From Microcaldota archaeon (lineage in GTDB: Archaea; Micrarchaeota; Micrarchaeia; Norongarragalinales; UBA97), in contig JACQBR010000015.1 in the NCBI GenBank assembly GCA_016194335.1, forward strand, positions 1 to 64,000: 64,000 nucleotides of DNA, given 5' to 3'. This document shows, piece after piece, positions 1 through 64,000 of the stretch; the first letter of the stretch is position 1, and every line of letters starts with the position of its first letter. Made by a program: the position numbers and the translations under genes. Under the pieces are notes generated by a model. The model was not told the origin of the DNA. It did no database searches and saw nothing but the letters and a program-made list of their open reading frames with translations.

Positions 1-2661
1 GGTTGTGGCGGTGAATCTCGGGGGTAGGGAGTCTGTGTAGAACGTGATGGTTGCGTTGCCTTGGTTGCCGGCCGTGTCGTTGGCGTAAATCGTGAGGTTG
101 AACGTTGATTCGTCGGCTAGGGAGATTGTGGCGTTCCAGTTGGTCGTGGTGGTGTTGGCCAGGTTCGCCAATGCCCCGCCGTTGATGCGGTAACCCGCCC
201 ACGACAGCGCCTCGTTCGAGCTGATGATGATTGGGACATTTGAAGCGGTTCGGTAACTCCCATTTGCGGGCGACAGGATTGTGATTGAAGGCGGGGTCTT
301 GTCTATGGAGAAGGAGATTGCGGGCGAGCTTCCTACATTCCCTACGCTGTCGTTGGCGTAGAAAGTGACGCTGTGCGTCCCGTCACTCAGGGCAGAAAGT
401 GTTTTGTTCCAATGCGTGGACGAGTCGTTGGACATCGTTGCGTTTGCCCCGCCTTCCAAGGAATACCATGCCGAGCTTGCCGCTTCCGACGTGATGATTG
501 ATAGCGTGATGTTGCCCGTGTTGTAAGTCGCGTTTGCCGGGGTTGTGACGGTAATCGCGGGGGGTGTTGAGTCGGTCGAGTAATTGCCAGTCAGGGGGTT
601 GGATGTTGCACCTTCGCCCAGTTCGTCATAGAGGTAGGCGTACCACGCGTGGTTGGCAGTGTTGGTTTCGGATGCGAAGGCGCAGGTGGGGTTCGAGGCC
701 GAGAGGGCCGTGCAGTATTGCGAGCCTGCGCATCCCGATGAACTGGCCCCGGAAGAGCTGCAGACGTAGAGCCGCAGGTTTTGCCCCGCGTCGGGGTCGG
801 ATGAGGTGGTGGTAATAGCTGCTGTTGTTCCGCCGAGGATGGTTCCCGTGGTTCCGGTGGAGGAGGTGAATGCGGGAAGTTGGTTGATGTTGATCGTCTT
901 GTTCTGGGTTGCCTGGACATTGCCAGCAAAGTCGGTTGAATAATAGCGGAAGTAATTCCTTCCCCTGTTCGAAGAGTTGAAGGTGACCGTCCCGCCGTTG
1001 TCTATGCTTGTGCCGGGAATGCAGGTTCCCGCCGTATCCGTGCAGTAAAGCGTCGTCGGGTTGCCGTCGACATTGTCGCTTTCCGTGATGGTTACGGAAT
1101 ACGGCGGCGCGTTCACGGACGTGTTGGAATTGTCGGAAGTGGTGGGCGCGGTGTAATCGAGGTAGAACGCCACGTCGAGGTTGTTGGTGGAATTCTGTCC
1201 GATTCCAAGCGCATTCTGGCAGGAGACGTACCTCGTGGTGAAGCCCTGCGAGGCGACGTCGCTCACCGGGCAGTTTGCCTGCATGCCAGTCGTTGTGCAG
1301 GAGTTGTTCATTGAGTAATAGGCCAAGTCGGAGGAGCCCCACCTGCAGGACATGCCCGTTTCTCCCGAAACGATTATGCTGGTCACGCCATCGTTGAGAG
1401 TGTCTATGTAGCTGGGGGTAGTGTCCCCCGCAACGCTCGCGATTGTCGTTGAGAGCGGCGTGGCGTTCACGGCGTAATTGGCCTGAACGGAGGGGGAGTA
1501 AGAGTTCCCGTCGTAAACGCGGCAGTATTTCGTGTAATTGCCGCTCGCGCTTTCCGTGGTGAAGGTGCAGCTCAGGGCGTAAGGATAGGCCGAGCTGGTG
1601 GTCCCGCCCGTGCAGTTGGTGTTGGCGGCGGTAGGCGTGCTTGTCGTGCCGCAATAGAAATCAAGGGAATTCGCCTCGCTGTCATTCACCCCGTTGGCCG
1701 TGGCGTTTGCGTAGATGGTTATGGTTGTCGAGCCCGCAATCGGGTTGGGGCTCACGGTCGCGTTTGAAATTACCGGCGGCTGGTTGACGCTGAAGGAGAT
1801 CGTTGAGGAATTCAGGTTTCCAAAGCTGTCGTTGGCCCAGACGGTCCAGATGTTGATTCCCGAAACCGGGGCCAATCCGGTCACGTTGGCGTTGCAGGCG
1901 AAACTGGCGTTTGAAACCCCGCGGTTGAGGGAATACCAGCAGGCACTCAAATTCGCGTCCGAAGCGGTTGAGTTCAGCGTCGTTACGCTGGAGTTGTAAG
2001 TCACGTTGCGCGGATAGTTGATGGCCACTGCGGGAGGAGTGGAGTCGGCGGTGTAAGTGACGTTGAAATACAGGTCGTCCACCGTCAGGGTCTTCGAACT
2101 GTCAGTTGAGGATTCAGCTTCCAGGAAGGCCAACGCCCTTGTTCCGGTGGCGTTGAAGAAATTGGGGCAAGTCCAGGTTTCAAGCGCAGTCACGTCGGCG
2201 CATATTTCCCCCGGGTTTGCCGATGTCCCCGGGCAGGCCGAACTTGCGGTGGAGAAAGAACCGCCTCCATTCGCGTCAACCTTGACTCTGCACGTGTCTA
2301 TATTATTGCTTGAAGACCACCACTCGTAACATAGTTTCACGCTGGTGATTCCGGCGCAATTGCCTACCGTTGCGTTGTAAGCGCTTGCCTTAATCCCCAT
2401 GAACTGGTTGTTTTCGGAAGTCGTTGCAGTCTCGGCGGTCGCGTCGTTGCAGCTGATTTTGTCGGTAGCGCAGGCGGCGGGGTAGGTTCCGGCGCAGTTT
2501 CCCGAAAATGTCCCGGATTCCTCGCTTGCCGCCTCTGTGTTGCACGCCTGGGCCCTCAATTCAGTCGGCCCCGAGGGGAAGGCAAAGACGGCGGAGGCCG
2601 GCGTGCCCGCGGCTAGCACGATGAGTGCGGCGAGCGCCAGAATGGCAATTTCCCTTTTCAT
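1..2661 (-). CDS. Large secreted surface protein with Ig-like repeats (3' end beyond window)
   Basis: The frame is open for all 887 codons from the ATG at 2661 to the window edge. The first about 24 residues form a signal peptide (MKREIAILALAALIVLAAG, then an ASA cleavage-like site). The rest is rich in Thr, Ser and Asn. It contains recurrent modules opening with DSTPPAxxxxxPxNxTYN or close variants, such as KTPPSITILSPANGSYR and STPPAITVTTPANATYN, which are hallmarks of bacterial-type Ig-like domains in archaeal surface proteins. Many NxS/T sequons suggest N-glycosylation. The ATG overlaps the stop of the upstream regulator (ATGA), so the two are probably co-transcribed and translationally coupled. 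Role is inferred to be cell-surface adhesion or envelope. The C-terminus, with any anchor, is not seen. Confidence 0.85.
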   Translation of the reverse strand, partial: MKREIAILALAALIVLAAGTPASAVFAFPSGPTELRAQACNTEAASEESGTFSGNCAGTYPAACATDKISCNDATAETATTSENNQFMGIKASAYNATVGNCAGITSVKLCYEWWSSSNNIDTCRVKVDANGGGSFSTASSACPGTSANPGEICADVTALETWTCPNFFNATGTRALAFLEAESSTDSSKTLTVDDLYFNVTYTADSTPPAVAINYPRNVTYNSSVTTLNSTASDANLSACWYSLNRGVSNASFACNANVTGLAPVSGINIWTVWANDSFGNLNSSTISFSVNQPPVISNATVSPNPIAGSTTITIYANATANGVNDSEANSLDFYCGTTSTPTAANTNCTGGTTSSAYPYALSCTFTTESASGNYTKYCRVYDGNSYSPSVQANYAVNATPLSTTIASVAGDTTPSYIDTLNDGVTSIIVSGETGMSCRWGSSDLAYYSMNNSCTTTGMQANCPVSDVASQGFTTRYVSCQNALGIGQNSTNNLDVAFYLDYTAPTTSDNSNTSVNAPPYSVTITESDNVDGNPTTLYCTDTAGTCIPGTSIDNGGTVTFNSSNRGRNYFRYYSTDFAGNVQATQNKTININQLPAFTSSTGTTGTILGGTTAAITTTSSDPDAGQNLRLYVCSSSGASSSGCAGSQYCTALSASNPTCAFASETNTANHAWYAYLYDELGEGATSNPLTGNYSTDSTPPAITVTTPANATYNTGNITLSIITSEAASSAWYSLEGGANATMSNDSSTHWNKTLSALSDGTHSVTFYANDSVGNVGSSPAISFSIDKTPPSITILSPANGSYRTASNVPIIISSNEALSWAGYRINGGALANLANTTTTNWNATISLADESTFNLTIYANDTAGNQGNATITFYTDSLPPRFTATT

Positions 2662-3242
2662 GCCTTTTCCCACGTTTTCTTCATCAGCTGGCCGGCGGCG
2701 TAAGACTTCTCGCTGCAAAGCAGGTCGATTATCGTCCTCACCCTGCTCGTCAGTCTTACGCCCCTCATCTCCACGAAATCCCCTTTTTGCCCCAGGTCGT
2801 CAGAAAAAATCTCCACCCTCGTCCCGCCGGGGGCCATCCTCTTTAACGAATCTGCCAGCGCCTTGTCCGCGTAAACGCTCACGACCGGGTCCCGGGGGTA
2901 ATCGCCGTAATAAGCGAGCGCGGAAGTTAGGCAGAGCACCGCGCCGTGTTCCTTGAGCGCTTTGAGGAGGGTCTTGCCGTCGGCATCCACGGAAAAACTG
3001 GATGGCCTTGCCTCGCCCAGCTGCCTGAAGAGAGAGAAAGCCCCGGCCAATGCGGCCGGCGCAATGACCTCGTACTGCCCCCCCTCCTTGGAAACGAATT
3101 TGCGGCTCACCATCCACCTCACGGCCCTGTTGACCAGGCCGAACGAGACGCCTGCAGCCTCCTCCAGATCAACCTGCTTGAACCTGCCCCTCTCTAGGGC
3201 CGAAAGCACCACCTTGTAAGTCTGCCTGCTGGTGAGCTTCAC
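2658..3242 (-). CDS. Winged-helix regulator resembling AbiEi-type antitoxins
   Basis: A 194-residue protein if the GTG at 3242 is used. Longer versions would run into tRNA-Asn and the AT-rich promoter. The N-terminal 60 residues look like a winged helix (VDLEEAAGVSFGLVNRAVRW, then a basic wing). The middle (LKEHGAVLCLTSALAYYGDY, then RDPVVSVYA) resembles the core of the type IV toxin-antitoxin AbiEi family, from which many archaeal regulators derive. No AbiEii-like nucleotidyltransferase toxin lies beside it; instead its stop overlaps the start of the large surface protein gene. The upstream region has repeated ATTGATA sites, so autoregulation together with control of the surface gene is a reasonable inference. 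Family assignment is moderate. Confidence 0.6.
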   Translation of the reverse strand: MKLTSRQTYKVVLSALERGRFKQVDLEEAAGVSFGLVNRAVRWMVSRKFVSKEGGQYEVIAPAALAGAFSLFRQLGEARPSSFSVDADGKTLLKALKEHGAVLCLTSALAYYGDYPRDPVVSVYADKALADSLKRMAPGGTRVEIFSDDLGQKGDFVEMRGVRLTSRVRTIIDLLCSEKSYAAGQLMKKTWEKA

Positions 3243-3250
3243 GTGGCAAT

Positions 3251-3345
3251 TATCACTGAATATTGATATGTCGTTAAATATTGATAATATTGACGGATGT
3301 TGATTTTTTCTCCAAACATTGATATTATCAACAAAAATTGATATT
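3251..3345 (-). promoter_or_regulatory. AT-rich promoter with repeated ATTGATA motifs
   Basis: Four exact ATTGATA copies start at 3262, 3280, 3318 and 3337. A near copy (ATTGACG) lies at 3289, and inverted TATCA halves lie at about 3251 and 3326. The segment TTGATATTATCAA at 3319-3331 is a perfect palindrome. The tract sits directly upstream of the regulator start at 3242 and is much more AT-rich than its flanks. It probably holds the TATA box and regulator binding sites. Confidence 0.55.
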
Positions 3346-3428
3346 AATAAGGCTATCGGAAACAAGAGTGCCCGACAAACTTGGCAGGGGTTAAGCGCCC
3401 AAACCTGGCTTTGGGAAAAATGTCTAAG

Positions 3429-3501
3429 CGCCCCGGGCAGGACTCGAACCTGCGACATCCTGGTTAACAGCCAGGCGCTCTACCAGCTGAGCTACCGAGG
3501 C
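3429..3501 (-). tRNA. tRNA-Asn (GUU), no intron
   Basis: Read on the minus strand, GCCTCGG at 3501-3495 pairs with CCGGGGC at 3436-3430, with a G discriminator at 3429. The D-arm contains AGCTCAGCTGGTAGAGC, the anticodon loop is CTGTTAA with anticodon GTT, and the T-arm contains GGTTCGAGTCC. All four arms fold without an insertion. It is the only tRNA in the window lacking a D-loop intron. Confidence 0.95.
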
Positions 3502-3635
3502 ACTAGAATTAGTGGTTGCTCTTTACAGTTATGGTCGGGAATGGTTTTTATTCCGTTTGTCTAGGGGTGGAGGGACACGAGGAGCGCCGAAGCCGGCACC
3601 CGCAGCTGGCGGTGAGGCGCGACGACGTCCCTCAA

Positions 3636-4400
3636 ATGCTTTTTATTGCTCCTCTCCTTGAGTTTTGCGAGGGGATTGGCTTGAGGTTCGCCGAGAAAAT
3701 CGTTTTGCTCGTTACTATAGCGTGCTTTGCAGTCGCCTTTTGGGCCTACCCCCTGCTTCCTCAGGTTATCGCGAGCCACTGGGATGCCAACGGCGCTGTC
3801 AACGGCTACCTGCCAAGCTGGAGCGTGTTTCTTATGCCCGCAGTTGTGCTGCTAGTGCTTGTCTTGCTCGTGCTCATCCCCCGAGTCGAGCCCCGCCACA
3901 AGGCAATCGAGGCTTTCAGAAACGACCTTGACGCGTTCTTCATCATCCTCTCGCTCGTAATCTCCGTGCTTTTCGTCCAGCTCTACATTCTGTGGAACTT
4001 CGGAAAGCCGTTAAGCCCCCTTGCGACAATGCCGATTGCCTTGGCTGCCATCTTCTACCAGGTGGGCGTGATGATGGAGGACTCCAAGCGCAACTACTTC
4101 GTCGGCGTCAGGACGCCGTGGACGCTTGCAAGCGACCGCGTGTGGGAAAAGACGCACGCCATTGCCGGAAAGCTCTTCAAGGCCGCAGGCATCATCGCGC
4201 TTTTGGGTTTAGTTTTCCCAAAAGCTTCACTCTGGCTTGCAATAGGGCCGGTCCTCGCTGCAGTGGCGTTCCTCTCCGTCTACTCGTACGTTGAATTCAC
4301 TAAGGAAGGCAAGCCAGGCAAACGCGCTTCCCCGGCAGGCCAGCTGCGCGTTTCAGCAAAAGCCAAGCCAAAGCGCAGCGCCAAACGCAAGCGCCGCTAA
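3636..4400 (+). CDS. SdpI / DUF1648-family polytopic membrane protein
   Basis: Predicted inner-membrane protein of about 254 residues. It has about six hydrophobic segments and a DUF1648-like signature near the first loop (LPQVIASHWDANGAVNGY), typical of SdpI immunity-like and related proteins. The second half (KRNYFVGVRTPWTLASDRVW) matches the SdpI core motif seen in that family. The C-terminal tail is strongly basic (many KR and AK). An ATG at 3636 is used here. A T-rich TATA-like stretch follows it at 3639-3648, so a downstream TTG at 3681 on a leaderless mRNA is also possible. The gene stands alone and converges on the HAD phosphatase. The specific function in archaea is unknown. Confidence 0.8.
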   Translation: MLFIAPLLEFCEGIGLRFAEKIVLLVTIACFAVAFWAYPLLPQVIASHWDANGAVNGYLPSWSVFLMPAVVLLVLVLLVLIPRVEPRHKAIEAFRNDLDAFFIILSLVISVLFVQLYILWNFGKPLSPLATMPIALAAIFYQVGVMMEDSKRNYFVGVRTPWTLASDRVWEKTHAIAGKLFKAAGIIALLGLVFPKASLWLAIGPVLAAVAFLSVYSYVEFTKEGKPGKRASPAGQLRVSAKAKPKRSAKRKRR

Positions 4401-4447
4401 GAGCCTTAGTTTCTTTTTGGCGCGCTATCCGCTCGCAATCGCAATTT

Positions 4448-5107
4448 CTAAACTAGGTTGAGCACGTCGGCGACTTTCTTTAGCTTGAAGTCGGGCTTCT
4501 GGTGGCACCCGTGGGCGGCGCCGTAGCCGTATTCGGCCAGGGCGGTCTTCATTCCCGCGTCGTGGCCGCCCACGATGTCGGCGCAGCCGTCACCCACGAC
4601 GAGGCAGTCTTTTGCATTGACTCCAATGAGGCGCGCGCATTCGAGGAAGGGCTCCGGCGAGGGCTTGTTCTTGCTGAAGTTGTCTGGCGCGATGATCTCC
4701 TTGATGAAGTGGCCCAGGCCCGTGTGTTCTAGCATGAGCTTGGTGCTTGCAGCGTACCGTGCCGTGACGATGCCGACCTTGATTTTCTTTTGCTTGAGCT
4801 CTTCAAGCGTCTCTTTCGTGCCGGGAAAGGCGCGGGTAAGGTGCAGGTTGCCTTTTTGGAATTCCTTGTAGCTGGCGAGTATGGCGTCATTCTCTTGCGC
4901 GGTATAGCCCATCTTGGTGAAGACGTCGCGGAGTGGCACGCCGGCCCACTTGGAGAGGAAGCTCATGTCGACCGCAGGCTTGCCATTGGCAGTTAGCGCG
5001 TGGTTGTAGGAGGCGAGTATGAGGCCGTGCGTCTCAACGAGCGTGCCGTCGAAGTCAAAGAGAACGGCCTTGAATCTAGTTGCCTTAGCCAAAGAAATTC
5101 CTCGCAA
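4448..5107 (-). CDS. HAD-superfamily hydrolase, phosphoglycolate-phosphatase-like
   Basis: A 219-residue cytosolic phosphohydrolase of HAD subfamily IA. Motif I is DFDGTLVET near residues 17-25 (nucleophile Asp and general acid Asp). A helical cap follows, then motif II at IVTAR, a motif III Lys in SKNKPSPEP, and motif IV GDGCADIVGG with Mg-binding aspartates. This arrangement fits Gph/PpaX-type phosphatases that act on small phosphate esters such as 2-phosphoglycolate. The substrate cannot be told from sequence. The start is the ATG at 5107, with a TTG at 5092 as alternative. It is divergent from the glycosyltransferase across an 86-base promoter region. Confidence 0.85.
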   Translation of the reverse strand: MRGISLAKATRFKAVLFDFDGTLVETHGLILASYNHALTANGKPAVDMSFLSKWAGVPLRDVFTKMGYTAQENDAILASYKEFQKGNLHLTRAFPGTKETLEELKQKKIKVGIVTARYAASTKLMLEHTGLGHFIKEIIAPDNFSKNKPSPEPFLECARLIGVNAKDCLVVGDGCADIVGGHDAGMKTALAEYGYGAAHGCHQKPDFKLKKVADVLNLV

Positions 5108-5193
5108 AGCGATTGTCGGGCAAATCCGCTATAATCACAATAAAACGCGTAAAGCTTATTATGGCGGCAGTAAAATAAGTAAAACGTGAAATC
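5108..5193. promoter_or_regulatory. Divergent promoter region
   Basis: This 86-base AT-rich gap separates the HAD phosphatase from the glycosyltransferase. It contains a TATA-like AAGCTTATTA at 5152-5161 on the plus strand. That is about 35 bases before the ATG at 5194, so a short leader would result. No strong operator-like palindrome was seen. Confidence 0.4.
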
Positions 5194-6051
5194 ATGGCTA
5201 AAGCTGTAGCTGAAAAAATCACCGTCATCGTGCCTGCCTACAACGAAGCGGAGCAATTTGCCAAGGGAAGGCAAAACGGCTATTTCGAGGCACTACGCCA
5301 ATGGAGCCAACAGGACGGAAAAAACCGTAATGTCGTGTTCGTCAACGACGGAAGCAAAGACAAGACTGAAGAAATCGTCCGGCAGGAGGGGTTCGAAGTC
5401 ATCCCTTCCGACACAAGTGGGGAAAACAAGGGCAAGGGCCATGCGGCCATCGCAGGGTTCAAGCACGCAAGGAATGAACTCGGTTCGTCGATTGCAGTGC
5501 TTCTTGATGCCGACATAACGAATCTTAGCAGCAATCTTATCGAAAAGCTAGTCGAACCTCTTGAAAAACCGGATTCAAAAGTGAAGATGTCAGTCGGCAG
5601 TTATGCGGAATTTGAATCCAGCGGAAGATTGAAAACATACCTTCAAAGCGACATCAACTCAAGCGGCCAGCGCGCAATCAGGCTCTCGGCCATTTCCTCG
5701 CTTTTTGCCCAAAACCCCATAAGGCAGCAGTTAAAGGAAACCAAATTCAAGGCTTTGATGGAAGGGTTTGGCCTCGAACACAGCCTAAATGCATTGATTC
5801 CCGAAAAAGAGGCTGCGAGTGTTTTGTTCCACTGCGAACGCCCCTACCGCAAACTGCCGTCCGACAAACAATCGGAGCAAATCCGCGCTTCGAGGAAGAA
5901 ACTGCAAGAAAGAAAGGGCCTAATCAACTGGCTCAATGGCAGGAGGAAAGCCGCAAGAGCGTTTGAAAAGCCGGACAGAAGGAAAGAGGAACTCGGAAAA
6001 GTAAGACGCGCATTAAAGCTAAAACAAGCTGTAAACCCGCACTTGAAGTGA
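5194..6051 (+). CDS. Family 2 glycosyltransferase
   Basis: A 285-residue cytosolic enzyme with a GT-A fold. The N-terminus has the nucleotide-sugar loop (ITVIVPAYNEAEQF), the second strand (VVFVNDGSKDKTEEIV), an NKGKGHAAIAGF helix, and a DAD triad (VLLDADI) that binds the metal and nucleotide diphosphate. These are typical of dolichyl-phosphate mannose/glucose synthase-like GT2 enzymes. The insert in the first loop, AKGRQNGYF, is unusual. No transmembrane segment follows; the C-terminal 70 residues are strongly basic. It is a single gene, divergent from the HAD gene and convergent with top6A. The acceptor is unknown. Confidence 0.8.
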   Translation: MAKAVAEKITVIVPAYNEAEQFAKGRQNGYFEALRQWSQQDGKNRNVVFVNDGSKDKTEEIVRQEGFEVIPSDTSGENKGKGHAAIAGFKHARNELGSSIAVLLDADITNLSSNLIEKLVEPLEKPDSKVKMSVGSYAEFESSGRLKTYLQSDINSSGQRAIRLSAISSLFAQNPIRQQLKETKFKALMEGFGLEHSLNALIPEKEAASVLFHCERPYRKLPSDKQSEQIRASRKKLQERKGLINWLNGRRKAARAFEKPDRRKEELGKVRRALKLKQAVNPHLK

Positions 6052-6089
6052 CCCGGACGGGAGAAGCAGAAAAAACGAGGGGGGGGAAT

Positions 6090-7256
6090 TCAGGGGAGGA
6101 AGTCCTGGCTCTTGATCTTGTCTGGCAGGTAAGTGTTGGAGATGTATTGCAGGTTCTTTGAAGAGAGCGCCTGGATTTCGGCCTTCAGTTTTTTTTCGAG
6201 GAATTTGTTGAGTTCAGCCTGCCAAGGCTTGGACTTGAACCAGTCGTACTGTTTTATCTCCTCGGCGCGTTTTATGTCGATGTCCTTTGCCTTGATGGTC
6301 ACGTCGCGAAGGTTGTAGTGCTCGATGTCGGAAATGCTCATGCCCAAAAATTTCATTGCCGGGCAGCCCAGGCGGTCGGACTCGTGCGCGAGTGCCATGC
6401 TTCCATATTTCATCGTTGAATAAATGTAGAATCCGTACGGATCCGCGTCTGTCAACGCGTATACCGGCAGGTTGAGTTCCTGGCTCAGCCTCTGCAAAAG
6501 CCTTCTCGCCCCGCGCGCGGCCTGCCCCGCGGTGGTCATTATGAGGCACTTGTTCTTGGCCCAATACTCGTCTTCGTTGAGGCGGTCGAACACTGCGTTC
6601 TTTTCCGCAACCAGCACGTACTCGGCATCAAGGTCCTTGAATTCCACCTGCTCTACGATGGACGGGACGGCCCATCCGCCCGAGCCCATGTGGCTCAAGT
6701 CGATGGTGTCTATCTTGTCCCTCACGCGGTCCTGGATGACCATGTCGCCAGCCATGCGTCCCTTGGGTTCGGCGCGCAGGTGCAGCCTCTCGCGGAAGGT
6801 GTCAAGCGCCACTTCCAAATCCACAATCGCAAGGTCGGATTCCTTCTGCTCCTCAATGGTGTTTTCCTTCGTCCCTGGAATCGTGTGCTTCTTCGCGTAA
6901 TAGAGGTCACGAAGCGTTGCGGTGAGGTTTCCTTCAAGCAAGTCCTTCTTGGCGTAGGACGCGACGAGGAGCGTCTGCATGAAGCGCCGCGCGTGCGCCA
7001 CGTTGAAGAAATAGCGGTGGGCCACTTTCCCGCCGAGCACGATTTTCTTGTTCACCGTGTCGAACTCGACGTTGCGGCTTCCGCGGACCGGGATGGAGAT
7101 GTTGGGGTTCTGCCCGTCGTTGATCTGCTTGATGAGGTGCTCCCCGAGAACGACGAGCCTCTCGAGGGTGTCCTCGCGCTGGAGCTTTGCCTTTTCCTTG
7201 CTCTTCTGCAAATCGGTCTTGGGTTCGTTTTTGGTTTCCTTCTCTTTATCTGCCAT
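6090..7256 (-). CDS. top6A: DNA topoisomerase VI subunit A
   Basis: The 388-residue cutting subunit of the type IIB topoisomerase (Spo11 homologue), which makes the transient double-strand break that relaxes and decatenates DNA. The 5Y-CAP domain has the catalytic tyrosine in LRDLYYAKK (Tyr119/120). The Toprim domain shows ALTDADPYGFYIY with the metal-binding DxD. The N-terminal 35 residues are a charged Lys/Glu extension. It lies 44 bases downstream of the B subunit on the same strand, the usual archaeal operon order. Length and motifs are complete. It converges with the glycosyltransferase. Confidence 0.96.
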   Translation of the reverse strand: MADKEKETKNEPKTDLQKSKEKAKLQREDTLERLVVLGEHLIKQINDGQNPNISIPVRGSRNVEFDTVNKKIVLGGKVAHRYFFNVAHARRFMQTLLVASYAKKDLLEGNLTATLRDLYYAKKHTIPGTKENTIEEQKESDLAIVDLEVALDTFRERLHLRAEPKGRMAGDMVIQDRVRDKIDTIDLSHMGSGGWAVPSIVEQVEFKDLDAEYVLVAEKNAVFDRLNEDEYWAKNKCLIMTTAGQAARGARRLLQRLSQELNLPVYALTDADPYGFYIYSTMKYGSMALAHESDRLGCPAMKFLGMSISDIEHYNLRDVTIKAKDIDIKRAEEIKQYDWFKSKPWQAELNKFLEKKLKAEIQALSSKNLQYISNTYLPDKIKSQDFLP

Positions 7257-7300
7257 TGGAAATCACTTCACAATGAAAAAATCGCCAGCCTTTCTATTAC

Positions 7301-9028
7301 TCACTCGTCCTCTCCCCGCTCGCCCTTCAATTCCTTCTCGGCCGCCTTCTCAAGCTCTTCAAGTCCTTCCTCTTCATCTGCCTCCTGCGCCTCGAGCAGG
7401 CTTGTGTTTTCCTCGGCGAGTTTTTTCAGCTTTGCCGCAAGCACCGTCTTTTCCGTCCCGGTCACGTCGTGAAGGCACTGGGCAACTTCGTTGATGTAGC
7501 GGAAGAAGAGGCTGCGCCGGTGCTCCTGCTCCTCCGCCCGCCTCATTTCACGAAGGTAGATTGCAACGCCCCGTGCGGCTTCCATCAGCGCCTGGCGGAT
7601 TTCAGTAACGATTTCCTCCTCTGCCGAAATTGCGAGTTTGCCCGCGCCTGTGTACGGCACGTAGACGCTTGTGAAGTTGACGAAAATGCTCACCGGCAGG
7701 TTTTCCCAGTCCTTGAGGTCGTAACGCGCCCAGTCGACGGTCTTCACCGCCTCGGCGATTGCGCACGCGCCCGCGTCGAAAAGCAGGGGAACTCTGTTTG
7801 CAAAGCGCATCGCCTCGCCGCGGGTTTCACCCCCTGCCGCACCGCCGGCATTTCCGCTGCCGTTCTGCTGGTTGGCAGCCGCACCGGCCTTCCCCCCGTA
7901 CGCAACGGCCGCCTCTACCATGAATGAAATCCCGCCGCGGAACACCTTGGGCGGGCGTTCAATCACGCGCAGCTCCTCCGGCGCGAGGAGATTCTTCAGG
8001 CTTTTCTCCAACTCCTTCGCGCCAATCGGCTGGAGCGAGTCGCTCTCGGGTGCTATCCACTTGATTTTCTGGATGGCCCCGACGATTTTTTCCGCCTCGG
8101 CCCACTGAAGGCTCTTTGGCGAGCGGTCGAAGTCGCACATGGGCTTGCCCGTCTTTGGGTCCTTCGGCATCAGCGACTGGATTTCCGCAACCCTCTCCGA
8201 GCTCACGCGCGAGAATTCCTTTTCGAGAAACGAGCCTATCTTGCGGCCGTCGGTCACGCCAGCCATGTCCACAAGGTCGCTCGTGGTGATTCCAAGCGGG
8301 TGGGGCAGCACCTTCTTGGGCATCTTGGGAATTTCCTTCGTCGCGCGGGGGAAAACCGTGATTTCCTTGTTCGGCTCCACCAGCGTAATCTGCGCGTGGG
8401 GGTTGGCAATCGCCGTCCTGCGGAGGTATTCGTAAACGCCGAAGGCCGAGCGGTTGTACTCCACCTCGGCCAATTCAGTTTCAATTCGCGTGCCCTTGAA
8501 CTTGCCGCTGTATTCCTTCTCGTTGCGGATGGCGGGGGTGTTCTTGTTGATGTCTATCGAGACGTCGCATTCGTATACCTTGTAGTCGCCCACGCTGGTC
8601 TTCACGTGCGTCTCCTTGCCCGTGGTGATTTGGGAGAAAAGCGTGCAGTATGACGCGCCGATCCCCTGCTGTCCGCGCTTCTGCTGGCGCTGCATGAACT
8701 TCGTTCCCGAAAGCAGCTGGCCGAGGGCCTGCCCGATGTTGGGCTTGGGGATGCCAGTGCCGTTATCCTCGGCCGCGACCTTGAAGTGGCCGTCGGGCAG
8801 TTCGGTAATCTCAACGAGGAGGTCGGGAAGCACGCGCGCGTCCTCGCAGGCGTCCAAACTATTAGTTACATACTCATGAACGACTGTAGTCAGCGAGCGG
8901 ACCTTCCCCGTATAGCCGAGCATCTGGCGGTTGCGCTTGAAAAACTCCGCTACGCTGTATTCCTTGAACTCCTTGGAAAGCTCCTCTGGAGTGATTCCCT
9001 TCTCCTCAACAGCGGCCTTTTTTGCCAT
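7301..9028 (-). CDS. top6B: DNA topoisomerase VI subunit B
   Basis: The 575-residue ATPase subunit that pairs with Top6A as an A2B2 heterotetramer. The GHKL Bergerat fold is visible: N box EYVTNSLDAC, the DNGTGIP motif, then GQQGIGAS lid glycines. A H2TH domain and transducer domain follow. Two small low-complexity insertions are present: a Gly/Ala/Asn-rich loop near residue 390 and an acidic Glu-rich C-terminus. The first gene of the top6BA operon. A TATA-like TATTTATTTT on the minus strand at 9045-9054 places transcription start close to the ATG at 9028, suggesting a nearly leaderless mRNA. Confidence 0.96.
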   Translation of the reverse strand: MAKKAAVEEKGITPEELSKEFKEYSVAEFFKRNRQMLGYTGKVRSLTTVVHEYVTNSLDACEDARVLPDLLVEITELPDGHFKVAAEDNGTGIPKPNIGQALGQLLSGTKFMQRQQKRGQQGIGASYCTLFSQITTGKETHVKTSVGDYKVYECDVSIDINKNTPAIRNEKEYSGKFKGTRIETELAEVEYNRSAFGVYEYLRRTAIANPHAQITLVEPNKEITVFPRATKEIPKMPKKVLPHPLGITTSDLVDMAGVTDGRKIGSFLEKEFSRVSSERVAEIQSLMPKDPKTGKPMCDFDRSPKSLQWAEAEKIVGAIQKIKWIAPESDSLQPIGAKELEKSLKNLLAPEELRVIERPPKVFRGGISFMVEAAVAYGGKAGAAANQQNGSGNAGGAAGGETRGEAMRFANRVPLLFDAGACAIAEAVKTVDWARYDLKDWENLPVSIFVNFTSVYVPYTGAGKLAISAEEEIVTEIRQALMEAARGVAIYLREMRRAEEQEHRRSLFFRYINEVAQCLHDVTGTEKTVLAAKLKKLAEENTSLLEAQEADEEEGLEELEKAAEKELKGERGEDE

Positions 9029-9267
9029 GTGATGTTTGCGACCTTCAAAATAAATATGTGCCTTAAATTAAAAATTTCCCGAACTAGAAGGGAATGCTTG
9101 CACAACTCTATAGGCGGGAATAGGCTAAAAACGATTCTTACTAACCCGGAGAACGCTCTTAAGGATTGCGGAAGGGGGAGGGGCACATCCGCTGGCGGTT
9201 ATTTTGCGCATTCGCTCAGAGGCATTCCGTTCGTCTTTTAAGCACGTTTTTGTTTTAACTACCTGTC
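9029..9267. promoter_or_regulatory. Divergent promoter region between top6B and the 9268 gene
   Basis: This 239-base gap holds a minus-strand TATA box for top6B (about 9045-9054) and a plus-strand TATA-like CTTTTAAGC at 9235-9243, about 27 bases before the ATG at 9268. The middle contains AT-rich TTAAATTAAAAATTT at 9062-9076. No coding frame with convincing composition was seen. Confidence 0.45.
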
Positions 9268-10212
9268 ATGCCACAACCAAGAAGACTGTTCGACCAAGTT
9301 GTTTTGAGGGGTTTGCCCAACGGTCCTTCGGTGACCATCTGCGGCTTTTCCCACGGCCTTCCCGGCGCGCCGGTAACCGCGTCTCGAACTGTAAGCAAGG
9401 AACTTTCCAAAGTGGTCGGCGGCACGGTTCGCCAGTATTCGCTTTTGGAAGGCTTCCACATGGACCATATCAAGGAAATGGTTGCCGATTTTTCAGAGGA
9501 AGACGAGGCTCGCCAACTTGAGCTTGATTACATCGGAAAAGTTTTGGGCGGAATATCGAAAGACGCATTGAACCACTCCGAGCGCGCTGAATTTCTCCAT
9601 CCTCTCCTTGATTCCGCCGTTGACCAGGACTTCAAATACGCAGACTCGCTGCACGAAAGGATAGCCGAGGCGGTAACCGCAGAGCCGGAAAAAGGAGTCC
9701 TCGCTTCCGAATCCACCAAGGTGACGCTCAAGGAGATTGACGATTACAAGACGGAAATTTCGTCAATTCTAAGAAGAAAATTCCCGCGGGAGGAAGGAAA
9801 GATAATGGATTTCGTGGAGGGAACCACGACTTTCCGCAGCCTCCTCATGGCAAGGGCCGCATTGCACCGGGCCGCTTCCATCGGCGGCAACGTCGTGCTT
9901 TTTTGCGGGTTTCAGCACCCCGCCGAGATAAGGCGGTTTCTTGAAAATCCCAAGTTCCTAGACTCTTATGTTGAAAAACTCAAGGCCGAACATCCCCGGC
10001 TTCATTATTTTTACGAGATGGCCGAGGGCAGCCACGCCGCCATAGCAGAGCTGTTCGAAAGGCATTCTCAAAAAGTCGAGACTGGCCAAAGAAGGGATTT
10101 CCTAAGGTGGCTGGCCCACGACGTGCAGCTCCACCAACTAATGCAACTTGCACAGAACAAACAGTTGCTTTACCAATTCGACATGCGCAGGTTTACTCGC
10201 CAGATGGGATGA
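9268..10212 (+). CDS. Unknown cytosolic protein with two GxxH motifs (TraB/Tiki-like?)
   Basis: A 314-residue soluble protein without signal peptide or membrane segment. Two GFxH motifs stand out: CGFSHG near residue 30 at the end of a hydrophobic strand, and LFCGFQHPAEIRRF near residue 214, also at the end of a strand (GGNVVLFCGF). Paired GxxH motifs on strand ends are the signature of the TraB/PrgY/Tiki/ChaN superfamily, where the histidines bind metal. Overall similarity cannot be judged here, so this is a suggestion only. The middle is helical and rich in charged residues. The start is supported by a TATA box giving an almost leaderless transcript. Convergent with the next gene. Confidence 0.5.
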   Translation: MPQPRRLFDQVVLRGLPNGPSVTICGFSHGLPGAPVTASRTVSKELSKVVGGTVRQYSLLEGFHMDHIKEMVADFSEEDEARQLELDYIGKVLGGISKDALNHSERAEFLHPLLDSAVDQDFKYADSLHERIAEAVTAEPEKGVLASESTKVTLKEIDDYKTEISSILRRKFPREEGKIMDFVEGTTTFRSLLMARAALHRAASIGGNVVLFCGFQHPAEIRRFLENPKFLDSYVEKLKAEHPRLHYFYEMAEGSHAAIAELFERHSQKVETGQRRDFLRWLAHDVQLHQLMQLAQNKQLLYQFDMRRFTRQMG

Positions 10213-10236
10213 GCAGTTCATCGTCTGTTTTTCTAC

Positions 10237-11285
10237 CTAATGGCTTTGCTTGTTTTCCGCCTCGTTCCAAATCAAGCCGTTTTTCAGGGGGACGCCCGAA
10301 ATGTCGGCAAAAACCTCCACTGATGTAGTTCCATCACCGTCTGCTTGCAGAGTTGCTTTGGAAAAAGCCGAAATGTCGCCAGTCACCTTGTAAAGCAGGT
10401 CGCCTGGCTTTTCCTTACTCGTGGGATATGAAACGGGGATTACAAATAGCGCTGCTGGCTGAATTTCAGATATCGTCTTGGGAAAGGTTGGTTGTGGGCC
10501 TTCAAAAACCTGCGTCTGCTCTTTGGCCACTTTCTGCCTGAGCTGGCCAATCCTTTCGGAGGAACTGATGCCCTGGTCATTAAGAAGGTCCTGAATCTCT
10601 TTTCGGAACCCTTCGGCATCTTGGGCCCGGAGTGAGATGAGCTCCGCTTTCTTGGCCTCAGAAATTTCCCGTTCGAGAACTGTCTTTACCGCTTCAAGGT
10701 CAAGCTTGGGGTCCGTGATGACTACGAACATGGCGCCAACCTCGCTTTTCGAGCCGCTTTCGAGGCGTATGCCCTTCTTCTCCGTAGGATTAAGTGAAAA
10801 ATCCCGCACTACGACCTTGAAACCAAGAATTTTGTTTGACGATTCGTCGGCAAAAAGAAGCTCCTTGCCCCCGGCGGAAATTTCGTCCGGAATGATTTCA
10901 AGAACGCGAAAATTGACTTGCTTGGTTCCCTTGTTTTCAAAGCTTATTTGTTCGATTCTTCCAAAATCCCCAGTTTCCAGGGTGTGGCTCAAGGTAACTA
11001 CAGAATTTCCAACCCGCACCTCGTCCTCCAACGCAACCTTTGCAGGCTCTACCGCAGCTGATTGCGATGTGGGTTGGCTTTGGTCACTTATTGCACCACC
11101 TTGGGCATTCTGGGCTATTGAGGAGATGGGTGTTGCCGAGACGTCTTTAGACTGGCTTGGATATAACGGAAATTGGATTAGTCTGAATTGGAATGCTGCG
11201 AACAGGCCAGCGCCCAGAATGAAAATAACTAGAAAAAAGAGTAGTCCCCTCCCCCCCGGGTTTCCTCATCTGGACGCTCGTACAT
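10237..11285 (-). CDS. Membrane-anchored unknown protein; start disrupted by a frameshift at a C7/G7 run
   Basis: Open from 10237 up to 11265 (about 340 codons), with an N-terminal transmembrane helix (GLLFFLVIFILGAGLFAAF), a Ser/Gln/Pro-rich linker and an extracellular domain of about 250 residues with beta-strands and a long helix. No ATG, GTG or TTG exists in this frame before the helix; the first is a TTG at 11031, which would delete the anchor. ATGs at 11285 and 11269 lie in the other two frames and would join this one if the C7 run at 11251-11257 were 8 or 6 long. A TATA box at 11311-11319 places transcription start at about 11288, favouring 11285. Family not recognised. Confidence 0.6.
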
Positions 11286-11343
11286 GAGATGAGAATTCTA
11301 GGCGTCCGATGCTTAAATACGCTCTACATCCCAAAACTTATCT

Positions 11344-11889
11344 TCAAATCCTCACTCCCATCTGGCGCGCCTCGCGCTTGCGCTTCTCGTTTTCCAAGTA
11401 TGAGTAGACGCTGGTGTGCTGCCTGCCTTCAAGCAATTGGAGAATCGCCTCCTTCGCCGCGCGGACTTCCTCAAACCCGCCCAGAAGCCCGACAATCGCG
11501 TCGTCGCCAACGGCGATTTTCGCCTCGCTCAGGTCCTCAAGCGCCTTTTTTGCCTTGCCTTCAGTGCCGATGATGCGCGCCTTCTGCCGCATCACCCCCC
11601 GCCCGTTGCCGTGCATTGCCTGCTCGAGGTCAACCTGCTCGAGAAAAAACTCGTCCTTGAGGAGCTTGAGGGCGTGCCTGGGTTCGAAGCCGAGGCCAAT
11701 TGCGCGCAAAACCTGCTCGGAAGCCCACTCCGCCTCGGGCGGGCCGTCCACTTCCACGTCGGCAAACTCGCCTTCCTTGGAGCGTATGAACACCTCGACG
11801 CCCGCAGCCTCCTGCAGCTGGCGCAGGGCCGCGCCCCCGTTCTTCTCCAGCTTCGCCACGCGCTTGGCGGGAAGGATAAATGCCCTCAT
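11344..11889 (-). CDS. Archaeal Dim2/Pno1-type KH-domain protein
   Basis: A 181-residue RNA-binding protein with two KH domains, homologous to eukaryotic Pno1/Dim2. It is thought to bind the 3' end of pre-16S rNA during small-subunit maturation. The first KH covers about residues 5-75. The second carries the GxxG-like loop ARIIGTEGKAKKALED, followed by GDDAIVGLLGGFEEVRAAKE and the characteristic C-terminal tail LEGRQHTSVYSYLE. It lies 55 bases downstream of the RIO1 kinase in the conserved archaeal order aIF1A-rio1-dim2, which links it to ribosome biogenesis. Complete length. Confidence 0.92.
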   Translation of the reverse strand: MRAFILPAKRVAKLEKNGGAALRQLQEAAGVEVFIRSKEGEFADVEVDGPPEAEWASEQVLRAIGLGFEPRHALKLLKDEFFLEQVDLEQAMHGNGRGVMRQKARIIGTEGKAKKALEDLSEAKIAVGDDAIVGLLGGFEEVRAAKEAILQLLEGRQHTSVYSYLENEKRKREARQMGVRI

Positions 11890-11944
11890 TTCTCAAAAAG
11901 CAACTCCAAGCGAACTTGTTTCCAACCAACAATCATTTCGTGCC

Positions 11945-12709
11945 CTATGCCTTAATTTTCCTTATGATTTCTTCCGCAGTGGCGCCCTTCACCCCCAGCT
12001 TGGCGAAGTAGTCGGCAACGTGCTGGCAGTCGGCCTGCAGGAACTCCTGCGAGCGCGGGTGGGCGAGCATCACGCCTTGGGCCCAGTCGATTATGCACGG
12101 CGTTTCGAGCGAGTCCTTGTCGAGGGAGATGATGATGTTGTACGGCGAGAGGTCGGCGTGCACCAGCCCCGCCTTGTAGAGCTTTTTCATGAACGAAACT
12201 ATTTTTCGAAAAGTCTTTTTCGGGTCGGAAAGCACCACGTCCTGCAGCAGGGCGAAGGGGACGCCGTCCCAGCCGAGGAATTCCATGATGATGGTGTTCT
12301 CGCGCAGGAGAATGGGTTTTGGCACGGCCACTCCCGCCTGCGAAGCGAGGTTGAGGTTGGCGAATTCCTTAGATGCCCATTCCTTCACCATCGACCGCGG
12401 CCGCCTGTCGATGTTCTCGAATCGCGGGTCGCCCTCGATGTAGCGGTTCATGTGCCTAAACGCGGTCGTTTCGTACTTGAACACCTTCACCGCCACGAAC
12501 TCCCTCTTGGGAGTGGTGGCGCGGAAAACGACGGCTTCCTTCCCGCTTGAAACCGAGTAGTCCAAGCTTGCAATCTTCCCGTTGTTTATCATCCAGATGA
12601 TGACGTCGATAGTCTTGTTGTCAAGGGCCTTGCCCGTAATCTTGTTGCGTTCCTTGAACGGCTTGTCCTGCCGGTCGGGCAGCTTTTTCTTCCAGAGTCG
12701 CATCGGCAT
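11945..12709 (-). CDS. rio1: RIO1 serine/threonine protein kinase
   Basis: A 254-residue atypical kinase/ATPase that acts in late maturation of the small ribosomal subunit. The RIO domain shows the ATP-binding lysine in FVAVKVFKYE, the flexible loop (TTAFRHMNRYIEGDPRFE), the hinge (IIMEFLGWDGVPF), the catalytic loop LVHADLSPYNI, and the metal-binding aspartate in CIIDWAQGV (the equivalent of DFG). A basic N-terminal tail precedes it. It sits between aIF1A and the Dim2-type KH gene on the same strand. Confidence 0.95.
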   Translation of the reverse strand: MPMRLWKKKLPDRQDKPFKERNKITGKALDNKTIDVIIWMINNGKIASLDYSVSSGKEAVVFRATTPKREFVAVKVFKYETTAFRHMNRYIEGDPRFENIDRRPRSMVKEWASKEFANLNLASQAGVAVPKPILLRENTIIMEFLGWDGVPFALLQDVVLSDPKKTFRKIVSFMKKLYKAGLVHADLSPYNIIISLDKDSLETPCIIDWAQGVMLAHPRSQEFLQADCQHVADYFAKLGVKGATAEEIIRKIKA

Positions 12710-12836
12710 GTTTGGTTATCGCTATCATTATGGATTCAATTAGGATAAATAGCGCAAATATGCCCCGGCCAAGATAAGGGGAGGGGGTTTTACGCTGCTG
12801 TCTTGGGTGGAGTCGCGTGCAACGATTTCGGCATCC

Positions 12837-13223
12837 CTACATCTTGAGAATGCCCCTGCGCTTGAGCGCGTCTACCTGCACGTTGGTGTAGCGGTACACG
12901 AGGTCGCACTTCTCGTCGCCCTGCACTTCCCACGGCTTTACCAGCACGTAGTCGTTGTCCTTGATCCAGAGGCGCTTGCGGATTTTTCCCGGAATGCGGC
13001 ACATGCGGTCCTTGCCGTCCTCGCAGTGCACCGTGAGGTGGTTGCCGCCTTTCAGCTCGATGACGGTCGCGAAAATCTCCCGCTCGTTGCGCCGCGGCAT
13101 GCGCAGGCGGATTTCCGGCATGGGCATTCCCGGCATCGGCGGCGGGGTTCCCGGCTTGGGGGTGGAGTATTTCGCACCGTAATCGTGCCTTTCCTTCCAG
13201 CTTAATTCCTGAGGCGACGGCAT
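12837..13223 (-). CDS. Translation initiation factor aIF1A
   Basis: A 128-residue OB-fold protein that binds the A site of the small subunit during initiation. The S1/IF1-like core is clear (FATVIELKGGNHLTVHCEDGK, then the CRIPGKIRKR segment). The residue run LWIKDNDYVLVKPWEVQGDE is typical of archaeal and eukaryotic eIF1A. Its N-terminus is longer than usual by about 25 residues and rich in Pro, Met and Gly (PGTPPPMPGMPMPE). It heads the aIF1A-rio1-dim2 run; the aIF2-beta gene lies upstream. Confidence 0.95.
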   Translation of the reverse strand: MPSPQELSWKERHDYGAKYSTPKPGTPPPMPGMPMPEIRLRMPRRNEREIFATVIELKGGNHLTVHCEDGKDRMCRIPGKIRKRLWIKDNDYVLVKPWEVQGDEKCDLVYRYTNVQVDALKRRGILKM

Positions 13224-13349
13224 GTTCTCAATTCTCCGCTTGTTTTATTTTCGTAGGGGTTTATTTCCAAAGAACTTTTTTTTTCTTCAAAAAACCATTC
13301 CGCAACTCTTTCCCGTGTTTTTTTCTGAAAACATTCGGTAATTTTTCCC

Positions 13350-13757
13350 TCACGCCCTCACCGAGCTTTTCGCCCCGCACGCCTGGCACTTCAGCGCATA
13401 GACATTCCGCTCCACCTGCGCGAGGTCGGTGTCGGGCCTTCCGCATTCCTTGCAGAGCACGCGGTCCTTCACGTACGAGGCGATGCGGTCGTTGATGGGC
13501 TTGGGCCCCACGCGGCCCTGCAGGACGAGGCGGTTGCCTTCAAAAGCCCCGGGGATGGCGAGTTCCTTGAAGAGGTATTTCGCCACTTCCTTCGGGTCGC
13601 GGCGCAGGTGGGAGCAGATGGCGTCGAAATTGCGTATGGTCGTCTTCGCCCCCACTACCGCCACGTCGGCAACCGGCAGCTCGAACCTCTCGCCGGAAGT
13701 CTTTTTCTTGGGAAGCTTGGAGTACAGGTCGTTAAGAAGGGAGTCGTAATCATCCAT
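13350..13757 (-). CDS. Translation initiation factor aIF2 beta subunit
   Basis: A 135-residue subunit of the aIF2 heterotrimer that delivers initiator tRNA. It has a short N-terminal helix that contacts the gamma subunit, the central alpha-beta domain (TTIRNFDAICSHLRRDPKEV, then GAFEGNRLVLQGR), and a C-terminal zinc ribbon with two CxxC pairs (VLCKECGRPDT and ALKCQACGAKS). Length is normal. It lies between the OB-fold gene upstream and aIF1A downstream, separated from aIF1A by a 126-base homopolymer-rich spacer. Confidence 0.96.
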   Translation of the reverse strand: MDDYDSLLNDLYSKLPKKKTSGERFELPVADVAVVGAKTTIRNFDAICSHLRRDPKEVAKYLFKELAIPGAFEGNRLVLQGRVGPKPINDRIASYVKDRVLCKECGRPDTDLAQVERNVYALKCQACGAKSSVRA

Positions 13758-13784
13758 AAAGAATCACTTTTCGGGGCGGGTACG

Positions 13785-14255
13785 TCAGAGGCCCTGCGCG
13801 TGGCTTCTTTTCCTCAACGCGGTCCTGAGGCAATGGACCGTTTCCCAGTTGGGGTCGGCAAGCGGAAAGACGCTTTCCGCGGAGAGGAACCGCTCTTGGC
13901 TCTCGCGCAACTTTCCAACGATTATGCAGTCTTCACCCTTATTAATTCCTTGCAGCGCGCGCGCGCCCTCCGGAGCGTAGGCGCGCACGGCAATGCTTCC
14001 CGTGCCGTCAAAGAGGAAAAGCCGCGGGCCGTTTTGCGTTTCTTCCTTCCCGATTACCGTGCCGCACGCTTCAACGCGGGAGAACCTCTCCCCGCCGCTG
14101 TCCACGAAGCTCGCCTCGCCCTCGAGGCTACCCCTTACGAAGCTGCCCGCCATTATCTCCGCAATCTCCACGCACTTTGCGGCATCGCGGTTGCGGAATG
14201 GCCTTGGCTGCGTTTGCGCCTGCTCCTCGGGTTTGGCCATTGTTTCCTGCTGCAT
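13785..14255 (-). CDS. OB-fold nucleic-acid-binding protein
   Basis: A 156-residue soluble protein. The centre has a typical OB-fold of the tRNA-anticodon/RPA type: VEACGTVIGKEETQNG, then LFLFDGTGSIAVRAY, then CIIVGKLRESQERFLSAESV. The N-terminal 25 residues are Gln/Pro-rich and probably disordered. Such stand-alone archaeal OB proteins often bind single-stranded DNA or assist RPA; a specific role cannot be assigned. It lies 27 bases upstream of the aIF2-beta gene and 44 bases downstream of the presenilin-like gene, so it may be co-transcribed with either. Confidence 0.75.
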   Translation of the reverse strand: MQQETMAKPEEQAQTQPRPFRNRDAAKCVEIAEIMAGSFVRGSLEGEASFVDSGGERFSRVEACGTVIGKEETQNGPRLFLFDGTGSIAVRAYAPEGARALQGINKGEDCIIVGKLRESQERFLSAESVFPLADPNWETVHCLRTALRKRSHAQGL

Positions 14256-14299
14256 TTCGGCGGAATTACCTCAAATGGGATTTCAAGCAAAAATAACTC

Positions 14300-15163
14300 C
14301 TAAAACTTCAGGTAGGCCGCGAGTTGCACGAGGAGGAGCGCAAAGAGCGCGCCGAACACGAGGGGAGGCAGCGCCGGCCAGTATCCCTTTCGCTTTTCCA
14401 GAAGGTAGAGCATGAGAAAGAGCCCCGCGAGCGAACCTACGAAAGCGGCTGCCGCGTGCACTGCGGAAATCTTGAGGCTGCTTACCAGGAGCATTGCGGG
14501 AATGACCAGGTCGCCAGTTCCCAGCTCGATGGATTCCGGCTCTCCCGCCTCCCTTGGGGTGCGGTGCAAAGTCGCCTCGACAAGCGCCCTGGCTGCGTTC
14601 CGCCTGCGCTCCGGCTGCCTTCTCCTCTTCGCAGTGAGCTTGATGGAGAAACCCGCATTGCGCTGGCTCAGTTCCCTCGCGAGCGTAATCATGTGCTTGG
14701 TGTAAAACACTGCAATCACGTCGTAACCGCCGAGGATGCTGGCGAAGATGATTGCGGGAAGGATGTCGAGGCTGCTGCCCAAAAGCGCCCCCACCACCGC
14801 GGCGGAAAAAAGCAGGAGCACCGTGCGGGTGGAGGGGAAAAGCACGCGCAAGACCACGATGAAGCCGCCGAAGAGGAGCGCGAATACGGCCGGAAGGGCG
14901 AGGAGGGCGAAGATGGTTGCGGAGAGAAGTTCGAGGAGGAGCTCGATTGCGTAAAAGAGGAGGTTGCCCTTGTAGAACTTGAGTATGAGAAGGAGGACGA
15001 GGGCATTGAAGAGAACATACGCGAAAAGAAGCGGGGCGTTTTGGAGGTCGGCGGGGTTTTCCACTATCGAGACGCTTTGGGAGATGAACTGCCAGCCGAC
15101 AAACGCGGCGAGGAGCTGCACTAGGACGAACGAGCCGATGATGAGCAGGGTTATTGTGCGCAT
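14300..15163 (-). CDS. Presenilin / signal-peptide-peptidase-type intramembrane aspartyl protease
   Basis: A 287-residue nine-helix membrane protease of clan AD (family A22-like, archaeal presenilin homologue). The catalytic aspartates lie in the YD motif (LGGYDVIAVFYTKHM) and the GxGD motif (ELGTGDLVIPAML). The PAL motif is present near the C-terminus (WPALPPLVFGAL). A basic cytosolic loop of about 50 residues separates the two aspartate helices. I start it at the ATG at 15163: a TATA-like TTTTTAAT (minus strand, about 15190-15197) lies about 30 bases upstream. It probably cleaves transmembrane segments such as leftover signal peptides. Confidence 0.92.
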   Translation of the reverse strand: MRTITLLIIGSFVLVQLLAAFVGWQFISQSVSIVENPADLQNAPLLFAYVLFNALVLLLILKFYKGNLLFYAIELLLELLSATIFALLALPAVFALLFGGFIVVLRVLFPSTRTVLLLFSAAVVGALLGSSLDILPAIIFASILGGYDVIAVFYTKHMITLARELSQRNAGFSIKLTAKRRRQPERRRNAARALVEATLHRTPREAGEPESIELGTGDLVIPAMLLVSSLKISAVHAAAAFVGSLAGLFLMLYLLEKRKGYWPALPPLVFGALFALLLVQLAAYLKF

Positions 15164-15304
15164 TTCGAATAGGGAGGTAAGCCCGTTCGCAATTAAAAAC
15201 CAGTCGGATTGCTCTGGATGGGAAACGGGGTGGGCGGGTTGCAACGTTATTAATTCGGTTGCCGTAATCTTTCCGCAGCCTCATTATTCTTGGTGATTAT
15301 TCGA

Positions 15305-16486
15305 ATGTCCTTCAAGGAAATCCTCTCAATCCCGGGCATCAAGGCGGTTTTCTTCACCCTCTTTATGACCGCGTTCGGCTTCGGCATAATACTTCCCCTC
15401 CTTCCGTTCTACGCCCTCGCCCACGGCGCGCAGCCGTTCCAGCTGGGGATGCTCACCGCCACGTTTGCATTGATGAGCATCCTTTTCGGCCCGGTGATGG
15501 GAAGGATGGGCGACCGCATAGGCCGGAAGAAAGTGCTGCTCATCGGCACCACGGGGTTTGCGGTTGCATACGTGATTTTCGCCTTTGCAGATTCGCTTGA
15601 AATGCTTTTTCTCGCGCGCGCCATCGAGGGGATTGCCGCGGCCGGGATTTTCCCCTCGTGCATCTCCCTACTTTCCGACCTCACCAGCGAGAAGCAGCGG
15701 GGCATGGCGATGGGAATGGTTTCCATGGCTTTTTCCTTCGGCCTCATAATCGGCCCGTCCTTTGGCGGGGTGACCGCGGCGATTTCCGTGAGGGACGCCT
15801 TCCTGCTCGCGGCGCTTTTCGCCCTTCTCAACTTCGCCTCCGTCGTGCTGCAAATCCGCGAGCCGAGGGAAAAGCGGGAGAGCCGCGACATTGCGCAGAA
15901 GGAAGTCTCGCTCCTCTCGCACATCTCCTCGCCCCTGCTCTTCCTATTCCTCTCCACGTTCATGGTCGCGTTCATGATAGGCGGGCTTGACGCGACGCTC
16001 GCGCTCTACACGGGCGAGAGGATGGGCTTCACCTCCGCACAAGTTGGGCTTCTCTTCACCTACGTAGGGTTTCTCATCCTCGTAATGCAGTTCGTCTCAG
16101 GAAATTTCGTCAACCGCTTCGGCGAGCTTGCCCTCATCAGGGCGGGCTTTCTCCTTTCGGGGTTGGGCTTTGCGCTTCTCGTCTTCACGCACGACTGGAT
16201 TTCCATCCTCGTCCCCCTCGCCGTTTTCGTCGCGGGCAACGCCCTTGTCTTCCCCTCGGTCAATTCCCTCATCACAAAGAAAGTGACTGGCAAGCGCGGG
16301 GCGGTCCTCGGCCTCGTCTCGTCCTTCCAGTCGCTGGGGCAGTTTGTCGGCCCGCTTCTCGGCGGTTTTCTCTACGGCCTGCACCACGAGTGGGCGTTTG
16401 CGGGCCTCGCGGCCGTTATATGGGCGTACTTCCTCATCTTCCACTTCGTTGGAAAAAGCAGGCTCATAACGAGCGCTGCCAAATAG
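15305..16486 (+). CDS. Major facilitator superfamily transporter
   Basis: A 393-residue, twelve-helix secondary transporter. The loop 2-3 signature is clear (GRMGDRIGRKKVLLIG), and helix 4-5 has the pattern ARAIEGIAAAGIFP typical of drug:proton antiporters of the DHA1 (TetA/Bmr) type. The second half repeats with GNFVNRFGELALIRAG. Substrate is unknown; drug or metabolite efflux is likely. The ATG at 15305 is preferred over a TTG at 15290. A TATA-like GTTATTAATT at 15246-15255 lies upstream. It is divergent from the presenilin-like gene. Confidence 0.88.
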   Translation: MSFKEILSIPGIKAVFFTLFMTAFGFGIILPLLPFYALAHGAQPFQLGMLTATFALMSILFGPVMGRMGDRIGRKKVLLIGTTGFAVAYVIFAFADSLEMLFLARAIEGIAAAGIFPSCISLLSDLTSEKQRGMAMGMVSMAFSFGLIIGPSFGGVTAAISVRDAFLLAALFALLNFASVVLQIREPREKRESRDIAQKEVSLLSHISSPLLFLFLSTFMVAFMIGGLDATLALYTGERMGFTSAQVGLLFTYVGFLILVMQFVSGNFVNRFGELALIRAGFLLSGLGFALLVFTHDWISILVPLAVFVAGNALVFPSVNSLITKKVTGKRGAVLGLVSSFQSLGQFVGPLLGGFLYGLHHEWAFAGLAAVIWAYFLIFHFVGKSRLITSAAK

Positions 16487-16575
16487 CGATGTGAAGACAA
16501 TGCGGGCTTTCGCTCCCTAAAAATCAGCCAAAACTGTTTATTGAGCTCAAGTCCCTAAGAGTCTAGGCGGTCGAT

Positions 16576-16788
16576 ATGGATCCTATTGATTCTGACAACG
16601 AATGGCTTGCGGCGCATCCTGAAGTGCTTAAAGAGCATATTGGCGAGCGGATAGCCGTTGCGCAAAACAGGATAGTCGCAAGCGCGGCCACGGGAAAGGA
16701 ACTGGCGAGCAAGACCGCAAACCTAGGCCTTTCCAGATGCCTCATTTTCAAAGTTCCGCGCGAGTCTGAAAACTTCAGTTTGCTTTGA
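16576..16788 (+). CDS. Small DUF5678-like protein
   Basis: A 70-residue acidic protein with the pattern WLAAHPEVLKEHIGERIAVA, a conserved strand IVASAATGKELASKTAN, and a final strand LIFKVPRES. The order (target residue pair, GxxIAVxxxxIVAxxxxxxE, then FKVP) resembles the short DUF5678 proteins common in archaea, whose function is unknown. A TATA-like TGTTTATTG at 16532-16540 precedes the ATG by about 35 bases. Convergent with the MCM gene, 29 bases away. Confidence 0.6.
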   Translation: MDPIDSDNEWLAAHPEVLKEHIGERIAVAQNRIVASAATGKELASKTANLGLSRCLIFKVPRESENFSLL

Positions 16789-16817
16789 AAATGGGCTTGC
16801 ATTGGAGTTCTGGGAAT

Positions 16818-19800
16818 CTACCAGTCCTTCTTGCTCGCCAGCTTGACGAACCCCGCCTTGGGCTCGTACAATTCGCCTTTTCTCTTCAGCTCGTCGATGA
16901 GGTGGCGGCAGTTGAACTCGTCCACGCCGTGGTTGGACGCCTCCCTGACGACATCGTCGATTGCGACGAGGTCGAACTGCTTCTCCAAATCGGCGACGAT
17001 GTTGAGCACGTTGCGCACGCGGTCGATGCGGCTTTTCGCCTGGCCGATGTTGATGACATCACTGTCGAGCTTGCCCGTCTCCTTGTCGACGAACACCTCG
17101 TGCAGGACGAAATCCTCCAGCTTCACCGCGCGGTCGGCGTCCTGCAGCTCCACCAGCGGCGAGAGGCGCATTTTCGCGTTCGCCTCCGCCATTCGTATGA
17201 GGCCCTCAATCTGTCTTGCGGTGATTGGGAAGGTGTTCTGCTCCTTGCCGATTTTTCGCAAGTCCACGTAATAGTCGCCAATCTTGCCCGTCGCCTCTTC
17301 GGTCAATTGCGGCAGGCACGTGCGCCGCGCGTAGGCGATGTACTTCCTCAAGAGCTCCACCGGAATGGCGGGCTTGTTGGGGTTTTCCGCAGGCGATTTG
17401 CCCTGCGTTCCCGCAAGCATGTGGCCCTCGAGAAGGTGGTGGGCCAGGCCCTTGTCGCGCGCCTCGTCAAGCACGTCGCGCATGGTGAAAATGAGGTCGA
17501 ATCTCGAAAGCAAGGCGGGCGAAATCGCAAATTGGCTTGCTGGCGGCGAGTTGGGGTCGAACCTCCCGTGCTTGGGGTTTGCCGCGGCGAGGACGGCGGT
17601 CTTGGTGCGGAATTCCGTGACGATTCCCGCCTTGGCCACGCTGATTTTCTGCTGTTCCATCGCCTGGTGCATCGCGCCGCGGTCTTCCTCGTCAAGCTTG
17701 TCCAGCTCGTCAACTGCGACAATCCCGCCGTTGGCCAGCACCATCGCGCCCGCCTTGAGGATCCAGCCCTCGCCAATCTCGTCCTTTTCGGCCGCGGCCG
17801 TGTTGTGCGTGAAGAACCCGTTGCAGATGAAATTATGGCTGTTCTCGACTGAAAAGTCGTAGACCCACTCGTACTCCGGCTTGAATGTTTCAATCTTGGT
17901 TATCTCATCCCAGAAGACGTCAGAGCTTGCGAGGGCTGCAAGTTTGGCATCGCCCGATTTTTCAGCCGTTTTGGCAAGCATCTCGCGCGACGGCTTGGTG
18001 CGGCCTTTCCTGTATCCCCAGTCCAAGCCTTGGAGGGATGAGGCGTTTAGGGGCATCAAGTCGATGTTCGTGTGGTGGTGTCTTGCCGGCGTTAGCAGGC
18101 TGAGGAGGCCCTGCCGTTTCCTTTCGAGCGTGAATCCGATTTCCTGCGAGAAGCGCCTGAAGTTCTCAACCCCCCGTATTTCCACCACGTGGGCATCGTT
18201 CCTGCTGGTGATGGTGGCGGTCCTTCCTTTCGATACGACGCCCGCCCTTTTGCGCCTTCTCAGCTTCGCCACTATGCCGAATTTCAAAAGCGCAAGCTGG
18301 AGGGTTTTGGCCAGTCCGGGGCTCACGGTCGAAATGCCAACGTGGGGCGAGCCGGTTTTGCTTCTGGAAACGTAGCCGTCAGTGTCGAAAAGCCCGCGCA
18401 ACAATGATGCGAGGATGGGATTGGGCATGTTAAGCGCGGCGTGGGAGAGGGAGATTTCCGTCTTTTTCGGAACCAATCCGAATTCCCTGAGCAATAGGTA
18501 TGCAGGGAGGGAATGGAGCCGGATGGAGGGGATGCGCCAACTCGGCTTGTCCCGCCTGCACGAAACCCCGAACAGTTCCTTCACGCTCCTTTCGAATGCC
18601 TGCAGGAGTTCCTCGCTCGTGTTGGAGAACCGCATGCTCGCCTGGTTTGGGCTTCGGCTGCAGTCGCCGTCACCCAGCAAAAGCCCCGCCAAGTACGCCA
18701 GCTTCCCATCTTCGAGAAACGCCGGGATTCGGGTATTGCACCCGTAGTGCAGGAAAACTTCCCTCGCTTCCGAGGACAGTTTGGAATCAAGCTTTTCTTC
18801 AAGTTGCGCATCCCGGGCCATTTTCGCAAGAAGGGAAAGCTCCATATTGCCCCAGTATTTGGCCGAGCGGTTCAGGTAGAGGTCATCTTCTGCAATTTCG
18901 TACGCCTTGGCGACTTTCCTAAGCGTTCCGCGCTTTAATGCCAGCGTATCGGTAATTTCCCTGAACACTCCCGATAGGTTGCATTGCACGCGGAGGTTGG
19001 GGCAGTTTTCCAGGATTTTCATCGCCGGCGTTCTCGAATCGCCCTGCGGCAGGTTTCTCGCCGTTGCCACAAATTCCCCGACATTGAGTTTTGCAGCCTC
19101 TTTCCACGCGGGCATCTCGTCAATTGCAATCAGAGAAGTGGCCGGCGTCAGCGTTATTTCCCGTCCCATGCGGGTGGTAATCCTTACCATTTGGGAGGGC
19201 GCGCGAATGCGCCATATCTTGGAAATTCTTTCCTGCGTGATTTTAAGGCCGTCGCCCAAGGTCCATGCCTTGCCGTCAAAGTCTTCTGCGAATGCCCCTG
19301 GAATTTCCTCCCTGCAGCTTCCCTTCCAGTTTTCCTCGACAAATTCGGCGATGGGCTTGAGGCCCGCCCCGTTGAGAATCAGGCTGTCGGGCGCAACGCA
19401 CAATCCAACTGCGCTTGAGCTCCCTCCGCTCACTACGATGCACTTGGGCGCGAGGTGGGCGACGTATTCCATCATCGTGGATTTGCCGGTGTTGTGCGAT
19501 ATGATTCCGTTTGCGATGAAGCGGTGCGAGTTTGGCACTTCGATGTCGAAAACGTCCCGAGGGGGAAGGAGGGAAATTTTCATTATCCGCTCGCTTCGCC
19601 GTCCCTTCACGCGGGAGAATTTTTCCGCATTCCGGCAAAGCGAGGCAAGCCTGCCCCTCTTCTTTGCCGAGACGAAGCCTATTTCGGCCTGGAATTTTTT
19701 GATTTCAAAACCCCTTCTTATCAAAAGGGCGTTTCCAACGATCCGCGAGTGGATGCCGAAGCGCAGGAGGAGAATCTGCACGTCGCGCAGCAGTTCTATG

Positions 19801-21650
19801 TTGGCCGACTTCAGCCCCACCGCGCGCCTTCCCCTCCCCTTGTCGAACACCGTCCCGTCAGCCTCGAAAAGCCATCGCAGAAAGGCCGCAACCGCCACGT
19901 TTCCCGAACGCATCACGAGGCCGGGGACGCGCTTGGAACGCAGGAACTTTAAGTTCGATGCGATGTCTTTTGAATAAATTGAATAGTAATGCAGCGGGAC
20001 GGCCCTGCCGTTCTTCAGCTCGTGCTTATTGAAATGGGGCGTGAGGCCGAATTCATTTTCACAGTTTGCAATCAATTGAGGGAGAAGGTCCTTCTCCGGT
20101 CCTGCAACCACGAATCCCACCTCGGTGTCCGTGACCCACCCGTCCCCAAGCGCGTATCCCAAAATCGAGGCAAGGGCGGGTGTGAGGCTTGGGGGAAGTT
20201 TTCCCCTGAACTTGGGCCCCAAGTGCGCCGGGAGGGGTGCAAATCCCGTCGGGATGTTTTTGGTGATGGTGCACGGTATTCCCGTGACTGCCGCAAGCCT
20301 GTCGCCAAGCCTGAGCTGGTCGAGCCGCTTCCACTTTCTTTCCGCAATGGCATCGTTGGTTTCTAGGCAAAGAAGCGGATGGTTGGGCGTTCCTACGATG
20401 CTCTTGCCGCTTTCGGTGACGATTTCCATCACCGGCTGGTTGGGGTAGCAATGGAAGACATTTGCGGTCCCGCGTTTCGCCCCGCCCTCGCCCGTGAGGA
20501 CTGCCAGCTTGATTTTCTGCAAATGCTCGCTGCCCACTTCCCCAATCTTTACAATCGCGCCATTCCCCAAAATGATCCGCTCATCCGCAGACAGGCAGCC
20601 GGGGTCGCCAATCATCGCCACGTGGATGTCGCTGCGGAACTGCTTTCCGTCGGGAAGGCTCTTTCCGGCCGTGCCGCCGAAAAGCTGCAGCGCGATGGCC
20701 TGCTTGAGCTCGGTATAGCCGTAGATTGTGGGCGCGATGCTCGCGACTATCTTGTCAAAAAGCTTCGGGTCCTTCGCCAGCCTGAGGATTTCCTCCTCTT
20801 CCTCCCTGCTCACCACGAGCTCCTCGAACTCGATTTCCATCTCGTGGATGTGGATGACTTCGAAAAACTTGTCGTAAACGCTGTTCTTCGCCTTCTGCTG
20901 CGTGATGGGCTTGAGCCGCAGGACTCCGGTAAGCACCACCTTGTCGCCCGGCGCGATCTGGTTGACCAAGTCCTCCTCAAGCCAGAGGTGCAGCTGCGAC
21001 GGCGGGACGTTCCCCCTCATCTTCTCAACCGGGTCCTGGATCTGCGCGCGCTGCTGGTTGATGAAAACGCTCTGCTCCTCGACGAGGCGGAATGCGTTCT
21101 TGCGGCACTCGCCGTTGGGACAGACTAACGGCGGGGTGATGGCCTCGATTTTCTGCGTGGGGATGTGAAACGTCCTGCGGCAGTTGCGGCACTCCCAAGC
21201 CGCGATTTTCATCCTCGGCTTTATTTCGCTGATTGAGCTGATCACCCCCTCGAGCGAGACGAGCTTGTCCAATTCCTCCGCGCCCATCTCAAGCACCATC
21301 GGCCTGTAGCGCCGGCTGTCTGGAAGGTTGTAAAAACGCGCGTGCGGGGCGTAGGCGCCTTCCGTCCCTGCGACGGGAATGTGCATGCGCGCAACCGCCT
21401 CCTCGGCGCTCCTTATGTAGATGTCGGGATGGTCGAGAAGGTCGATTGCAAAGTCGGTCCCCAGCTGCGACTCCCGCAGGGAAAGGTCGGCCCAGTCTAT
21501 GTTGAAGCTTCCCTCCCCCTTTTCCGCCGCCTTGCCCAACTCCCTCACTAGGCGTTCGTCGTCGAAATACTTCTGGAACTTGCCCACCAGATCCTCGGTG
21601 TAATCCTGCCTGAGCTCGGTCATCGCGTTGGCCATCGTTTCCACACCCAT
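16818..21650 (-). CDS. mcm: Replicative MCM helicase precursor with two inteins
   Basis: A 1610-residue precursor encoding the ring-shaped 3'-5' replicative helicase. Removing two inteins leaves 708 residues (351 + 30 + 327), the normal archaeal length. The N-terminal domain has the zinc site WECRNCRRTF...CPNGEC. The AAA+ core has a Walker A reconstituted as GDPG/TGKST across intein 1, Walker B IVAVDELDKLDEEDRG, sensor 1 VLAAANPKHGRFD and an arginine finger LLSRFDLIF. A winged helix closes the C-terminus. The ATG at 21650 is chosen; an ATG at 21635 is also possible. The gene is alone on its strand between the DUF5678-like gene and a TATA-bearing intergenic repeat region. Confidence 0.96.
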   Translation of the reverse strand: MGVETMANAMTELRQDYTEDLVGKFQKYFDDERLVRELGKAAEKGEGSFNIDWADLSLRESQLGTDFAIDLLDHPDIYIRSAEEAVARMHIPVAGTEGAYAPHARFYNLPDSRRYRPMVLEMGAEELDKLVSLEGVISSISEIKPRMKIAAWECRNCRRTFHIPTQKIEAITPPLVCPNGECRKNAFRLVEEQSVFINQQRAQIQDPVEKMRGNVPPSQLHLWLEEDLVNQIAPGDKVVLTGVLRLKPITQQKAKNSVYDKFFEVIHIHEMEIEFEELVVSREEEEEILRLAKDPKLFDKIVASIAPTIYGYTELKQAIALQLFGGTAGKSLPDGKQFRSDIHVAMIGDPGCLSADERIILGNGAIVKIGEVGSEHLQKIKLAVLTGEGGAKRGTANVFHCYPNQPVMEIVTESGKSIVGTPNHPLLCLETNDAIAERKWKRLDQLRLGDRLAAVTGIPCTITKNIPTGFAPLPAHLGPKFRGKLPPSLTPALASILGYALGDGWVTDTEVGFVVAGPEKDLLPQLIANCENEFGLTPHFNKHELKNGRAVPLHYYSIYSKDIASNLKFLRSKRVPGLVMRSGNVAVAAFLRWLFEADGTVFDKGRGRRAVGLKSANIELLRDVQILLLRFGIHSRIVGNALLIRRGFEIKKFQAEIGFVSAKKRGRLASLCRNAEKFSRVKGRRSERIMKISLLPPRDVFDIEVPNSHRFIANGIISHNTGKSTMMEYVAHLAPKCIVVSGGSSSAVGLCVAPDSLILNGAGLKPIAEFVEENWKGSCREEIPGAFAEDFDGKAWTLGDGLKITQERISKIWRIRAPSQMVRITTRMGREITLTPATSLIAIDEMPAWKEAAKLNVGEFVATARNLPQGDSRTPAMKILENCPNLRVQCNLSGVFREITDTLALKRGTLRKVAKAYEIAEDDLYLNRSAKYWGNMELSLLAKMARDAQLEEKLDSKLSSEAREVFLHYGCNTRIPAFLEDGKLAYLAGLLLGDGDCSRSPNQASMRFSNTSEELLQAFERSVKELFGVSCRRDKPSWRIPSIRLHSLPAYLLLREFGLVPKKTEISLSHAALNMPNPILASLLRGLFDTDGYVSRSKTGSPHVGISTVSPGLAKTLQLALLKFGIVAKLRRRKRAGVVSKGRTATITSRNDAHVVEIRGVENFRRFSQEIGFTLERKRQGLLSLLTPARHHHTNIDLMPLNASSLQGLDWGYRKGRTKPSREMLAKTAEKSGDAKLAALASSDVFWDEITKIETFKPEYEWVYDFSVENSHNFICNGFFTHNTAAAEKDEIGEGWILKAGAMVLANGGIVAVDELDKLDEEDRGAMHQAMEQQKISVAKAGIVTEFRTKTAVLAAANPKHGRFDPNSPPASQFAISPALLSRFDLIFTMRDVLDEARDKGLAHHLLEGHMLAGTQGKSPAENPNKPAIPVELLRKYIAYARRTCLPQLTEEATGKIGDYYVDLRKIGKEQNTFPITARQIEGLIRMAEANAKMRLSPLVELQDADRAVKLEDFVLHEVFVDKETGKLDSDVINIGQAKSRIDRVRNVLNIVADLEKQFDLVAIDDVVREASNHGVDEFNCRHLIDELKRKGELYEPKAGFVKLASKKDW
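17802..19400 (-). other. Intein 2 of MCM (533 aa, LAGLIDADG homing endonuclease)
   Basis: Inserted 30 extein residues after intein 1, between SSAVGL and TAAAEKDE. It starts with Cys (CVAPDSLILNG) and ends with NSHNFICNGFFTHN followed by Thr. DOD motifs are AGLLLGDGDC and LRGLFDTDGYV. Block B reads LTPATSLIAI: the usual TxxH histidine is replaced by Thr. It is longer than intein 1 by 164 residues, mostly before and after the endonuclease. Both ends keep the residues needed for splicing. Confidence 0.92.
19491..20597 (-). other. Intein 1 of MCM (369 aa, LAGLIDADG homing endonuclease)
   Basis: Inserted within Walker A, between GDPG and TGKST. It starts with Cys (CLSADERIILGNG) and ends with SHRFIANGIISHN followed by Thr as the +1 extein residue. 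Splicing block B is intact (GTPNHPLL). The DOD endonuclease motifs are ILGYALGDGWV and LRWLFEADGTV, so it may still be mobile. The site is a known intein hotspot because Walker A is invariant. Confidence 0.93.
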
Positions 21651-21663
21651 CAAACAAGGCTAA

Positions 21664-21790
21664 GGCCGCAGGGCCTGCTTAAGGCATTTCCTGCCCTGCT
21701 TGTCACCTGCCAAATGATGGCTTGAAGCCGCAGGGGGGCCCTACTTAAGGCACATTCCAACCGGCTTGCCGGCCCCCTTGCGGGGGGAGT
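21664..21790. repeat. Imperfect direct repeats and GC hairpin upstream of mcm
   Basis: GCCGCAGGGCCTGCTTAAGG at 21665-21684 recurs as GCCGCAGGGGGGCCCTACTTAAGG at about 21728-21751. Both end in CTTAAGGCA, which could serve as TATA-like elements on either strand. A GC-rich hairpin (CCCCCTTGCGGGGG, about 21774-21787) follows. The tract lies between divergent genes mcm and the small membrane protein. Function is unknown. Confidence 0.45.
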
Positions 21791-21856
21791 TATATTGGCC
21801 GCGATTCGTTTTTAACCGTTGCTCTCGTAATCCGTTCGAAAAGAAGGTGTTGGAAA

Positions 21857-22045
21857 TTGGGCGGGAAAACCGGCGGCACTCCGCTTGAGAGGCGGCTGGC
21901 CCAACTGGAGAGATTGGAGGAGCGGCTCGAGTCCACGCTTGAGGCGCGGCTTTTTGAGATAAAGGGCGTGCTTTACGTCACCCTGCTCCTGGTCGCCATA
22001 CTCCTCGCCCTCGGGCTGGGCGTGCTCATCCGCGCAATCGGATAG
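21857..22045 (+). CDS. Small single-pass membrane protein
   Basis: A 62-residue protein from a TTG at 21857. An amphipathic, Glu/Arg/Leu-rich coiled-coil-like segment (LERRLAQLERLEERLESTLE) is followed by one transmembrane helix (GVLYVTLLLVAILLALGLGV). A TATA-like AGTTATATTG at 21788-21797 lies about 60 bases upstream, so a leadered mRNA is likely. No homologous family recognised. It may organise or dimerise at the membrane through the coil. Confidence 0.55.
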   Translation: MGGKTGGTPLERRLAQLERLEERLESTLEARLFEIKGVLYVTLLLVAILLALGLGVLIRAIG

Positions 22046-22121
22046 ATGATTGGGGGTGCAAGCGCCTTGACTTCATTCCGCTCTCTTCCTCCATTCTCCC
22101 CGCTTGCTCCCAATAGCCCAT

Positions 22122-23660
22122 TCACCTTCCGAACATCGCCCCGAACCCATTCAGCCAGCCGGCAACGATGTCGGTAAGGTGCTGGGGCTGGCTTGAAGGT
22201 CCGGGCGCCTGCTCGTCGGTGACTTCTCCGCCGCCCTCGCTGTCCCCCGAGCCGCGTGGCACGTACCGGCAGAATGTGCAGGAGTTGAACTTGAAGCCAT
22301 CCCCGCATTGGATGATGGCGCACTTGCCTTCCTGCCACTTCTCGCACTGGACCTTCCTGCAGTCAAGGGGGCAGTTGTTAGGAGTTTCGCCCAATTGCGG
22401 TTCGCAAATGCCATTCCCGCAGTGGTTTGTTCCGGGACAGTCCTGCGGGCAGGTGAGCGGGGTCTCGCCAAGCTTGGGTTCGCACACTTTGTTGCCGCAA
22501 TGCGGCGGGAGAGTTGGCGACGGGGAAGGAGTGGGCGTGGTTGTGGATGTTGTCGACGGCGTGGGTTTGGGGGCGCACGAGTTGGGCCGCCATTGGCACT
22601 GGCCCGCGACGCAGCCGCATCCCGCGTTATACCTGTTCGCGTCGTAGCACGCGCGGTATTCGCACGTGGTGATTACCGGCCCGTCGGCTGCGCTGCGGCA
22701 AACTTGGGCCGAACAGCCGTCCCTCACGCAATCACTGTCGGCAGCGCACGGCCCGTTTGTGGAAGTGCCGCAAAAATCTCCCAACCCGCAGGTTGGAGAA
22801 GGCGAGGGCGTCGGATTGGGAGTGACGGTTGGCGTCGGGCCGCCGAGGATTGCGAAATCGGTTCGCGCATTTATGCTCAAGTCAACTGCGTTGAAGCGTG
22901 CAGCGTAAGTGCCGGAAGGCGCCTGCGCCCTGCCTCCGGTTTTCGAGCCGTAATAAAATTGGTCCCAATTGTCCGTCACCGCCTCGCCCGGTTCGAGCGT
23001 TAAAATCCTGCACGGCCTTCCGTAATTCGGGTCTATTTGGAGCTGGTTCCCCGACGCATCGAGGATGTTGAAGAACCGGAAGCACAGGTTGTACTGCACT
23101 CCAGCCGTGCCCCGGTTGGTGGCTGTGAGGGCAACGGTTTCACCCTGTTGGTATGCGGCCTTGTTGGTGGCGATGGTCACGCCGCCCGAAGGCGAGGGAG
23201 TGGGCGTTGCTGACGGCAGGCTGGCAGTGATGGAGAAGGTTGCAGCCACTGGCTTGGGGTCGCTCTCGGCGTTGAAAACCACGCGGTAATTGCCGGGCTG
23301 TGCCTGCGCCTGCCGGTAGCCGCTTGCAACTTGCTGGAAATACTTCTGGTTCCACGAGTAACTCACAGACTCTCCAGGCGAGAGCGCCTTTCTCTCGCAA
23401 GGCGCCTTGATGGCAGGGTTCAGCACGGGCAGCGTCCTTCCAGTCTGGTCGGAGAGCGTGAAGAAAACGCCACTGCACGACATGTAGAAACCGGCATTGG
23501 TTCCCGCGTTGTTCGCGGCGGTGACCACCACCGCCTCGCCCTGCGCGTACTGCAGCTTGTCGGTCTTGATGGTTGCCGCGCTTGCAGAGCCTGAGAGCGC
23601 CAGCGTTGTGGCTGCGAGCACGAGCGCGAAGAAAAGCAACGAATGGGCAGTGTTTCTCAT
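22122..23660 (-). CDS. Secreted protein with two BsuPI-like domains and cysteine-rich repeats
   Basis: A 512-residue exported protein. The signal peptide is MRNTAHSLLFFALVLAATTL, with cleavage near ASA at about 28. Two related beta-domains follow; each has a stretch like YAQGEAVVVTAANNAGTNA or YQQGETVALTATNRGTAGV and a later SPGESVSYSWNQ or EPGEAVTDNWDQ. These resemble intracellular-proteinase-inhibitor BsuPI folds. A Thr/Pro/Ser linker, a cluster with about eight cysteines (CAADSDCVRDGC...), then two copies of CGNxxCEPxLGETPxxCPxDC complete it. The last motif is common in secreted proteins of small-genome archaea and resembles a metal-binding dockerin-like loop. Promoter has TATA at about 23702-23711 and a purine-rich ribosome-binding site (GAGGAGGTGGGAG). 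Confidence 0.8.
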   Translation of the reverse strand: MRNTAHSLLFFALVLAATTLALSGSASAATIKTDKLQYAQGEAVVVTAANNAGTNAGFYMSCSGVFFTLSDQTGRTLPVLNPAIKAPCERKALSPGESVSYSWNQKYFQQVASGYRQAQAQPGNYRVVFNAESDPKPVAATFSITASLPSATPTPSPSGGVTIATNKAAYQQGETVALTATNRGTAGVQYNLCFRFFNILDASGNQLQIDPNYGRPCRILTLEPGEAVTDNWDQFYYGSKTGGRAQAPSGTYAARFNAVDLSINARTDFAILGGPTPTVTPNPTPSPSPTCGLGDFCGTSTNGPCAADSDCVRDGCSAQVCRSAADGPVITTCEYRACYDANRYNAGCGCVAGQCQWRPNSCAPKPTPSTTSTTTPTPSPSPTLPPHCGNKVCEPKLGETPLTCPQDCPGTNHCGNGICEPQLGETPNNCPLDCRKVQCEKWQEGKCAIIQCGDGFKFNSCTFCRYVPRGSGDSEGGGEVTDEQAPGPSSQPQHLTDIVAGWLNGFGAMFGR

Positions 23661-23711
23661 TTCTAACTCCCACCTCCTCAGTAGGGATTGTGCCGCCCTA
23701 ACTATTTATAC

Positions 23712-23734
23712 TCCCGCCATTTCTTCAGGCGGGA
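23712..23734 (-). terminator. Hairpin between vapC and the secreted-protein gene
   Basis: TCCCGCC at 23712-23718 pairs with GGCGGGA at 23728-23734 around a 9-base loop. It lies 28 bases beyond the VapC stop and just upstream of the TATA box of the next gene. It may separate the two transcription units; no T-run follows on the minus strand, so the terminator role is tentative. Confidence 0.4.
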
Positions 23735-23762
23735 AGGCCGAAGGAAAAATTGCGGGCCGAAG

Positions 23763-24152
23763 CTAGACGATAATTGCATTCGGGAAGTTTTTGAAGTGCT
23801 GGTCGCCGGAAACGATTGTGGCGTCGTGCGCGAGTGCGATTGCCGCGATGATGCAGTCGATGAGGCCGGTATTGTCCTTCGGATGGCGCTCAGCCCATAA
23901 CTGCCCTGCCTTGTGGGCGATGCCCAGGCTGATGTCGACGGTCTTGGCCCTTGAGCACACTGCGGCGAGCACGTGGTGGACGTCGTGGCCTTTTCCCGCA
24001 GCGTGGAGCTTGGCGGATAATTCGGCGAGAGTGAGGGTGGAGATGAGGAATTCGGCGTCCTTCTCGTCAAGAATCCGTTGCACTGCCGGGGACTTGGGCC
24101 CGCCTTGGAGAAGTTCGGTCCAGCAGAAAGTGTCCATTACGTAAGTCTTCAT
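23763..24152 (-). CDS. VapC-type PIN-domain toxin
   Basis: A 129-residue predicted ribonuclease. The PIN acidic residues are seen in YVMDTFCWTELL (Asp near residue 7), LTLAELSAKL (Glu), and TGLIDCIIAAIALAHDATIV (Asp), ending in SGDQHFKNF. Its ATG overlaps the stop of the AbrB-type antitoxin by four bases, the classic VapBC arrangement. In this family the toxin cleaves tRNA or rRNA loops; the target here is unknown. It lies downstream of smc on the same strand. Confidence 0.9.
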   Translation of the reverse strand: MKTYVMDTFCWTELLQGGPKSPAVQRILDEKDAEFLISTLTLAELSAKLHAAGKGHDVHHVLAAVCSRAKTVDISLGIAHKAGQLWAERHPKDNTGLIDCIIAAIALAHDATIVSGDQHFKNFPNAIIV

Positions 24153-24367
24153 CTTTTATCATCCTTCCAAAGTTCGCTTCGCCCAGGCGCGCGCTTGAGT
24201 TGGGGGAATTTTCCCGCGAGTTCTTCAATCGAGGGCACGATTACGAGGCGCAACTCGTTTTCAAGAGGTTCGAAGGAGACTTCCTGCCCTTGCCGGATGT
24301 CCATCCGTTCGCGGATCGCCTTTGGAATCACTATCTGGTACTTTGACGAAACCACTGCAGTCTGCAC
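24149..24367 (-). CDS. VapB-type AbrB/SpoVT antitoxin
   Basis: A 72-residue swapped-hairpin DNA-binding antitoxin. The AbrB core is VVSSKYQIVIPKAIRERMDI followed by RQGQEVSFEPLENELRLVIV. The C-terminal 25 residues (PSIEELAGKFPQL...) should bind the PIN partner. It is the first gene of the operon and overlaps vapC by four bases. A 34-bp palindrome upstream (24380-24413) is its likely autoregulatory operator. Confidence 0.9.
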   Translation of the reverse strand: MQTAVVSSKYQIVIPKAIRERMDIRQGQEVSFEPLENELRLVIVPSIEELAGKFPQLKRAPGRSELWKDDKR

Positions 24368-24379
24368 AAAACCACCGTG

Positions 24380-24413
24380 TAATACGTTAATTCATCGATG
24401 TATTTAAGTATTA
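24380..24413 (-). promoter_or_regulatory. 34-bp imperfect palindrome, probable VapBC operator
   Basis: The half-sites TAATACGTTAAT and ATTTAAGTATTA flank a central CATCGATG. The palindrome begins 12 bases upstream of the vapB start at 24367 and covers the probable TATA box (TTAAAT on the minus strand). Binding by VapB would block TFB/TBP. Confidence 0.65.
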
Positions 24414-24439
24414 CGATTGCCAATCGATGGCGTGGGTGT

Positions 24440-27400
24440 TTATGCAGCGGGCCCAGCATTCGCCACGATCTTCACTTCCTCCATCTCCCCGCCGCGCTCG
24501 GCGGGAGTAGGCGTTGCAGTCCCGTTTGGAAGTGCGGCTGCATTTGCAGGAGTGTGAGTTGCAGGCGCGCCAATTTTCTGTTCAGCTCCGGGAGCGTGTG
24601 GCGAGGGCGCGGCAGTTGCCTTTTCCGCCCCCGGCCCGTTCAATTTCACTTCAACGAGGCGCGAGCCTTCGCGCGTCATCGCAACGCCGATGAGGGCGTC
24701 GGCGTGCTTGTAGAGCGCTTGGTTGTGCGTCACGACGATGAACTGCGTGTCGCGGCTCAGGGCCTTGAGAAGCGCCGCGAGCTTGCGGCTGTTTTCCGCG
24801 TCAAGGGCGGCGTCGGCCTCGTCGAGGATGTAGAGGGAGGAGGGGTTGAAGCTCTGCAGCGCGAAGATGAAGATTAGTGCAATGAGGGACTTCTCCCCGC
24901 CGCTCATCAGCTCGAGGTACTTCACTTCCTTGTTCTCAAGCTTCACCTGGATTGTCAGGCCGCCTTCAAAAGGCTTTTCCGCATTCTCCAGAAAGAGCGT
25001 GCCTTCCCCGCGGAATATTTGCGAGAACACTTTCTTGAAATTCTCGTTCACCTTGTCAAACGCGTCCATGAACGTGGATGTCTTGCGGCCCTCGATTTCG
25101 TTGATTACGTGGATGACCGCTTCCTTCTCGTTAAAAAGCCTCCCGACCTTTTCCTTCTGCTCGGCAAACTCGGCCGCGCGCTGGCCGTAAAGGTCAATGG
25201 CGCGCAGGTTCACGTCCCCGAGGGAATCGACCTTCTCCGCAACAATCTTGCTTCGCGCCACCAGTTCGGGCTTGTCCTTAACCGTCCTGCCTTCGAAAAT
25301 CATCACGCCGGAAAACTCGTCAAGCGCGGCCTTGAGGGTGGCAAGCTGGTTTTCCAAAACCGCCCTTCGGACCTTCTCGTCGCCCGCGTCCCTCTCGATT
25401 TTCTCCCGCTCGAACTCCACCTTGCCCTTCTCATTCCCGATTTTGGTGATTTCGCCCTCCAGCCCCTCGCGCCTGTTGATCAGGCCGGAGAATGCCGTGC
25501 TGAGGCGCTTCTGCTCCTCGAGCTTGAGCCGCAGTTCCTCGCGGGACTTCTCCACGTAATCGTTGTTCCGCCTTATTTCATCCTCGGCCTTCTGCCCCTC
25601 CAACTCCTCTTCGGAAAGCTCCTTCCTCAACGCAGCCTCCTGTTTTGAATACACGCCGAACTGCGTCCCAAGGGATTTTCCGCGGCTTTCGTACTCCGCA
25701 AGGGACACGCGCAAGTCGCCGATTGCCCTTTCCCTCTCCTTGAGCGCCACGCCGAACTGCTCTTCCTTCTCGAAGTCAATCTGCTGCTTTGCCTCCAGCA
25801 TCCTCACGTTGAGGTCGGAAAGCTCGCGAATGAGCCCCGAACGCTCCTCGTTGTGCCGGTCGTTGGCGTCGCGCAGGGCCTGGGCGTCGGCCTTGAGCGC
25901 GTCGATTGCGTCGACAAGGTGGGATTTTTTCTTCAACTCGGACTTTTCCTGTTCCGCCACGTGCGCAAGCTGGATTTCAATCGCCTTGAGTGCCAAGTCA
26001 GCTTCGGCCTTCCGCCTGCGCGCCTCTCCCATCGAATCGCGCAATTCCCGCAGCTGCTCAAGCACGCCTTCCTTCTCGCCTTTTGAGCTTTCGAGCTTCT
26101 TCTCCCATTCGGAGAGCTGCTTCCGCTCTGCAGTCACGCTGATTTTCGCGGCGTAGCTCCCTCCGGAAAGCAGCCCGCTGCCTTCCACCAGCTCGCCTTC
26201 GAGGGTGACCATGCGGATTTTCCCAATCAGCGGCCCGGCCGACTTGAGGTCCTCCATCACCAGGGTGTTGGTGGCGACGAACTCCATTGCCTTGAGGTGC
26301 TTCCCGTCGTATTGCAGGAAATCGATGAGGAAACCCAGCGAGCCGGGCTTTTGGGAAAGCCGCCTGTCCTCCTCGCTGATTGCGGGCGCGTGGATTTTGT
26401 CCAGCGGGATGAAGCTCAAGCGCCCGAGCTTGCGTTCTTTAAGGACGCTGATTCCCCTGCCGGCGGTCTTCGCGCTGTCCACGATGAGGAAATTCCCTCG
26501 GTTGCCCATCGCCACCTGCACGGGAACCGCGTATTTCGAGGAGTAGGTGCAGCAGTCCTCCACCGTCCCCTCAATCCCACCGAGCTTTTCCCTAAGCTCC
26601 ATCACCGCCTCGAGCGCCTTGCTCGCCTGGCCCTCACTCGAGTTGCGCAGGCGGGAATTGATTTCGACGACTTTTTCCCTTGCCTCCAGAAACAGGTCTT
26701 CCAAAACAGGCAGCCGTTCGTTGAGCCTCTTCTCGCTGTCGAAAAGCCCGTCAAGCTCGGCTTGTGCGTGCTTAAGCGAGTTGGAATGCTCCTTCATCTG
26801 GGCTTCAAGCGCCTTTTTCCTCTCCCCGAAATCCTCGAACTCTCCCGAGTGGATGCGCCCAATCTCCGCCTCCTTCATCCGGACGAGCTCGTCGTTCTTG
26901 CCCACTTCCGCCTGAAGCTGGGTGAGCCTTTCCTTCACCGTCAGCATCTGCTCGTTGGCCTTCTCCACAAACGCGCGCGCGTCGTGGAATTTCTGCGAAA
27001 AGTTGGTGCTCTTTGCGAGGAGGGAGTTGTATTCTGCGGTGCGTTCGGCAAGGATTTTCTGCAGGGAGGCGGTTTCCCGCTCCACTTCGGCAAGCTGGCT
27101 TCTTGCCGAGCCGACCTCGTCGGCCGCCCGCTGGAGTTCGAGTTTGCGGCTGCGGTATTTCTCGTCCATCCCCTTGAGGAATCCGCCCTTCTCCCCAATC
27201 GCCTTCTTTGCGTTTTCAATCCCCATCGCAAGCGCGTCGATGCCCCTCTGCAGGTCGGCGTCCGCCCCCTGGCTGCGCGCCATTATCTCTCGGTGTATCT
27301 CGTCCTTCGCCGCGTTCTTCGCATCAATCTGCGCCTCCAGACCGCGCATGCGTTCCATCACCGCCGCGAGCCTGTTGTCGCGGTCGAGCATCGACTTGAT

Positions 27401-28090
27401 GACGGACTCGAATTCCTTCTCGAGGTTGTTAAAGTCGATGGAAAGCAGGGTGGCCTTGAGCGAATCGCGCTCTTCCTTCAGTGCCTTGAACGCAATGGCG
27501 TTGTCCTTCTCCTGCTCGAGCTCCTTGAGGTAGCCCTCGCGCTCGGCGAGGATTGCCGCAGATTCCTTCAGCTTCGCCTCCACGCGGTCAAGCTCGCCGA
27601 GGGCCTCGCGCTTCTTATCCTCGTACTCCGCCACGTTTGCCACTATGTCGATGAGCGCGCGGCGGTCCTTGCCCGACATCTCGACGATTTTCTGCACCTC
27701 ACCCTGCTTGATGATGTTGGCAAGCGAAAGGCAGCTGCCGGAGAGGAAGTCCTCGAGGGCGTATTTCTTCGTCCTCCTCCCGTCAAGGACGTACTTGGTC
27801 TTCCCGTCGCGCTTCACCAGCCTTGAAATCGTGTGGCTCCCGCCGCCCTTGGAGTCGCCCAGCGTTATTGCCACTTCCGCAACCTTGTTGCTGCCGAAAA
27901 TCAGGTCGCTTGTCTTCTTCACGCGCATGCTCTTGAGCGAAGACTCGCCGAAGGAAAAAAGGAGGGAGTCGATGACGTTGCTTTTGCCACTCCCGTTGGG
28001 CCCCACTATTGCGTTGAACCCCCGTTCAAGCCGGATGGTGGAGTTTGGGAAGGACTTGAAGTTGCGGAGCTTTATTTCCTTGGCGAACAT
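24440..28090 (-). CDS. smc: Chromosome segregation protein SMC
   Basis: A 1216-residue condensin-type ATPase for chromosome compaction. The N-terminal head has Walker A IVGPNGSGKSNVIDSL. Two long coiled coils flank a hinge around residues 500-680 (GTVEDCCTYSSKYAVPVQVA). The C-terminal head has the signature LELMSGGEKSLIAL and Walker B LYILDEADAALD. An unusual tail of about 65 residues, rich in Ala, Pro and Thr, follows the head (GPGAEKATAAPSPHAPGAEQ and onward). The promoter is probably the TTAAAAAAGG-like tract at about 28157-28170. No scpA or scpB lies next to it. Confidence 0.96.
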   Translation of the reverse strand: MFAKEIKLRNFKSFPNSTIRLERGFNAIVGPNGSGKSNVIDSLLFSFGESSLKSMRVKKTSDLIFGSNKVAEVAITLGDSKGGGSHTISRLVKRDGKTKYVLDGRRTKKYALEDFLSGSCLSLANIIKQGEVQKIVEMSGKDRRALIDIVANVAEYEDKKREALGELDRVEAKLKESAAILAEREGYLKELEQEKDNAIAFKALKEERDSLKATLLSIDFNNLEKEFESVIKSMLDRDNRLAAVMERMRGLEAQIDAKNAAKDEIHREIMARSQGADADLQRGIDALAMGIENAKKAIGEKGGFLKGMDEKYRSRKLELQRAADEVGSARSQLAEVERETASLQKILAERTAEYNSLLAKSTNFSQKFHDARAFVEKANEQMLTVKERLTQLQAEVGKNDELVRMKEAEIGRIHSGEFEDFGERKKALEAQMKEHSNSLKHAQAELDGLFDSEKRLNERLPVLEDLFLEAREKVVEINSRLRNSSEGQASKALEAVMELREKLGGIEGTVEDCCTYSSKYAVPVQVAMGNRGNFLIVDSAKTAGRGISVLKERKLGRLSFIPLDKIHAPAISEEDRRLSQKPGSLGFLIDFLQYDGKHLKAMEFVATNTLVMEDLKSAGPLIGKIRMVTLEGELVEGSGLLSGGSYAAKISVTAERKQLSEWEKKLESSKGEKEGVLEQLRELRDSMGEARRRKAEADLALKAIEIQLAHVAEQEKSELKKKSHLVDAIDALKADAQALRDANDRHNEERSGLIRELSDLNVRMLEAKQQIDFEKEEQFGVALKERERAIGDLRVSLAEYESRGKSLGTQFGVYSKQEAALRKELSEEELEGQKAEDEIRRNNDYVEKSREELRLKLEEQKRLSTAFSGLINRREGLEGEITKIGNEKGKVEFEREKIERDAGDEKVRRAVLENQLATLKAALDEFSGVMIFEGRTVKDKPELVARSKIVAEKVDSLGDVNLRAIDLYGQRAAEFAEQKEKVGRLFNEKEAVIHVINEIEGRKTSTFMDAFDKVNENFKKVFSQIFRGEGTLFLENAEKPFEGGLTIQVKLENKEVKYLELMSGGEKSLIALIFIFALQSFNPSSLYILDEADAALDAENSRKLAALLKALSRDTQFIVVTHNQALYKHADALIGVAMTREGSRLVEVKLNGPGAEKATAAPSPHAPGAEQKIGAPATHTPANAAALPNGTATPTPAERGGEMEEVKIVANAGPAA

Positions 28091-28225
28091 TAGGGCTCAC
28101 TCAAAACGCTTGAACTTCCCTAGAGGCGGTTAAGATGGAGATTAAGGCGCAAAGGGTTAAAAAAGGCTTATTGCAGGATGCGGGGAAATTCGCGCTCTGG
28201 CAGTTTGCGCATTAGTTGAGGTTCG

Positions 28226-29071
28226 TCATCTTCTTCGCGTCGGCTGCTCTTCCTCCCCCTCCTGTTTTCCCTTTCCCGCGTAACGCCGCCGCAACCACGC
28301 GATGATGCGCCTTTCCTTCGCTTGCTCTCCCGGCGTTCCTTCTTCTTTTTTTTCTTCATCTACCGCCGCTTTCTCAATCCGGGTTTCCGCTTCCGCCGGC
28401 CTGACGAGGCGTTCTGGACGGGTGGCTGCGTTTCCTGCCGCACGCAGCAACCTGGCCGCGTCGCCCTCGGGTTGCTCGGAGGGCTTCAGGAGCGTTTGCC
28501 TCAACGGGTCTTTGGGAAGCTGGCCGCCGGCCCTGTATGCGTCCGCGGCGTCCTGGTGGTATTTTGAAAAGCTTTGCAAACTCTGCTTGAAACCTTCAAT
28601 GGCCGCCCGGTTTTCCTCCTTTTGTTCCGCGTTCAATTCCCGCCCGCGGCGTGGGGTGTTAAACTTGAGTTTGCGCAACCCGCCCGCGGCCTGCCGGTAC
28701 GGCCGGGATTGGAGATAGCGGCTTGCAGCTGAAGTAGCCACTCCTCCCGTAATTCCTCCGGCCGAAGCCAAAAATGCGAAGTGCATCAAAGGGTAGATTT
28801 TTTCTAAATGCAGGGAGGCTATAGCTGCCAAAAAACCCGTGGAGGTGCCAAGAGCCGCAACATCGAGCCCTTTCCCCGCGGCTTTGAGCCCATTAAATCT
28901 CTTCCCTGCTTTTTGCCTCACGGCCTTGAGCTTCCCTTCCACAATCAGGCCGTGGTTTTCTTTGATGAAGTCGAGCTTCCTGCGCCATTCCGCCGCGATT
29001 TTGCCGTGCCTGACGGCAAGCGCGTCCCGCTGGCGTTGGGAAAGCCGTTGGGGTTCGGGAAGTTTTCGCAT
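28226..29071 (-). CDS. Unknown charged protein with a central hydrophobic region
   Basis: A 281-residue protein not matched to a family. The first 70 residues are basic and helical. Residues about 75-125 hold two hydrophobic stretches (LDVAALGTSTGFLAAIASLH and YPLMHFAFLASAGGITGGVA) that could form a membrane hairpin. The last 130 residues are very rich in Lys, Arg, Glu and Gln, probably coiled or disordered. It follows the zinc-ribbon AbrB gene by 30 bases on the same strand, so it may be the last gene of the VapBC-2 operon. Confidence 0.6.
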   Translation of the reverse strand: MRKLPEPQRLSQRQRDALAVRHGKIAAEWRRKLDFIKENHGLIVEGKLKAVRQKAGKRFNGLKAAGKGLDVAALGTSTGFLAAIASLHLEKIYPLMHFAFLASAGGITGGVATSAASRYLQSRPYRQAAGGLRKLKFNTPRRGRELNAEQKEENRAAIEGFKQSLQSFSKYHQDAADAYRAGGQLPKDPLRQTLLKPSEQPEGDAARLLRAAGNAATRPERLVRPAEAETRIEKAAVDEEKKEEGTPGEQAKERRIIAWLRRRYAGKGKQEGEEEQPTRRR

Positions 29072-29101
29072 GGCCGGGAACTAGTTTTGCGCCGTTTGCT
29101 A

Positions 29102-29485
29102 TTAAGGGTTGCGGGCCGCGCGGAAATTTCCATCATGGGGGCTTGGGTCCCTTTGGAAGCTCTTTGCGGCTTTGACGCGGAATCCCGTTCCGTCGGGCTC
29201 GGGAATGACGTGTGCCTTCTGTCCGGCTTTAAGGTGCTGGAGACGCACGATGTCCGCGGGAACCCGGATGGCAATGGCCTTGCCCCCATTTCGAGACGGT
29301 AGTGTGGTAGATGTTTTCAAGGGCCTTGGCGAGTTTTTTTTTGCTTGCTTTACAGTAAGCAGCTCTTCCCCGCACTTGGGGCAGGCTAGGGCCTTGTATT
29401 CTATTCCTTCCTCGGTTTTCCCAATGGCGGTGCGGAAAGCCCCGCCGCAGTTGCATTTCCTCAAGTTTTCTATGCGGCCGTTCAT
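29102..29485 (-). CDS. Zinc-ribbon AbrB-like protein with a compensated double frameshift
   Basis: As read, 127 residues: a zinc ribbon (CNCGG...CPKCG), a non-conserved middle, then a VapB-like half (AIAIRVPADIVRLQHLKAGQ). Between them the normal AbrB strand is found only in another frame (ALENIYHTTVSKWG). Adding one base to the A/T9 run at 29334-29342 and removing one from the G/C5 run at 29283-29287 would give one continuous protein with ENIYHTTVSKWGKAIAIRVP, a classic AbrB signature. Two homopolymer errors, or real compensating indels, are equally possible. It lies 22 bases downstream of VapC-2, hence a probable antitoxin or regulator. Confidence 0.65.
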   Translation of the reverse strand: MNGRIENLRKCNCGGAFRTAIGKTEEGIEYKALACPKCGEELLTVKQAKKNSPRPLKTSTTLPSRNGGKAIAIRVPADIVRLQHLKAGQKAHVIPEPDGTGFRVKAAKSFQRDPSPHDGNFRAARNP

Positions 29486-29506
29486 GTTTTTTTGCCCGCC
29501 TGGTTT

Positions 29507-29872
29507 TCACGGCACGAACTCCACGTTCGGCATGTTTCTAAAAGCGGGGTTGCCGGTGAGGAAGCGGTGGCCCAGCTTTCCCGCCAGCACGTAGCCGATG
29601 CAGTCGACTAGCGAGATGTTCTTCCCCCGATGCTCGTAACGCATTTTTGCCGCGGCAACCGCGGTGCCAAGGTCTATTAGAAGGGCGGTTTGGGAAAGCC
29701 GTTTTATCCAGTAGTCGGCCTTTTGGGAATCGATATGGCGCGTTAGGGTGTAGTGGTAAAACTCGGCGACATTCATTACCGTCGTATGCGCTTCTTCGCC
29801 GGAAAAACGGGCGTAGGCCGGATTTTGCTTAATCAGCTCCACCATCGCGTAAGTGTCGAAAAAGAATCCCAT
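29507..29872 (-). CDS. VapC-type PIN-domain toxin (second locus)
   Basis: A 121-residue predicted ribonuclease. PIN residues are in GFFFDTYAMVELIKQ (Asp and Glu), TTVMNVAEFYHY (Glu), and ISLVDCIGYVLAGKLGHRFL (Asp), ending in TGNPAFRNMPNVEF (the usual final Asp is Asn here). It follows its AbrB-type partner by nine bases on the same strand, and a zinc-ribbon AbrB gene follows it. Target unknown. Confidence 0.88.
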   Translation of the reverse strand: MGFFFDTYAMVELIKQNPAYARFSGEEAHTTVMNVAEFYHYTLTRHIDSQKADYWIKRLSQTALLIDLGTAVAAAKMRYEHRGKNISLVDCIGYVLAGKLGHRFLTGNPAFRNMPNVEFVP

Positions 29873-29881
29873 CGTCCCGTC

Positions 29882-30127
29882 TCACCATTTCGAGTCTAAT
29901 TCCCGGTCCATTTCCCTAAGCTCTTCAAGCGTGGGCCTTGCGCTTTTCAGCTCCTTTGCGAAAATGCCGAACAACTCCCCTGCCTTAAGCGGCCTTAGCG
30001 GTTCCATCACTATCCTCACCTTCGTTCCCGACTTTGCGCCTATCTTGGCGGCCTCGGCTTTGGGAATCCTCGCCGCAAGAGAGTTTCCCCACCGGCACAG
30101 TTCCGCTTCGAACTCCGACCGTTCCAT
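29882..30127 (-). CDS. VapB-type AbrB antitoxin (second locus)
   Basis: An 81-residue antitoxin from the ATG at 30127. The AbrB hairpin is EAELCRWGNSLAARIPKAEA followed by AKIGAKSGTKVRIVM. The C-terminal tail (PTLEELREMDRELDSKW) is the expected toxin-binding part. An upstream extension in the same frame reads through the promoter and is rejected. The start codon abuts a 21-bp palindrome. Confidence 0.88.
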   Translation of the reverse strand: MERSEFEAELCRWGNSLAARIPKAEAAKIGAKSGTKVRIVMEPLRPLKAGELFGIFAKELKSARPTLEELREMDRELDSKW

Positions 30128-30148
30128 AGTATATACTTCGTGTATACT
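30128..30148 (-). promoter_or_regulatory. 21-bp palindrome at the VapBC-2 start, probable operator
   Basis: AGTATATAC and GTATATACT-like halves (AGTATATACTTCGTGTATACT in full is 21 bases, given here only by halves) flank a central TTC. It directly abuts the vapB start at 30127. It is distinct in sequence from the palindromes of the other TA loci. Confidence 0.6.
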
Positions 30149-30213
30149 CGGTTTAATTAGCGTTTGCCCCACGGTCAACTGCATTCCAACTGCCATCCGT
30201 TCAAGAGAGTAAG

Positions 30214-30290
30214 CCCCCCGGGGTTTCCGGGGGTTATAATCAGGGTTGCCCGGGGGTTTTCCCCGGGTGATAAAATCAGCCGTCTATTGC
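30214..30290. terminator. Two consecutive GC hairpins
   Basis: CCCCCGGGG...CCGGGGG (about 30217-30235) and CCCGGGGG...CCCCGGG (about 30249-30268) are strong stems. Each is followed by a similar tail (TTATAATCAG and GATAAAATCAG). They lie between the 3' end of the 30276 gene and the VapBC-2 promoter, so they may end transcription of the former. The repeated stem-plus-tail layout suggests duplication. Confidence 0.5.
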
Positions 30291-30665
30291 GGCTGCCGCG
30301 CCGAGGATGCCGGCGTGCTCCCTCCGCGGCGAGATGCGCAGCTTCGCGCCTTTGGAAAGGTCCTTGTCAATCACCACGGAGATGAACCTGCCGTACTTGC
30401 CGTCCCGCAGCCACGCGGCGCCGGCAAAATCCAGGCCCGCCTTCACGAAAAACTGGGGCTTGCGCGAAACCTCCTCCGCGGCTTGTGGCCTTCCGTCCCC
30501 GGCCTCCGCCGGCGATTTTCCCTCCCAGCCAGCCTCCCCAGGCGTCTTTCCAGCCCCGTCCCCATCGTGCGCGTTTGCGTCCCCACCCTGCCCCTCCTGC
30601 GTTTTTCCGTCCCCGCTCCCATCCCCCGCGTTTCCAGCCCCGATTTCAGTCCCGTCCCCGAGCAT
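30276..30665 (-). CDS. Unknown protein with Gly/Asp/Ala-rich linker and small C-terminal domain
   Basis: About 129 residues from the ATG at 30665. The first 65 are low-complexity Gly, Asp, Ala, Glu and Lys (GDGTEIGAGNAGDGSGDGK), probably disordered. The last 60 (QFFVKAGLDFAGAAWLRDGK, then YGRFISVVIDKDLSKGAKL) look like a compact beta-rich domain. No family recognised. The N-terminal boundary is uncertain because the GC-rich linker is open in several frames. It may be co-transcribed with the 39-residue gene upstream. Confidence 0.5.
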   Translation of the reverse strand: MLGDGTEIGAGNAGDGSGDGKTQEGQGGDANAHDGDGAGKTPGEAGWEGKSPAEAGDGRPQAAEEVSRKPQFFVKAGLDFAGAAWLRDGKYGRFISVVIDKDLSKGAKLRISPRREHAGILGAAAAIDG

Positions 30666-30855
30666 TCCAACCACCCGCCCCCGCCTTGATTGAGAATTGA
30701 TTTTTTTTTGATTTTTTTCCCCAGTACCAAACTGCTCTGGCGTCCGCCTTCCCGATTCCAGTTTTTTTTCCCATTTTTTCTCCAGAACGAAATTACTCCA
30801 CAGCGTCCGCCTTTCCTGTTTCGGCTCCTTTCCCCCCCATCCGTTTTTTTCCCTT
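30666..30855. repeat. Pyrimidine-rich spacer with an internal near-duplication
   Basis: This 190-base spacer is dominated by T and C runs on the plus strand (T8, T7, T8, T6 and C7). GCGTCCGCCTTCC near 30739-30751 recurs near 30806-30818, each followed by a related T-rich stretch. No coding frame was seen. Confidence 0.35.
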
Positions 30856-30975
30856 TCAGTTGTAGCTGAGGTACACCCTGTCGCCCATCCTCTGCAGGCT
30901 GAGCAGCACGCCCGTCGCGCCCGCCAGCTCTTCGGAAAGCTTTTTCAACGAAATCCCGCTCACTTCGCTCTTCAT
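30856..30975 (-). CDS. 39-residue small protein
   Basis: A short frame from the ATG at 30975, MKSEVSGISLKKLSEELAGA, ending in GDRVYLSYN. It has a helix followed by two predicted strands, which could be a small regulator or the C-terminal remnant of a larger protein. A purine-rich stretch (ATGGAAGGTGATTGG) precedes it. Plausible composition but no homologue recalled. Confidence 0.4.
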   Translation of the reverse strand: MKSEVSGISLKKLSEELAGATGVLLSLQRMGDRVYLSYN

Positions 30976-31107
30976 TCCAATCACCTTCCATCCCAATTTT
31001 CGTAATTGTCTTGAACGCCGGGTTCTTAAACGAAATGGCGGCAGTGGCTTTCCGGCCCCCCTTTTGCCCGCAAGGCTTTTAAACCACGGAAAACCTAAAA
31101 GTTAAGT

Positions 31108-31785
31108 ATGGGACTTTGGGACTCAATCAAAAGGCGCTTTGGTTATCAGGAACCCAAAGAGCAGAGTGGAAGGTCGTACTCGCAGCTTCACGGGAACCGC
31201 GCTTGGGATTCGGGGGGCCGGCGACCTGCGCCTTCGCCTACAGCGGCTTCCAAGCCCCAAAGCGGCATTTCCAACCAGTTGCGCAATTTCCTTCTTGCTG
31301 ATGAAAACCTTCCGCTAAACATGTTTCTCAACAAGGAGCGCGCCCGCGGGTTGGTTGAAATCATCGCCGTTGGTCCCAACCGCTATCAAATGTTGAGGAG
31401 GGAAAACGGCGTCCTTCTCAGGGAGGACTTGGAATTCGGCCTGAACAAGTCATCAGGGGGCTCGTTCAAACGCACAGTAAAGGACTTGACGCGCCATCAG
31501 GTGGTTTCGGATTCGTTCCACAATGATTTCAAGATGAACGGATTGAAAGTCCCAAGCAGCACCATTGGCGCCTCGCTCAAGCGGCTTTTCGAAAGCACTG
31601 GGCGTTCCCCGGCGCCTTTCACGACGATTCCCAGAAAGGTCATCCCACCATCCATAAAAGCCTGGGAGATTCATCACGCCATTTCCGGCGAGCCCTACAT
31701 TCCCAAACCAACTTTCGTCTGGCGGGCCAAGCAGGAAAGGAAAGGTTTTCTTTCCGAACTCTCCCCATTTGGGCGCCGCCGCTGA
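31108..31785 (+). CDS. Unknown soluble protein
   Basis: A 225-residue protein with no signal peptide or membrane helix. The first 60 residues are Ser/Gln/Pro-rich and likely disordered. The rest has mixed helices and strands (RGLVEIIAVGPNRYQMLRRE, then LKRLFESTGRSPAPFTTIPR). A TATA-like CTTTTAAACC at 31076-31085 lies about 25 bases upstream of the ATG, giving a leaderless transcript. It converges tightly with pcm (5 bases). Family not recognised. Confidence 0.6.
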   Translation: MGLWDSIKRRFGYQEPKEQSGRSYSQLHGNRAWDSGGRRPAPSPTAASKPQSGISNQLRNFLLADENLPLNMFLNKERARGLVEIIAVGPNRYQMLRRENGVLLREDLEFGLNKSSGGSFKRTVKDLTRHQVVSDSFHNDFKMNGLKVPSSTIGASLKRLFESTGRSPAPFTTIPRKVIPPSIKAWEIHHAISGEPYIPKPTFVWRAKQERKGFLSELSPFGRRR

Positions 31786-31790
31786 GGCTT

Positions 31791-32417
31791 TCAAACCAGC
31801 GGCACGAAACGCACGCCGAGAAGTTCCTTCATTTCAAGTTGGCCGCCTTTCTTTTTCTCGATTGCCACTAACGTTGCCATTTGAGGCTGCTCTCCCAAGG
31901 GCATTACGAGAGTGCTGCCTTCCTTCAATTGTTCAATGAGGGCTGGCGGAATTTCTTTCGCAGCGGCCGTGACGATTATGCGGTCGTACGGTGCGTTGGC
32001 GCGGAACCCGAGCTTGCCGTCGCCGTGGTGGAAAAACGCGTTTCTCACCCCCGCTTTCCTGCAATTGGCCTTTGCAATCCCGCACAGTCCTGCGTGGCGC
32101 TCGATGGAAAACACTTTCCCCCCGGGCCCGATTGCGTTTGCAATCACGCCTGCCTGGTAGCCGCTTCCGCTGCCGACCTCAAGCACGCGATGGCCCTTCC
32201 CGAGCTTGAGCTCTTCGGTCATGATGGCGACCATGTGGGGCGCGCTTATCGTCTGGCCTTCCCCAATGGGTTGCGGGGCGTCTTCGTAAGCCTGCCCCTT
32301 GTGCTCATCGGGGACGAAGTGCCTCCTGTCGGTGGCTTCAAACGCGCGCCGCACCCTGCGGCTCTTGATGAGGCCTCGGGCCTTGAGGAAACTGACGAGC
32401 GCGCCATTCGATTTCAT
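31791..32417 (-). CDS. pcm: Protein-L-isoaspartate O-methyltransferase
   Basis: A 208-residue SAM-dependent enzyme that repairs isoaspartyl damage in aged proteins. The family motif TISAPHMVAIMTEEL and the SAM-binding loop VLEVGSGSGYQAGV are intact, followed by post-I IERHAGLCGIA and motif III YDRIIVTAAAKEIPPALIEQL. Length is normal. It lies 15 bases downstream of the small heat-shock protein gene on the same strand, so the two protein-quality genes probably form an operon. Confidence 0.94.
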   Translation of the reverse strand: MKSNGALVSFLKARGLIKSRRVRRAFEATDRRHFVPDEHKGQAYEDAPQPIGEGQTISAPHMVAIMTEELKLGKGHRVLEVGSGSGYQAGVIANAIGPGGKVFSIERHAGLCGIAKANCRKAGVRNAFFHHGDGKLGFRANAPYDRIIVTAAAKEIPPALIEQLKEGSTLVMPLGEQPQMATLVAIEKKKGGQLEMKELLGVRFVPLV

Positions 32418-32432
32418 CTTGCAAAAACGCCT

Positions 32433-32951
32433 TCACTCGTCCGTGACCTTGATTGCCGTCCCCCTTTCTTCCCCGGCGCCGGGCTTGAGCTTTTTCAGCG
32501 TCACTTCAAGCATGCCGTTCTTCAACTTGGCGGTGGCGGACTTTTCGTCCACTTCCGCAGGAAGGCGCACCTGTTTGAAGTACTTGCGTTGCGGGTCGGT
32601 GACGCTGATGACGAGGTTGTCCTTCTCCGCCACGGAGAGCTTCACGTCGCTTTTCTCAACGCCGGGCAATTCCGCAATCACTATCACTTCCCTTGCGTTG
32701 TTGATGATGTCCACGAGGGGCTCACGCTCGCTTTTCACCTTGCCCTGCGGCACGCTCACGTTGCCGAACTGCTCGAAATGCGGCTTGCCATCCGGGCCGA
32801 CTTTCATCGAAAACCCGTAGACGAGGGGCTTGCCCCCCTCCATGCCCCTGCCGCGGGCCATGCCTTTCATCACGTCGTCAAACATCCGCTCTATCTCGTC
32901 AAAATCTGGAAACATCCACTCGTCGTCGAAAAAACCCCTTCTTTTCCTCAT
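32433..32951 (-). CDS. Hsp20 / alpha-crystallin family small heat-shock protein
   Basis: A 172-residue ATP-independent chaperone. The alpha-crystallin domain runs from about residue 78 (EPLVDIINNAREVIVIAELP, GVEKSDVKLSV) to the conserved LKNGMLEVTLKK. The N-terminal region has acidic and Met/Phe-rich helices (DFDEIERMFDDVMKGMARGR) plus a Gly/Lys segment, longer than most. A C-terminal IxI-like AIKV is seen. First gene of an operon with pcm. Confidence 0.92.
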   Translation of the reverse strand: MRKRRGFFDDEWMFPDFDEIERMFDDVMKGMARGRGMEGGKPLVYGFSMKVGPDGKPHFEQFGNVSVPQGKVKSEREPLVDIINNAREVIVIAELPGVEKSDVKLSVAEKDNLVISVTDPQRKYFKQVRLPAEVDEKSATAKLKNGMLEVTLKKLKPGAGEERGTAIKVTDE

Positions 32952-33131
32952 CGAAAACCACCCCTCTTTTGCGCAAAACGCCTTTTAGCCCCCAATTCTT
33001 AATGGTCGGTTGACGATTTTAATGGTTGCCCTCAGCCGGTGCTTCCAAAGGCAGTTGCCAAGAGTATTTATTGCCTTTCGCCACCTAATTACTTGCAGCT
33101 GGAAACGGCAGCCCTGTCGTCTAGCGGCCAA

Positions 33132-33151
33132 ACCCTCTTCGAGGGGGCTTT
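33132..33151 (+). other. tRNA-Gln intron 1 (D-loop, 20 nt)
   Basis: Exon GGCC (33126-33129) pairs with intron GGCT (33146-33149). Bulges are AA/A (33130-33132) and TT/G (33150-33152). The intron stem is CCCTC/GAGGG with a TTC loop. This is a textbook BHB in miniature. Confidence 0.8.
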
Positions 33152-33167
33152 GGATATCTGGCTTTGG

Positions 33168-33207
33168 TAAAGCAAGTCTCGTTTTTGGAGATATTGTTTT
33201 TGAAGTC
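33168..33207 (+). other. tRNA-Gln intron 2 (anticodon loop 37/38, 40 nt)
   Basis: Central helix CTTT/GAAG, bulges GG/T and TC/A, intron stem AAAGCAA/TTGTTTT. Position 37/38 is the canonical site. Confidence 0.88.
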
Positions 33208-33228
33208 ACCAGAGGACAGCGGTTCGAA

Positions 33229-33326
33229 CGAGGGACGTCGCAATTTTTCTCCTCGCCCGTCATGGGCTCGTCGATAAAATTGCTCGTGCCCCTCGACCCC
33301 CATAAGGTCGCGGGCCCTCCCGAAAA
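33229..33326 (+). other. tRNA-Gln intron 3 (T-loop 59/60, 98 nt)
   Basis: Central helix TTCG/CGAA, bulges AA/C and AA/T, then intron stem GAGGG/CCCTC with one extra C on the 3' side. The interior is GC-rich and could fold further. Confidence 0.8.
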
Positions 33327-33383
33327 TCCGCTCAGGGCTACTAATCGTTTCTGCAATGTTTCTAAGACGGAGAGTGATTTGAT

Positions 33384-33632
33384 TTGGGACGTTCTAAAGG
33401 AAAGCACATCCGGGTTCTCGCGAAGGAAGTGGTCGGCACCCTTTCCTCAACGCTGAGCGGGAAATACGCGGAGAACCACGGCAACCTCTTCAAGCTCGGC
33501 CTTTTCGAGATGAGCAAGAAGGAGTTCAACAAGCTCGTGGGCGAAGTGACGGTCTTGATGAAGAAACTTCGCGCGCCCCCCAGGCCGAAGTTCAAGAGGA
33601 TTCCCGTCGCGGCCGCGCCGAGCAGGTATTGA
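33384..33632 (+). CDS. Ribosomal protein S17e-like protein
   Basis: An 82-residue basic protein from a TTG at 33384 with a GGAGAGTGA ribosome-binding sequence just upstream. The start (GRSKGKHIRVLAKEVVG) and the pattern of a conserved N-K pair (KKEFNKLVGEVTVLMKKL) resemble archaeal S17e, whose members are 62-85 residues long. A basic Pro-rich tail follows. S17e is divergent in sequence, so other small ribosomal or RNA-binding families cannot be excluded. It starts 43 bases after the tRNA-Gln 3' end and may be read from the same promoter. Confidence 0.5.
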   Translation: MGRSKGKHIRVLAKEVVGTLSSTLSGKYAENHGNLFKLGLFEMSKKEFNKLVGEVTVLMKKLRAPPRPKFKRIPVAAAPSRY

Positions 33633-33704
33633 ATAAACCACTTTGCCGCGCTGTTGCCTATTTTCTCCCCGCGGGCCTTTCTTCCTTCCCCCTTTTTCTT
33701 AATT

Positions 33705-34256
33705 TCATAGCCCGCTTCGGTGAGCGCTTTGTAAGGGCTGCCTTCGTAATAATTGGTTAGCAGTCCCTCCAGCCTGTTTTGTTTGAAGTCTTGGTAGGTT
33801 ATGTCGTGGGGGGTTTTTGCCGAGGATTCCCGCCAGCGTTTGTATCGCGTGGATTCTTGTCCGGAGGCCTGTCCATTGCCCGTTGGTGAGTTTTACCGTC
33901 CCGTTGGCGAGCGTTTTGTGCCAGCCTTGGTGAATCCAGAATTCCTCCATCGATGCGGGCAACCGCGTTTCTTCGCGCAGTCCCGCAGGCGGGAACGGCG
34001 CTTGGCTTTTTTCGGGCATGAGGCCCTCCTGTTCGTATGCCGCGTGGTATTTCCTCAGCATTTCAAGCTCTGTTGGGGTGAGGGTTGGTTTGGGGGTTCG
34101 GCGGGCGATTAAGGTGCCGCGCCTTCTCTCCTGCTCCTCTAAGTATAGCCTCTTGAGTTCCTGCGGGATTGCTGAAAAACTGCCGTGCTTTCTAACCGCG
34201 GCGCCAAGCACGCGCAAGGCCGATTTGTTGTGTTCTGGCGCGGGGCGTTTGTTCAA
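33705..34256 (-). CDS. Unknown protein, C-terminus frameshifted at a G6 run
   Basis: As read, 183 residues from a TTG at 34256. The first 150 residues look coherent (IHAIQTLAGILGKNP). After the C6/G6 run at 33808-33813 the quality drops. Removing one base from that run gives a much better continuation: HDITYQDFKQNRLEGLLTNY, then YEGSPYKALTEAGYEIKKKG, with typical charged helical composition. In that frame the protein would run to at least about 33640 and then overlap the S17e-like gene, so a further change near the end is likely. It lies 29 bases below the UPF0175-type antitoxin. Family not recognised. Confidence 0.5.
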   Translation of the reverse strand: MNKRPAPEHNKSALRVLGAAVRKHGSFSAIPQELKRLYLEEQERRRGTLIARRTPKPTLTPTELEMLRKYHAAYEQEGLMPEKSQAPFPPAGLREETRLPASMEEFWIHQGWHKTLANGTVKLTNGQWTGLRTRIHAIQTLAGILGKNPPRHNLPRLQTKQAGGTANQLLRRQPLQSAHRSGL

Positions 34257-34285
34257 ATCGATCTTTCACCTTTTTCTCTTCCTGC

Positions 34286-34576
34286 CTATTTTGAGAGGTT
34301 GAGCAGGCTTTCGCGGAAGTCTTCCAAAGTGAGGTTCGAATGGACTCCGAACTCGTCAAGGAGGTCTATGAAGTCGCTTATAGTGGTTCCTGCAATGGAT
34401 GCCGCCTTGCCGAGGCTGGCCTTGCCGCCTTTGTATTCGCGCAGGGCCTCCATCTTACGCCCTTCCCCGAGCAGTTGGCGGAGTATTTCCCCCCTGCTTT
34501 CTTCCCGCTCTTTGGCGTGCGTTTTAATGAATTCCAATTCTTTCTTCTCTAGCCTGCAGCTAATCACTTGTTCCAT
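34286..34576 (-). CDS. UPF0175-type antitoxin
   Basis: A 96-residue protein with an N-terminal ribbon-helix-helix-like segment (VISCRLEKKELEFIKTHAKE) and the UPF0175 core (LREYKGGKASLGKAASIAGT, then TISDFIDLLDEFGV). In archaea this family is paired with PIN-domain DUF3368 toxins. Its start overlaps the toxin stop by 17 bases, with the toxin gene first. Probably neutralises the PIN protein and binds the upstream palindrome. Confidence 0.85.
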   Translation of the reverse strand: MEQVISCRLEKKELEFIKTHAKEREESRGEILRQLLGEGRKMEALREYKGGKASLGKAASIAGTTISDFIDLLDEFGVHSNLTLEDFRESLLNLSK

Positions 34577-35087
34577 CTATTCCCGCCTCCTTCCTTGCAA
34601 GCGACATTATTTCCTTCGAGTAGAAGCCAATGTCTTGAAGCTTGTCTATCGCAAGCGCGGCCCTCTCTTTTGAAATCTTGCGTTCTTTGGCCAGTTTAAC
34701 CGCAATCGCGAGGGCCGTTGTGAATGGAATTCCGTACACGCGGCACGCCTTGACCGCTTCCCTGTCGTCGGTTCCCAGGAAGAGCGCATGGCGTCCGGCG
34801 CAGAGGGCGATTGCCTCGGCCTCGCCGGCGTCCATGTGGAAATTTTTCAGCACCTCGTCCACGCCCCGCCTTGAGGGCATTTCCGTCACGCGTATCCTTC
34901 CGCTTTCGATTTCCCGTTCTATCACCAGGGCATCCTCCTTGCCCTTTTCCTTGCCCCTCTCAACCGCCTCCTTGAAAACCGCGGGAGGAATGTGAACGAC
35001 GCTTACGTAATGGAAAATGCCGCCAAGAATGCCCGCCCGCGCCAGCAGGATGAGGGTTGAAGAGTCGCACACAGCTTCCCTAACCAC
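34560..35087 (-). CDS. PIN-domain toxin with DUF3368 C-terminus
   Basis: A 175-residue predicted ribonuclease from a GTG at 35087. PIN residues: CDSSTLILLARAGIL (Asp), VFKEAVERGKEKG (Glu), MDAGEAEAIALCAG (Glu), and FLGTDDREAVKACRVYG (paired Asp). The C-terminal LDKLQDIGFYSKEIM-like stretch is the DUF3368 signature. It is the first gene of a two-gene TA operon and is preceded by a 22-bp palindrome and TATA box. Confidence 0.87.
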   Translation of the reverse strand: MVREAVCDSSTLILLARAGILGGIFHYVSVVHIPPAVFKEAVERGKEKGKEDALVIEREIESGRIRVTEMPSRRGVDEVLKNFHMDAGEAEAIALCAGRHALFLGTDDREAVKACRVYGIPFTTALAIAVKLAKERKISKERAALAIDKLQDIGFYSKEIMSLARKEAGIDGTSD

Positions 35088-35096
35088 GCAATCACA

Positions 35097-35118
35097 CTAC
35101 AATTGTATACTAATGTAG
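35097..35118 (-). promoter_or_regulatory. 22-bp palindrome upstream of the PIN/UPF0175 operon
   Basis: CTACAATT and AATGTAG halves flank a central GTATAC, 10 bases upstream of the GTG. A TATA box (CATAAATAC, minus strand) lies at about 35120-35128, right behind it. Probable operator. Confidence 0.6.
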
Positions 35119-35204
35119 TATTTATGGGTTGCCCCGGCAGCGTGCCGGGCGTTTGTTCAAAACAAGCATTCGCCTTTTTTTCAAAGTAATCGGGAAACGC
35201 AACC

Positions 35205-36689
35205 CTAGTACTGCTTGGCAACGTAGGCGATTTCGTGCGCCTTCTTTCCGCACACGACGCATTTTTCCGAGGCGTCGGGTTTTTCCTTCTTGTTCAAGAG
35301 GTGCCCGCGCACCTTGCCGCCTTGGGTGAATTCCTGAAGTTCACTCGCGCACGGCTCGCCGTCCATTGCAATCGAGCAGAACGCGACGCGGACGAAACCG
35401 CCTTTGGAGTCCAGCGCGGCTTTGACCTGCCTCTTGTCCGTCGCGCTTGTGGTGATGCGTTCCTTCAATTCCGCTTCGGCCTTCGCGCGCAGCGAGTCGA
35501 GAATTTTTGCTCCAATCTCTTCAACGTGCTTAAACGCGTGCGCCGATTCGGCAACCAGTTTTTCCCTCGTGTCCCTGCGGACAATCGTAATCTTGTTCTG
35601 CGCAACTTCCCTCTCGCCAACTTCGATGCGCAGGGGGACGCCTTTTAGCTCCCAGTAGTTGTACTTGAATCCCGGCGACTTGTTCGAGTCGTCAACCTTC
35701 GCCCTCAAGCCGTGAGTTCGGAGGTGGCCCTGCAAATTGAGGCAGTAGTCAAGCACTTCCTTCCTTTTCTCCTCGCTCTTGAGGATGGGCACTATCACCA
35801 CCTGCACCGGCGCTACGGGCAGCGGGAGGATGAGTCCCTTGTCATCCCCGTGCACCGACACGAGCGCGCCTGCCATCCTCCAGATGCCGGGGCCGAAGCA
35901 GGTGGACCACGGGAATTGCTCCTTGCCGTCCCCGCCGGTCCATTTCACCCCGAACGCCTTGGTGAAATTCTGCCCAAGAATGTGCGTGCTGCCCACCTGG
36001 TTTATCTTCCCGTCGGGCATGAGGACATCGTAAGCCACCGTCTCGAGGCCGCCGGGAAACCTGTCCCACTGCGGCCTGAGGAAGGCCATCAGGGGGATGC
36101 CGAGCTTTTCAGTCAGCACGCGAGTTGCGATTGCCGAGTCGATGAGCAGCTGCGCCCGCGCTTCCTTCTCGGTTGCGAAAACGTCGTGCGTCTCTATCCA
36201 GAGGAATTCCCTGCCGCGCAGGAAGGGCAGCGTCTCGTGCTCGTAGCGGAACACGCTGCAGGACTGGTAGAGCTTGAGCGGCAGGTCGGCAGGCGAGCGG
36301 ATCCATAGCGCGAACATCTGGTAGAATGCCGTTTCGCTCGTCGGGCGCAGCGCGAGGGGCCGGGCGAATTCTTCCTCCCCGCCGCGAGTCACCCAGAACA
36401 CCTGCGGCACGAAGCCCGCCACGTGCTCCTTTTCCAGCTCGAAATTCTCCTTGGGAATCACCGTGGGAAACACGACGGGCTCGTGGCCGTCCTTCTCAAG
36501 CTCGGGCTCGAAGAGCGAGTAGAGCCCGCGGATGAGGCGCGTTGCCCACGGCTTGTGCACGAGGAATCCCTGCACGTTATAGCGCGAGTCAACCAGGTCC
36601 GCGGCGTAAATGACCGTGTTGTACCACTCGCTGAACTTTTCCCTCTTGCTCACGTTGAACTCGCGGGTGGAAAGAAGGCCGGTTGCCAA
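35205..36689 (-). CDS. proS: Prolyl-tRNA synthetase, archaeal type
   Basis: A 494-residue class II synthetase. It has the archaeal/eukaryotic hallmarks: KREKFSEWYNTVIYAADLVD at the N-terminus, motif 2 FRYEHETLPFLRGREFLWIE, motif 1 region FEPELEKDGHEPVVFPTVIP, and the anticodon-binding domain. The C-terminus has a Cys cluster (KCVVCGKKAHEI) and ends in AYVAKQY, as expected for this class without a bacterial editing insertion. The start is a TTG at 36689; no better ATG exists in frame upstream. It follows the pilin-like gene's end by 19 bases but in the opposite order (transcribed first). Confidence 0.96.
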   Translation of the reverse strand: MATGLLSTREFNVSKREKFSEWYNTVIYAADLVDSRYNVQGFLVHKPWATRLIRGLYSLFEPELEKDGHEPVVFPTVIPKENFELEKEHVAGFVPQVFWVTRGGEEEFARPLALRPTSETAFYQMFALWIRSPADLPLKLYQSCSVFRYEHETLPFLRGREFLWIETHDVFATEKEARAQLLIDSAIATRVLTEKLGIPLMAFLRPQWDRFPGGLETVAYDVLMPDGKINQVGSTHILGQNFTKAFGVKWTGGDGKEQFPWSTCFGPGIWRMAGALVSVHGDDKGLILPLPVAPVQVVIVPILKSEEKRKEVLDYCLNLQGHLRTHGLRAKVDDSNKSPGFKYNYWELKGVPLRIEVGEREVAQNKITIVRRDTREKLVAESAHAFKHVEEIGAKILDSLRAKAEAELKERITTSATDKRQVKAALDSKGGFVRVAFCSIAMDGEPCASELQEFTQGGKVRGHLLNKKEKPDASEKCVVCGKKAHEIAYVAKQY

Positions 36690-36708
36690 AGAATTTCACC
36701 TCAAGCGC

Positions 36709-36909
36709 TCAGGGAGGGGGCGTCTGGTTGAACGAGCCGATTATGTTGGTGTAGTTGCTCACGCCCTGGGCGATGTTCTCCTTGGCAACGGGCACGAGCT
36801 GCGTGCGCAGCAGCACGATGACAATCACCACCAGCCCGATGATGCCCGCGATGAGCATTGTGTACTCCACCGCGCCCTGCGACTTCTCCTCGGAAAAGAG
36901 CCGATCCAT
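36709..36909 (-). CDS. Class III signal-peptide pilin-like protein
   Basis: A 66-residue single-pass protein. The short positive N-terminus with SQGAVEYTMLIAGIIGLVVI carries the archaeal class III signal (QGxxEY motif) cleaved by EppA/FlaK-type peptidases before the hydrophobic helix. A Gln/Asn/Pro-rich tail (GSFNQTPPP) follows. Such proteins are minor pilins or surface-filament components. Small and alone; no assembly ATPase in the window. It lies just downstream of aIF5A and upstream of proS on the same strand. Confidence 0.85.
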   Translation of the reverse strand: MDRLFSEEKSQGAVEYTMLIAGIIGLVVIVIVLLRTQLVPVAKENIAQGVSNYTNIIGSFNQTPPP

Positions 36910-36990
36910 TGCGTTTCTACTAAAGCCCCTTCATGGATTAAAAACAGTGGGATTGGGGTTTTTCCCTTATCCTCCCCCTCCCCCTATTGC

Positions 36991-37392
36991 CTATTCCTTC
37001 TCGTAAACCTGCAGGAGGAGCTTGCGGCCCATCACCTGCATATATTGCGTTTCCTTCCCGGCCTCGATCGCCTCGCGCATTTCCTCAGGCACGGTGACTT
37101 CGAACGTTTCGAAAGTCTCCAGGTCCATCAGGTTCGCGCTCGTGCCGTCGATGCTGATGACCTGCGCGCGCCTGCGCTCGACAAGGGGAACTTCGCAGTC
37201 GGCGTCGGACGATTTCATCAGCGAGTGCTTGGTGTTGTCGAAAAGCGACATTGCCACGATGCTGATTTTGGCAGCGCCGTGCTTTCCCGGCTTGCTCTTG
37301 TCCATGCTCACCACGCGGCACGGGAGGCCTTCAATCATCACGTACTTGCCGACTTTGAGGTCGCCCATCTGGGCGAAGATAGTGTCAACCAT
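36991..37392 (-). CDS. Translation initiation factor 5A
   Basis: A 133-residue factor that relieves ribosome stalling at polyproline. The hypusination (or deoxyhypusination) loop is clear: SKPGKHGAAKISIV, with the target Lys in PGKHG. N-terminal KOW-like and C-terminal OB folds are complete (VISIDGTSANLMDLETFETF). First in a likely operon with the pilin-like gene and proS. Confidence 0.95.
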   Translation of the reverse strand: MVDTIFAQMGDLKVGKYVMIEGLPCRVVSMDKSKPGKHGAAKISIVAMSLFDNTKHSLMKSSDADCEVPLVERRRAQVISIDGTSANLMDLETFETFEVTVPEEMREAIEAGKETQYMQVMGRKLLLQVYEKE

Positions 37393-37528
37393 TTCCAGCC
37401 GTTCACCCGGGAATTTGATAAGAATTGCAACCTGCTGTAAACAGTTTTATGCGGCCAAAGAATAAAAAGGGGGAAGTGCGGGCGGGCGGCAAAACTATTA
37501 ACACCCCCGTGCAATCATACTTTTCCAT

Positions 37529-38296
37529 ATGCAGCTCCCTATGCAGCTCATCGACGCGCACTGCCATCTCGAACACGAGGCCTTCGCAGGCGACGTTGCG
37601 GAAGTGGTCAAGCGGGCCAGGGGCGCCGGCGTTGCCAAGGCGGTGTGCGCGGGCGGGAGCCTGAGGGACAATGAGGCAATCCTGCGCCTGCGCAGGCAGT
37701 TTCCCGGGTTTGTCGAGGGGGTGGTGGGGCTAGCGCCGCATTTTGCCCTCCAGGAGGGCGTCGGGGAGCACGCGGAGTTCATCCGCACGCACTCCCACGA
37801 GATTGTCGGAATCGGCGAAATCGGCCTTGACCAGCACCACTTCACGCCGGAGCAGCTTCCCGCACTCGAGTCCGCGTTCCGCGCCCAGCTCGAACTGGCC
37901 GAGGAGCTCGCCCTCCCGGTGGTAGTCCACTCGCGCAAGGCCGAGCGGCGCGTTTTCGGGATTCTCGGGGAGTTTCCAAAGGCGAAAGTGATGCTGCACT
38001 GTTTCTACCAGCAGAAACTGGCGGCCGAGGCGGTGGGCAAGGGGTGGCTTGTTTCGCTGCCAACGCTTAAAAGCAGCGCCTCCCAAAAAATTGCGAGGGA
38101 AGCGCCCCTAAGTTCGCTTGCGGCCGAGACGGACGCGCCGTTCCTCTGGCAGGAGGACGGGAGGCCTGCGCGCAACGAGTGCGCCAATGTCGCAAGCGTC
38201 TACGCCATGGTCGCAGGCCAGAAGCACGCCCGCCCTGAAGAAGTCGCGGCAGGAATCAACGCCGCGGTGTGCAGGTTTTTCGGATTCGAGGTTTAA
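37529..38296 (+). CDS. TatD-family metal-dependent hydrolase
   Basis: A 255-residue amidohydrolase-fold nuclease. Metal ligands are visible: DAHCHLEH at the N-terminus, GIGEIGLDQHH, VVHSRKAE, MLHCFYQ, and AETDAPFL near the end. TatD enzymes are 3'-5' deoxyribonucleases. A TATA-like AACTATTAACA at about 37493-37503 gives a nearly leaderless mRNA from the ATG at 37529; an ATG at 37541 is an alternative. It is followed by the NYN gene 13 bases later. Confidence 0.92.
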   Translation: MQLPMQLIDAHCHLEHEAFAGDVAEVVKRARGAGVAKAVCAGGSLRDNEAILRLRRQFPGFVEGVVGLAPHFALQEGVGEHAEFIRTHSHEIVGIGEIGLDQHHFTPEQLPALESAFRAQLELAEELALPVVVHSRKAERRVFGILGEFPKAKVMLHCFYQQKLAAEAVGKGWLVSLPTLKSSASQKIAREAPLSSLAAETDAPFLWQEDGRPARNECANVASVYAMVAGQKHARPEEVAAGINAAVCRFFGFEV

Positions 38297-38309
38297 GGTG
38301 TTTTTCCAT

Positions 38310-38774
38310 ATGCCCGGCAACGTGATTCAGAAAATCAAGGACATCGTGGGGAAGAAAAAGGCGGAAAAGAGCGTCGCGTGCTTCGTCGACGGCCCGAACA
38401 TACTGAGAAAAGAGCTGGGCATCGACCTCGAGCGCGTGCGCCGCCTTGTCGGGAAGTTGGGGCGGATGAAGATTGCCAAGGTGTTCCTGGACCAGTACGC
38501 CCCCGACAAGCTCATAGAGGCCGTGACCAACCAGGGCTTTGACGTGGTGATCGTCCCCAGCGACGTAGACGTCGCGCTTGCGGTGGACGCGGTGGAGGCG
38601 GTGTTCAACCCCGCAATCGACACCATAGTCATCGTTTCGCGCGACAGCGACTTCAAGCCCGTCCTGATGAAGGCAAAGGCAAGGGGGAAGGAAACCGTCG
38701 TTGCCGGAACGGAACCCGACTTTTCCAGCGCGCTTAAAAACACCGCGGACCTCGTCATTGACCTGAAGGGATGA
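38310..38774 (+). CDS. NYN-domain (PIN-like) protein, TIGR00288-type
   Basis: A 154-residue predicted ribonuclease of the NYN/LabA group. The acidic residues are in ACFVDGPNILRKELG, VPSDVDVALAVDAVE, and IVIVSRDSDFKPVLMKAKAR. Archaeal members (TIGR00288-like) are widespread and uncharacterised, likely acting in RNA processing. I start at the ATG at 38310, after the TatD stop; the longer frame overlaps TatD and is not convincing. Confidence 0.88.
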   Translation: MPGNVIQKIKDIVGKKKAEKSVACFVDGPNILRKELGIDLERVRRLVGKLGRMKIAKVFLDQYAPDKLIEAVTNQGFDVVIVPSDVDVALAVDAVEAVFNPAIDTIVIVSRDSDFKPVLMKAKARGKETVVAGTEPDFSSALKNTADLVIDLKG

Positions 38775-38881
38775 CGGGGGGGAGGTGGGCGGGAGGCATG
38801 GGGGGTCAAGCCGCCTTTTTTCCTCTCAAATACTCTTTTTAATCACGCCCGCGTTACTTCCCTTAAGGTGCAGTGGAGAGT

Positions 38882-39433
38882 ATGGAGATTCCCTCGGGAA
38901 AGCTTGTGAAGGAAAGCGTGGCGCTGGAGGCCGCGGATTTTCTGGGAATGCTCTGCGAACTGAAGGCCAAGCGGTTCAACGGCTATCTCGCCCTGACGTT
39001 TTACGGGGACGGGCTGGAGGAGGGCCTTGAGTTTTTCGACTCCGGCGCCCCGGTCGCGAGCGTTTATGAGTATTTCCCCCTCAAGCGCACTTACCTCGGG
39101 AAGGACGCCTGGCCGCGCCTCCTCAACGCGAGCGCGGGAAAGAACGGCGTGATTGACGTGGTGGAGCTTTCGTCCGAGCAGGTGAAGCTCTTCCTGGCGT
39201 TCAACGAGTCGGCGGTAGCAATCCCCCCAGCGGAGGACCTCAAGCCGAGGAGAATCGCGTTCTCGGGGGAATTCGCCTCCGCGGCGGCGAGGGAGGCCGA
39301 ACCGGCAACGCGCGAGGCGCTCCTGCGCAAGTACGGCATCACCCCCGCGGACGCAAAACCCGTTGAGGAACGGAAGGAAGGCGCGCCGCTCGTGCTGGAT
39401 TATTTCGAAAAGCTCTTCAAGAAAAAAGGTTGA
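38882..39433 (+). CDS. DUF2226-like archaeal protein
   Basis: A 183-residue soluble protein. The start (MEIPSGKLVKESVALEAADF), the strand-rich middle (RFNGYLALTFYGDGLEEGLE, FFDSGAPVASVYEY) and the acidic stretch fit archaeal DUF2226 proteins of unknown function. The C-terminus has a flexible Ala/Glu-rich linker and a helix (DYFEKLFKKKG). It is followed 10 bases later by minD, so a role linked to chromosome or membrane organisation is possible but not shown. A TATA-like CTCTTTTTAATC lies at about 38832-38843. Confidence 0.7.
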   Translation: MEIPSGKLVKESVALEAADFLGMLCELKAKRFNGYLALTFYGDGLEEGLEFFDSGAPVASVYEYFPLKRTYLGKDAWPRLLNASAGKNGVIDVVELSSEQVKLFLAFNESAVAIPPAEDLKPRRIAFSGEFASAAAREAEPATREALLRKYGITPADAKPVEERKEGAPLVLDYFEKLFKKKG

Positions 39434-39443
39434 GTCCGCACAT

Positions 39444-40229
39444 ATGCCCACCATCGCAGTAGCTTCGGGAAAGGGAGGGGTCGGCAAGACCAGCGTGTCG
39501 CTAAACCTCGCCATTGCACTCGCCCAATTGGGAAAGAAGGTCGTTGCCGTCGATGCCGACGTGGCAATGGCCAACCTCGGGGTGCTCATGGGAGTGGAAA
39601 GCGCCCCCGTCTCCATCCACAACGTGCTGATGGGCGAGGTGGACGTGAAGGACGCGCTTTACGACGGGCCTGCGGGAATGAAGTATGTCCCCGCGAGCCT
39701 GAGCATGGAGAGGCTGAACAAGATTGACAACCAGCGCATAAAAAACGCGGTGGAGGAGCTTGCGAAAACGTTCGATTACGTCATCGTGGACTGCCCCAGC
39801 GGCCTGGGGATTGACGCGGAATCGGCCATAAAGGCCTGCCGGCAGGTGCTCCTCGTCGTCACCCCCGAGCCGACTTCCCTCGCCGACGCCCTCAAGGTGA
39901 AGAACACCGCCGAGCGCTTCAATTCCGACGTGATCGGCGTGGTGTACAACATGCGTTCGCACGAGAAGGGCGAGATCACCCCGCAGGACATGGCCACCGT
40001 GCTCGGCGCGAAGGTGCTTGCCGACATTCCCTTCGACTTCACCGTCAGGCGCGCGAGCGCTCTTCAGGAGCCGGCGGTGATGAACTATCCCGGTTGCGCG
40101 TTCTCCCGTTCCATGCGTTCCCTGGCGTATCGCGTCGCGGGCGAGCAGCAGCCCCTCGAGGAGAAGCTTAAAAAAGGATTTCTCTCAGAAATAGTTGAGT
40201 TCTTCAAGAAAATATTCGGCGGGCAGTGA
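39444..40229 (+). CDS. minD: MinD/ParA-family ATPase
   Basis: A 261-residue deviant-Walker ATPase. ASGKGGVGKTSVSLNLAIA is the deviant Walker A, VVAVDADVAMANLGVLMG the A' motif and YVIVDCPSGLG Walker B. The C-terminal amphipathic helix (LKKGFLSEIVEFFKKIFGGQ) is the membrane-targeting sequence expected of MinD. FtsZ is also in this window at 57.1 kb. The ATG at 39444 follows the DUF2226-like stop by 10 bases, and the LSm gene starts nine bases after its stop. Confidence 0.93.
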   Translation: MPTIAVASGKGGVGKTSVSLNLAIALAQLGKKVVAVDADVAMANLGVLMGVESAPVSIHNVLMGEVDVKDALYDGPAGMKYVPASLSMERLNKIDNQRIKNAVEELAKTFDYVIVDCPSGLGIDAESAIKACRQVLLVVTPEPTSLADALKVKNTAERFNSDVIGVVYNMRSHEKGEITPQDMATVLGAKVLADIPFDFTVRRASALQEPAVMNYPGCAFSRSMRSLAYRVAGEQQPLEEKLKKGFLSEIVEFFKKIFGGQ

Positions 40230-40238
40230 TAAACACAC

Positions 40239-40469
40239 ATGACTGAAACAACCTCAAGGCCATTCGACATCCTCAACAGGGCGCTTAGCAAGAACGTGCT
40301 TGTCAAGCTCAAGGGCGACGTGGAAATCCGCGGCACCCTCGCGAGCTTCGACGTGCACATGAACGTGGTAATCGAGAACGGCGAGGAGCTCAAGAACGGG
40401 GAGCTCAAGCGCAAGCTCGGCACCGTGCTTCTCCGCGGGGACACCATCGTTTTCGTCAGCCCTTCTTAA
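40239..40469 (+). CDS. LSm (Sm-like archaeal) RNA-binding protein
   Basis: A 76-residue Sm-fold protein forming a heptameric ring. Sm1 is NVLVKLKGDVEIRGTLASFD followed by VHMNVVIENGEE; Sm2 is LLRGDTIVFVSP. Archaeal LSm binds U-rich RNA and works in RNA turnover or tRNA processing. Third gene of the DUF2226-minD-lsm operon; tRNA-Ala starts 94 bases downstream. Confidence 0.95.
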   Translation: MTETTSRPFDILNRALSKNVLVKLKGDVEIRGTLASFDVHMNVVIENGEELKNGELKRKLGTVLLRGDTIVFVSPS

Positions 40470-40585
40470 GCGCGCCCGAATTTCTCCATTCCGGAGAGTG
40501 TAGGGCTTTCTACCACTCGCTGCTTATTTTAACCCATCCCAACCAATAATCTTCAGGACAAGCGGGCCGGTAGATCAACGGCTAA

Positions 40586-40754
40586 ACCTTTTCTGCGCTC
40601 CTCGAAGCGCTCGCTTGAAAGCTCGCGTTCTGCGAACCGCGCAAGCCAGCAAATGAACGTTCGTCGTTCTGATGACTCTGGCTTGACGGTTCGTGCGGTG
40701 CTTGAAAAGCTTTACCAAAAGCTGCGAGTCAGGGTGCAAAGATTGTTTGGTTAA
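40586..40754 (+). other. tRNA-Ala intron 1 (D-loop, about 169 nt)
   Basis: Exon GGCT (40580-40583) pairs weakly with GGTT (40749-40752). Bulges AA/A and AA/A. Same site as in tRNA-Gln and tRNA-Val. The exact ends are a guess within one or two bases. Confidence 0.65.
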
Positions 40755-40771
40755 AGATCGCCTGCATGGCA

Positions 40772-40805
40772 TTCCCTAATGTTTTGCAACAACCGTGGGG
40801 GCCGA
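40772..40805 (+). other. tRNA-Ala intron 2 (anticodon loop, about 34 nt)
   Basis: Helix TGGC/GCCG with a 1x2 internal loop next to the anticodon stem and an ATT bulge; intron stem CCC/GGG. A relaxed BHB. Borders uncertain by a base or two. Confidence 0.6.
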
Positions 40806-40848
40806 AGCAGGAGGTTGCGGGTTCGAATCCCGTCCGGTCCACTAAGCC

Positions 40849-40901
40849 CTTTTCTTTCTTTGCTCGCTCATAACGCAATTCGCTCGTCAAAGAAAGAAAA
40901 G
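40849..40901 (+). repeat. 14-bp perfect inverted repeat after tRNA-Ala
   Basis: CTTTTCTTTCTTTG (40849-40862) and CAAAGAAAGAAAAG (40888-40901) are perfect complements with a 25-base loop. Purine/pyrimidine-biased. A further AAAAGAAAGAAG stretch follows at 40911-40922. May be a terminator, processing signal or DNA cruciform. Confidence 0.6.
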
Positions 40902-40947
40902 CCCTTGGGGAAAAGAAAGAAGCGTTGACGGAAAACATTTCGCCTCG

Positions 40948-41397
40948 GTGTTCCAATTGGGAAAATGCGCGTTCTGTTCGGTGGCGGCAAGCGAGCGCTA
41001 CCGCGTGGTTTTTGAAGACGAGTTGGCGCTCTGCGTGCTTGACAAGTATCCCCTCGTGGAGGGGCATTGCCTCATCGTGCCCAAGCGGCACGCGGAACAC
41101 CTCGGCGAGCTGGGGGATGAGGAGCTGCTCGGCCTGATGAAGGCCGTGGTGAAGGCGGAAAAGGCGCTTCTTGCCCTCAACCTCGGCGACGGGGTTGACT
41201 TGCGCCAGCATTACCGCCCGTTTCTTGCGGAGAGCGAACTGAAGGTCAACCACGTGCACTTCCACCTCCTTCCCCGCAGGCACGGCGACGCGCTTTTTGA
41301 AAAATCCCTAAGGCACGAGATGAGCCTGCGGGAGATGAATTACGACCGCGCGAGCGTGGGGAAGCTGGCGAAAGCCATTTCCAAGGCGGCGAAGTAA
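40948..41397 (+). CDS. HIT-family nucleotide hydrolase
   Basis: A 149-residue histidine-triad protein from a GTG at 40948. The Zn-like CAFCSV at the N-terminus, LDKYPLVEGHCLIVPKRHAE and the catalytic triad HVHFHLLPRR are typical of the HINT/FHIT group acting on AMP conjugates. Complete length. The insertion DLRQHYRPFLAESELKV before the triad replaces the usual NxGxxAGQ segment, so substrate preference may differ. It lies between tRNA-Ala and tRNA-Val. Confidence 0.9.
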   Translation: MFQLGKCAFCSVAASERYRVVFEDELALCVLDKYPLVEGHCLIVPKRHAEHLGELGDEELLGLMKAVVKAEKALLALNLGDGVDLRQHYRPFLAESELKVNHVHFHLLPRRHGDALFEKSLRHEMSLREMNYDRASVGKLAKAISKAAK

Positions 41398-41463
41398 CCT
41401 GCCAATTGCTTTCACCCAATGCGCTTAAATCAATTCCCTAGGCTTAATTTCCTTAAACAAACA

Positions 41464-41571
41464 GGGCCCATAGTCGAGTGGTTAAGTCCCTTTGGCACCA
41501 AACTGCTCGGGGGAGGCTTAGACGTTCGCTTGACGTGCGAAAGACCGCCGGTCCGATTCCGGCTGGGCCCA
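41464..41571 (+). tRNA. tRNA-Val (GAC) with a D-loop intron
   Basis: GGGCCCA (41464-41470) pairs with TGGGCCC (41564-41570), discriminator A. D-stem GTC/GAC (41473-41475 and 41521-41523), anticodon stem TTCGC/GCGAA with loop TTGACGT (anticodon GAC), T-stem GCCGG/CCGGC with loop TCCGATT. One 35-nt intron (41486-41520) in the D-loop. The T-loop has C at position 55 where T (pseudouridine) is normal. TATA-like GCTTAAATC at 41423-41431. Confidence 0.9.
41486..41520 (+). other. tRNA-Val intron (D-loop, 35 nt)
   Basis: Exon GGTT (41480-41483) pairs with intron GGCT (41515-41518). Bulges AA/G and TA/G; intron stem TCCC/GGGA. Canonical BHB, same site as in Gln and Ala. Confidence 0.82.
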
Positions 41572-41621
41572 TTCCCTTTTTTTAAGAAGCATTGAAATTT
41601 CCTGCGCCCGTCCCCGAAGCC

Positions 41622-42257
41622 TTATCCCCTATCGTCGCGGGGGGTTGCGAAAACCCATTTACCCAGTTCGGGTCTTCTCGGGTTGGTGTTGCCCAGGGGC
41701 AGGACGTGCATCCTAATTTGGAGAGAGCCGGAGTTAAGCAGGCGCGCGTGTGCTGCAAGTTCGTCAAGCGCCCTCTCGCGGCTCTGGTTCGGGGGGTTGT
41801 TGGTTTTGAAGTCGTAATGGACTCCGAACCGAAGCTGGTGAAGCCGCTTCATCACGATGAATGCAGTATTGCTGAGCCTGCCATTGTTGTCATACTGTCT
41901 TGCAAAGAAAGAGCCGTAGGCCCTTATCGGCACGAGCGCGTAGCTTGACGGGCTTATCATCCCGCTTTGCACGGCCTGGGCGTGCCTTTGGTGGAATTCG
42001 TCATACTGGCCAATGTCAAAACCGTGGTCGAGATAGAGGTGTTTTTGTGAACGAGAATCAGCAAGGCCGCAGGATTTGACCAGCACGTCGACGTTTCCCT
42101 TTCGGTATCTCCTGATGCTCCAGTTGAATACTGGCAGACTGTTGAAGAAATGCCCGTCGGCAAGCATTTTATCCTTCAATTCAGATATCAGGGCCGCAGG
42201 ATCCTCCGGGTCGGGTGCGGATACCCTGGAATTTCTCAGGATTTTCCTTACCGCCAT
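41622..42257 (-). CDS. Unknown soluble protein
   Basis: A 211-residue protein from the ATG at 42257, whose GGAAGGAGAAG ribosome-binding sequence lies inside the end of the upstream gene; the two overlap by 10 bases (translational coupling). Motifs include LKDKMLADGHFFNSLPVFNW, GLADSRSQKHLYLDHGFDIG and TNPRRPELGKWVFATPRDDR. No family recognised. Charge is balanced and no membrane helix is present. Confidence 0.6.
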   Translation of the reverse strand: MAVRKILRNSRVSAPDPEDPAALISELKDKMLADGHFFNSLPVFNWSIRRYRKGNVDVLVKSCGLADSRSQKHLYLDHGFDIGQYDEFHQRHAQAVQSGMISPSSYALVPIRAYGSFFARQYDNNGRLSNTAFIVMKRLHQLRFGVHYDFKTNNPPNQSRERALDELAAHARLLNSGSLQIRMHVLPLGNTNPRRPELGKWVFATPRDDRG

Positions 42258-43324
42258 CTTCTCCTTCCGTTCATCCGATGGAATGCGGCGGCCGATTTCC
42301 ATTGACTCTCATTTCTCTCGTTCATTTCCTTTTTCCCAAGAATGAGCCTGTAGAACTGCAGCAGGTACTCGGAGTGGAAGACGCTAAGCGGGGCGTTGAG
42401 CGCGAGGTAGAGGATGATGAAGAACAGCGCGACGGCGAGGGCGAGTGCGGTAATCACCGCCAGAAGGACGGGGTTGGCCAGCCCGACCGCGGCGAGGAGG
42501 AACGCAAAGAGGAGAATGACGAAGATGAGCGGGATTAGGTAGGCAATCAGGAGAATCATCGCGGCGATTGAAATGGCAATTGAAATCCCGATGCCTACTG
42601 CGACAAAAACCGCGATTTCGAGGGGTTCTTTCCGGATGAGTTCAACTGACTCCTTCCATCCTTGCGCGAGGCCGCGGTCGTTGCGGTACATTATCAGCAC
42701 CGCCACTGACTCCTGGATCCAGCTCGCGACTGCAAGCGCGAGGAGGATGACAAGCGACGCGGCGAAAATCGCGATTGACTCGCCCAGGCCCATCTGCGGC
42801 GTTGCGCCTGCCGAATGCAGCAGGTTGCCCGCGATTCCAATGGCCGAAACCAGCAGTCCGCCAACCCCGAGGAGCGCCAGAATGCCCAGTGCGATGCGCG
42901 CGAGGAAGAGCATCGCGCCTTTGGCGAAGAATTTGGAGAGGTAACCGAGGATTTGCGGTTCGTTCCTCTCAAGCGATTCGAAGAGGACGAAGATGTAGAC
43001 CGACCTCACGAGGATGAGCGCAAGAGCGAGAGCCACGATGAGGGCGATTGCGAAAATAAGCAGGGGCGTTGCCGCGCCGAGGTTGTTGGAAAACTGCCGG
43101 GCGGTGGAATTGGCTGCGGCGGCCGTGAAGTTTGCCGAGTCGGGGGGGAAAAGACGGTTTCCGCTGCCGAAATTTGGCAGGCCCACCGTTCCGCCCACCA
43201 TCACGCCCGAAAGCCACACTATGAGGGCAATCTTGAGCCACTTGCGGCCGAGGCCGGGGCCTGAAAAGAAATCGCGGGTCTTTTCAATCGCTGGTTCAAG
43301 CGCTTCAAGCGCGGCAAATGCCAT
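42248..43324 (-). CDS. Polytopic membrane protein (DUF7544-like?)
   Basis: A 358-residue protein with about seven to eight hydrophobic helices in long Ala/Ile/Leu-rich runs (LIFAIALIVALALALILV, IAISIAAMILLIAYLIPLIF). An N-terminal LGRKWLKIALIVWLSGVMVG with a following GGTVGLPNFGSG resembles archaeal DUF4013/DUF7544-type membrane proteins of unknown role. The C-terminus is polar. TATA-like CTTTAAATCC at about 43349-43358 on the plus strand corresponds to the upstream promoter zone. Confidence 0.6.
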   Translation of the reverse strand: MAFAALEALEPAIEKTRDFFSGPGLGRKWLKIALIVWLSGVMVGGTVGLPNFGSGNRLFPPDSANFTAAAANSTARQFSNNLGAATPLLIFAIALIVALALALILVRSVYIFVLFESLERNEPQILGYLSKFFAKGAMLFLARIALGILALLGVGGLLVSAIGIAGNLLHSAGATPQMGLGESIAIFAASLVILLALAVASWIQESVAVLIMYRNDRGLAQGWKESVELIRKEPLEIAVFVAVGIGISIAISIAAMILLIAYLIPLIFVILLFAFLLAAVGLANPVLLAVITALALAVALFFIILYLALNAPLSVFHSEYLLQFYRLILGKKEMNERNESQWKSAAAFHRMNGRRRWR

Positions 43325-43440
43325 GGCAATCCAGTTAGGCGCGTTCCGGCTTTAAATCCCTCCAGGTGCCGTCCCCCCTTGCTTTCTTTCGCTTTCAATC
43401 AGAATCCCCCCCCGCTGCCCCGTGTTTTTTTTCCGCAGTC

Positions 43441-43532
43441 ATAGCAAATCGCATTAATTCTGGAACTTTAGTAGGTGCGATTTGCAACTAGCGGATTGCT
43501 GGCAATGTTTCATTATTTATGCAATCCGCTAT
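43441..43532. repeat. Double-hairpin repeat, copy 1 (92 bp)
   Basis: Two consecutive stems: GCAAATCGCA/TGCGATTTGC and TAGCGGATTGC/GCAATCCGCTA, with T-rich loops (ATTCTGGAACTTTAG; TGGCAATGTTTCATTATTTA). Almost identical to copy 2 at 45112-45202. The end abuts the stop codon of the NusA-like KH gene (43532-43534, minus strand). Confidence 0.85.
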
Positions 43533-44035
43533 CATTCAAACGTTATCTTGCACTTCTTCCCAAGCGCGAACTGCAGCACGCCGCCCAGCGACTCCAAATC
43601 CGAGGGCAGTTTTACCGCGTCCCTCTTTGCGGTCCTCACCTTCAGCGTCTCCCCGCCAGCAGAGTAGGCCTTGTTGATGCCGAGGACCTTGGCGGGAAAG
43701 AGGATTTCGCCGGCAAGCTCAAGCGGGCCTTTCCCCAGCCTCACCGCGCGCACGTGGGTTGATTTCATCAGCTTTTCCAGCTTTCGAATCGTCCTTCCCT
43801 GCGGGCCGACAAGGCGGGATTCGGGGCTGTTGAGGAAGAGGTACGCGAGGCGCTTGGCGTCAATCGCCCGGACCAGCTCCACCCCATCCAAATCAGCGCC
43901 CTGCCGGTTCAGGGCATAAAGCGCCCGCGACGCGTCAACATCAGCCTGCGAAAGCGTCCCTTTGGCCAGCTTGGCGGCGCATCCGCTGCAGAGGAATTCC
44001 GTCGCGGCGCACATCTGGCAAATCGGGATTTTCAA
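43532..44035 (-). CDS. NusA-like KH-domain protein with zinc ribbon
   Basis: A 167-residue protein. The N-terminus has two CxxC pairs (PICQMCAATEFLCSGCAAKL), a helical segment with DVDASRALYALN, and a KH-type core (ESRLVGPQGRTIRKLEKLMK, GxxG-like loop). It matches archaeal NusA-related KH proteins that accompany RNA polymerase or ribosomal genes. RNA binding is likely. It is transcribed toward repeat copy 1; Alba lies upstream, same strand. Confidence 0.75.
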   Translation of the reverse strand: MKIPICQMCAATEFLCSGCAAKLAKGTLSQADVDASRALYALNRQGADLDGVELVRAIDAKRLAYLFLNSPESRLVGPQGRTIRKLEKLMKSTHVRAVRLGKGPLELAGEILFPAKVLGINKAYSAGGETLKVRTAKRDAVKLPSDLESLGGVLQFALGKKCKITFE

Positions 44036-44094
44036 CGCTTTATCCTGCCGACTATAGTAGTCTCACTGGAATGAAAACGGCAGTAAGAAAGGAT

Positions 44095-44556
44095 TCATCG
44101 CGTGAGCCGCACTTCCATGCTGCTGACCTTGCTCACGCTCCCGTCCTCGCTCTGCACCTCTTCGGTCGAGAGGTCCACGCCGGCAATCTGCGCGCTGGGC
44201 ATGAAGCGGTTCTTCACAATCTGCGTCACGTCAACAGCGCGGGAGATGGCCCTGCCGCGGGCCTTCACGCGCACTTCCCTCGCCCCTGCGTTGAACTGCG
44301 TGATTACCGCCAGGACGTAGCTCATGGCGTTCTTCTTCCCGATGTAAATCGTGTTCTCTCCGCGCGTCGGGGCCGCCAGCCTGCCGGTTGCAGCTGCAGG
44401 GGAGGATGGCGTTAGGGCCCAAGCATGCCCTCCCGATGGGGCGGCTTGAGTGCCTTCTCCGGCGTGGCTGGCGATTGCCGGGCTTGCCTCCGTTGGTGCG
44501 GCCGCCTGCGTTTGGGCGGCTTGAGTGATTGGGTTTTGAGTGCCTTGCTGCTCCAT
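44095..44556 (-). CDS. alba: Alba-family DNA/RNA-binding protein
   Basis: A 153-residue chromatin protein. The Alba fold is at residues about 65-150 (GENTIYIGKKNAMSYVLAVI, then KARGRAISRAVDVTQIVKNR, then a beta strand VEVRL-like end SMEVRLTR). The K (GKKN) that binds nucleic acid and is a regulation site in Alba is present. Unusual: a 60-residue N-terminal extension rich in Ala, Gln, Thr and Pro, absent from most Alba proteins. Confidence 0.92.
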   Translation of the reverse strand: MEQQGTQNPITQAAQTQAAAPTEASPAIASHAGEGTQAAPSGGHAWALTPSSPAAATGRLAAPTRGENTIYIGKKNAMSYVLAVITQFNAGAREVRVKARGRAISRAVDVTQIVKNRFMPSAQIAGVDLSTEEVQSEDGSVSKVSSMEVRLTR

Positions 44557-44637
44557 TCGGCGCGTCCCTCCTTTTGCAATTCTCTCCTTAGTGTATTTGA
44601 ATATTCGGGACGTTCTGTCTTTTGCCGCGCTTAACTA

Positions 44638-45090
44638 TTAATGCATTGCGTGCGCCATCTTCTCCCCGCGCACCACGCTCCCCTGGATCGCGGCCACGGC
44701 CAACCCGTCCCTCCATCCCGCCTTGCGCCTCACCTGCCGGAGCTTGTTCTCGAAGTGGTGGTATGCCTTGAGCGCGGCTGCGAGAGCGTCGCGCTCGTGC
44801 TTGTTGGCGCACTTCCATTTGCCTGCGGCCATGCGTTCCTTTTCCATAACCCTTAGATGGCGCTTCGGAAAATGGAGTTTCGCGCCGAACGCCCTTGAAA
44901 TTGATTTGGCGAACCCGCTCGTGGGGTTGGTGTCGCAGGCGACAACGTGGGGGGAGAAGCTTGAGATGAACTTCACCACCTCCCCTTCCTTCCAGTGCTT
45001 GCGGCTCCTTACGCAAACCGCGTTTCCTTCAAAGTCGACGATTGCAACCGCGATGGTGGTGCCTGCGTCCACTCCAGCTATGATTGTCAC
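44638..45090 (-). CDS. DUF460-like RNase H-fold protein
   Basis: A 150-residue protein with an RNase H-like start (IIAGVDAGTTIAVAIVDFEG), a second strand with Asp (VVACDTNPTSGF) and a later HERDALAAALKAYHHFENKL carrying Glu-Arg-Asp. These are the catalytic acidic positions of the archaeal DUF460 (COG2433-like) family, thought to be Holliday-junction or RNA nucleases. It is shorter than full-length members, representing only the nuclease domain. Between repeat copy 2 and Alba. Confidence 0.72.
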   Translation of the reverse strand: MTIIAGVDAGTTIAVAIVDFEGNAVCVRSRKHWKEGEVVKFISSFSPHVVACDTNPTSGFAKSISRAFGAKLHFPKRHLRVMEKERMAAGKWKCANKHERDALAAALKAYHHFENKLRQVRRKAGWRDGLAVAAIQGSVVRGEKMAHAMH

Positions 45091-45111
45091 CAGCCCTCCG
45101 AATTCGTTCTT

Positions 45112-45202
45112 ATAGCAAATCGCATTAATTCTGGAACTTTAGAAGTGCGATTTGCAACTAGCGGATTGCTGGCAATGTTTCATTATTTATGCAATCCGCT
45201 AT
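45112..45202. repeat. Double-hairpin repeat, copy 2 (91 bp)
   Basis: Same two stems and loops as copy 1. The only differences are in the first loop (TTAGAAGTG against TTAGTAGGTG): one deletion and one substitution. It lies just downstream of the decayed RelE gene (stop at 45222) on the minus strand. Confidence 0.85.
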
Positions 45203-45221
45203 TACGCTTTAATCGCAGCCG

Positions 45222-45481
45222 TCATCCATAGACGTTTTGCCTGTGCCCCACTGCGAGAAGGATCACTCCGTTTGGTGTTAACGCGGTAGATTACGCGGTA
45301 CTCGCCAATCCTCAAGCTTAATGCCCTCAAACTGGCCGCGAAGAGGATTTCCCTGTGCATGCGGATTCTCTCCAAGTTCCGCGAGCCGGTCATAGGCTTT
45401 GTTTTGTGCCTGCCGGTCCAGCCGTTTAAGGGTCTTCTTGAAATGCGGCGTGGGAAGAAAGTAGTAGGCCATGGATGCCAT
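45222..45481 (-). pseudogene. RelE-family toxin gene with two frameshifts
   Basis: Three frames together encode a typical RelE: YYFLPTPHFKKTLKRLDRQA then GNPLRGQFEGIK (frame 1), LRIGEYRVIYRVNTK (frame 2), GVILLAVGHRQNVYG then stop (frame 3). Removing one T at CTTGAGG (about 45305) and one A at ACCAAACGG (about 45270) would restore a protein of about 86 residues. As written it would stop after 67 residues, losing the conserved VGHR and Y. Partner antitoxin gene lies just upstream. Confidence 0.8.
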
Positions 45482-45492
45482 CCTCCTTAAAA

Positions 45493-45708
45493 TCAGTCGT
45501 CAAGAAGTTTTTCGAACTTGACGAACTTGCCATGGGCAGCTTCCCTTCCGGATTCCTTGATGTCCTGCACGAGTTTGCCGTCCGCAAGCACCTGCATGGT
45601 TTCGTCCCAGTCCTCCATCACCGAAACCAGCTCCTTAAGGCTGTCGGCCGCCTTCCTGTTGGCCCTGCTCAGTGCGCTTGCGTAATCGCCGGGAGCGTTT
45701 TCGTACAT
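45493..45708 (-). CDS. Probable antitoxin of the RelE locus
   Basis: A 71-residue acidic helical protein (ASALSRANRKAADSLKELVS, then MQVLADGKLVQDIKESGREA). It precedes the RelE-like gene by 11 bases, the usual order. The N-terminal helix could be DNA-binding. Family (RelB-like or DUF-type) not certain. TATA-like sequence upstream is not obvious. Confidence 0.6.
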   Translation of the reverse strand: MYENAPGDYASALSRANRKAADSLKELVSVMEDWDETMQVLADGKLVQDIKESGREAAHGKFVKFEKLLDD

Positions 45709-45865
45709 TCTTCATCAACCATCCTGCTGAATATAGTTGGGCCGGCCTGCCTAAAAATCATTCTCCCGATTTTGCGGATAATGGGGGTAAGGGATTGGAC
45801 GGAGGAATAAAAAGGTGAAATTGGAAAGGAAAAAGAAGATAGGGGCTTGCGCCCCGTTTTGGCGT

Positions 45866-46726
45866 TTAGCCCTTTGCGCCCCTGAGGTAGAGCAGGGTGT
45901 TGAGGAACATATTCCTGCCGCTTCCTTCCTGCGCCACCGTGGCGGGGTCGAAGGCGAAGTACATCGTCTTGCCGCCGACGAATCCCTTGCTCTCCACGAT
46001 TGCGAAGAGCGTCGGCGCGGTGACCTTGCCGAGGCTGCTTGCGTCGATGAACGCCAGCGGCTCGCCGTTGCCCTTGGGGTTGAGCGAGGTGATGCCGGTG
46101 ACGGTGGAGTGGAACTGGAAGTTCTTCACGCCGTTGAACATCGGGTGGTCCACGCCGATTATCTTGAACTTGCCGTCCACGGGAGTCGTCTGGAAGGGCT
46201 CGAACTCGTGGGTCACCCCGCCGATGATGACGGGCATCACGTCGCCGAGGCTTCCGATTCCGATGTCCCATCCTATTGCCGCCCTGTCGTCGCTCACGCG
46301 CGTGCAGGCGTCTTGGACTACGACGAGCCTCCCGCCGGCCTTGACCTTGTCCGCAACGGTCTTGCGGGCGGTGCGGTCGCAGACGGGGTCGCCCTGGAGG
46401 ATGACGATGTCGAAGCTGTTGAGCACGTTCTTGTACACGACCTTCTGGTCAATGTCGCCGACGTACACCACTCCCGCGACGCGGAAGTCCTCGCTCGTGA
46501 GGAGGTTGCGCATGTCTTGGGAAGCGTGGCCGATGACCGCCACCTTCATCTGCGGCGAGGGGAAGAGCTGTCCCACCACGGGAACGCTGCTCATGTCAAT
46601 GAGGCCGAACCTGCCCGCCAGGAAGATTGCGAGAACCGCAATCAGTATGAGGGGGATTGCGCCTTCAAAACCGCCACGTTGCCCGCGCTTCATTTTTGTC
46701 ATCACCAGACTTGAGTTAAAATTCAC
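45866..46726 (-). CDS. Membrane-anchored GATase1-like protein (A)
   Basis: A 286-residue protein: one N-terminal transmembrane helix (AIPLILIAVLAIFLAGRFGL) followed by a Rossmann-like domain resembling the glutamine-amidotransferase/ThuA fold (MKVAVIGHASQDMRNLLTSE; FDIVILQGDPVCDRTARKTV; AGGRLVVVQDACTRVSDDRA). Catalytic Cys/His are not evident, so it may be a binding module outside the cell. A TATA box (TTTATAAATG, minus strand about 46755-46764) precedes. GTG at 46726 or ATG at 46702 may be the start. Paralogue of the next gene. Confidence 0.7.
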   Translation of the reverse strand: MNFNSSLVMTKMKRGQRGGFEGAIPLILIAVLAIFLAGRFGLIDMSSVPVVGQLFPSPQMKVAVIGHASQDMRNLLTSEDFRVAGVVYVGDIDQKVVYKNVLNSFDIVILQGDPVCDRTARKTVADKVKAGGRLVVVQDACTRVSDDRAAIGWDIGIGSLGDVMPVIIGGVTHEFEPFQTTPVDGKFKIIGVDHPMFNGVKNFQFHSTVTGITSLNPKGNGEPLAFIDASSLGKVTAPTLFAIVESKGFVGGKTMYFAFDPATVAQEGSGRNMFLNTLLYLRGAKG

Positions 46727-46828
46727 GCTAAAAACTTACTAGTTGTTTGGCGCACGGTCATTTATAAAGATATTTGCGGTCGCGCCTCCCTGCGTTGTTC
46801 GCGCGTTATTTGCGGCTTGGCTGGCGTC

Positions 46829-47740
46829 TCAGCAGCTGACGAGGTAGTCCATCACGTTGCCCAGAAGCGTCTTGGAGTCGATGAGCTCGAGGGGGATGGC
46901 CGTGTAGACAATCCTTCCGACGAACTTGCGCTCAAGCAGCATGGGCACTTCCTTCCCGCCCGGGGCCTTTATCACTGCAATCTTGTTCACGAGGCGCGGG
47001 TCCTCGTTCACAACGGCGTACTGCGTGGTTGTGAGGTTGAAGTTCTTCACGCCCGAGACGATGGGGCTCGTGTCGGAAATGGCCTTGAACTGCACGCTTC
47101 CCGCCTTGGTGGCGTTGAGCCTCGCGCCGAGAATTTCCCCCAGCAGGCCGAATCCCCTGCTGTGGTTCTTCACGTAAGTGGCGTAACTCTCGTAAGAGCC
47201 GGGGCTTGTGGCGTTTTCGATTCTCAACCTCGAGTCGTCGGAGTCGGTAATGACGTATTCGCTTGCAGCGTCTCCCTCCCAAAGCAGGCTCGCGCCTCCG
47301 CCCACGAGGTCGCGGAGGTCCCTCACCTGCTGTCCTCCCGTGTACTGGGCGCCTTTGAGGTAGTCGCGGATGGAGAGCGCCTCGGAAATGCCTATCTTCC
47401 TGTGCTGGGTCAGTATCACGAGGGCATAGTTGCGCAGGACGCCCGCGCTGATTTCGTCCGAGCGTATGGGAACGACGGAAGTGTAAGGCCGGTCATGTTC
47501 GATTCTCGAGCGGAGAAGAAGGGCGTTTCCAAGCCCGCCGCCGTCGGGGTCGTACACCACGGCGACGCGCGAATGGCCTTTGACCGAGCAGTAGACGCTG
47601 CACCACTGCGGAATGGCCGAGCAGTGCACCCACTGGAATTCGGTCGCCACAAAAACGAGCACTACAAGAAGTGCCGCAACGATCACTATGTGCGGAAGCT
47701 CGGCGAAGATTCCCTTCGCGGGGTCGGTGTTGTTGGCCAT
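46829..47740 (-). CDS. Membrane-anchored GATase1-like protein (B)
   Basis: A 303-residue protein from the ATG at 47740. One transmembrane helix (HIVIVAALLVVLVFVATEFQ) then a domain similar to protein A: RVAVVYDPDGGGLGNALLLR, then NYALVILTQHRKIGISEALS, then IRDYLKGAQYTGGQQVRDLR and GVKNFNLTTTQYAVVNEDP, matching the paralogue's GVKNFQFHSTVTGI. A TATA box (TTTTTATAG, minus strand about 47765-47773) places the start of transcription at the ATG. Divergent from sec61-beta, with shared promoter region. Confidence 0.7.
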   Translation of the reverse strand: MANNTDPAKGIFAELPHIVIVAALLVVLVFVATEFQWVHCSAIPQWCSVYCSVKGHSRVAVVYDPDGGGLGNALLLRSRIEHDRPYTSVVPIRSDEISAGVLRNYALVILTQHRKIGISEALSIRDYLKGAQYTGGQQVRDLRDLVGGGASLLWEGDAASEYVITDSDDSRLRIENATSPGSYESYATYVKNHSRGFGLLGEILGARLNATKAGSVQFKAISDTSPIVSGVKNFNLTTTQYAVVNEDPRLVNKIAVIKAPGGKEVPMLLERKFVGRIVYTAIPLELIDSKTLLGNVMDYLVSC

Positions 47741-47809
47741 TTTCCTACAACAACAGCCAGCGCATCTATAAAAAGCAGTGGCGTCACTAGAATTAGGAAA
47801 GGGATTCAA

Positions 47810-47968
47810 ATGGCTGAAAACAGGATCACCACCCCGTCAAGCAGCACGGGAATCACGCGCTTCTACGACGTTGACTCCTCCTCAATCGAGCTTGACCCCC
47901 GCATCATCGTGGGCTTTGCCGTGGCCGTCATCGTGTTCGAACTGGTGCTGCACGCGGTCAGCCTGTAG
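47810..47968 (+). CDS. Preprotein translocase Sec61-beta subunit
   Basis: A 52-residue tail-anchored protein. The N-terminus has SSSTGITRFYDVDSSSIELD, the conserved archaeal Sec-beta pattern (G-x-x-RFYD..), followed by PRIIVGFAVAVIVFELVLHA, one transmembrane helix. It is short and easily missed. It associates with SecY and SecE in the Sec translocon. Divergent promoter with GATase-like B: TATA at about 47765-47773. Confidence 0.9.
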   Translation: MAENRITTPSSSTGITRFYDVDSSSIELDPRIIVGFAVAVIVFELVLHAVSL

Positions 47969-48017
47969 CAGGCAAATGCAGATTCGGCGGGAAAAGCCCG
48001 TTTCTTATTATGGGGAT

Positions 48018-48455
48018 TCAGATTTTCCTGCCTAGAAAGAGGAAGTTGCTCTGGACCTTGTCTTTTTCCGAATGTAGCGTCTTGAGTTCCTCGACTTTCC
48101 CCGAGAGAATCTCCGCAATCAGTTTTCGCAGGTCAAGACTTGCGTCCCACACTATCGCGTGGCCGTCCGCGTCCGGTCCCAAAAGAATCGCCCCGCTTTG
48201 GTAATCCATTGCGTCCTTCTCATCCTGCGGAACGCCCGACTTTGAGTCGTAGAACCGCATCCCCATGGTTTTTGAAACCGGCGCGATTTCTTCCTGGTCA
48301 TTCCGGATTTTCCCGTCAGAGGCAAAAACGTAGTCTATCACCAGAATCGCCCCGCCGGGTTTGGTGAGGTCAAGCAGGTTCTGCAGGCCTCTGCAGCCGC
48401 TCCCGCTTTTCTTGCGGAAGTGGCGAATTTCAGAAAATCCTCCATTCGGCCTTAT
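48018..48455 (-). pseudogene. Methyltransferase remnant lacking its N-terminus
   Basis: Open frame from 48455 to a stop at 48018 with no ATG, GTG or TTG before GTG near LVIDYVF. It contains GLQNLLDLTKPGGAILVIDY, the C-terminal half (motif III) of class I SAM methyltransferases, then about 95 more residues. The SAM-binding N-terminal half is missing; the adjacent upstream sequence belongs to a PIN gene on the same strand. Likely a truncated gene. Alternatively translation may begin at the internal GTG (about 108 residues). Confidence 0.6.
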
Positions 48456-48502
48456 TCAATTCTAGTTTTCAGGAAATGCCGGGAAAATCGCCAGTCTCTT
48501 TC

Positions 48503-48877
48503 TCACTCGATGAACTGGATGTCCCGCTTCCCCCTGAAATGCGGGTCGCCGGTGAGCAGTTTTGCCCCCCATTGGCGTGCCGCCGCGTAGGCGAATGCGT
48601 CCAGCGCATGGAGTTTCTCCTCCCGTCTCACTCGGACTGCGGCGTACGCCAAGTTCCCGTCCACGGGGATTATTTGCGAGTGGCTTTCGATGAACAGCCT
48701 TGCCTTTTCGGCCGCCGGCTCGCCCTCGTCCTCTGAAGTGCGGTAGAGCACCTCATACAGGTTGGTCGACACGGTGGCAAGGTCGGCGCCTGCAATTGCA
48801 TTCTTGACCGCAGCGCCTTTGGCATTCCCTTTCAAGAACTCAATCCAAGCCCACGAATCGATCACGAGCCTATTCAT
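48503..48877 (-). CDS. VapC-type PIN-domain toxin (third locus)
   Basis: A 124-residue predicted ribonuclease. PIN residues: LVIDSWAWIEFLKG (Asp, Glu), STNLYEVLYRTSED (Glu), LHALDAFAYAAARQWGAKLL (Asp), TGDPHFRG (Asp). Overlaps the AbrB-type partner by 8 bases. The downstream methyltransferase fragment may be in the same transcript. Confidence 0.9.
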   Translation of the reverse strand: MNRLVIDSWAWIEFLKGNAKGAAVKNAIAGADLATVSTNLYEVLYRTSEDEGEPAAEKARLFIESHSQIIPVDGNLAYAAVRVRREEKLHALDAFAYAAARQWGAKLLTGDPHFRGKRDIQFIE

Positions 48878-49085
48878 CTAATCCCTCTTGGTGCTGTTTG
48901 GCAAATTTCTTCAGGTCAAGCTTGGGCATGCTGCCGAACATTTCCTTGAAAGTAGGCACGGGCTTGAAAAGGAGTTCTTCCCCCCTCTTTTCCGCGATAA
49001 ACGAGCTGGTTTGAAAACTTTCCCTCAGCTTCTTGGGCAGAAGGACCCTGCCGAACCGGTCCACGCTCACAAACTCCGCCTCCAT
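48870..49085 (-). CDS. VapB-type AbrB antitoxin (third locus)
   Basis: A 71-residue antitoxin from the ATG at 49085. AbrB signature: AEFVSVDRFGRVLLPKKLRE, then FIAEKRGEELLFKPV. The C-terminal helix (PKLDLKKFAKQHQEGLDE) is the likely toxin contact. An upstream extension of 24 residues lies in the promoter and is rejected. Confidence 0.88.
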   Translation of the reverse strand: MEAEFVSVDRFGRVLLPKKLRESFQTSSFIAEKRGEELLFKPVPTFKEMFGSMPKLDLKKFAKQHQEGLDE

Positions 49086-49110
49086 CCAAAAACCACCAAA
49101 TATCCAGTAA

Positions 49111-49137
49111 ATTGCCATGTTAATAAACATTGGCAAT
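49111..49137 (-). promoter_or_regulatory. 27-bp palindrome, probable operator of the third VapBC
   Basis: ATTGCCA...TGGCAAT halves with inner TGTTAATAAACA. It starts 25 bases before the ATG at 49085, overlapping the TATA-like TTTATTAA on the minus strand. It differs in sequence from the two other VapB operators. Confidence 0.62.
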
Positions 49138-49263
49138 TTTGCAAAAAATGCGTCCATTGTCAGTATCGGCTCGTGCTAGGGTGCGATCGGTTTTTTCCGC
49201 AGCGCTGCTGTGACGTTGTCGGGTCTTGTTTAGGATTCCGAATGCTTTTCCCCCGGCTATCAT

Positions 49264-50406
49264 TCAGGCTCCAATAATCCCTTCCGCAGCAGCCTTAACC
49301 ATCTCCCTTTCTTTGGCGGGCGCGGCGACAATGAGCGTCTGTCCGGGCTTTCTTTCCTCAAGGGACTTCACCACGGGGGAGGCGTCGGCGAGAAGCGAGA
49401 AGCTGCCGTCCTTGTGCAGGACTTTGGCCTTCCTTTCGCCCTTGGGCTTTTCCGGAATGCAGAATAGAATCCCATCCATCTTTTTGGCTTCAAACTCTTC
49501 CTGCAGAATTTTCCTCAGCCCCTCGCCGTTCTTCGCCCCAGTTGCACGAAGCGCCCGTTCCATTTCCACTTCAACGCAGCTTTTGTAGAGCTTCCTCTCA
49601 AGCACGCCGGAGGCGAGTGCGCTTCCAGACTGGGAGAGTTTGTAAAGCAGTTCGAAGTCGCCCCCCCTTTCAACTTCCCCCACGGAAGTTTTTCCATCTT
49701 CAATCCCGTTTTCCAAGGCCTTCACCGCCATCTCCCCTGCAATCCTCACTGTGGGATGGTGGTAGACTGCGTTGAACATGAAATACCTCGAGACGAGCAG
49801 GCTCTCGGCCGCAAGCACCCCCCGCTCCTGCACGAAAAGCTCGCCATCCTTGTACTCGAGCGTGCGCAGGAGCCTGTCTGCGTCAATGATGGAATAGGCA
49901 ACGCCGGTGAAGTGCGAATCGCGCAGCAAATAGTCCATCCGGTCGGTGCCCAGCTCGCTTGTCACAATGGCACCTTCTCCATTTCCTTCAAGAAGCGGCT
50001 GCAGCCCCGAGAGCGAATGGCCGTTGCGTTCCACCAGTTCGCCCAGCCCGCTTTCCCTCACGAGCTTAATCCCGCGCTCCTCGTGGTTGTGGCCGGTGAG
50101 ACGATGCAGGAGCGGTTCGGAAACGTGGGAGAACGCCGCGTGCCCCACGTCGTGCAGCAGCGCCGCGAGGCGGAGTTCTTCCTTCTTTGATTGTTCCACC
50201 CCGAGCAGGTTGCAAAGCACTCCGGTGAGGTGCATCGCGCCGAGGGAATGCTCGAAGCGCGAGTGGTTCGCGCTGGGGTAGACTAAATAAGCAGTGCTCA
50301 ACTGCTTGACGAACCGCAGCCTCTGCACCAGCGGCGAGTCGATTATCTGGAGCTCGAGTGCGCTCACCTCGATGCTGTCGTGAATCGCGTCCTTGATCAG
50401 CTTCAT
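49264..50406 (-). CDS. HD-domain phosphohydrolase (COG1078/SAMHD1-like)
   Basis: A 380-residue enzyme predicted to cleave nucleotide phosphates. The HD motifs are YPSANHSRFEHSLGAMHL (first His) and LRLAALLHDVGHAAFSHVSE (HD pair and downstream His). This fits COG1078, related to dGTPases and SAMHD1. The C-terminus has a possible substrate-sensing helical region. First gene upstream (transcribed later) is the 97-residue protein at 50416. Substrate unknown. Confidence 0.88.
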   Translation of the reverse strand: MKLIKDAIHDSIEVSALELQIIDSPLVQRLRFVKQLSTAYLVYPSANHSRFEHSLGAMHLTGVLCNLLGVEQSKKEELRLAALLHDVGHAAFSHVSEPLLHRLTGHNHEERGIKLVRESGLGELVERNGHSLSGLQPLLEGNGEGAIVTSELGTDRMDYLLRDSHFTGVAYSIIDADRLLRTLEYKDGELFVQERGVLAAESLLVSRYFMFNAVYHHPTVRIAGEMAVKALENGIEDGKTSVGEVERGGDFELLYKLSQSGSALASGVLERKLYKSCVEVEMERALRATGAKNGEGLRKILQEEFEAKKMDGILFCIPEKPKGERKAKVLHKDGSFSLLADASPVVKSLEERKPGQTLIVAAPAKEREMVKAAAEGIIGA

Positions 50407-50415
50407 AAGAAAAAC

Positions 50416-50709
50416 TTATTCCAGCCTGTTCAGCAGCTGCGCCTGCTCCCTCTGCAGTGCGTTGCTCACCGCTTCAGTCTTCTCCCCCCATTCGATGAGC
50501 ACGCGGCACTTCTTGCCTTTGGAAAGCATTTTCTCGCGCAGTTCGCCCGCCTTGCGCTCGAGCCGTTCCATCTTCCCGTCGAAATTCGTCGCGAGCGTGT
50601 TGCGGTCGAGCACGACGAGCACCACGAGCTCCTCGCCGCTGAAGTGCTCAATCTCGCCAAGCTGCTGGCTCTCGTCGGTGAGCACGAGCATCGCTACGGG
50701 GGCGGTCAT
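50416..50709 (-). CDS. Unknown small coiled-coil protein
   Basis: A 97-residue protein. The N-terminus (VAMLVLTDESQQLGEIEHFS, then GEELVVLVVLDRNTL) is strand-rich; the second half (MERLERKAGELREKMLSKGK) is a charged helix. It lies nine bases upstream of the HD-hydrolase start, so translational coupling is probable. No family recognised. Confidence 0.55.
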   Translation of the reverse strand: MTAPVAMLVLTDESQQLGEIEHFSGEELVVLVVLDRNTLATNFDGKMERLERKAGELREKMLSKGKKCRVLIEWGEKTEAVSNALQREQAQLLNRLE

Positions 50710-50793
50710 GGTTGTGGCATCCTGACTTGAATTTGGCGTTATGGCCTCAATTCCTATGGTTTGAATCGCTAAGGGGGGAAGTGGGTAAAGGAC

Positions 50794-51471
50794 TCATTTG
50801 ACCAGCGTGAAAACGCCCCTCTTTTTCTCGAAGGCCTTTCCCTCTTCCTTCAGAAGCTGCAGGACGCAGAGGCATCCCGCCTCGTTCTCCTTGGTCAGGG
50901 TGGCGATTTCCTGCGGGGAATACTCTCCCTTCCCCACCGCGCCGAGGATTTTGGCGCTTGTGCCTTCGTAATAGCCCCTGCTTGCGAGGTAGAGCTTCTT
51001 GTCAAAGCCCTTAATCCCCATCACGCTCCCGTCCTTCACCATCGGCTCGAGCTCCCGGCTCGCGTCGCGGATTTCAATCTCGTTCTCAATCACGAGAAAA
51101 CTGCCTTTCTCTATCTTCTTGGCATACCCGCCGAAAGCCACCGACGATGCGGGAGTGAAGGCCGTAGGAAGGGCGGTCTTGAACGCCGGAAGGGCCGGGG
51201 CGGCGGGAGTTGGTTTTGTCGAAGCTGGTTCCGCATCAGTTTCGTTCTTGCGCTGCCCTTCGCCAAGCGCCCTTTCCCCAAGGAGCGAAAGGAGGGTTGA
51301 GCGCGCGCTTTTGCCCACGAATTCCCTGCTCGCGAGGAAAAAGGCGCCTGGGGCGAGCTGGACAAATTCGTACTCGTCGTTCTCCCTCACGCCGCACGCC
51401 TTTCTCGCGGCTTCGGGCAGGACTATTGCGAGGACTTCGCTTCCCTTCTCGCCGTACTTGAAAACCCGCAA
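50794..51471 (-). CDS. Unknown protein with AbrB-like N-terminus and winged-helix C-terminus
   Basis: A 225-residue protein. The first 60 residues resemble an AbrB-type hairpin (VLAIVLPEAARKACGVRE, then YEFVQLAPGAFFLASREF). A Pro/Ala/Thr-rich linker follows. The last 110 residues look like a winged-helix domain (SFLVIENEIEIRDASRELEP, ATLTKENEAGCLCVLQLLKE). Probably a DNA-binding regulator; target not predictable. A separate transcription unit. Confidence 0.5.
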   Translation of the reverse strand: MRVFKYGEKGSEVLAIVLPEAARKACGVRENDEYEFVQLAPGAFFLASREFVGKSARSTLLSLLGERALGEGQRKNETDAEPASTKPTPAAPALPAFKTALPTAFTPASSVAFGGYAKKIEKGSFLVIENEIEIRDASRELEPMVKDGSVMGIKGFDKKLYLASRGYYEGTSAKILGAVGKGEYSPQEIATLTKENEAGCLCVLQLLKEEGKAFEKKRGVFTLVK

Positions 51472-51570
51472 TTCTCCAACCCCAGTTTCTAGTGTAGGGA
51501 AGCAATGATATAATAAAAAGAGGGTGGCGGGGCGAAAATGTATTCCCCCCGTTGGATTGACTTTTCAGCC

Positions 51571-51765
51571 TCACGCGCACTTCCCCTGCGTGCACGCCTG
51601 GCCTGCAGCGCACGCGACTCCGCACGCACCGCAGTTCACCGTGTTGCTGGCCGTGTTCACAGAGGCGTTATGCAAAGGAAGAACGAAGACTGAGATACTC
51701 CTCCCGCCATTCATGTCCAGTTTCCCCATGCTCGCCCATGTATCCACAGGCCGCTGCCAAGAGTA
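51571..51765 (-). pseudogene. Out-of-frame C-terminal extension of the sialidase-like lipoprotein
   Basis: Directly downstream and in another frame lies VDTWASMGKLDMNGG, ISVFVLPLHNASVNTASNTV and NCGACGVACAAGQACTQGKC ending in Ala then TGA at 51571-51573. Its cysteine-rich C-terminus (CGACGxxC...CxxGxC) is the Stigma1-like motif of secreted proteins. One extra base near 51748 would fuse it to the upstream frame (which has its own stop TGA at 51711-51713). Confidence 0.55.
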
Positions 51766-53900
51766 TTAGCAGTCAGAGCGGATGCGATGTAGAGATTGCC
51801 GTTGTAAAAAACGGCGCTGGTTCCTTGGTATCCGGAATTCATTGGCCCGACTCCGTCCCCTACTGGCCCAATCCAGGTTGTTCCACCGTCATAACTTAGG
51901 GCAAAACTCTTGCCGCCCCCTCGGAAGGTGGCAACCAAGACGTTTCCTGGCCCGACCCAAAGTCCTGGAAAACCAATCGATAAAGCTGTAATGAAAGCTA
52001 GCGTTCGATTTGTCCAAGTCGCTCCCCCATCGGTTGTTTGGCGTATCCAGTACCTGTCATCAGTTGTCGAATCCCGTATCAATACCGCCCCCTTGGCATC
52101 GTCAAACCAGGCAATAGCCGCTTCGTTGGTGGCCGTGTTGGTCGAATCTACAATTTTGTCCTTTGTCCAGTTGGAGCCGCCATCACTTGTTTTAACGGTG
52201 AAAACTTCGACATTCCCCGCCCCCCGCTGTCCATACCCCCCAATAATGATGTCCCCGTTGCTGCGCAGATATGGCTTTCCGTAGAGCGAAACCCACGAAT
52301 ATCCGAATAGCCCAGGGTCAACAGGCGGACCCCAAGTTGCTCCGTCATCCGTGCTCATCCGGATGTAGCTGTGCACAGTGGATAATGTCCCGGCATTTTC
52401 GGTATAGTAATGCCATAGCCACTTGGCCGTACCTATTTTCCCAACCGCCCCACCGTCACCGTTGAAGATAGTGTAGCCCGGGTCAGGGACCATTTCGGCG
52501 GGCGTGCTCCAAGTAACGCCATTGTCGCTGCTGTGGGATTCTAACAAGCGGTTGGGGGTAGTAACATCGCTAATGTCCTCCCGGAAGAGCATCCTGAAGG
52601 TTTTGTCATCGGCTACAAAAAAAGCGGGGGATTGATAATGATGCGAAGAATCCGGAGTAGGGCCCGGACCATCGAACCAGTAGCCGGAGTAAGGCAGCCC
52701 CCACTTGTTGTTAAGGTAGGTGGTAACATTTGTTTTTTCGCCGCCGGTGAGATTGCGATCGTAAACCAGAACTTCGTATATGTCACCCGACCAGCCGGCG
52801 ACATAGGTGCCGCTGGCGTTAAACGCACCAATTGTCAACGCGTTGCGGAGGTCAATGCTGGTTAGGTTTCCGGTTGAAACCGAGGAAGTCACGTTATCCA
52901 CGGTCAAGGCAAGGTTTGAACCATCATAGCCAAAAAGAAACAGGCGGGGTGACTGGTCACCCAAGGTGCCTCGAACCGATATGTCAGCCGCGCCCGACTT
53001 ATAGATTTCAACCGCCCAGCCTTGGCCGCCTATGTTGATATCGCCGCCTATCGCATAACTGTCCCCGCCAGAGCCGGTCCCCAATTTAGAAACGCCAAAC
53101 AGGTAACCATTTGCATTAGGGGCCGGCTGGTGTCCGCCCCATCTGCGCCGAGCGGCAATAAAGATGGTAAATTCGGAAGTGTTTGCACTGAACAAGTTTG
53201 CAGGCGCGTTCAAACCAGACGCCGAGCCGAATTGCACCGCCGGCATAGTTGCCGATTTAATCCGCCCTATGCGATAGGCGGGTTGATGGGCTGAAACATC
53301 CTGGAGAGCATCGTTGCCAAGGCCGCTTTTGTCCGGCCAAACATTCACCAAATCACCGTCAGCAAGACCACGCAAGGCGGTGGCATCAAGCCATACCTTC
53401 AACCCCGTAATGTTGACTGGATTAAATGGTGATGGGAGGGATGGAACTGGAGTTGGAGTTGGTGAGACGATTGGTGAAGGAAGGAGCGTTGGAATAGGAG
53501 CCGGTGTTGGAGCGGCATACCGTTGAATATCCGTGGTAGAACCAGTGGAGATGGAATAGGGGGAAGGTGATGGCAGGCTTGGGGTAGGAGCAGGCGTTTG
53601 AGTGGGGGTAGCGGTGGGTTTGGGAGTGGGGGCAGGCGTTGCCGTGGGAGTTGAAGAAGCGGAATCGCTTGAGGCTGCTGCAGAAACGGTTGCCTTGTTC
53701 TTGGGAGCGCCTCCCGGAGCAACGAGGGAATTTGCGTCTGGCGAGGGGAACTTGATTGCGGCGGTTGTTGATGAAGGATAGGCTGATGCAACCAACTCGC
53801 GGGGGGCGACAACGTTGCCCGTGGAGTACGAACCGCCTCCGAGGCAGCCCATCAGAAGAGAGAGCGAAAAGAGTCCGGCGAAAAGAAAGATTTTGTTCAC
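51711..53900 (-). CDS. Secreted lipoprotein with LamG-like and sialidase (BNR) domains
   Basis: A 729-residue exported protein. The signal peptide has a lipobox (FSLSLLMGCLGGG). A long Ser/Thr/Pro linker follows. A LamG/concanavalin-like domain starts near residue 200 (FNPVNITGLKVWLDATALRG). Four to five Asp-box (BNR) motifs then fold a sialidase-type propeller: SSDNGVTWSTPAE, STDDGATWGPPVD, SDGGSNWTKDK, TDGGATWTNR and SYDGGTTWIGPV. Likely a carbohydrate-binding or hydrolase-like surface protein; no catalytic Tyr/Arg set was checked. Its real C-terminus may extend to 51571 in another frame. Confidence 0.8.
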   Translation of the reverse strand: MNKIFLFAGLFSLSLLMGCLGGGSYSTGNVVAPRELVASAYPSSTTAAIKFPSPDANSLVAPGGAPKNKATVSAAASSDSASSTPTATPAPTPKPTATPTQTPAPTPSLPSPSPYSISTGSTTDIQRYAAPTPAPIPTLLPSPIVSPTPTPVPSLPSPFNPVNITGLKVWLDATALRGLADGDLVNVWPDKSGLGNDALQDVSAHQPAYRIGRIKSATMPAVQFGSASGLNAPANLFSANTSEFTIFIAARRRWGGHQPAPNANGYLFGVSKLGTGSGGDSYAIGGDINIGGQGWAVEIYKSGAADISVRGTLGDQSPRLFLFGYDGSNLALTVDNVTSSVSTGNLTSIDLRNALTIGAFNASGTYVAGWSGDIYEVLVYDRNLTGGEKTNVTTYLNNKWGLPYSGYWFDGPGPTPDSSHHYQSPAFFVADDKTFRMLFREDISDVTTPNRLLESHSSDNGVTWSTPAEMVPDPGYTIFNGDGGAVGKIGTAKWLWHYYTENAGTLSTVHSYIRMSTDDGATWGPPVDPGLFGYSWVSLYGKPYLRSNGDIIIGGYGQRGAGNVEVFTVKTSDGGSNWTKDKIVDSTNTATNEAAIAWFDDAKGAVLIRDSTTDDRYWIRQTTDGGATWTNRTLAFITALSIGFPGLWVGPGNVLVATFRGGGKSFALSYDGGTTWIGPVGDGVGPMNSGYQGTSAVFYNGNLYIASALTANTLGSGLWIHGRAWGNWT

Positions 53901-54025
53901 GAGGATTTAACCTCAGGTAATGTCAAATAAACCCCTCAGGGGAAACGCAGTTCAACTTTCCACGAACACGGCCGACTCGTTAGGCTAGAGAAATGGAAGC
54001 GCGGGAGGAGGCTTGTGGGGGGTAT

Positions 54026-54361
54026 TTACAGCGGGATTGCGTCGCGCATCGCTTCCCTGAGGACGAAGGAAGTTTTGGATATGCGGCTGAATTCAGCCGG
54101 GGTGTAGCAAAGCAAATCCGCGCCGATGACTACGTCGGAGTTTTTCCAGATTGTTTCCGGCCGGTCTATGAAGTCTTTTTTGACGAACTTCCTGCTTATC
54201 ACGATGAGGTCGTAATCCGAGTCCTTCCGTTGGTTCCCTCTCGCCCTGCTTCCGAAGAGGTATACGCGCGCGTCCGAATAGAGGGTCCGGATGTTCTTGA
54301 GAAATTCATTCAGCTTTCTGTCCGTTTGAGAATCAACTCCATTGATTTTTCCGCTGCTCAA
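54026..54361 (-). CDS. MNT-family minimal nucleotidyltransferase
   Basis: A 111-residue protein. The pol-beta-type NTase motif is clear: VYLFGSRARGNQRKDSDYDL with GSRARG and DSDYDL (two catalytic Asp). Neighbour HEPN gene overlaps by four bases; together they form a HEPN/MNT toxin-antitoxin module, where MNT often adenylylates HEPN to neutralise it. It is the second gene of the pair. Confidence 0.9.
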   Translation of the reverse strand: MSSGKINGVDSQTDRKLNEFLKNIRTLYSDARVYLFGSRARGNQRKDSDYDLIVISRKFVKKDFIDRPETIWKNSDVVIGADLLCYTPAEFSRISKTSFVLREAMRDAIPL

Positions 54362-54687
54362 AGGTGTTTCACGAACTTTTCGCGTCCGTAAAGCATTCTG
54401 ACCGGCATGCCGCCGACGTCGATATAGCGGGGTGCGGTGTGATCGACCTCAATTACGGCAATTAACTCCTTAAGTTCGCTAAGCACGCCCGCAGCGTCGG
54501 CCAATTCGCGGAGAGAGTGGATTTTTGGAAACGAGTTGCTCTTCTTGAGGAGGAGCGCCTTCAAACCCTTCTCAACGGACTGCTGACAGTGGAAACACGC
54601 CTGAGGATAGAATCCCGCCTGGCCGAGATTACGGGCTGCAGCCAAGTCGTTCTTCGCGACATCCAGCCAATCCTTTCAAGTGACCAT
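54358..54687 (-). CDS. HEPN-domain toxin partner with an in-frame TGA at codon 4
   Basis: The HEPN core starts KDWLDVAKNDLAAARNLGQA, typical of full-length HEPN proteins. The only suitable ATG (54687) reads MVT then TGA (54676-54678) before KDW. A TATA box (TTTTTATAC, minus strand about 54708-54716) places the transcript start at the ATG. Without the TGA the protein is 109 residues; with it, translation would need an internal TTG (54645), giving 95. HEPN active-site RxxxxH is not evident; RNLGQAGFYPQACFHCQQ is the nearby segment. Paired with MNT. Confidence 0.65.
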
Positions 54688-54724
54688 CACTAACAATAAG
54701 CCGTCCGGCGTATAAAAACAGGAG

Positions 54725-54913
54725 CGCGGGAGGGGGGACTCGAACCCCCGGAGAGCTTGCGCCCTAACAGGTTAGCAACCTGCCGCCATTTGTGAATCTT
54801 ACTCCCGTAGCTTTTCGCAGCTTTTGGTCAAGCTTTTCGGAGCAGCGCAGAAAATGAGCTGCGGCGAAATTTTCGAGCAGCGAGGGAAAGGTTGGCCGCT
54901 AGGCGACTCCCGC
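54725..54913 (-). tRNA. tRNA-Ser (GCU) with a D-loop intron
   Basis: Read on the minus strand, GCGGGAG (54913-54907) pairs with CTCCCGC (54732-54726), discriminator G. D-stem GCC/GGC, D-loop TAGCGGCCAA, anticodon stem GCAGG/CCTGT with loop TTGCTAA (anticodon GCT), class II variable arm AGGGC-GCAA-GCTCT, T-stem GGGGG/CCCCC. A D-loop insert of about 103 nt separates GGCCAA from the GGC of the D-stem. TATA-like TATTTAATTTATT at 54936-54950 places the 5' end at about 54913. Confidence 0.88.
54788..54891 (-). other. tRNA-Ser intron (D-loop, about 103 nt)
   Basis: Begins after the same GGCCAA motif as the other D-loop introns. The pairing of GGCC with the intron end is not evident, so the splice junction is relaxed or misplaced by a few bases. 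Internal CTT/AAG and CCC/GGG pairs suggest a stem at its ends. Confidence 0.65.
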
Positions 54914-55026
54914 ATCCACTAGGATTAGGGGTTGGCAATAAATTAAATACGCGCGCCAAACGGGCGGTTTGGCCGGACGGTGCGCAAGGGGTTGGGGGTG
55001 GTGGTGCCAAGGGCGTTTTTTTTTTT

Positions 55027-55650
55027 TTACTGAACGAGGTAGGGGTACGCTTCCGCCGCGGTTGCCGCGCGCACTATGCGTATGCGTTTTGAAAGCTCCG
55101 CCTCGTTCTCCACCCTCTGGCCAATGCTGAGCAGGAATAGCGTCTTCCCGTCCTGTTGCGCTGCGAAGATTTTCTCCCCCGCTCCCGCAACGGGGCCGAG
55201 CGTGCCGTCGGGTTGTATCGTGGCGCTCGCAACCGCAAGGGGGTTGAGCTTGCGTCCTTGGAACGCCGCGGCCATCGCAGCGGTGAAAGCCATTCCGGCG
55301 CTTCCCCCGCCAACTCCCACCTCCCGGTCGCCGAAGGCGAATTCAACGTCGTAGGACGCGAGGGACGAGCCGGCTATCTTGCCAGCGGCGTTTCTGGCGT
55401 AACGCAGGCTTTGCTCCACGTCCTCGCGGTAGATTGCGTTCTGGATGTCCACGAGAATCCTTCCAGTCCCGGGCCGCATCGCAATCGAGAAGGGCACGAG
55501 AACGCCTTGGCCGTCTTCCGTCACTGCCGCGGCCTGGTATTGCACCTCCTGTTCGGTGGCGGGAACCGCCTGGCCCAGCAGGAATGCGGCGGAGGCTGCG
55601 AACAACCCGGCCACCATGATGATGAGAATCAAAACCCTGTCAGTTCCCAT
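55027..55650 (-). CDS. Membrane-anchored Lon-type (S16) protease, copy 1
   Basis: A 207-residue protein: one N-terminal transmembrane helix (VLILIIMVAGLFAASAAFLL) then a Lon C-terminal-type peptidase fold without an ATPase. The Ser is in VGVGGGSAGMAFTAAMAAAF and the Lys in GPVAGAGEKIFAAQQ, fitting the Ser-Lys dyad. Probably cleaves secreted or periplasmic-facing substrates, energy-independent. Tandem paralogue of the next gene, 38 bases apart on the same strand. Confidence 0.8.
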   Translation of the reverse strand: MGTDRVLILIIMVAGLFAASAAFLLGQAVPATEQEVQYQAAAVTEDGQGVLVPFSIAMRPGTGRILVDIQNAIYREDVEQSLRYARNAAGKIAGSSLASYDVEFAFGDREVGVGGGSAGMAFTAAMAAAFQGRKLNPLAVASATIQPDGTLGPVAGAGEKIFAAQQDGKTLFLLSIGQRVENEAELSKRIRIVRAATAAEAYPYLVQ

Positions 55651-55688
55651 CTTCTACACCTTGATTTCAACCAACCGGTTTTTTCCCG

Positions 55689-56450
55689 CTACTCGCGCCA
55701 CAGTTCGAGCGCCTCGCCCGCGTCGCGCACTTCAAACACTTCCAGGCCGGTTTCGGCCGCGACGCTCACCTGCGCCGCAGTCTGGGTGCACTCCCTTCTC
55801 ACTCCATTTGGCGAGCTGGTTTGCGTGCACCTTGTTTCCGACTTTGCAGCCGTCGCCTCGCCTACGGGGACGATGATGCGCCGAAATCCCATTTGCCCCG
55901 CGGCTTTTGCCTTCTGCAAAACGCCTCCCACGGGGCCGATTACCCCGCGGCTGTTTACCGTGCCGGTGATGATGGTGTCGGGCCGCAGCCTCTCGCCGCG
56001 CAAGAGCGCCATTGTCGCCACCGCCACTGCCGCGCCCGCGCTCTTCCCGCTCACCTCGTCGGAAGGGGCGCTGATGGAATAGCGCAAGTCAATCGCGGCC
56101 GTGTCGCGCGTGGAGAACATCTTTCCCAGCTCCACCGCAGTGCGGATGGAGTCCTGCGTGTCGCCTCCTATGATGGGATTGTCCGGCCCGAGCTCGATGA
56201 GGACCCTTCCGCTTCCCGGCATTTCCTGCACGTTTACCCGCGCGACTTTCCCCTCGCCGTTCTCGTCAATCGCGGGAATCTGCACGGTGATGCCCTGCCG
56301 CGCCGCCTGCTGGGCGGGGGACGCGGTTGCCTGCGGGCCTTTCGCCAGCGCCTGCGGCTGCGCCTGGGGCGCGATGTAATAGCCCACCGCGAGGGAGAAA
56401 AGCACCACGGCAAGCATTCCGATGATAAGGGCGTTCTGCACGAATCCCAT
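55689..56450 (-). CDS. Membrane-anchored Lon-type (S16) protease, copy 2
   Basis: A 253-residue protein: transmembrane helix (ALIIGMLAVVLFSLAVGYYI), a Gln/Ala/Pro linker, then the same S16 fold. Ser in DEVSGKSAGAAVAVATMALL, Lys in IGPVGGVLQKAKAAGQMGF. A C-terminal insertion carries two cysteines (TRCTQTSSPNGVRRECTQTA) probably forming a disulfide. First gene of the two-gene operon. Confidence 0.8.
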   Translation of the reverse strand: MGFVQNALIIGMLAVVLFSLAVGYYIAPQAQPQALAKGPQATASPAQQAARQGITVQIPAIDENGEGKVARVNVQEMPGSGRVLIELGPDNPIIGGDTQDSIRTAVELGKMFSTRDTAAIDLRYSISAPSDEVSGKSAGAAVAVATMALLRGERLRPDTIITGTVNSRGVIGPVGGVLQKAKAAGQMGFRRIIVPVGEATAAKSETRCTQTSSPNGVRRECTQTAAQVSVAAETGLEVFEVRDAGEALELWRE

Positions 56451-56565
56451 TAAAGTTTTGTAAGATTAATAGCTGATCGCTTGTTTGCCGGATTGAATGG
56501 CAGGGGTGGTTCGGCGGGATTGGCGTGAAGTTCAAAGGCGCGAGTTAGGCACTACGGCATGATAA

Positions 56566-56919
56566 AAAAGCCATGTGCAACTGAGGCAGAATGAGTGCAG
56601 CCGGCGCGCTCCCGCTTCGTGCAATGTGGCTCCGGGCGCGTTTCCAGGCCCGTTGCTCCGTCTTGTGGCCCCCGCGAGCACGGGGCATAACGCGTGTAGA
56701 GTTGCTCCTTCCGGCCTGGCTCTGTTGACGCATCAGCCCGTAACGCAGGGCAAGACATCTACGCCGCTGCCCGGCCGATGCCCAAAGCACGCTTTGCCCT
56801 AAGCGGGAATGTCGCACGCCCTGAAGGGGATTTGGCGCAGGCGCTTTCGCGCCGAGGGGACCCCTGGCTCCCCAAGCCAAGCGCGCCCGCTGCAGTAATG
56901 ATTTCGCCCCCAGCACCAT
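56566..56919 (-). ncRNA. Signal recognition particle (7S) RNA
   Basis: The signature helix-8 sequence lies at 56701-56719 on the minus strand (CCAGGCCGGAAGGAGCAAC), with the GGAA-type loop. TGCAGCGGGCGCGC (56894-56881) pairs with GCGCGCCGGCTGCA (56609-56596) as the base of helix 5. Terminal GGTGC...GCAC can form helix 1. A T6 run (GGCTTTTTTATC, about 56563-56573) could end transcription. The TATA box is CATTTAA in the repeats upstream. The exact ends are estimates. Confidence 0.75.
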
Positions 56920-56920
56920 C

Positions 56921-56979
56921 TTAAATGCCGAGGGTTTGTTAAATGCCGAGGGGGGGTTTGCAAATGCCTGGGGGGTTTG
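56921..56979. repeat. Three tandem repeats upstream of SRP RNA
   Basis: TTAAATGCCGAGGGTTTG (56921-56938), the same with four more G (56939-56960), then CAAATGCCTGGGGGGTTTG (56961-56979). Each includes a CATTTAA or CATTTG on the minus strand, a possible TATA element, so there may be several alternative starts. Confidence 0.6.
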
Positions 56980-57130
56980 AGGCAAAAGGGGATATTGTTT
57001 AGAATTGGCTTATTGTGCAAAGTTAGCCTCTCTCACCCCTTTTTATACTCTTTGAGGGAATGATGTAAATCGCGTTTGAGCCGTTTGTTCGAAGCGGAAG
57101 CGTTTTTCAGCTTGAGGGTGGTTTTGGGAT

Positions 57131-58222
57131 ATGGAGAGTATCGTGGGAGAGGCAATGAGGCTGGGCGCGGGTTCCGGCATTGGGAAAAAGCTGGACAGCG
57201 AGGGGTTTGAAACCCCGCGCATCGTCGTGGTGGGGACCGGAGGCGCCGGATGCAATTCAATCAACCGCCTTGCGCGCATGGGCGTGCGCGGGGCCGAACT
57301 CATCGCAATCAACACCGACAGGCAGCACCTTTCGATGATGGCCGACCAGGCGAAGAAAGTCCTCATCGGCGCGAGCATCACCCGCGGGCTCGGGGCGGGC
57401 GGCTATCCCGAAATCGGCGCGAAGGCCGCCGACGTTTCGCGCGACGCGCTGGAAAAGATGCTTGACGGCACCGACCTGCTCTTCCTCACTTCCGGAATGG
57501 GAGGAGGGACCGGCACCGGCAGCGCGCCCATCATAGCCCAGATTGCAAAAAAGGCCGGCGCAATCGTCATTGGCATCGTGACCTACCCCTTCGCGCTTGA
57601 GCGCGCGCGCCTCGCCAAGGCCGACGCGGGGCTCCAGTCGCTCACCAACGAGTCGGACACGATCATCGTCATTGACAACAACCGCCTCGTGGAAGTGGTG
57701 CCCAACCTGCCGATCGACCAGGCGTTTGCGGTTGCCGACGAAATCATCGCGCGCGCAGTGAGGGGCATTACCGAGACAATCACCACCCCATCGCTTGTCA
57801 ACCTCGACTTTGCAGACGTGCGCGCCGTGATGAGCAACGGGGGCGTGAGCATGATTGCAGTTGGCGAGGCAAAGGGCGCGAACAGGGCGGAGGAAGTGGT
57901 CCGCAACACGCTCTCGCACAAGCTGCTTGACGTCGACTTCACCGGCGCCACTGGCGTGCTGATGCACATCACCGGCGGGCCGGACATGACCCTTGGCGAG
58001 TGCAACCAGGTGGGCGAGATGCTCACCGAAAAGGTCGACCCGCACGCGACAGTGATTTGGGGCGCGCGCATCGACCCGCTTGCCGAGGGCAAGATAGAGG
58101 TGATTGCCATCTTCACCGGCATCAAGTCGCCCTACGTGCTCGGCAAGTCAATGCGCGAGGCCGGCAGCATGGGCGGCCACGGCAGGGGAAGGGGCGATGT
58201 TGAGGAAATAACGTTCCTCTAA
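57131..58222 (+). CDS. ftsZ: Cell-division protein FtsZ
   Basis: A 363-residue tubulin-like GTPase. The nucleotide site has IVVVGTGGAGCNSINRLA, the tubulin signature GGGTGTGSAP, and N-loop residues; the T7 loop NLDFADVRAVMSNGG provides the catalytic Asp. It is a genuine FtsZ rather than CetZ by these motifs. The C-terminus is short (GRGRGDVEEITFL) without a conserved FtsZ tail peptide. Polymerises to form the division ring. The leader is about 60 bases from a TATA-like box at about 57040. Confidence 0.96.
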   Translation: MESIVGEAMRLGAGSGIGKKLDSEGFETPRIVVVGTGGAGCNSINRLARMGVRGAELIAINTDRQHLSMMADQAKKVLIGASITRGLGAGGYPEIGAKAADVSRDALEKMLDGTDLLFLTSGMGGGTGTGSAPIIAQIAKKAGAIVIGIVTYPFALERARLAKADAGLQSLTNESDTIIVIDNNRLVEVVPNLPIDQAFAVADEIIARAVRGITETITTPSLVNLDFADVRAVMSNGGVSMIAVGEAKGANRAEEVVRNTLSHKLLDVDFTGATGVLMHITGGPDMTLGECNQVGEMLTEKVDPHATVIWGARIDPLAEGKIEVIAIFTGIKSPYVLGKSMREAGSMGGHGRGRGDVEEITFL

Positions 58223-58366
58223 TTTTTTTTGTCTGTTCCTTTTCCCGCATTTTTTTTGGTAATACCCTAGTTGACGCCACCTGTTTTGGAATTTGGGAAT
58301 TTTTTTCAATTGTTTTTTTTTTTTGCTTTGCCAGTTCCTTTCTCTATCAGCCAAGTATGCTTTATT

Positions 58367-58639
58367 TCAGAGGACTATCCCGAAGCCGCCAAACTCCTTT
58401 TCCGAAGGGATTTCTTTCTTCCTCACTTCCTCCACCCTAATCGGATGCGCGCAGGAAGCGATTCTCCTCTCGAATTCCGTAAGCGCCCCTTCCTCCGCGT
58501 CGCAAATTATTTCCACCGTCCCGTCGGGAAGGTTGCGCACGGTCCCGCGGACGCCCAATTCATCGGCAATTCCCTTCACGAACCGGCGGTAGCCCACCGC
58601 CTGCACGCGGCCCTTGACCAAGAGAACAACGGCCTGCAT
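58367..58639 (-). CDS. Acylphosphatase
   Basis: A 90-residue enzyme hydrolysing acyl phosphates. The active-site Arg is in VKGRVQAVGYRRFVKGIADE (GxxxR motif), the Asn in VRGTVRNLPDGTVEI. Complete. A long T-rich region (58220-58330) separates it from the convergent ftsZ. Normal length. Confidence 0.93.
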   Translation of the reverse strand: MQAVVLLVKGRVQAVGYRRFVKGIADELGVRGTVRNLPDGTVEIICDAEEGALTEFERRIASCAHPIRVEEVRKKEIPSEKEFGGFGIVL

Positions 58640-58670
58640 TGTGTGTTTCCTCCCGTCCGCTTTGGCGGCT

Positions 58671-59765
58671 TCATTTGCTTTCGTACCTAAACGCGTTGCC
58701 CAATGGCGATACCGGGAATTCGATTGCGGTGTAGGTCCCCCGCGCGTCGATAATGACTGCCGCAGTGCCGTCCTGCGCCATTTCGTGCGTCGCCTTCCTT
58801 CCGCCCAGCGCCACGCGGGCCCAGCCGCCCTCGCGGTTTTCCCACAGGCAGCGCAGGGGGTTTGCGCCCGTGATTGAGAGCACGGGATTGCCGTTTCCCG
58901 CCATTTCCACGCTGAACTTCGGGGGGTCGCCCACGAATTTCTTGTACGCCCGGACTATCCGGCGGTGGTCGGCGGCGGTGCCAACCCGTCCGAGCTTCCA
59001 CACCCTTCCGTTCTGGGCGTGGAGGAGTTCGGCATCGCCGTTTTTGGTGCTGACTGAGATGATTTCCTGCGGCTCGATTTCCGAGTTTTTCAGGTCGGCT
59101 TCAGAATGCGCGCTTCCGTTGTCGTGCACGTGGACGTCGGCAACCTTCACTCCGGAGAGTTTCCTTTCTCCAGCAAACCCCCTGCAGTCAAGCACGCAGC
59201 GCTGGTAGAGCAGGGTGAAGTCCTTGAGAAAGTCGGGTTTTTCCCCGATGTCGCTCCTGCTGCCGAGATGCTCGAGCAGGTCGTGCACGGCCGTGACGCT
59301 GGACTCCCTGCCGTTGGCAATTTGAGGGGAGTTTTTGGACTGCCTGTCGTCGGCAACGGTAAGCAGGAGCGCTTCCTTAGCGGCTTGGTTTCCCATCGCG
59401 AACTGCCTCAGCAGCCGGTAGTGCCTTTGGGAAGTGAGGTTGGGCGTGGGGATGAGCCTCAGCGTCCCGTTTGGCAGGCGCCACACTTCCGCCAGGGCCT
59501 CTCCCGAAAGCGACTTGATGTCGCTAACCACCAGGTTCACGAGGCTCTTTACGAGCCTGCGGTTCATCCGCATCGTTGGGTGCAGGGGAAGCTTGCGCGT
59601 TTCTGCAAGGGTCTGCGCCGCCATGTCGTGCCTTGATTCGAGTCCGGTTGGCGTCTGGCCGCGGGCTCCCGCGGAAAGATTTAAGGGAAAAAGCGCGAAT
59701 GCCGCAGGCAGCATTCCTGCAAAACGGCGCAGCCTACCATTTCCGAAAATTTTTTTTGCGGGCAT
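58671..59765 (-). CDS. Unknown exported protein
   Basis: A 364-residue protein from the ATG at 59765. A signal-peptide-like start (RRFAGMLPAAFALFPLNLSA) follows a basic stretch. The middle has VHVHDNGSAHSEADLKNSEI and a strand-rich C-terminal domain (GGWARVALGGRKATHEM, AVIIDARGTYTAIEFPVS). No family recognised. It follows trpS by 22 bases on the same strand. It may be secreted, but the signal is not textbook. Confidence 0.55.
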   Translation of the reverse strand: MPAKKIFGNGRLRRFAGMLPAAFALFPLNLSAGARGQTPTGLESRHDMAAQTLAETRKLPLHPTMRMNRRLVKSLVNLVVSDIKSLSGEALAEVWRLPNGTLRLIPTPNLTSQRHYRLLRQFAMGNQAAKEALLLTVADDRQSKNSPQIANGRESSVTAVHDLLEHLGSRSDIGEKPDFLKDFTLLYQRCVLDCRGFAGERKLSGVKVADVHVHDNGSAHSEADLKNSEIEPQEIISVSTKNGDAELLHAQNGRVWKLGRVGTAADHRRIVRAYKKFVGDPPKFSVEMAGNGNPVLSITGANPLRCLWENREGGWARVALGGRKATHEMAQDGTAAVIIDARGTYTAIEFPVSPLGNAFRYESK

Positions 59766-59787
59766 AGTGGGATATCCGGCTCGCCAG

Positions 59788-60930
59788 TTAGTCCTGCAAG
59801 ATGAACTTGTCCACAACCTTCCGCGCAGACTCGCGCTTGCGTTGGTGTTCCTTGAGGAACGCCATCACCTTCTCCGCAAGGTAGGCCTTGTTCTCGCCGT
59901 CGAGAATGTCTCCATTGCGGTAGGCCGCGAGGCGCCCGTGGAGTTTCTTGTCGTCGGGCTCGAAAAAGAATTTCAAATAATTGCACACGCTGCAGATGTC
60001 GGGATTGCCGCCGAGCCTGCGCTGCTCCTCAACCGTCGGCCGGCCGCCGGTGAACGCGCGCATCACTTTCTTCCCCGCCTCTTCGGGAGTGTCCGTGGTG
60101 TAGATGCTGCTTGACGGGTCGGACGCGCTCATCTTCTCCCCGCCCTTTAGCGAGGGGAGGAACTGCGCGTGGACGAGCGATGGTTTTGGATAGCCTATCT
60201 TTTCCGCAACGTCGCGCGTGACGCGGAAGTGCGGGTCCTGGTCAATTGCGCAGGGGATGAGCGTGTGCACCATTGCCTTTGGGTTGCCCGTCCTTTCCCT
60301 CTCGAGGGCTGAGGGGAGAAGCGCGGTGGCGCTCTGCATGCTGGTGAAGAAAATTTGGCCTATGTTGAAAGAGTCGTCAAAGCCGAACACCGCCTTTGCA
60401 GTGCTGTAAGTGGTGCGTTTGGCAACTTCAAGGGCCAATGGGTACATGCGGCTGGCGTATTTCGTGTCGAGGAAAATGTGCGTCTTGCCCTGCCTGAATC
60501 CCAGCGCTATGATGTCGAGTGCGTTTTCGTACGCGTACGACTGCGTCTCTTCGAGCGTGAGGCCTTCCTTGAAGAGGAACTTCTCGTCGTCGGTCATCTG
60601 GAAGTAGAGGGGGCAGCCAAACGCGTCCTGAAGGTATTTCGTGAACACCCAGGGGAGCAGGTGGCCGATGTGCGTGTTGCCTGACGGGCCGCGGCCGGTG
60701 TAGAGCGAAACGGGTTTTTTTCCCCCCGCCGCGTCCAGCCACGTGCCGAGGTCGCGGTGGGAAAAAAAGATTTTCCTGCGGAGCATGAAGTGCTCAAAGC
60801 CGGCCTTGGCGGAGATTCTCGCGGCCGCCTGCCCGTCAATGTGTTGCGTGCCGAATTGGCGCATCAGGGCCTGGTAATCAACAGCGCCGCGCACTTCCCA
60901 CGGCGTGACGACGAATTTTTCCTGCGTCAT
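59788..60930 (-). CDS. trpS: Tryptophanyl-tRNA synthetase
   Basis: A 380-residue class I synthetase charging tRNA-Trp. The HIGH-like motif is GRGPSGNTHIGHLLPW; the KMSKS-like motif is GEKMSASDPSSSIYT. A C-terminal Cys pair (DICSVCNYLKFFF) is present. Start is the ATG at 60930, overlapping nothing; the longer frame into the next gene is discarded. It follows the secreted protein at 60956 by 25 bases. Complete. Confidence 0.96.
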   Translation of the reverse strand: MTQEKFVVTPWEVRGAVDYQALMRQFGTQHIDGQAAARISAKAGFEHFMLRRKIFFSHRDLGTWLDAAGGKKPVSLYTGRGPSGNTHIGHLLPWVFTKYLQDAFGCPLYFQMTDDEKFLFKEGLTLEETQSYAYENALDIIALGFRQGKTHIFLDTKYASRMYPLALEVAKRTTYSTAKAVFGFDDSFNIGQIFFTSMQSATALLPSALERERTGNPKAMVHTLIPCAIDQDPHFRVTRDVAEKIGYPKPSLVHAQFLPSLKGGEKMSASDPSSSIYTTDTPEEAGKKVMRAFTGGRPTVEEQRRLGGNPDICSVCNYLKFFFEPDDKKLHGRLAAYRNGDILDGENKAYLAEKVMAFLKEHQRKRESARKVVDKFILQD

Positions 60931-60955
60931 TTTTCGCCCACGCCCACTTTTTCCA

Positions 60956-61564
60956 TCAGCGTCCTCGCCCGGCCCGGCCGCGTTTGGCGTAGGTGCGCCT
61001 GCGCCCGGGTTTTCCCCTGGCTGGACCTGAGTATTCCAAGAAGGCGGTGGCGATTGCGACGAGCACGACGAGAAGGGCGACTGCAAATGCGACGTTGAGG
61101 CCCACCGTGCTTTTTGAAGGCGCCGAGCGGGCGACCAAGTTGCCTGCGCTTGGGACGGCGATTGAGAAGGATGCGCTTCCAGCCTGCGAGTAGGCGTTCC
61201 TGGCGATTATCGTCCCTACGGCATCGGCCGCGTCCTGCGCGGCTGCGACCGTGAGGGTGAACACGCGGCGCTCCCCGCTTCGCAGCACCACCGCGTTTTC
61301 TGAATTGGTGGGAAGGGCAAACACGTCGCCTACGATGTAACCGGCGGGCTCTACCGCCGCACTGAGCGCGTAAGGCAGCGCGGGGCATTCGGGAGGATTC
61401 GTGTTCTGCACCGTTCCGGTCACGGTGAAGCTCCTTTCGGGCGTGGCGTCGTAAAGCGGCCTGTCCACCGCCAATGCCGGCGCGCTTGTGCATTCCGACT
61501 GCTGGGCGGATGCAAAAGGCGAGAGCAGAAGGGCGGCAATGAGCAGAACAAAGTGGGGCTTCAT
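60956..61564 (-). CDS. Secreted protein with C-terminal membrane anchor
   Basis: A 202-residue protein. Signal peptide MKPHFVLLIAALLLSPFASA; a NEW3-like or NPCBM-associated beta domain (DRPLYDATPERSFTVTGTVQ; LRSGERRVFTLTVAAAQDAA); then a transmembrane helix (LNVAFAVALLVVLVAIATAF) and a very basic tail (GKPGRRRTYAKRGRAGRGR). Such anchor-plus-tail proteins occur in archaeal envelopes. It lies 25 bases upstream of trpS. Confidence 0.7.
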   Translation of the reverse strand: MKPHFVLLIAALLLSPFASAQQSECTSAPALAVDRPLYDATPERSFTVTGTVQNTNPPECPALPYALSAAVEPAGYIVGDVFALPTNSENAVVLRSGERRVFTLTVAAAQDAADAVGTIIARNAYSQAGSASFSIAVPSAGNLVARSAPSKSTVGLNVAFAVALLVVLVAIATAFLEYSGPARGKPGRRRTYAKRGRAGRGR

Positions 61565-61826
61565 GTGACTCTATTAAGGGGTTGGGGTGTTTTTAATACT
61601 TTTTAGAACTGGGTTGGTTAAGTGTCTGTGCGCGTGCTACTCTGAATTGTTGCGGCCTATCTACTCTAGCTTCGTTCGATTGCCCTTTTTGGTTATGCCT
61701 TCAAAGTCGATGTCCGCATCTAAGTTAAAGTTAGTTGATCAAAAATAGGGTTCGAAAGCCTCCGGGTTTCCTTTCTTTATTTCGTCGGCCGCCGTTTTGT
61801 TCAGTCATAACACCTTGATGCTCCTC
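61565..61826. other. Intergenic region without recognised features
   Basis: The 262 bases have T-rich stretches near 61592-61604 (TTTTTAATACTTTTTAG), likely promoter for the gene at 61564 on the minus strand. No tRNA, hairpin or convincing short gene was found. Confidence 0.4.
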
Positions 61827-62882
61827 TCACTTTCCCTTGGGCGGGTTGGTGAGTTTCCATGCATCGGCAAACGCGTTTTTCTCTTCTTCGGTAAAGCCGG
61901 CAATCCGCCCAATGCCATCCAAGTCATCCTGTGTTATGTTCTGTTCGTAAAAGAGGTCCACATCGACCAGGCGGGGGAGGACGAATTGCCTGTGAAGTTC
62001 CCTCACCCTTTGGTTCATTCCAAGGTAATGGTCGGGGGGCTTGCCCCTTGCCTTTTCGCCCCTAAGGCCCGCTTGGCTCGTGCCTGCCAATAAGTCCCGT
62101 ATCCAAGTTCTGATTTCCTGCAATCCTGGGGGCACGTAAATGAAGCTCCGGTAGTCAGCGTGTACAGAAATGGCGGGGTAGAGTGCGTGTATTCCCTCAA
62201 TGACGAGAACCGGCGTTTGCATCGGGTTTATCACTACTTTTTTCGCGCCCCCTTTGTCAGATGGTTTTCCAGTTCGCACTTCAACCGGCCCGTTTCCCAA
62301 CTTGAATGCCTTGATTGCCCTTACGGCGGCGCTGATGTCGGTTCCCCGAGGGTTATCCCATCCCCCCGGAATGTCCTTGATGTCATCTGCCTTCTTGAAA
62401 TAAGCATCCATGTTCATTGTCGCCATTTTTTCGCCCAGCTGGGACTGCAATCTGCCGAGTGACGTGCTTTTTCCGGCTCCCCTCAGTCCTCCAACGACTA
62501 GGACTACTCTTCCCTTTTTTTCGCTGAGTTCTTCCGCTTGCTTGGCGAGTTCTAATGCGAATTCTTCAGGTGATTCGGCGCAGAGGATGGAGTTTCTCTT
62601 AAAGATGGTTGACGGCTGCCAAACGCGCCATTTCAGGGTCGGCCTTCTTTGGAGATAACTGGCAAGCAGCCTGTCCCGCCATCCTATGCTCGGCATTTCA
62701 TAGGCGGTCAGTTGCCGCTTGAGTTGGTTTGGCGTTCTGGTGGTTATTTCATGGTGGTAATAGCCTAAGACGAGATAGAGAGTGATGATGGAGGCGATTA
62801 AGGGAACGCCCGTTACGTACGAAAAGAGCGGCACTGGGGGAAGCAACGGGATGGAGGCGTAAAGCGCAACCAATGGGTTCAT
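61827..62882 (-). CDS. Membrane-tethered uridine-kinase-like P-loop ATPase
   Basis: A 351-residue protein. Two N-terminal hydrophobic stretches (LYASIPLLPPVPLFSYVTGV and PLIASIITLYLVLGYYHH) could anchor it. The P-loop is VVLVVGGLRGAGKSTSLGRL, followed by a NMDAYFKKADDIKDIPGGWD segment like the uridine/phosphoribulokinase acceptor loop (DxYF), and PVLVIEGIHALYPAISVHAD (Walker B-like), as in uridine kinases. Substrate unknown. An archaeal membrane-bound version is unusual. Confidence 0.7.
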   Translation of the reverse strand: MNPLVALYASIPLLPPVPLFSYVTGVPLIASIITLYLVLGYYHHEITTRTPNQLKRQLTAYEMPSIGWRDRLLASYLQRRPTLKWRVWQPSTIFKRNSILCAESPEEFALELAKQAEELSEKKGRVVLVVGGLRGAGKSTSLGRLQSQLGEKMATMNMDAYFKKADDIKDIPGGWDNPRGTDISAAVRAIKAFKLGNGPVEVRTGKPSDKGGAKKVVINPMQTPVLVIEGIHALYPAISVHADYRSFIYVPPGLQEIRTWIRDLLAGTSQAGLRGEKARGKPPDHYLGMNQRVRELHRQFVLPRLVDVDLFYEQNITQDDLDGIGRIAGFTEEEKNAFADAWKLTNPPKGK

Positions 62883-63112
62883 CTGGGAAACGCCCTCAGT
62901 AATATTTTCGGAGTGTTATTGTTCCAGAAAGGATGTTCTATTTATTCTCAAGCTGGGGTATTAAGCATTTGCCAACTTGAGTTTGAGATTCGAGGAAAGA
63001 GCAATGGCGTTCTACTGAAGGGAATGGCCGAACTTCGGGTTAGGACGGAAAAGTCCGAAGCGTGGCAAACCCGTCTCCCCCGCGCAGAGTTTTTTATTGC
63101 TCCCTCCCGTTA

Positions 63113-63206
63113 CAGTTTGAGGGGAGGTTGGGGGATTGGGCGGAAATTGGGAATTGGGAGAGTTGGAGTTTGGTGGGGTAGGTTGGAGTTTGGTGGGGGG
63201 TTGGAG
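63113..63206. repeat. G-rich tract with 20-bp-spaced direct repeats
   Basis: GTTGGAGTTTGGTGGGG occurs at 63162-63178 and again at 63182-63198, inside a G-rich stretch (GGGGAGG, GGGGGATTGGG and others). It could form G-quadruplexes on the plus strand. It sits between the TATA-like AGTTTTTTATTGC at about 63088-63100 and the start of the next gene. Confidence 0.5.
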
Positions 63207-63908
63207 ATTTTGAAACCGGGCTCACTTGCGATTTTCATTCCTGCACTGCTTTTGCTTGTGGCAACAGCATCAGTCCCATTCCCCATCATGCCATTCGTGT
63301 CCGGCCAGCAGGACGGTGCGGCAACGCAGGTGGTTGCGCCCGCGGGAGAGTTCGTCGGCCTCGGCGGCGGGAGCAGGCTGGTCCTCCTCGGCGTTTCTTC
63401 CGGCGGGAGCAAGGCGTACGTGCAACTGGTTTCCAAAACGCATTCCTCCACTTCAACATCTCTCGCCGCGCTTTCCCAAGGCGATTCGGCTTTCGTTTCC
63501 AATTCAATCAGGATAACCTACGCGGGCCCCTCCCCAACGGATGCCCAAAGCGCCGTTTTCTCCGTCGCTTCCGCCTCCTCCTCCATCTCCCCGTCTTCAA
63601 CCCCCCCGGCCGGCCTTTCCATTGGCGACGCGAGAATCGCGGTGAGGGCGTGGTTTGATTCGCAAAGGCCGGAGAACTTCCGTGCAGACGGGTTGCGCAC
63701 GGAGGTGAACGAGGCCGCGTGCATCGATGTTGAGGGCGATTGTTATTTCGCATCGCGCTACGGCTCCGTCAAATATCCCGCCAACCCCTCTCCCCAAAGT
63801 GCGAACGCCGATTTCGGCTCCCCCACTTTCGTCCGCGCGCGCGTCGTGGAGATAACGGCCTCGGGAAAAACACCGGGCCTCATCGTTTCGGAATGGAGTT
63901 CGAACTGA
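63201..63908 (+). CDS. Unknown exported protein
   Basis: About 235 residues from the TTG at 63201. A signal-peptide or anchor helix is LAIFIPALLLLVATASVPFP. A Ser/Thr-rich beta domain follows (LGVSSGGSKAYVQLVSKTHS, ITYAGPSPTDAQSAVFSVAS). Near the end ACIDVEGDCYFASRYGS has two Cys. Start codon uncertain: the frame is open upstream to 62913, but that part overlaps the promoter. Next gene starts three bases after its stop. Confidence 0.55.
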   Translation: MEILKPGSLAIFIPALLLLVATASVPFPIMPFVSGQQDGAATQVVAPAGEFVGLGGGSRLVLLGVSSGGSKAYVQLVSKTHSSTSTSLAALSQGDSAFVSNSIRITYAGPSPTDAQSAVFSVASASSSISPSSTPPAGLSIGDARIAVRAWFDSQRPENFRADGLRTEVNEAACIDVEGDCYFASRYGSVKYPANPSPQSANADFGSPTFVRARVVEITASGKTPGLIVSEWSSN

Positions 63909-63911
63909 AAA

Positions 63912-64000
63912 ATGCGGCAGAAGAAAAACCACTTCCACGAGCTGCTCGTGCTTGGCGCGGCGGGCCTCGCAATCGTCATCATCGGCGCGGGGCTCTACGC
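63912..64000 (+). CDS. Start of a membrane-protein gene (runs off the window)
   Basis: The first 29 codons read MRQKKNHFHELLVLGAAGLA then IVIIGAGLYA, i.e. a basic start and a hydrophobic helix, typical of a single-pass or exported protein. It begins three bases after the previous stop, so it is co-transcribed. Rest not in window. Confidence 0.6.
   Translation, partial: MRQKKNHFHELLVLGAAGLAIVIIGAGLY

Follow-up and report, generated by a model that had tools for sequence, protein, structure and literature searches.

The window, meaning the whole stretch of 64,000 nucleotides that was analysed, carries a gene for tRNA-Gln(UUG) (33110-33339, forward strand) in which four colinear exons within 230 nt are separated by three introns. 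It is very probably a working Micrarchaeota tRNA gene whose BHB introns are spliced in cis, whose T-loop intron has a core copied from or to other tRNA genes, and whose lineage tolerates the spread of such introns because of its splicing endonuclease EndA. The window's genome (G000) is a fragmented, Micrarchaeota-like draft of 85.4% completeness and was compared with four other genomes of the family (G001-G004).

Anatomy of the tRNA-Gln(UUG) gene

Exon 1 (33110..33131, + strand like all parts of the gene) supplies the 5' strands of the acceptor stem and the D-stem and the D-loop up to position 21, where intron 1 (33132..33151, 20 nt) interrupts the loop at 21/22 with the central helix GGCC/GGCT, the bulges AAA/TTG and the inner helix CCCTC/GAGGG. 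Exon 2 (33152..33167) continues with the 3' strand of the D-stem, the 5' strand of the anticodon stem and the anticodon TTG to position 37; it is followed at the canonical site 37/38 by intron 2 (33168..33207, 40 nt; central helix CTTT/GAAG, bulges GGT/TCA, outer helix TCTGG/CCAGA). The 3' strand of the anticodon stem, the variable loop, the 5' strand of the T-stem and the T-loop to position 59 form exon 3 (33208..33228), behind which intron 3 (33229..33326, 98 nt) lies at 59/60 with the central helix TTCG/CGAA, the bulges AAC/AAT and the outer helix AGCGG/CCGCT; this intron belongs to the dispersed family A described below. Exon 4 (33327..33339) contributes position 60 and the 3' strands of the T-stem and acceptor stem, followed by the discriminator A at 33340. 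The gene is neither split nor permuted, its exons lying neither at separate loci nor in non-linear order, and its downstream neighbour is rps17e for ribosomal protein S17e (33384..33632, + strand; identified by eye from the sequence, with an approximate start).

The initial annotation had proposed three introns in the D-loop, the anticodon loop and the T-loop, whose removal would leave an intact tRNA, and both proposals are borne out. The spliced product measures 72 nt (73 with A33340), does not encode CCA and is called as tRNA-Gln(ttg) by ARAGORN; the unspliced locus receives no call from ARAGORN or Rfam. A continuous tRNA-Gln(UUG) elsewhere in the genome had been named as the finding that would overturn this reading. 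Neither a continuous nor a fragmentary second copy, nor any tRNA-Gln(CUG), was found in the assembly, which is 85% complete so that the missing part could hold a further copy.

BHB junctions

Several lines of evidence place the three junctions above chance. When 270 bases were scanned for BHB geometry without any knowledge of the tRNA, 44 candidates emerged, and introns 3, 2 and 1 took ranks 1, 2 and 3 among them, respectively. When the intron letters were shuffled between the fixed exons in 20,000 trials, the observed BHB scores were reached at frequencies of 0.00010, 0.00025 and 0. The same introns of 20, 40 and 98 nt were recovered when the continuous tRNA-Gln(CUG) of a relative was aligned to the locus with splicing allowed and BHBs ignored. 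Folding the full precursor to minimum energy gave, unprompted, the motif helices at 37/38 and 59/60 and, at the D-loop, a relaxed version. The earlier description of every junction as a near-perfect BHB needs small corrections for two of them: the D-loop motif has an outer helix of just 1 bp in strict BHB register and is better described as HBh'-like and relaxed, and in the T-loop motif the inner helix is shifted by one unpaired C. Taken with the complete spliced tRNA and the genes for EndA and RtcB, a BHB or relaxed BHB at every junction gives the locus the features of sequence and gene content expected of BHB introns.

Splicing enzymes

A single EndA is encoded on contig C23 (about 20.5-21.8 kb) in an open frame of 431 codons, and its residues 50-431 align with residues 10-387 of the 395 residues of ARMAN-2 EndA (E 9.5e-124). 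The suggestion to inspect endA for a broad-specificity form thus led to an enzyme of the epsilon2 type with the three-unit alphaN-alpha-betaC chain, matched over its full length by ARMAN-2 EndA, and its broad specificity is predicted from this likeness. Residues Y278, H293, K324, Y203, K204, R317 and W428 correspond to Y236, H251, K282, Y160, K161, R275 and W384 of ARMAN-2, so that both the catalytic Tyr/His/Lys (Y278, H293, K324) and the ARMAN-specific loop Tyr-Lys (Y203-K204), which is needed for cleavage (PMC12397907), are conserved. The closest named relatives come from Micrarchaeota groundwater genomes (77%, 67% and 64% identity); relatives at 53-77% identity are Micrarchaeota, and a Thermoproteales host is not indicated. 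RtcB is present as well (E 2.2e-172). In the proposed pathway the pre-tRNA would fold so that a BHB or relaxed BHB forms at each junction, the epsilon2 EndA would cut the six bulge sites and RtcB would join the exons. At the 5' border of endA (C23:20562-20624) stands, in inverted orientation, a relative of the intron that interrupts the T-loop of Leu(UAG).

The syntenic locus in related genomes

The tRNA-Gln(UUG) gene lies upstream of rps17e in G000, G002, G003 and G004 and holds 3, 2, 0 and 1 introns, respectively. It is continuous in G003, and in G004 its single intron at 37/38 matches the site of intron 2. In G002 the introns occupy the D-loop and T-loop sites seen in G000 and have central helices that are identical or almost so; the T-loop intron has only 34 nt as opposed to 98 nt. 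These shared positions suggest that the D-loop and T-loop introns are probably older than the split from the genus of G002. G001 offers only a 14-nt match to the gene. The spliced 72-mer is 86% identical over its full length to a continuous tRNA-Gln on C11 of G002, which is the CUG form and not a spare UUG copy. Direct reading reveals paired stem changes between G000 and G002, namely T7-A66 against C7-G66 and a T-stem of AGCGG/CCGCT against GGCAG/CTGCC, as would be expected of a working tRNA. In G004 (C16:1341-1540) a second copy of the last 22 nt (GGTTCGAATCCGCGCGGGGCTA) stands directly behind tRNA-Gln(UUG), which hints that tandem duplication of the 3' exon might be one way for a T-loop intron to form.

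tRNA set and intron load of the genome

Rfam detects 16 tRNAs in G000 at E <= 0.001 and gives 25 matches at E <= 10, compared with 39-42 in G002-G004. The shortfall is explained by introns, as emerged when the mature tRNAs of G002 were aligned to the loci of G000 with introns allowed; the standard tRNA model overlooks about half of the tRNAs of this genome. The alignment reconstructed about 34 tRNA genes, in a census that is incomplete since it drew on searches and short stretches: about 10 are intronless, 13 have one intron, 7 have two and at least 4 have three. The total of about 39 introns is approximate, some boundaries being uncertain. The four genes with three introns are Gln(UUG) (20, 40 and 98 nt), Met(CAU) (24, 46 and 43 nt), Arg(UCG) (97, 60 and 145 nt) and Arg(CCG) (97, 38 and 109 nt). 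The T-loop intron had been regarded as a rarity, a view that has to be given up, as 59/60 is a listed intron position of archaeal tRNAs (PMC4090602) and ten introns of G000 occupy it.

Partly resolved genes include Gly(UCC) at a contig end and the locus at C18:10844, whose T-loop intron, but not its 5' half, could be reconstructed, and the junctions of Ser(GCU), Leu(GAG), Leu(CAA) and the D-loop of Ala(GGC) are weak or ambiguous. The window itself contains further examples: tRNA-Ala(GGC) (40564..40843, + strand) has a D-loop intron of family B (40583-40754, 172 nt, boundary relaxed) and a 37/38 intron (40773-40806, 34 nt), tRNA-Val(GAC) (41464..41571, + strand) has a D-loop intron of 35 nt (41486-41520), and tRNA-Ser(GCU) (54724..54913, - strand) has a D-loop intron of family B with a weak BHB (54790-54893, 104 nt). 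A splice search that combined BHB detection with ARAGORN produced many spurious Ala/Ser combinations, and aligning the mature tRNAs of relatives with introns allowed worked better. Two candidates were dropped, a three-intron tRNA-Glu at C8:104558 with BHB scores at noise level and a second intron in Ala(UGC) that proved an alignment artefact.

Dispersed intron families

BLAST comparison among the introns of G000 defined three families (A, B and C), which were absent from the first reading because they are visible only genome-wide. Family A comprises the 59/60 introns of Gln(UUG) and Ser(UGA), the 37/38 intron of Ser(UGA), the 59/60 T-loop intron of the tRNA-like gene at C18:10844 and, more weakly, the 59/60 intron of Lys(CUU). 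The 98-nt T-loop intron of Gln is 87% identical to the 98-nt T-loop intron of Ser(UGA) over 98 nt, 93% to the anticodon-loop intron of Ser(UGA) over 69 nt and 96% to the intron at C18:10844 over 72 nt. Within the family one A-T pair of the core stem is replaced by G-C (CAATTTT/AAAATTG vs CAGTTTT/AAAACTG). It is the core that is shared, and the outermost bases, which form the central helix, suit the exon in which each copy sits (TTCG/CGAA in Gln, CTTG/CAGG in the Ser anticodon loop). A search for family A in other genomes of the order gave nothing beyond an 18-nt match.

Family B introns occur at D-loop, anticodon-loop and T-loop sites in Ala(CGC), Ala(GGC), Lys(UUU), Ser(GCU), Leu(CAA), Gly(CCC), Arg and Leu(UAG), and family C introns in the D-loop of Ile(UAU) and the T-loop of Leu(UAA). 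Families B and C also have members that are not tRNA introns; these lie within the gene for RNase P RNA, at C2:73061, just upstream of endA and in the 3' flanks of tRNA genes. With its family A copies at 59/60 of Gln(UUG), 37/38 and 59/60 of Ser(UGA) and 59/60 of C18:10844, G000 shows almost the same intron at more than one site and in tRNAs that differ in identity, as in the large-scale tRNA intron transposition known from Thermoproteales.

Alternative explanations and origin of the introns

A decayed pseudogene struck by repeats, whose functional counterpart would lie elsewhere or in the part of the genome that the draft lacks, is a very unlikely account of the locus. Insertion of a repeat into the T-loop would normally destroy a tRNA and the draft has gaps, yet all stems are intact, with changes relative to G002 that compensate each other, all three junctions form BHBs far above chance, the assembly holds no further tRNA-Gln fragment and the place beside rps17e is conserved. 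Less credible still is a misassembly in which repeat-rich intron cores were wrongly joined: family A copies do share stretches of about 60-70 nt, but the Gln copy differs by 13% from the nearest full-length copy, the four exons join into a single tRNA and synteny with the relatives is preserved in the flanks. Self-splicing group I or group II introns are the least plausible of these readings. In their favour, some archaea do have group I introns, and PMC6125680 mentions Micrarchaeota. Against them, the ribozyme core of either group takes hundreds of nt; the introns at this locus, at 20-98 nt, are too short for it, the Rfam scan of the locus gave no intron match and every junction has BHB geometry.

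How the introns came to resemble each other is less settled. Gene conversion between existing short introns, with no new gain by a mobile element, could account for the likeness on its own and is a serious contender, although we lean somewhat against it. It would fit the T-loop intron of only 34 nt at the same site in G002, and BHB-forming ends that match their own tRNA around a shared core; the members of families B and C outside tRNA introns speak against it. In the reading that we prefer for the gene as a whole, three BHB introns spliced in cis, the T-loop intron of the G000 lineage would have acquired, or would itself be a copy of, the core of about 70 nt that family A has in other tRNAs. 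A copying process, by insertion or gene conversion and at the DNA or RNA level, has probably distributed introns among the tRNA genes; the lineage would tolerate them since this EndA type is known as permissive and relaxed recognition would keep the tRNA alive. The core might have moved into short pre-existing introns such as the one in the T-loop of G002, or a whole element might have been inserted and its ends adapted later, and neither route is strongly favoured. A broader idea, which we put forward tentatively and hold to be rather doubtful, is that the tRNA introns are mobile elements: short palindromic sequences would invade stable RNA genes (tRNAs and RNase P RNA) and gene borders, and would survive in tRNAs in the form of introns, since they are cut out there by the permissive epsilon2 EndA.

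Comparison with known systems

The closest parallel is found in Thermoproteales (Pyrobaculum), which likewise have three BHB introns in one tRNA at canonical and non-canonical positions, as in tRNA-Pro(UGG) of P. islandicum (25/26, 37/38 and 56/57; PMC4090602), a broad-specificity EndA (in G000 a predicted property) and introns that resemble each other between different tRNAs (Fujishima et al. 2010, cited in PMC4033280 and PMC4090602). They have a mean of 0.84 introns per tRNA gene, compared with 0.21 in archaea, with a maximum of 71 introns in the 46 tRNA genes of Pyrobaculum calidifontis (PMC8450103). They differ in belonging to another phylum and in having an (alpha-beta)2 EndA instead of epsilon2, and G000 stands apart in its positions 21/22, 37/38 and 59/60 and in having intron-family members outside tRNAs. 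ARMAN-1 and ARMAN-2 (Micrarchaeum acidiphilum) share with G000 the phylum, the epsilon2 EndA with the ARMAN-specific loop residues and multi-intron tRNAs (PMC4033280; PMC12397907); neither of these two papers reports for ARMAN a tRNA with three introns or families of copied introns. The listing of multi-intron tRNAs for these Micrarchaeota (PMC4033280) also qualifies the earlier view that three-intron tRNAs are mostly a matter of Thermoproteales and foreign to DPANN-like genomes. According to PMC9602550, tRNA-Ile(UAU) of Cyanidioschyzon merolae has introns in the D-, anticodon and T-arms like the Gln gene, in a eukaryote (red alga) that presumably gained them independently.

Already on record, then, are three-intron tRNAs, position 59/60, the copying of introns between the tRNAs of Thermoproteales and, for ARMAN, multi-intron tRNAs; G000 is ordinary in mechanism and unusual in host and extent. 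An outbreak of introns like this one has so far been described mainly from another archaeal order, for which we know of no established route of transposition. Searches of full-text literature, with few subscription papers and without the primary ones of 2008-2011, turned up neither three-intron tRNAs nor intron families for Micrarchaeota or DPANN. A second case of intron proliferation, in a distant phylum and with a differently evolved permissive EndA, offers a natural setting in which to test whether tRNA genes become accessible to introns once EndA is permissive, and the series of 0, 1, 2 and 3 introns at one syntenic locus, together with copies outside tRNAs, makes the mechanism of gain approachable.

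Related elements in and around RNA genes

The RNase P RNA gene of G000 (C21:6106-6467, minus strand) contains a family B insert of about 95 nt that is absent from G002 and G004. Its ends form one continuous helix rather than a BHB, which was looked for by eye only, so that the insert may stay in the mature RNA. A family C element of about 83 nt with 94% identity to the D-loop intron of Ile(UAU) lies in an intergenic position directly after a stop codon (C2:73061-73143), and hairpins resembling family C stand directly behind tRNA-Ala(GGC) (40844-40924 of the window), Ile(UAU) (C18:77008-77083) and Ala(UGC) (C21:14971-15050). The tRNA-like gene with the family A T-loop intron spans C18:10705-10980, and two further introns may lie in its D and anticodon regions. 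In the window, a segment of about 92 nt also occurs twice as a direct repeat (43441-43532 and 45112-45202), its copies 1670 bases apart and 97-100% identical in their two parts.
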